DNA of 10,935 nt from Porticoccaceae bacterium (GTDB lineage Bacteria; Pseudomonadota; Gammaproteobacteria; Pseudomonadales; Porticoccaceae). The notes under the pieces were generated by a model that searched no databases, had not been told where the DNA came from, and saw only the letters and a list, made by a program, of their open reading frames with translations. The translations under genes and the position numbers were made by a program. The DNA lies in NCBI GenBank assembly GCA_030741175.1, contig JASLVT010000027.1, positions 1-10,935 of the forward strand, read 5' to 3'. This document shows positions 1 through 10,935 of this stretch, piece by piece; positions within the stretch are counted from its first letter, which is position 1, and the number at the start of each line of letters is the position of its first letter.

Positions 1-1463
1 TGCCTAACCATACCCAGTGCCGAATTATTAAGATTAATTATCTTTACCGGCAAATTGTATTGGCTACAGGTTGATAACTCCTGAATACACATTTGAATGC
101 TACCCTCACCTGTTACACAGGCGACATCTGTATCTGGGAATGCTCGCTTACAACCCATTGCGGCCGGCAGACCAAAACCCATGGTGCCGAGACCGCCGGA
201 GTTGATCCACATGCGCGGCTTATCAAATAAGTAATACTGAGCGGCAAACATCTGATGCTGACCAACATCGGAGGTGACTATCGCCTCACCATTAGTGATC
301 TCGTAAAGCATTTTGATCACATCTTGCGGCTTGATGCACTCACCAGAACTTGGCTCGTAACGAGGCGCGGTATAGATACCTTTATCTGCACGCCATTGGT
401 CAATTTGCTGCCACCACTCTGCCAGCGCCTCTGCATCGGGTTGAATATCAAGCTGTTCAGCAATACTCAACATCTCAGTTAAAACCGAGGTACAGGTACC
501 AACGATGGGTATATGGGCCTCAATGTTTTTAGACACCGTGGTTGGATCAACATCGATATGAATAATCGTGGCATGGGGACAGAATTTATCTAAATCATTG
601 GTCACCCGATCATCGAAGCGAGCACCTACGGCAAAAATCACATCGGCGTGATGCATTGCAGTGTTCGCCTCATAGGTACCGTGCATTCCCAACATACCGA
701 GATATTGCTTATCGGTACCTGGATAACCACCCAAGCCCATCAATGTGTTAGTCACTGGGAAATTTAGTCGCTTAGCCAACGCAATAAGATGCTCAGAGGC
801 ATTATCGATAACAATGCCACCACCGGTATAAATCACTGGCCGCTTTGCCCCAATCAATGTTTTGACGGCGCGCTTAATCTGTCCGCGATGCCCTTTGTCG
901 GTAGGCTGATATGAACGCATCTTGATATCTGCCGGCCAATGGTAGGGAATCTTATAACTGGGGTCAGTTACATCCTTGGGGATATCGACAACAACAGGAC
1001 CTGGTCGACCCGTCGAGGCAATAAAGTATGCTTTGGCAATTGTCTCAGCAATATCTTCAGCACGCGTAACCAAAAAACTATGCTTCACAATAGGTCGCGA
1101 CACGCCGACCATATCAGTTTCCTGAAATGCGTCTTGGCCAATTTTTGACAGTGGCACCTGCCCCGAGATAACCACCATTGGAATCGAATCCATGAAAGCT
1201 GTGGCAATACCAGTGATCGCATTAGTCGCACCCGGACCCGAGGTTACCAATGCTGTTCCCACTTCGCCGGTGGCTCGAGAAAACCCATCCGCGGCATGCA
1301 CAGCGGCCTGCTCATGGCGGACGAGAATATGAAAGACATCATCCTGTCGGTACAGGGCATCATAGATATGCAGAGCGGCTCCGCCGGGATAACCCCAAAC
1401 ATCTTTGACGCCAGCATCTTTTAAAGCGCGGATTAAAATTTCTCCGCCAGATAAGAGTTCCAC
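1..1463 (-). CDS. ilvI: Acetolactate synthase (AHAS) large subunit, 3' end beyond the window
   Basis: This is the catalytic large subunit of acetolactate synthase, a ThDP- and FAD-dependent enzyme that condenses two pyruvates to acetolactate, or pyruvate and 2-oxobutyrate to acetohydroxybutyrate, in valine, leucine and isoleucine synthesis. I translated 487 codons. The N-terminus [14 protein letters not shown] is family-typical, and RHEQAA carries the ThDP-activating glutamate (E51). TSGPGATN and the [13 protein letters not shown] stretch follow. The ThDP/Mg motif begins at GEGS (452-455) and ends at NLNNSALGM (477-485). About 85-90 C-terminal residues of a normal protein of about 575 lie off the window, and the small subunit gene (ilvH/ilvN) would be expected next. 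The start is GTG at 1461-1463, with AGAGGA six bases upstream. The first glycine-acid-glycine of the ThDP motif is GEG rather than the GDG of E. coli IlvI, a conservative change. The symbol could equally be ilvB; the large-subunit function is secure. Confidence 0.96.
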
Positions 1464-1469
1464 AATATG

Positions 1470-1475
1470 TCCTCT
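1470..1475 (-). promoter_or_regulatory. Ribosome binding site of the acetolactate synthase gene
   Basis: AGAGGA on the minus strand lies 6 bases before the GTG at 1461-1463. It decides in favour of this GTG, because no in-frame ATG exists nearby and the sequence after it matches the conserved family N-terminus. Confidence 0.8.
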
Positions 1476-1546
1476 TGCACATAGATCATTAGTTTGATCT
1501 TTTTAATTAAAGGACCGTTCTCAGTGGCGGAAGACGCTGAAGCATC

Positions 1547-1571
1547 AAAAAAGACACCGCAAGTAGCGGTG
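1547..1571 (-). terminator. Intrinsic terminator in the acetolactate synthase leader (attenuator)
   Basis: On the minus strand CACCGC (1571-1566), a five-base loop TACTT and GCGGTG (1560-1555) form a GC-rich 6-bp stem. It is followed directly by TCTTTTTT (1554-1547). It lies about 85 bases upstream of the gene's GTG start and downstream of the predicted promoter, so it would abort transcripts before the gene. No other minus-strand gene precedes it closely enough to need it. The stem is short but has the classical stem plus U-tract layout. Confidence 0.75.
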
Positions 1572-1579
1572 AGAATCAG

Positions 1580-1675
1580 TCACACTGGTAAGTGCTTATG
1601 ACTGTCGTTGGCGTATAAACCTGAGGTTTGCCTTGGGTAAAAAGCAACGCCACCTCTATTGATGACCAGCGGCAT
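1580..1675 (-). CDS. Possible 31-codon leader peptide in the acetolactate synthase leader
   Basis: An ATG at 1675-1673 opens 31 codons beginning MPLVINRGGVAFY and ending HLPV, with a TGA at 1582-1580. Codons 3-5 are Leu-Val-Ile (CTG GTC ATC), and the last three codons are Leu-Pro-Val. The stop lies inside the hairpin just before the terminator, which is suggestive of translation-coupled attenuation. Against it, there is no clear Shine-Dalgarno before the ATG and no long branched-chain codon run of the kind seen in the E. coli ilvB or ilvG leaders. It may only be a chance reading frame through a structured RNA. Confidence 0.25.
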   Translation of the reverse strand: MPLVINRGGVAFYPRQTSGLYANDSHKHLPV

Positions 1676-1736
1676 GGGTTACGCCAATCTGGTACTTGGG
1701 CTAACAATCTCTCTCAATTCGATCAAGATTGCGCGC

Positions 1737-1764
1737 AATGTAACAGTTTTAAAAAATTAGTCAA
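1737..1764 (-). promoter_or_regulatory. Sigma70-type promoter for the acetolactate synthase leader
   Basis: The minus strand has TTGACT (-35, 1764-1759), a 16-base spacer, and TACATT (-10, 1742-1737), giving a start near 1730. The -35 matches consensus at 5 of 6 positions and the -10 at 4 of 6. A perfect 12-bp palindrome, ATTGCGCGCAAT (1728-1739), overlaps the end of the -10 and the predicted start, where a repressor could act. The position exactly upstream of the folded leader supports the call. Confidence 0.55.
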
Positions 1765-2062
1765 CCATTGAATAGTCAAATCTCGAGCCATAATAGCTAG
1801 AAAAAACAAGAGGCTAGACTCTAATCTAAATGCTATTAATGAAATATTCCTGCACCTATCTCCACAGAGGTAGAAAAACGGCATTACTGCCCATTGCAAG
1901 CTTAAGATCAAGTAAATCGCGGAATATGCTCTGAAAACTGGCGCAAGCAGATATCGATCTGACGAATAAGCGATCGCGTAGATTACTAAAATCAGACAAT
2001 ATACCCACACAGGTCAACTGCACTAGTTAAAAATAAAACCATCGATATCTGGGGTCGTCGCT
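1765..2062. other. Intergenic stretch without a convincing gene
   Basis: This AT-rich spacer lies between the divergent acetolactate synthase and amidohydrolase genes. It holds one arm pair of an 11-bp inverted repeat: CAGATATCGAT at 1948-1958 and ATCGATATCTG at 2041-2051, the second next to the amidohydrolase ribosome binding region. I found no good -35/-10 pair for the plus-strand gene. A hydrophobic minus-strand reading frame (1723-2010, GTG start) has no Shine-Dalgarno and runs over the ilv promoter, so I do not call it a gene. Confidence 0.5.
1948..2051. repeat. 11-bp inverted repeat upstream of the amidohydrolase gene
   Basis: CAGATATCGAT (1948-1958) is the exact reverse complement of ATCGATATCTG (2041-2051), with an 82-bp interval. 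The downstream arm abuts the GGGG that serves as the probable ribosome binding site of the gene starting at 2063. It could be a pair of operator sites or, if transcribed, a hairpin near the start codon. It could also be chance, since both arms contain short self-complementary words. Confidence 0.4.
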
Positions 2063-3739
2063 ATGAATCGCATCACTACTGCTCTGCTAACTGGTCTAGC
2101 CATTTCTGCTACCAGCCTTCTGATGGGTTGCGCCAAACCAACTAGCGAGGTGCTTGTGGTTGATAATATTAATGGCTATAGCTTTGACACTGAGCGTCAG
2201 TTATTTGCCTTTGATTCTATTGCCATAGCACAGGGCAAAGTGCTGAAGACGGGGTCATCCCTAGCTGACCAATATCCTAATGCCACTATCATCGATGGAC
2301 AAAATAAAACATTGATTCCCGGCATTATCGATGCGCATGGTCATGTCTCCAGCTTGGGCTACACCTTAATGCGTATTGATTTACGAGAGGCCACTTCTGC
2401 ACAACAGGCGGCCGCCGATGTTGCCGCCTACGCAGCGGATAAGCCCTACCTCAGTTGGATAAGAGGCCGCGGTTGGAATCAAGTGTTGTGGCCCGGAAAA
2501 AACTTCCCAACTGCAGCGCAACTTGACAATGAAGTTAATGACCGGCCTGTTTGGCTAGAACGTATTGATGGGCATGCGGGCTGGGCCAATAGTAGAGCAC
2601 TCGAATTAGCTGGCATCACCAGAGATACTGTGTCACCTCTCGGTGGAGAAATCATTAAAGATGCCGATGGCGAGCCCACTGGTGTCCTCATCGACAATGC
2701 TATGAATCTGGTATTCAAAGTTATTCCAGATCCAAGTGAAACTGAGCTGCGTGCCGCTCTGGATACCGTTAGTAGTCATCTACTTAGTCTGGGTATCACC
2801 TCAACACATGATGCTGGCACTTCCTCCTCAGAGCACAAACTCTACCGGACTCTGGCCGACAGCAGCGAAATGCGTCTGCGTATCTACGGGATGATCTCTT
2901 CTACCGATCCTGACCTGGAGCAAATACTTGCCGCTGGACACAGTAACGATAAGAATGACTTATACAGCGCTCGTAGTATAAAAATTTATACCGATGGCGC
3001 ATTAGGTAGTCGCGGTGCCGCTATGCTAAGACCCTACAGCGATCGACCCGACCACAGTGGACTTCTGCTGACTGGCGCAGCTCAATTGAGAGCGCTGTTT
3101 AAACAAGCCACCAATGCAGACTTCCAAGTGGCCATTCACGCTATTGGCGACAGGGGCAATCGTATCGCGCTGAATGAAATCGAGCGCACTTACAATACCA
3201 TCGGTGGTCGCCACCTCCGTCATCGTATTGAACATTCTCAGGTTGTCGCGGTTAGCGATATCCCAAGATTTAAAAGTCTCAACGTTATACCTTCAATGCA
3301 GCCGGTTCATGCCACCAGTGATATGAATATGGCAGAGGATAGAATTGGTTCGCAAAGACTAAAGGGAGCTTATGCTTGGCGCACCTTTCTCGATCAGGGC
3401 AGTATTGTTGTCGCAGGATCAGACTATCCCGTTGAACTAGCCAACCCTTTTGATGGCATCCATGCTGCCGTCACTAGACAGGATAAAACTAACCAACCTG
3501 AAGGTGGTTGGATCCCGTCACAGGCAATGAGTCTTGAAGAGGCTATGCGCGCGTTCTCCATCGATGCAGCCTGGGGTGCCCATCAGGAAGATAAGCTCGG
3601 CGGTCTGACCCCAGGCAAATGGGCTGATTTTATTTTGATCGACCGAGATATTTACAACATTCCTGCACAAGACTTATGGAAAACAACTGTGCTAGAAACT
3701 TGGCTGGCGGGAGAGCGGGTCTATAGCAAGGCCGAGTGA
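2063..3739 (+). CDS. Amidohydrolase family protein (YtcJ-like, amidohydrolase 3), predicted lipoprotein
   Basis: This is a metal-dependent hydrolase of the YtcJ/COG1574 group; the substrate cannot be told from sequence. The N-terminus is a lipoprotein signal peptide: MNR, a hydrophobic stretch, then the lipobox LMGC with C23 as the lipidated residue, so the enzyme should sit on a membrane facing the periplasm. Visible family motifs are DAHGH (HxH metal ligands H92 and H94), KIYTDGALGSRGA (K307, D311), AIHAIGDRGN (H359), HRIEHSQ (H391) and AGSDYPVE (D454). The C-terminal LTPGKWADFILIDRDI closes the composite beta-sandwich. The length of 558 is normal for the family. The ATG start is supported by the signal peptide and by GGGG about 8 bases upstream, a modest ribosome binding site. 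It stands alone on the plus strand and converges on panD with a 37-bp gap, so it is probably monocistronic and not linked by function to its neighbours. Confidence 0.93.
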   Translation: MNRITTALLTGLAISATSLLMGCAKPTSEVLVVDNINGYSFDTERQLFAFDSIAIAQGKVLKTGSSLADQYPNATIIDGQNKTLIPGIIDAHGHVSSLGYTLMRIDLREATSAQQAAADVAAYAADKPYLSWIRGRGWNQVLWPGKNFPTAAQLDNEVNDRPVWLERIDGHAGWANSRALELAGITRDTVSPLGGEIIKDADGEPTGVLIDNAMNLVFKVIPDPSETELRAALDTVSSHLLSLGITSTHDAGTSSSEHKLYRTLADSSEMRLRIYGMISSTDPDLEQILAAGHSNDKNDLYSARSIKIYTDGALGSRGAAMLRPYSDRPDHSGLLLTGAAQLRALFKQATNADFQVAIHAIGDRGNRIALNEIERTYNTIGGRHLRHRIEHSQVVAVSDIPRFKSLNVIPSMQPVHATSDMNMAEDRIGSQRLKGAYAWRTFLDQGSIVVAGSDYPVELANPFDGIHAAVTRQDKTNQPEGGWIPSQAMSLEEAMRAFSIDAAWGAHQEDKLGGLTPGKWADFILIDRDIYNIPAQDLWKTTVLETWLAGERVYSKAE

Positions 3740-3776
3740 CTGGCTTATTACACTAGCAACAACAGGCACTTAACCA

Positions 3777-4160
3777 TCAAACGGCAAGCTGCACTGCGAT
3801 GGTATTGGTTGTGCGCTCAACAGTATTATCCTCATTGAGGTAGACCAATTTCGGCTGGTGTTGCTCCGCCTCTACCTCAGAGAGGCCGGCATAGGTGGCA
3901 ATAATGATACGGTCGCCAACCTGACATTTGCGCGCCGCCGCCCCATTCATAGAAATAATGCCAGACCCAGCTTCAGCTGCAATAATATAGGTGGTTAAAC
4001 GCTCACCATTGCTGACGTTGTAGATATCTATCTGCTCAAACTCACGCATGCCAGCTAATTCAAGTAGATCAGAATCGATGGCACAGGAGCCATCGTACCA
4101 AAGCTCAGCTTGAGTAATGCTTGCCATATGCAATTTGGCTTTAAGAAAATTAGACATCAT
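3777..4160 (-). CDS. panD: Aspartate 1-decarboxylase (pyruvoyl enzyme)
   Basis: PanD decarboxylates L-aspartate to beta-alanine, which PanC joins to pantoate. It is made as a proenzyme that cleaves itself between Gly24 and Ser25, turning Ser25 into the pyruvoyl cofactor. Here YDGSC places G24-S25 exactly there. K9 and H11 (KLH), R54, T57, Y58 (RLTTY) and N72 (SMNGAAA) fall at the same numbers as in the E. coli enzyme. That register also supports the first of two tandem ATG codons as start, with AGGA about 10 bases upstream. A run of seven T lies between that site and the ATG. The length of 127 residues matches the family (about 126). The gene follows panC by 56 bases on the same strand and is probably in its operon. 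No PanZ/PanM maturation factor gene is visible in the window. No clear terminator follows it. Confidence 0.97.
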
Positions 4161-4216
4161 AAAAAAACAATCCTGTGCGTTAACTGGAATTCAAACGGTA
4201 AGGTCGAGTGTGAGCT

Positions 4217-5068
4217 CTAACTGAGATCGACAGATAGATTATCGATAAGTCTTGCAGCCTCGGTAAACATAGCACCAAGTATGGTTATTTGAAGATCGTC
4301 GTTGGCGGCCGGATCCAACGTTTTGCTATTACTAATAGTCACGTAATCTACGCCGAAGCCGGCCTCGACAATACGCTGCTTAGCCTCGGCTTCAAGCTGG
4401 CTAAAATCTTTATTTCCTGCCTCTACTTGACTGGCAATCCACTCCAAACTTTGCTTGAGTACAGTGACACGCGGCCGCTCATCGTCGGTGATATAACTAT
4501 TGCGAGAACTCATTGCCAAACCGTCAGGCTCGCGATGAATCGGCGCAGGACTGATTTGAACAGGCATACAGAGATCCTCAGCCATACGCCGAATGACTGC
4601 GAGCTGCTGGTAGTCCTTGATGCCAAAAATAGCCTCATCTGGCTGTACAATATTAAATAACTTGCTGACAACTGTGGTTACACCCTCAAAATGCCCCGGA
4701 CGACTCGCGCCACAGAGCACATCAGTCATAGTCGGACAAATAACACGGCTCTGCGTATCCAGACCATTGGGATACATTTCCACATCATCGGGGTGAAACA
4801 AATAATCACAACCGATTTCACGCAGTTTGGCGCAATCAGTTTCATAGGTTCGCGGATATTTATCCCAGTCCTCGTTGAGACCAAATTGCAACGCATTGAC
4901 AAAGATCGAGCAGACGACAACATCATTGCTCTCACGAGCCTGTCGAATTAATGCGAGATGGCCCTCGTGAAGATTCCCCATGGTAGGCACAAAACCAATG
5001 CGAGCGCCCCTTCGACGGTGCTGATTGAGGGCATCCCGAAGGCCACTAACGGTGTGAAAGATCTTCAT
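4217..5068 (-). CDS. panC: Pantothenate synthetase (pantoate--beta-alanine ligase)
   Basis: PanC is a cytosolic enzyme that activates pantoate with ATP to pantoyl-adenylate and joins it to beta-alanine, the last step to pantothenate. Residues 27-37, [11 protein letters not shown], carry the HIGH-like nucleotide-binding motif. [11 protein letters not shown] (120-130) and [10 protein letters not shown] are typical, and MSSRNSY (186-192) is the KMSKS-like loop. The length of 283 is normal. Two normally conserved spots differ. VNALQF (58-62) stands where VNPxQF is usual, and FGIKDYQQ (148-155) has Ile where E. coli has FGEKDFQQ; the lysine is kept. The ATG start has AGGA 8 bases upstream. The gene begins only 24 bases after dnaB ends and is followed by panD, so dnaB-panC-panD may be one transcript. 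panB, the usual upstream partner, is not in the window. Confidence 0.97.
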
Positions 5069-5092
5069 GACAACAGTCCTGTAACTGCAGTT

Positions 5093-6541
5093 TTAATGGT
5101 CTGTAAATTGATCGCTGGCAAGATTCTCAAACCGCGTATACTTGCCCATAAACATCAAGCGGCAAGTACCAATCGGCCCATTACGCTGTTTGCCGATGAT
5201 GATTTCTGCGGTGCCCTTGTCGGGACTATCCTCATTGTAAACTTCATCTCGGTAGATAAAGGTAATAACATCTGCGTCTTGCTCAATGGCACCAGATTCA
5301 CGCAAATCCGCGTTCACTGGACGCTTATTGGGTCGCTGCTCAACATTACGACTCAACTGAGATAGTGCAATCATTGGGCACTCATATTCTCGAGCCAAGC
5401 CTTTGAGTTCACGAGAAATTTGCGAGATCTCCTGCACACGGCCCTCCGAGCTATTAGCTCCATTCATCAGCTGCAGATAATCCACCATAATTAAACCTGG
5501 CTGTGCCGCCGCGTAGAGAGCCTCATTATCAACCGGGGTATCAGCACCATGCTGCTGGTGCCATTGCGTTCGCAACTGCTCTACCCTCTCACGGGTAAAC
5601 TGCTTGATACGGTTACGCATTTCAAGGGGTGTAATACCCGCAGAATCATCGATAAATAGCGGTCGATCTTTGAGGCGCTGGGCAGCACTGCTTAGCCGCG
5701 GCCAATCGTCTTCAAGCAGATTACCGGCGCGCATTCTCGTAGCATCGATCTTACCGATCGATGACAGCATACGCATGATGAGACTACTAGCTGGCATCTC
5801 CAAACTGAAAACTAGCACCGGTCGGTCCTGATTCAACGTGGCGTGCTCAACCATATTCATAGCGAAAGAGGTCTTACCCATAGAGGGCCGGCCGGCAACA
5901 ATAATCAAATCAGATTTTTGCCATCCCGAAGTCATCTTATCTAAATCAGTAAAACCCGTGCTGAGACCAGTGATATCAGCATCATTTTTGAATAATTCAT
6001 CAAGGCGCTCAACTGCCTCTTTGATTAACGCGTTGACCTCTTTAAAACCTCCCTTCTTAGGGCGATTTTCAATAATTTCTTGAAGTCGTTTTTCCGCTTC
6101 TTCCAACAGCTTGGCACTATCCCAGCCCAACGGATTGTAGCCTTTGCGCACAATATCACTAGATGCACTGATCAACTGACGAACGATTGAGCGTTCAAGA
6201 ACAATTTGAGTATACGCCTTAACATTAGCGGAACTAGGCGTGTTGTGGGCGAGATCTACCAGATATTCAGCACCACCTACAGCACTCAATTCATTTGAAT
6301 TCTGTAATGCCTCGGTCAGGGTAATAGGGTCGAAAGGTTGTCCATCGGCAGCTAGCCGGGACATAGCGGTAAAAATTAACTGATGATCCGTGCTATAAAA
6401 ATCACTCTCTGCAAGAACCTCAGCAATCGAATCAAAAGCATCATTCTTCAACATCAAACCACCGAGCACAGCCTGCTCTGCCTCTATAGAATGAGGTAAC
6501 GGCTGACTAATGGTTGGTTCTGCAAAAAGCGCTTCGTTCAT
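5093..6541 (-). CDS. dnaB: Replicative DNA helicase DnaB
   Basis: DnaB is the hexameric 5'-3' helicase that encircles the lagging-strand template at the replication fork and binds primase. The N-terminal domain (from PHSIEAEQAVLGGLML, 16-31) is followed by a linker and the RecA-like motor. Walker A is GRPSMGKT (217-224), the conserved glutamate lies in SLEMP (246-250), Walker B is LIMVDYLQLM (350-359), and the arginine finger region is KQRNGPIG (451-458). Against E. coli DnaB (471 aa) the protein is 482 long. It has a shorter N-terminus but about 28 additional residues (near 319-348, polar and partly helical-looking) just before Walker B. Its ATG has no good Shine-Dalgarno. A perfect TATAAT ends 7 bases before it, so the message from that promoter could be leaderless. 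A terminator separates it from rplI upstream, and panC follows after 24 bases. Confidence 0.97.
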   Translation of the reverse strand: MNEALFAEPTISQPLPHSIEAEQAVLGGLMLKNDAFDSIAEVLAESDFYSTDHQLIFTAMSRLAADGQPFDPITLTEALQNSNELSAVGGAEYLVDLAHNTPSSANVKAYTQIVLERSIVRQLISASSDIVRKGYNPLGWDSAKLLEEAEKRLQEIIENRPKKGGFKEVNALIKEAVERLDELFKNDADITGLSTGFTDLDKMTSGWQKSDLIIVAGRPSMGKTSFAMNMVEHATLNQDRPVLVFSLEMPASSLIMRMLSSIGKIDATRMRAGNLLEDDWPRLSSAAQRLKDRPLFIDDSAGITPLEMRNRIKQFTRERVEQLRTQWHQQHGADTPVDNEALYAAAQPGLIMVDYLQLMNGANSSEGRVQEISQISRELKGLAREYECPMIALSQLSRNVEQRPNKRPVNADLRESGAIEQDADVITFIYRDEVYNEDSPDKGTAEIIIGKQRNGPIGTCRLMFMGKYTRFENLASDQFTDH

Positions 6542-6548
6542 GGACCAG

Positions 6549-6554
6549 ATTATA
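6549..6554 (-). promoter_or_regulatory. Consensus -10 element immediately upstream of dnaB
   Basis: The minus strand has TATAAT at 6554-6549, then seven bases CTGGTCC, then the dnaB ATG. A start at the usual distance would fall on or one base before the A of the ATG. No acceptable -35 is found at 16-18 bases, and there is no TGn extension, so activity would need an activator or may be weak. Confidence 0.4.
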
Positions 6555-6610
6555 ACCCTATGGCTGTTATGGAGTTCTGTCGTAAACAGTACCCGTAAAC
6601 GGTGCCGTTA

Positions 6611-6653
6611 TAAACAAAAACGGCACTGCATCTTAGTAAGAAGCAGTGCCGTT
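6611..6653 (-). terminator. Intrinsic terminator between rplI and dnaB
   Basis: On the minus strand AACGGCACTGC (6653-6643) pairs perfectly with GCAGTGCCGTT (6629-6619). The 13-base interval itself contains the small self-complementary TCTTA/TAAGA, so the hairpin is almost closed. A T-rich tract, TTTGTTTA, follows at 6618-6611. It lies 50 bases after the rplI stop and ends the rpsF-rplI transcript. The plus-strand side lacks a comparable T run, so it acts on the minus strand. Confidence 0.85.
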
Positions 6654-6703
6654 GTGCAAATAAATTGCGGTCTCTTAATTCGCCAGAGACATATCGCTAA
6701 AAT

Positions 6704-7153
6704 TTATTCAGCTTCAATAACCACATTCACTGATTCTGTGACGTCAGAGTGCAATTGAACTTCAATCACAAATTCACCTACATTGCGGATTACGCCCTCA
6801 GGCATATTGATCTCACTTTTAGTGATATCGCCCCCAGCAGCGTTAATTGCAGCTTCCAGTTCACGAGTACCAACAGAGCCAAATAATTTGCCCTCATCTC
6901 CCGCTATGGCGGTAATTTTCACTGTTTCAATGGCAGCAAGTTTCTCAGCTCGTGCCGTTGCTTCAGCTAGCTTAGTCGCTGCTGCAGCCTCTAGGTCGGC
7001 TCGACGCAGTTCGAAGTCAGCGATATTCGCTTCAGTGGCAAACACAGCTTTGCCCTGAGGAATCAGGTAATTACGGCCATAGCCTGCCTTGACAGTAGCG
7101 GTATCGCCAATATCTCCCAACTTGCCTACTTTTTCCAGAAGAATAACTTCCAT
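6704..7153 (-). CDS. rplI: Large-subunit ribosomal protein bL9
   Basis: bL9 binds 23S rRNA at the base of the L1 stalk and helps keep reading frame. The N-terminal rRNA-binding domain is clear: [13 protein letters not shown], then [16 protein letters not shown] (21-36). A long connecting helix rich in Ala, Glu and Lys (about 41-75) leads to the C-terminal domain with [15 protein letters not shown] (84-98). The length of 149 equals that of E. coli L9. The ATG start has GAGG 8 bases upstream. It is the last gene of the rpsF-rpsR-membrane protein-rplI run, 29 bases after the membrane protein gene, and is followed by a strong terminator. Confidence 0.98.
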
Positions 7154-7182
7154 CTCTATAACCTCTTGTTAACCATCTCTGC

Positions 7183-8052
7183 CTATTGTTCACGGTCCTT
7201 ATTGACCGTCAACCTCAAGCGTAAATTCAATAGACTATCAGCAAGACCCAGTCCCACTAACAAGCCACCTATCACTGGGCCAGACACCACCAACCCAATA
7301 TACATAAAAACCAACCAAGAGCTTCCCAAGACCGCCACATTGACCGCATAGTGCATCAAGGACAAGCCAGCCAGAAGCAACGGCACTAGCATCAATTCAG
7401 CCCAGAATCGGTACTCTGTGGGCAAATACAGCACCAACACAAAGACTCCAATCGATAGACCTGCAACTCGCCTATCGAGCCTTAATTGGCGAAACTCCTC
7501 ACCAAACCCGCCGGGATTGTAGAGCATTGCCTGCCACCAGCGAGCGACAAACAAACACACTACAGTGCTCAACGCCAACATAAGAGCACTGGCTCCCAAG
7601 ACAAGCGGACGGCTTGCAGCAACCGGCTCTATCTGCGACGACTGTTGCGCAGCTACTTCCGCAAACAGAGCATTCAATCTATCGATCAACAGATCGATCT
7701 CAACCCCGAGTAATAAACCAATTACCAAGGTGACCACTGTAGCCGTTGACATCGACGTCAGTATCGTCCATTGCCATGACCTAGTCGCACTCAACACAGT
7801 AGCGGCGGCAAGTGTCAGCAACAACGAAAACCCTGAGATCACCGCTAATAAACTACTCCCCTGACCGAAAAAATAGCTGGCGATCAGCGGCAGTGCAGCC
7901 CAGAGCAGAACAACCAACCCTTCTTGACTGCCTTTGCGCAATGACACCAGACCTACAGTTGCCGGGCTGATCAGTGGAAATAAATTCCCCAAAAAGGCCA
8001 CGGCGCAGGCCTGTGCCCGCCCACGCATAATAAATTCCGCTAGGGCACGCAA
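7183..8052 (-). CDS. DUF2232-like polytopic membrane protein encoded between rpsR and rplI
   Basis: This is an inner-membrane protein of unknown function. From about residue 15 onward it consists largely of hydrophobic segments (roughly 15-37, 45-62, 65-88, 95-116, 150-172, 195-212, 216-240, 243-275), with charged or polar stretches between them (EIDLLIDRLNALFAE near 117-131 and EEFRQLRLDRR near 183-193). It has no enzyme motif I recognise. Its place between rpsR and rplI is where Pseudomonas and relatives carry a conserved membrane protein of the DUF2232 family, which is the basis of the name. The start is TTG at 8050-8052, with AGGA six bases upstream and only 12 bases after the rpsR stop; an ATG at 8026-8028 (residue 9) is an alternative. 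Co-expression with ribosomal proteins says little about its role. Confidence 0.85.
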   Translation of the reverse strand: MRALAEFIMRGRAQACAVAFLGNLFPLISPATVGLVSLRKGSQEGLVVLLWAALPLIASYFFGQGSSLLAVISGFSLLLTLAAATVLSATRSWQWTILTSMSTATVVTLVIGLLLGVEIDLLIDRLNALFAEVAAQQSSQIEPVAASRPLVLGASALMLALSTVVCLFVARWWQAMLYNPGGFGEEFRQLRLDRRVAGLSIGVFVLVLYLPTEYRFWAELMLVPLLLAGLSLMHYAVNVAVLGSSWLVFMYIGLVVSGPVIGGLLVGLGLADSLLNLRLRLTVNKDREQ

Positions 8053-8058
8053 TGAAGT

Positions 8059-8062
8059 TCCT
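8059..8062 (-). promoter_or_regulatory. Ribosome binding site deciding the TTG start of the membrane protein gene
   Basis: AGGA on the minus strand lies 6 bases before TTG (8052-8050), in the short gap after rpsR. The competing ATG at residue 9 has only GGA in front of it, inside the coding sequence. Confidence 0.55.
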
Positions 8063-8064
8063 AA

Positions 8065-8292
8065 TTACTTATGGCTGTCGGTATAAGGCAGTAGCGCAAT
8101 ATATCGAGCACGCTTGATCGCTTCGCTCAGTTCACGCTGATAGCGCGCTTTTGTGCCGGTAATACGGCTGGGAACAATTTTTCCGCTCTCAGACACGTAG
8201 CCTTTTAATGTATCTAAATCTTTATAGTCAATTTCAGTTGCACCTTCGGCAGTGAAACGACAGAACTTTCTTCGACGTACAAATCTAGCCAT
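8065..8292 (-). CDS. rpsR: Small-subunit ribosomal protein bS18
   Basis: bS18 binds the 30S platform as a heterodimer with bS6. The sequence [31 protein letters not shown] (23-40) and the basic [14 protein letters not shown] (42-55) are typical, and the length of 75 is as in E. coli. The ATG has a strong AGGAG 8-9 bases upstream that overlaps the end of rpsF, whose stop codon lies 2 bases before this start, so the two proteins are translationally close and made in step. No priB lies between rpsF and rpsR, unlike in enterics. Confidence 0.98.
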
Positions 8293-8294
8293 GA

Positions 8295-8783
8295 TTATTC
8301 TCCTTTATCCGCTTCGGCAGTTTCTTCCACTGCCGGCGCTTCTTCAGCGGCCTCTTCAGCGGCGGGCTCGTCGGCAGTAGCCTCAGCTGCGGCCTTAGCC
8401 TCGTCAGCCTTGGCTTTTGCAGCATTGCGACGTTCGCGGGCTTCTTTGTCCGCCTTCTCAGCATTTTCCTGCTTCATAATCGGCGACTCAGCAGTAATTG
8501 CCTCATCGCGACGGATAACCATACTGCGCAATACAGCATCGTTATAGCGGAAAGTGGAGTTCAACTCATCGAGCACATCCTGACCACATTCGATATTCAT
8601 CAGTATGTAATGTGCTTTGTGAATTTTATTAATCGGATAAGCCAGTTGACGGCGGCCCCAATCTTCCAATCGGTGGACCGTGCCGTTACCGGCAGTAACA
8701 GATGCAGAGTATCTTTCAACCATACCTGACACCTGTTCACTTTGGTCCGGATGGACCAGGAACACTATTTCGTAGTGACGCAT
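8295..8783 (-). CDS. rpsF: Small-subunit ribosomal protein bS6 with long acidic C-terminal tail
   Basis: bS6 binds the central domain of 16S rRNA together with bS18. Residues 1-95 are the conserved fold: [32 protein letters not shown] (40-53), AHYILMNIE (57-65) and [12 protein letters not shown] (84-95). From about residue 105 a low-complexity tail follows, first Lys/Ala-rich (110-130), then Ala/Glu-rich to residue 162. E. coli S6 is about 131-135 long and also ends in acidic residues; there the tail is extended by glutamate ligation through RimK. Here the genome-encoded tail is longer and no rimK is visible. The ATG has GAGGAG 5-6 bases upstream. It is the first gene of its transcript, with a promoter at 8895-8923 and a leader of about 105 nt. 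Confidence 0.97.
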
Positions 8784-8888
8784 TGTATCTCCTCGTGGAT
8801 TTAAAAGTCTCCCGATCAGTCATTTGACTATCACAGTGAGACAAGGAGTGTCTAAACTTGGCTTTCAAGCTGTTCAGACGCTTTGTGG
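8784..8888 (-). promoter_or_regulatory. Structured 5' leader of the rpsF-rpsR transcript
   Basis: The leader folds into at least two good hairpins. GTCTGAAC/GTTTAGAC (8879-8850) has an inner GCT/AGC stem with a TGAA loop. GTCTC/GAGAC (8842-8807) encloses GAT/ATC and AGTCA/TGACT with one bulged base. A third hairpin, AGACA/TGTCT (8853-8839), overlaps both and would compete with them. In several bacteria the bS6:bS18 complex represses its own mRNA through a leader hairpin. I did not find the CCG bulge I remember from that motif, so autoregulation is only a possibility here. Confidence 0.4.
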
Positions 8889-8894
8889 CGCGCG

Positions 8895-8923
8895 ATTATA
8901 GAGAGTTGATGTAAGGGTTGCAA
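8895..8923 (-). promoter_or_regulatory. Promoter of the rpsF-rpsR-rplI operon
   Basis: The minus strand has TTGCAA (8923-8918), a 17-base spacer, and a perfect TATAAT (8900-8895), followed by CGCGCGCC. A start near 8888 is predicted. The GC-rich stretch between -10 and start is typical of promoters under ppGpp/DksA stringent control, as expected for ribosomal protein genes; that control is inferred, not seen. Confidence 0.8.
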
Positions 8924-8947
8924 TAGCGTTTTAGTCCTCACAATCAG

Positions 8948-9553
8948 CTATTTATCCTGCCTAGACAGCTCTCTGAGAAGGCTCAATACCGAGCGAACAT
9001 TACTTCGCCGTTGTTTGAGGATTATCGTTATTATCATTTCTTCAATGGCCACGAGAATATGAAACAGAATCACCAACCGAAAGAAGTCATCATAACCATA
9101 CAGAATCAAGACATAATAAGCTGGAGCGATCAGCACAGCAGCAATTTTAGCACCCCAAGTATGATAACTCGGATAGCCGCCAAACTTACGCAAAGCCACA
9201 GCCACTGGCACAGTAAACGACAACATAGCAGCGAATAGAAAGGGAGCCTGATCGGCAAAAATACTCGGCCAAATCGAAAACAAACCGAAAATCATACTGG
9301 CATAGGTCAGCACATCACCCCAACTATCCAGCTTAGCACCCAATTCTGAGACCTGATTGAGCTTGCGAGCCAGATAACCGTCTAGCACATCACTCAATAG
9401 CGAAAACGCTAAAACCCACAGGAATAGTTGGCCCGCTTTGAGCAGTGCCAAACCAATAAGCACCGGCACCAAAGCGAGGCGAAGAAAGCTCAAAATGTTA
9501 GGTATCGAGTAAATAACAGACTCCACAATCTGTACAGGAAGTTCTCTTTTCAC
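8948..9553 (-). CDS. CDP-alcohol phosphatidyltransferase family membrane protein
   Basis: This is an integral membrane enzyme of the family that moves a phosphatidyl group from a CDP-linked lipid to an alcohol. The signature DxxDGxxAR(x8)GxxxDxxxD is complete: D55, D58, G59, A62, R63, G72, D76, D80. About six hydrophobic segments follow the family pattern (for example 18-38, 42-58, 83-100, 104-121, 135-153, 157-178), and the C-terminus is basic. The length of 201 suits a PgsA-like phosphatidylglycerophosphate synthase or cardiolipin synthase type, but LDSWGD differs from the usual LDPxxD of PgsA, so the acceptor alcohol is left open. The start is uncertain. GTG at 9551-9553 is the first start codon, but AGAGGG lies 13 bases upstream, too far for an ideal site; a GTG at codon 10 also exists. 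A weak promoter candidate (TTGAAA, 18 bases, TAATCT, 9612-9583) lies upstream. The gene sits between rlmB and rpsF. Confidence 0.9.
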   Translation of the reverse strand: MKRELPVQIVESVIYSIPNILSFLRLALVPVLIGLALLKAGQLFLWVLAFSLLSDVLDGYLARKLNQVSELGAKLDSWGDVLTYASMIFGLFSIWPSIFADQAPFLFAAMLSFTVPVAVALRKFGGYPSYHTWGAKIAAVLIAPAYYVLILYGYDDFFRLVILFHILVAIEEMIITIILKQRRSNVRSVLSLLRELSRQDK

Positions 9554-9646
9554 TGGTGAACAGTATCCCTCTGCACCCCGATAGATTAGCCTCTAGAGAG
9601 ATATAATTTCAACCACTCAGATTCTATAGAGAAGCAAAAATCTGAT

Positions 9647-10378
9647 CTACTGACGGCGCTGACGCACCACCTCAAACAGACAGATGCCTGTGGCGACCGA
9701 AACATTAAGGCTACTCACTTCTCCCGCCATCGGCAGTTTAGCCAAAAAATCACATTGCTTGCGCGTTAATTGGCGCATTCCGGTACCCTCAGCACCCATC
9801 ACCAAAACCAGAGGGCCGGTCAAATCCAGATCATAAATAGTATGCTCAGCCTCGCCAGCTGTGCCCACTACCCAGGCACCCTGCTGCTGAAGTTTGTCTA
9901 AGGTGCGACTCAGATTAGTCACCATTATTAGTGGTACTGTCTCAGCAGCACCACAGGCGACTTTAGTGACCACTGGCGTCAGGCCAACAGAATTATCCTT
10001 CGGCACAATCACGCCATGAACTCCTGCACCATCGGCACTGCGTAGACAGGCACCGAGATTATGTGGGTCGGTCACACCGTCTAGCATCAGGAAAAAACCC
10101 TCCGCGCCCTTGTCTTTGGCCAGTCTAATGAGGAAACTCTCGTCATAAGTCTCGCCTGGACTACAAAGTGCCATCACACCCTGATGCCGTCCCTCAGCGC
10201 GCTTGTCTAATTGCTTTATCGTCGCCCACTGCAGCGGCACATCATGCTGTTCAGCCAGCTTATGAATCTTTTGCAAACGATCGTCGCTCCGCCCGCGCTG
10301 CACATGCAATTCTCGCACCCGACTAGGCGCCGTTTTTAGCATGGTTTGCACCGCGTGAATACCAAAAATCCAATCCAC
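9647..10378 (-). CDS. rlmB: 23S rRNA (guanosine-2'-O-)-methyltransferase RlmB
   Basis: RlmB is a SPOUT-class (TrmH/SpoU) enzyme that uses S-adenosylmethionine to methylate the 2'-O of a guanosine (G2251 in E. coli numbering) in the peptidyl-transferase P-loop of 23S rRNA. The N-terminal substrate-binding domain (about 1-75) begins WIFGIHAV. The knotted methyltransferase domain shows motif 1, LDGVTDPHNLGACLRSAD (99-116, with N107 and R113), motif 2, VLVMGAEGTGMR (191-202, E197), and motif 3, LPMAGEVSSLNVSVATGI (215-232). The length of 243 equals that of the E. coli protein. The GTG start (10376-10378) has AGGAG 6 bases upstream. The gene lies upstream of rpsF as in many Gammaproteobacteria; rnr, a common upstream neighbour, is not here, since a divergent RDD gene takes that side. 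Confidence 0.97.
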   Translation of the reverse strand: MDWIFGIHAVQTMLKTAPSRVRELHVQRGRSDDRLQKIHKLAEQHDVPLQWATIKQLDKRAEGRHQGVMALCSPGETYDESFLIRLAKDKGAEGFFLMLDGVTDPHNLGACLRSADGAGVHGVIVPKDNSVGLTPVVTKVACGAAETVPLIMVTNLSRTLDKLQQQGAWVVGTAGEAEHTIYDLDLTGPLVLVMGAEGTGMRQLTRKQCDFLAKLPMAGEVSSLNVSVATGICLFEVVRQRRQ

Positions 10379-10384
10379 AAAGCT

Positions 10385-10389
10385 CTCCT
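10385..10389 (-). promoter_or_regulatory. Ribosome binding site of rlmB
   Basis: AGGAG on the minus strand lies 6 bases before GTG (10378-10376). It fixes the GTG as start, and the next residues DWIFGIHAV match the family N-terminus. Confidence 0.8.
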
Positions 10390-10447
10390 AAGCACTGGTT
10401 TTAGAATCGTCAATTGCGCATTGTACTGGCTTTAGGCAAAATCCCAG

Positions 10448-10453
10448 TATAAA
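10448..10453 (+). promoter_or_regulatory. Possible -10 element of the RDD gene
   Basis: TATAAA lies 19 bases before the ATG at 10473 in the 94-bp divergent spacer with rlmB. No good -35 sits at 16-18 bases; TTGTAC (10421-10426) is too far at 21 bases. The predicted 5' UTR would be about 12 nt. Confidence 0.3.
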
Positions 10454-10472
10454 TATTCTGGATTCTTACTAA

Positions 10473-10931
10473 ATGAACGAACCATTACCTATCGCGAGCT
10501 TGCTTCGCAGACTAGCCGCAATGATCTACGATGCCTTTCTGCTGTTTGCTATCACCTTGGCCTATGCCACCCTGCTACTGATCATCAAAATAATATTCAA
10601 TGGCACTGAAAACCTTGAATCGATCCAACCCGGACCAGCACTGCAATGGCTTAGTCTTGTCGGTTTACTTATCTCTCTGGGAGGCTACTATTTTGTCTGT
10701 TGGCGTAAGCAGGGCCAAACTCTGGGAATGAAAGCCTGGCGGCTCCGTCTGCAACAGGCTGATGGCGATCTAGCCAGCCCCTATCAATGCATCAAGCGCT
10801 CAGCGTTGGCGCCATTATCGCTGGCCGCCGTTGGCATCGGTTATCTGTGGATCCTATGGCCCTCAAACGCAGGCTGCATCCACGATATACTCACTGACAC
10901 TGAAGTCGTGGTCGTACCCAAAGAACAATAA
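10473..10931 (+). CDS. RDD family membrane protein
   Basis: This is a small inner-membrane protein of the RDD family, whose biochemical role is mostly unknown; some members are linked to ion or small-molecule transport. The N-terminal RRLAAMIYD (12-20) carries the conserved Arg and Asp and leads into a first membrane segment (about 21-41). A second segment spans 58-76. It is followed by the family-typical cytoplasmic CWRKQGQTLGMKAWRLRLQ (76-94), then a third hydrophobic segment (about 111-130). The C-terminal CIHDILTDTEVVVVP corresponds to the usual HDxLxxTxVV ending. The 152-residue length is normal and the stop lies 4 bases before the window edge. The ATG has only a weak GGA about 11 bases upstream. 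It is transcribed away from rlmB. Confidence 0.88.
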   Translation: MNEPLPIASLLRRLAAMIYDAFLLFAITLAYATLLLIIKIIFNGTENLESIQPGPALQWLSLVGLLISLGGYYFVCWRKQGQTLGMKAWRLRLQQADGDLASPYQCIKRSALAPLSLAAVGIGYLWILWPSNAGCIHDILTDTEVVVVPKEQ

Positions 10932-10935
10932 TAAT

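Follow-up and report, generated by a model that had tools for sequence, protein, structure and literature searches.

What kind of RNA precedes the acetolactate synthase gene at this Porticoccaceae locus, and how might it act on that gene? The stretch of DNA analysed here (the window, 10,935 nucleotides) holds at one end a gene for the large subunit of acetolactate synthase (ilvB/ilvI type; positions 3-1463, reverse strand, GTG start at 1463; TIGR00118 above its cut-off), which the window end cuts. Acetolactate synthase carries out the first step of branched-chain amino acid synthesis. The closest named relatives of the ilvB gene are found in SAR92-clade and other Porticoccaceae genomes. By eye, a Shine-Dalgarno region (AAGAGGAC, 1469-1476) precedes the start on the same strand, and most related leaders keep its GAGG. 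The divergent gene adjoining the leader (2063-3739) encodes a lipoprotein-like amidohydrolase, whose NCBIfam matches, to metal-dependent hydrolases, are weak and all below cut-off. Positions 3777-5068 hold what we take to be panD and panC; pantothenate synthesis and the branched-chain pathway have a common 2-oxoisovalerate branch. An inverted repeat, AACGGCACTGC..GCAGTGCCGTT, lies further along (6619-6653) between two genes, presumably dnaB and rplI, and is likely a two-way terminator.

All features of the leader lie on the reverse strand, and we give their positions from the 5' end of the RNA. A promoter-like site is formed by TTGACT (1764-1759), a 16-nucleotide spacer and TACATT (1742-1737), with TG ahead of the second hexamer. 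The 193-nucleotide leader that follows (1737-1545) has a predicted folding energy of -61.6 kcal/mol, lower than each of 200 dinucleotide shuffles (mean -47.6 kcal/mol, z -3.56). From the 5' end, the fold comprises the hairpin H0 (1732-1704); H1 (1693-1665), with an inner helix GGCGU/AUGCC (1685-1671) and an outer helix ACCAG/CUGGU (1693-1689 with 1669-1665); the branched H2 (1651-1610); H3 (1604-1577; CAGUC..GACUG around an inner CAC-UUACCA-GUG); and H4 (1571-1555; CACCGC-UACUU-GCGGUG). H2 has an outer helix GGCGU/ACGCC, a hairpin whose loop includes UUACCC (within 1646-1629) and an extra hairpin (1628-1618), a layout drawn partly by eye as well as from the fold and backed by covariation. H4 is terminator-like, with 6 base pairs, 5 of them GC, and is followed by TCTTTTTT. 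The promoter and the five helices, this hairpin among them, had all been listed in a preliminary description of the locus, and each is present at or very near the place it gave. Within the scanned stretch, chance alone readily yields promoter-like and terminator-like sites: 2 terminator-like sites were found with 0.7 ± 1.0 expected, and 1 promoter-like site with 1.5 ± 1.2 expected. Conservation, not the single sequence, therefore bears the weight for both.

The conserved element extends past the terminator-like hairpin to about 1520 and includes two long-range helices, P1 and P0, both absent from the helix list of the preliminary description. P1 encloses H2, H3 and H4. Its 5' strand, GCUG-GU-CAUCAA (1670-1659), is supported by complementarity and by the fraction of alignment cells paired, and its 3' strand, UUGAUG-CUU-CAGC (1548-1536), begins just past H4, overlapping the last bases of the U-tract (UCUUUUUU, 1554-1547). 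P0 pairs a stretch before H1 (CCAGAUUGGCG, 1692-1682) with a complementary stretch after P1 (CGCCACUGAG, 1529-1520).

The leader is shared widely among relatives. A DNA search found it in 30 of the 56 relatives' genomes, all of them in the same genus as the window. From 27 of 29 SAR92-clade leaders we built an alignment (A1) and a covariance model (R1), leaving out L009, which has a long insertion, and L029, which contains N's. The 29 themselves do not include L021, which sits at a contig edge. Of the 50 same-genus genomes listed, R1 located a single copy of the leader in each of 47; the three genomes without a match are 71-85% complete. The gene that follows is ilvB in 46 of these 47 leaders, and the remaining one lies at a contig edge. 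The promoter is conserved too: 44 of the 46 related leaders have the pattern TTGA-N17..19-TAnnnT ahead of them. One of the two misses, L025, lies at a contig end whose sequence resembles a sequencing-library adaptor, so that the alignments probably begin, for this leader, with bases that are not genomic. In L009 (1530-1825), a unit like TTGAGCTGATTAACAGCC is repeated in tandem in the H2 branch; the branch is therefore able to grow. At full length the leader of the window measures 276 nucleotides, and a compact relative, L022, has 227.

Across the family, R1 matched 63 of 112 genomes at E<=1e-3 and 72 at E<=1. Among 390 genomes of the order it matched 13 at E<=1e-3, 12 of them within the family. 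The thirteenth (L123, E 9e-4) belongs to another family and by eye lies inside an apparent coding gene, presumably asd; we took it as a chance match. A second alignment and model (A3 and R2) comprise 36 of 66 cores, hand-picked for diversity, without near-copies, wrongly cut cores (such as L120 and L045) and the divergent leaders of genus g26 (L195, L197, L201 and L204). Within the family, 18 genomes were sampled and R2 matches 16, some of them represented in the alignment it was built from. Beyond the family, 37 genomes gave weak R2 matches (E 0.001-1, best 0.0013), which we treated as noise. Neither R1, R2 nor RF02919 found a leader in the Porticoccaceae genus g24 (G141, G215). As judged by these sequence models, most of the Porticoccaceae genomes that we examined have kept the leader.

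We then asked whether the helices covary among these relatives, which the preliminary description had named as a check on its structure. Compensatory changes are found in H1, H2, H3 and H4, and also in P1. RNAalifold, run on a structure-blind MAFFT alignment, predicted 31 pairs, 13 of them with two-sided changes. In the 36 diverse cores of A3, 87.2% of the cells of the structure H1 + P1(H2,H3,H4) are paired, compared with 82.4% in shuffles and 27-45% in slid versions, and two-sided change occurs in 17 of 32 pairs compared with 8.9 in shuffles. None of 500 shuffles scored as high on any of five measures, in a test whose structure derives partly from the same, related sequences, which favours the real over the slid versions.

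The helices differ in where their support comes from. Two-sided change affects 4 of 5 pairs in the inner part of H1, and in a swap test, which compares the pairing of a leader's own arms with that of arms exchanged between leaders, its own arms pair better in 41 of 47 SAR92 leaders. The outer pairing of H1 gave no coevolution in that test (19 of 47). The arms of H0 coevolve within SAR92 (own better in 45 of 47), and those of H2 do so across other genera (17 of 17). In A3, H3 has its outer helix paired in 97% of cells, with two-sided change in 3 of 5 pairs, and H4 has such change in 4 of 5. P1 is nearly invariant within SAR92 and shows no coevolution there (23 of 47); its own strands are more complementary than shuffles in 47 of 47, and it coevolves across other genera, with own strands better in 14 of 17. 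Its cells in A3 are paired at 94% (GCUG/CAGC) and 83% (CAUCAA/UUGAUG), and by eye the four g26 leaders are without the usual GAUG..CAGC strand. The other-genera swap test used 17 of 25 leaders, leaving out near-copies (L121, L187, L192, L194, L197 and L204) and two leaders of genus g143 (L200, L202) in which the 3' strand of P1 could not be placed.

An all-column-pair covariation test along the tree returned no pair below E 0.05; its best pair (E 0.075) has just 57% standard pairs, and the next, columns 38-198, is entirely standard at E 0.4. Covariation beyond controls, the mark of a structured cis-regulatory RNA, is seen in the leader, with the tree-based all-pairs test not significant. The conserved fold and its apparent ability to take two alternative shapes, set out below, suggest that the leader probably controls ilvB.

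One way for it to do so would be as an attenuator in which H4 and its U-tract stop transcription unless an antiterminator forms, and the preliminary description had indeed proposed conditional premature termination. The terminator in the window is a good one; the U-tract behind it is the strongest of the 47 leaders and is not conserved, which weakens the claim. Under a lenient rule (stem of at least 5 pairs and at least 5 T in 8), just 25 of the 47 relatives pass, the window being best with 7. By eye, hardly any U-tract follows H4 in several leaders of other genera, for example L186 and L189, and no conserved strand competes with the arms of H4. What is kept is the H4 hairpin as a branch inside P1, and we consider terminator attenuation quite improbable. 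Nor do the data point to a switch at the ribosome-binding site. The Shine-Dalgarno sequence is predicted to be mostly paired, with an openness of 0.30 in the full leader and 0.22 in the 3' part alone. A possible anti-Shine-Dalgarno, GGUCCUU (1516-1510), appears in the window fold only, and its complementarity to the Shine-Dalgarno sequence was no better than that of shuffles (25 of 47 leaders). Sequestration switched by P0 found no support in the swap, shuffle or accessibility tests and was dropped.

P0 itself fared well. Its own arms pair at -13.4 kcal/mol, compared with -10.9 kcal/mol for arms swapped between leaders under 70% identical, and own arms were better in 41 of 47 SAR92 leaders, a statistic drawn from related sequences whose p values are not strict. 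Controls gave lower counts, each of 47: 18 and 18 with the strands reversed, and 23, 14 and 23 in the H2/H3, H4 and H0 regions. The complementarity of the leader's own strands exceeded that of shuffles in 44 of 47. Across other genera own arms were better in 14 of 17, compared with 11 of 17 for the reversed control. Columns 38-198 of the tree test (CG 32, AT 13, TG 1, GC 1) would lengthen P0 outward, and the outer part of P0 taken alone is unsupported by the swap test (26 of 47).

The strands of these helices overlap. The inner bases of P0 are the left arm of H1 (GGCG, an overlap of 3-5 bases), and the right arm of the outer H1 helix (CUGGU) is part of the left strand of P1. The leader therefore looks like a two-state switch, in which P0 and H1, and likewise P1 and outer H1, would be mutually exclusive, to judge from the shared strands. 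Both the inner part of H1 and P0 coevolve, each to the same extent, which is the pattern expected from two functional alternatives. Folding predictions agree in part with two states: outer H1 is predicted in 40 of 47 transcripts cut before the 3' strand of P1 and in 12 of 47 full leaders, and the full leaders are predicted to form P1 in 32 of 47 and P0 in just 20 of 47. That such states regulate the gene is what we infer.

Taken together, these observations lead us to propose a cis-regulatory two-state leader RNA of the acetolactate synthase gene that matches no Rfam family, a reading we hold to be evenly balanced between right and wrong. In the nascent RNA, the extended H1 (ACCAG..CUGGU) would form first. 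When transcription has passed the stretch after H4, CUGGUCAUC could be released from H1 to pair in P1, and CCAGnnGGCG could likewise be released to pair in P0. The choice between H1 and P1/P0 would be biased by a signal of branched-chain amino acid supply and would set the amount of ilvB that is transcribed or translated. Either the RNA fold itself or a factor that binds the conserved core and loops would read this signal, rather than a translated leader peptide. A more specific version makes the leader a novel class of regulatory RNA that works without a leader peptide and itself senses the supply of branched-chain amino acids. It would alternate between an extended local hairpin and a core clamped by P0 and P1, and a single ligand, tRNA or protein would recognise the repeated U(U)AYC loops. 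We put this version forward tentatively, as rather unlikely in all its parts.

The main rival to reading the signal through the RNA fold is a leader peptide. Here a short ORF would be translated from ATG 1675, and ribosome stalling at CTG-GTC-ATC would pick between alternative hairpins. The preliminary description was correct that the leader has no long run of Val, Leu and Ile codons; it overlooked a frame in the window, ATG CCG CTG GTC ATC (Met-Pro-Leu-Val-Ile) from 1675, which did not prove conserved as an ORF in our tests. The codons CTG, GTC and ATC are each found in 46 of 47 SAR92 leaders, the five codons after ATC vary most at third positions (1.8, 3.0 and 5.6 steps at positions 1, 2 and 3), and the overlap of the H1 and P1 strands resembles an attenuator. 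A start codon (ATG, GTG or TTG) occupies the start position in 34 of 47 leaders (ATG 27, GTG 6, TTG 1), but the other leaders have ATA (6), ACG (4), ACA (1) or GAG (1) there, 12 in all, or NTG (1), and by eye no Shine-Dalgarno sequence lies ahead of ATG 1675.

The frames were surveyed with any start allowed in all 47 leaders of the genus and in most of those from other genera. The Leu-Val-Ile frame (frame C) was opened most, in 40 of 47, compared with 30 for frame A and 24 for frame B. Starts and stops nevertheless vary among the leaders, the stops are not shared, and no short ORF with a shared start and stop was found in the 47. A conserved upstream ORF was sought in all three frames and rejected, since neither frame C nor frame A, which yields peptides rich in branched-chain residues (for example in L017), persists throughout the leaders. 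Windows of 12 codons nowhere score above column-permuted alignments (observed 107.8, permuted mean 159), in a weak coding test whose permutation also levels conserved blocks. L044, L045 and L058 are more distant leaders; their Leu-Val-Ile stretch reads CCGGGCATC, CCAGGCGTC and CTGGGCATC respectively, so that the triplet is lost, and P1 retains its GAUGUCACAGC-type 3' strand. The bases of CTG GTC ATC are otherwise held by their pairing in P1. On balance we find the leader peptide unlikely. We keep it as the main rival because PMC10272879 reads the ilvB-OMG, ilvB-II and ilvB motifs in this way and argues for upstream ORFs in ilvB motifs other than this one.

In the proposed two-state RNA, a binder could act at the loops as well as at the core. 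Among the 47 leaders, the hexaloop of H3 is UUAYCN in 36 (one with an N), GUACCN in 6, UCAUCC in 3 and UGACCC in 1, with one unparsed. The loops of H2 mostly contain UAYC or AYC and are less uniform. Hairpins with UUAYC or UAYCC loops number 1.11 per SAR92 leader compared with 0.05 in shuffles, and 0.65 compared with 0.04 in 17 RF02919 members; in 8 other OMG-type leaders they are near shuffles (0.12 and 0.03). A search of 21 genomes for the exact H3 hairpin pattern found a single copy in 12 and no genome with two, and a scan of viral contigs with a 14-base pattern was too unspecific to inform. Readings of the UACC loops as T-box or tRNA D-loop elements were dropped, the evidence for them being wanting. 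As a separate observation, ilvB leaders of the Marinobacter/Marinobacterium group (0.38 compared with 0.03, n=8) and of Pseudomonas (0.20 compared with 0.02, n=15), loci among L072-L109, also carry UUAYC or UAYCC loops above shuffles; such loops are perhaps a wider motif of ilvB leaders.

The leader thus stands as a candidate RNA switch, widespread in Porticoccaceae and without an Rfam match, that joins the short list of ilvB leader RNAs. With a comparatively supported fold and many natural variants, it offers a means of testing whether a leader peptide, as proposed in print, or the RNA itself is responsible. The repeated U(U)AYC loops, present in ilvB-OMG members too, give a handle for finding the binder. 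Our search of open-access full text found no description of this leader, and PMC2965389 contains no ilv terms.

How does the leader relate to systems already known? The preliminary description had suggested the ilvB-OMG class (RF02919). Its structured leader of an acetolactate synthase gene holds, and the helices covary; the class assignment is not supported. RF02919 gave no match at E<=10 on positions 1460-1800 and none at E<=5 on 18 related loci, and it recovered its positive control, the Haliea leader L095, at 118.2 bits (gathering threshold 95.9 bits). No other Rfam family, T-box models included, matched 1460-1800 at E<=10. Over 390 genomes of the order, RF02919 scored above its cut-off in 14 and strongly (E<1e-15) in 17, every one of them from a single family other than the window's, which is probably Halieaceae because L095 is Haliea. 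In the window's own family it gave one weak match (16.4 bits) among 18 genomes, away from the site of R2. Reciprocally, R2 matched at the RNA in none of the 17 RF02919 loci, nor in L095 (best there 8.5 bits, E 1.4, elsewhere).

The two leaders nevertheless share the gene they precede, a structured character and the same order of bacteria. By eye, both have UUGGyG..UACCC..CC.CUGGyC at the first hairpin, which ends in CUGG, and further on a hairpin whose loop carries UACC. In both groups, UUAYC or UAYCC hairpin loops are commoner than in shuffles. They differ in that neither model matches the other's members, in the set of downstream hairpins and in family. A diverged homologue of RF02919, in which the same ancestral leader acquired different stems, is a possibility we regard as falling somewhat short of probable; it concerns origin and is compatible with the two-state reading.

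Enteric ilv leader-peptide attenuators also place mutually exclusive pairings ahead of an acetolactate synthase gene, and carry long runs of Val, Leu and Ile codons. The Porticoccaceae leader differs in having no such run and in conserving more RNA structure. ppGpp riboswitches upstream of ilv genes, named in PMC10272879, are likewise RNA leaders in the same pathway, whereas the leader in the window matches none of the Rfam models at E<=10. That paper also reports short upstream ORFs rich in branched-chain codons for the ilvB-II motif of Corynebacterium and the ilvB motif of Leptospira, whereas in SAR92 leaders neither an ORF nor the U-tract is conserved. Like the leader described here, both motifs are leader RNAs of ilvB, and ilvB-II is reported there with terminator and antiterminator pairings.
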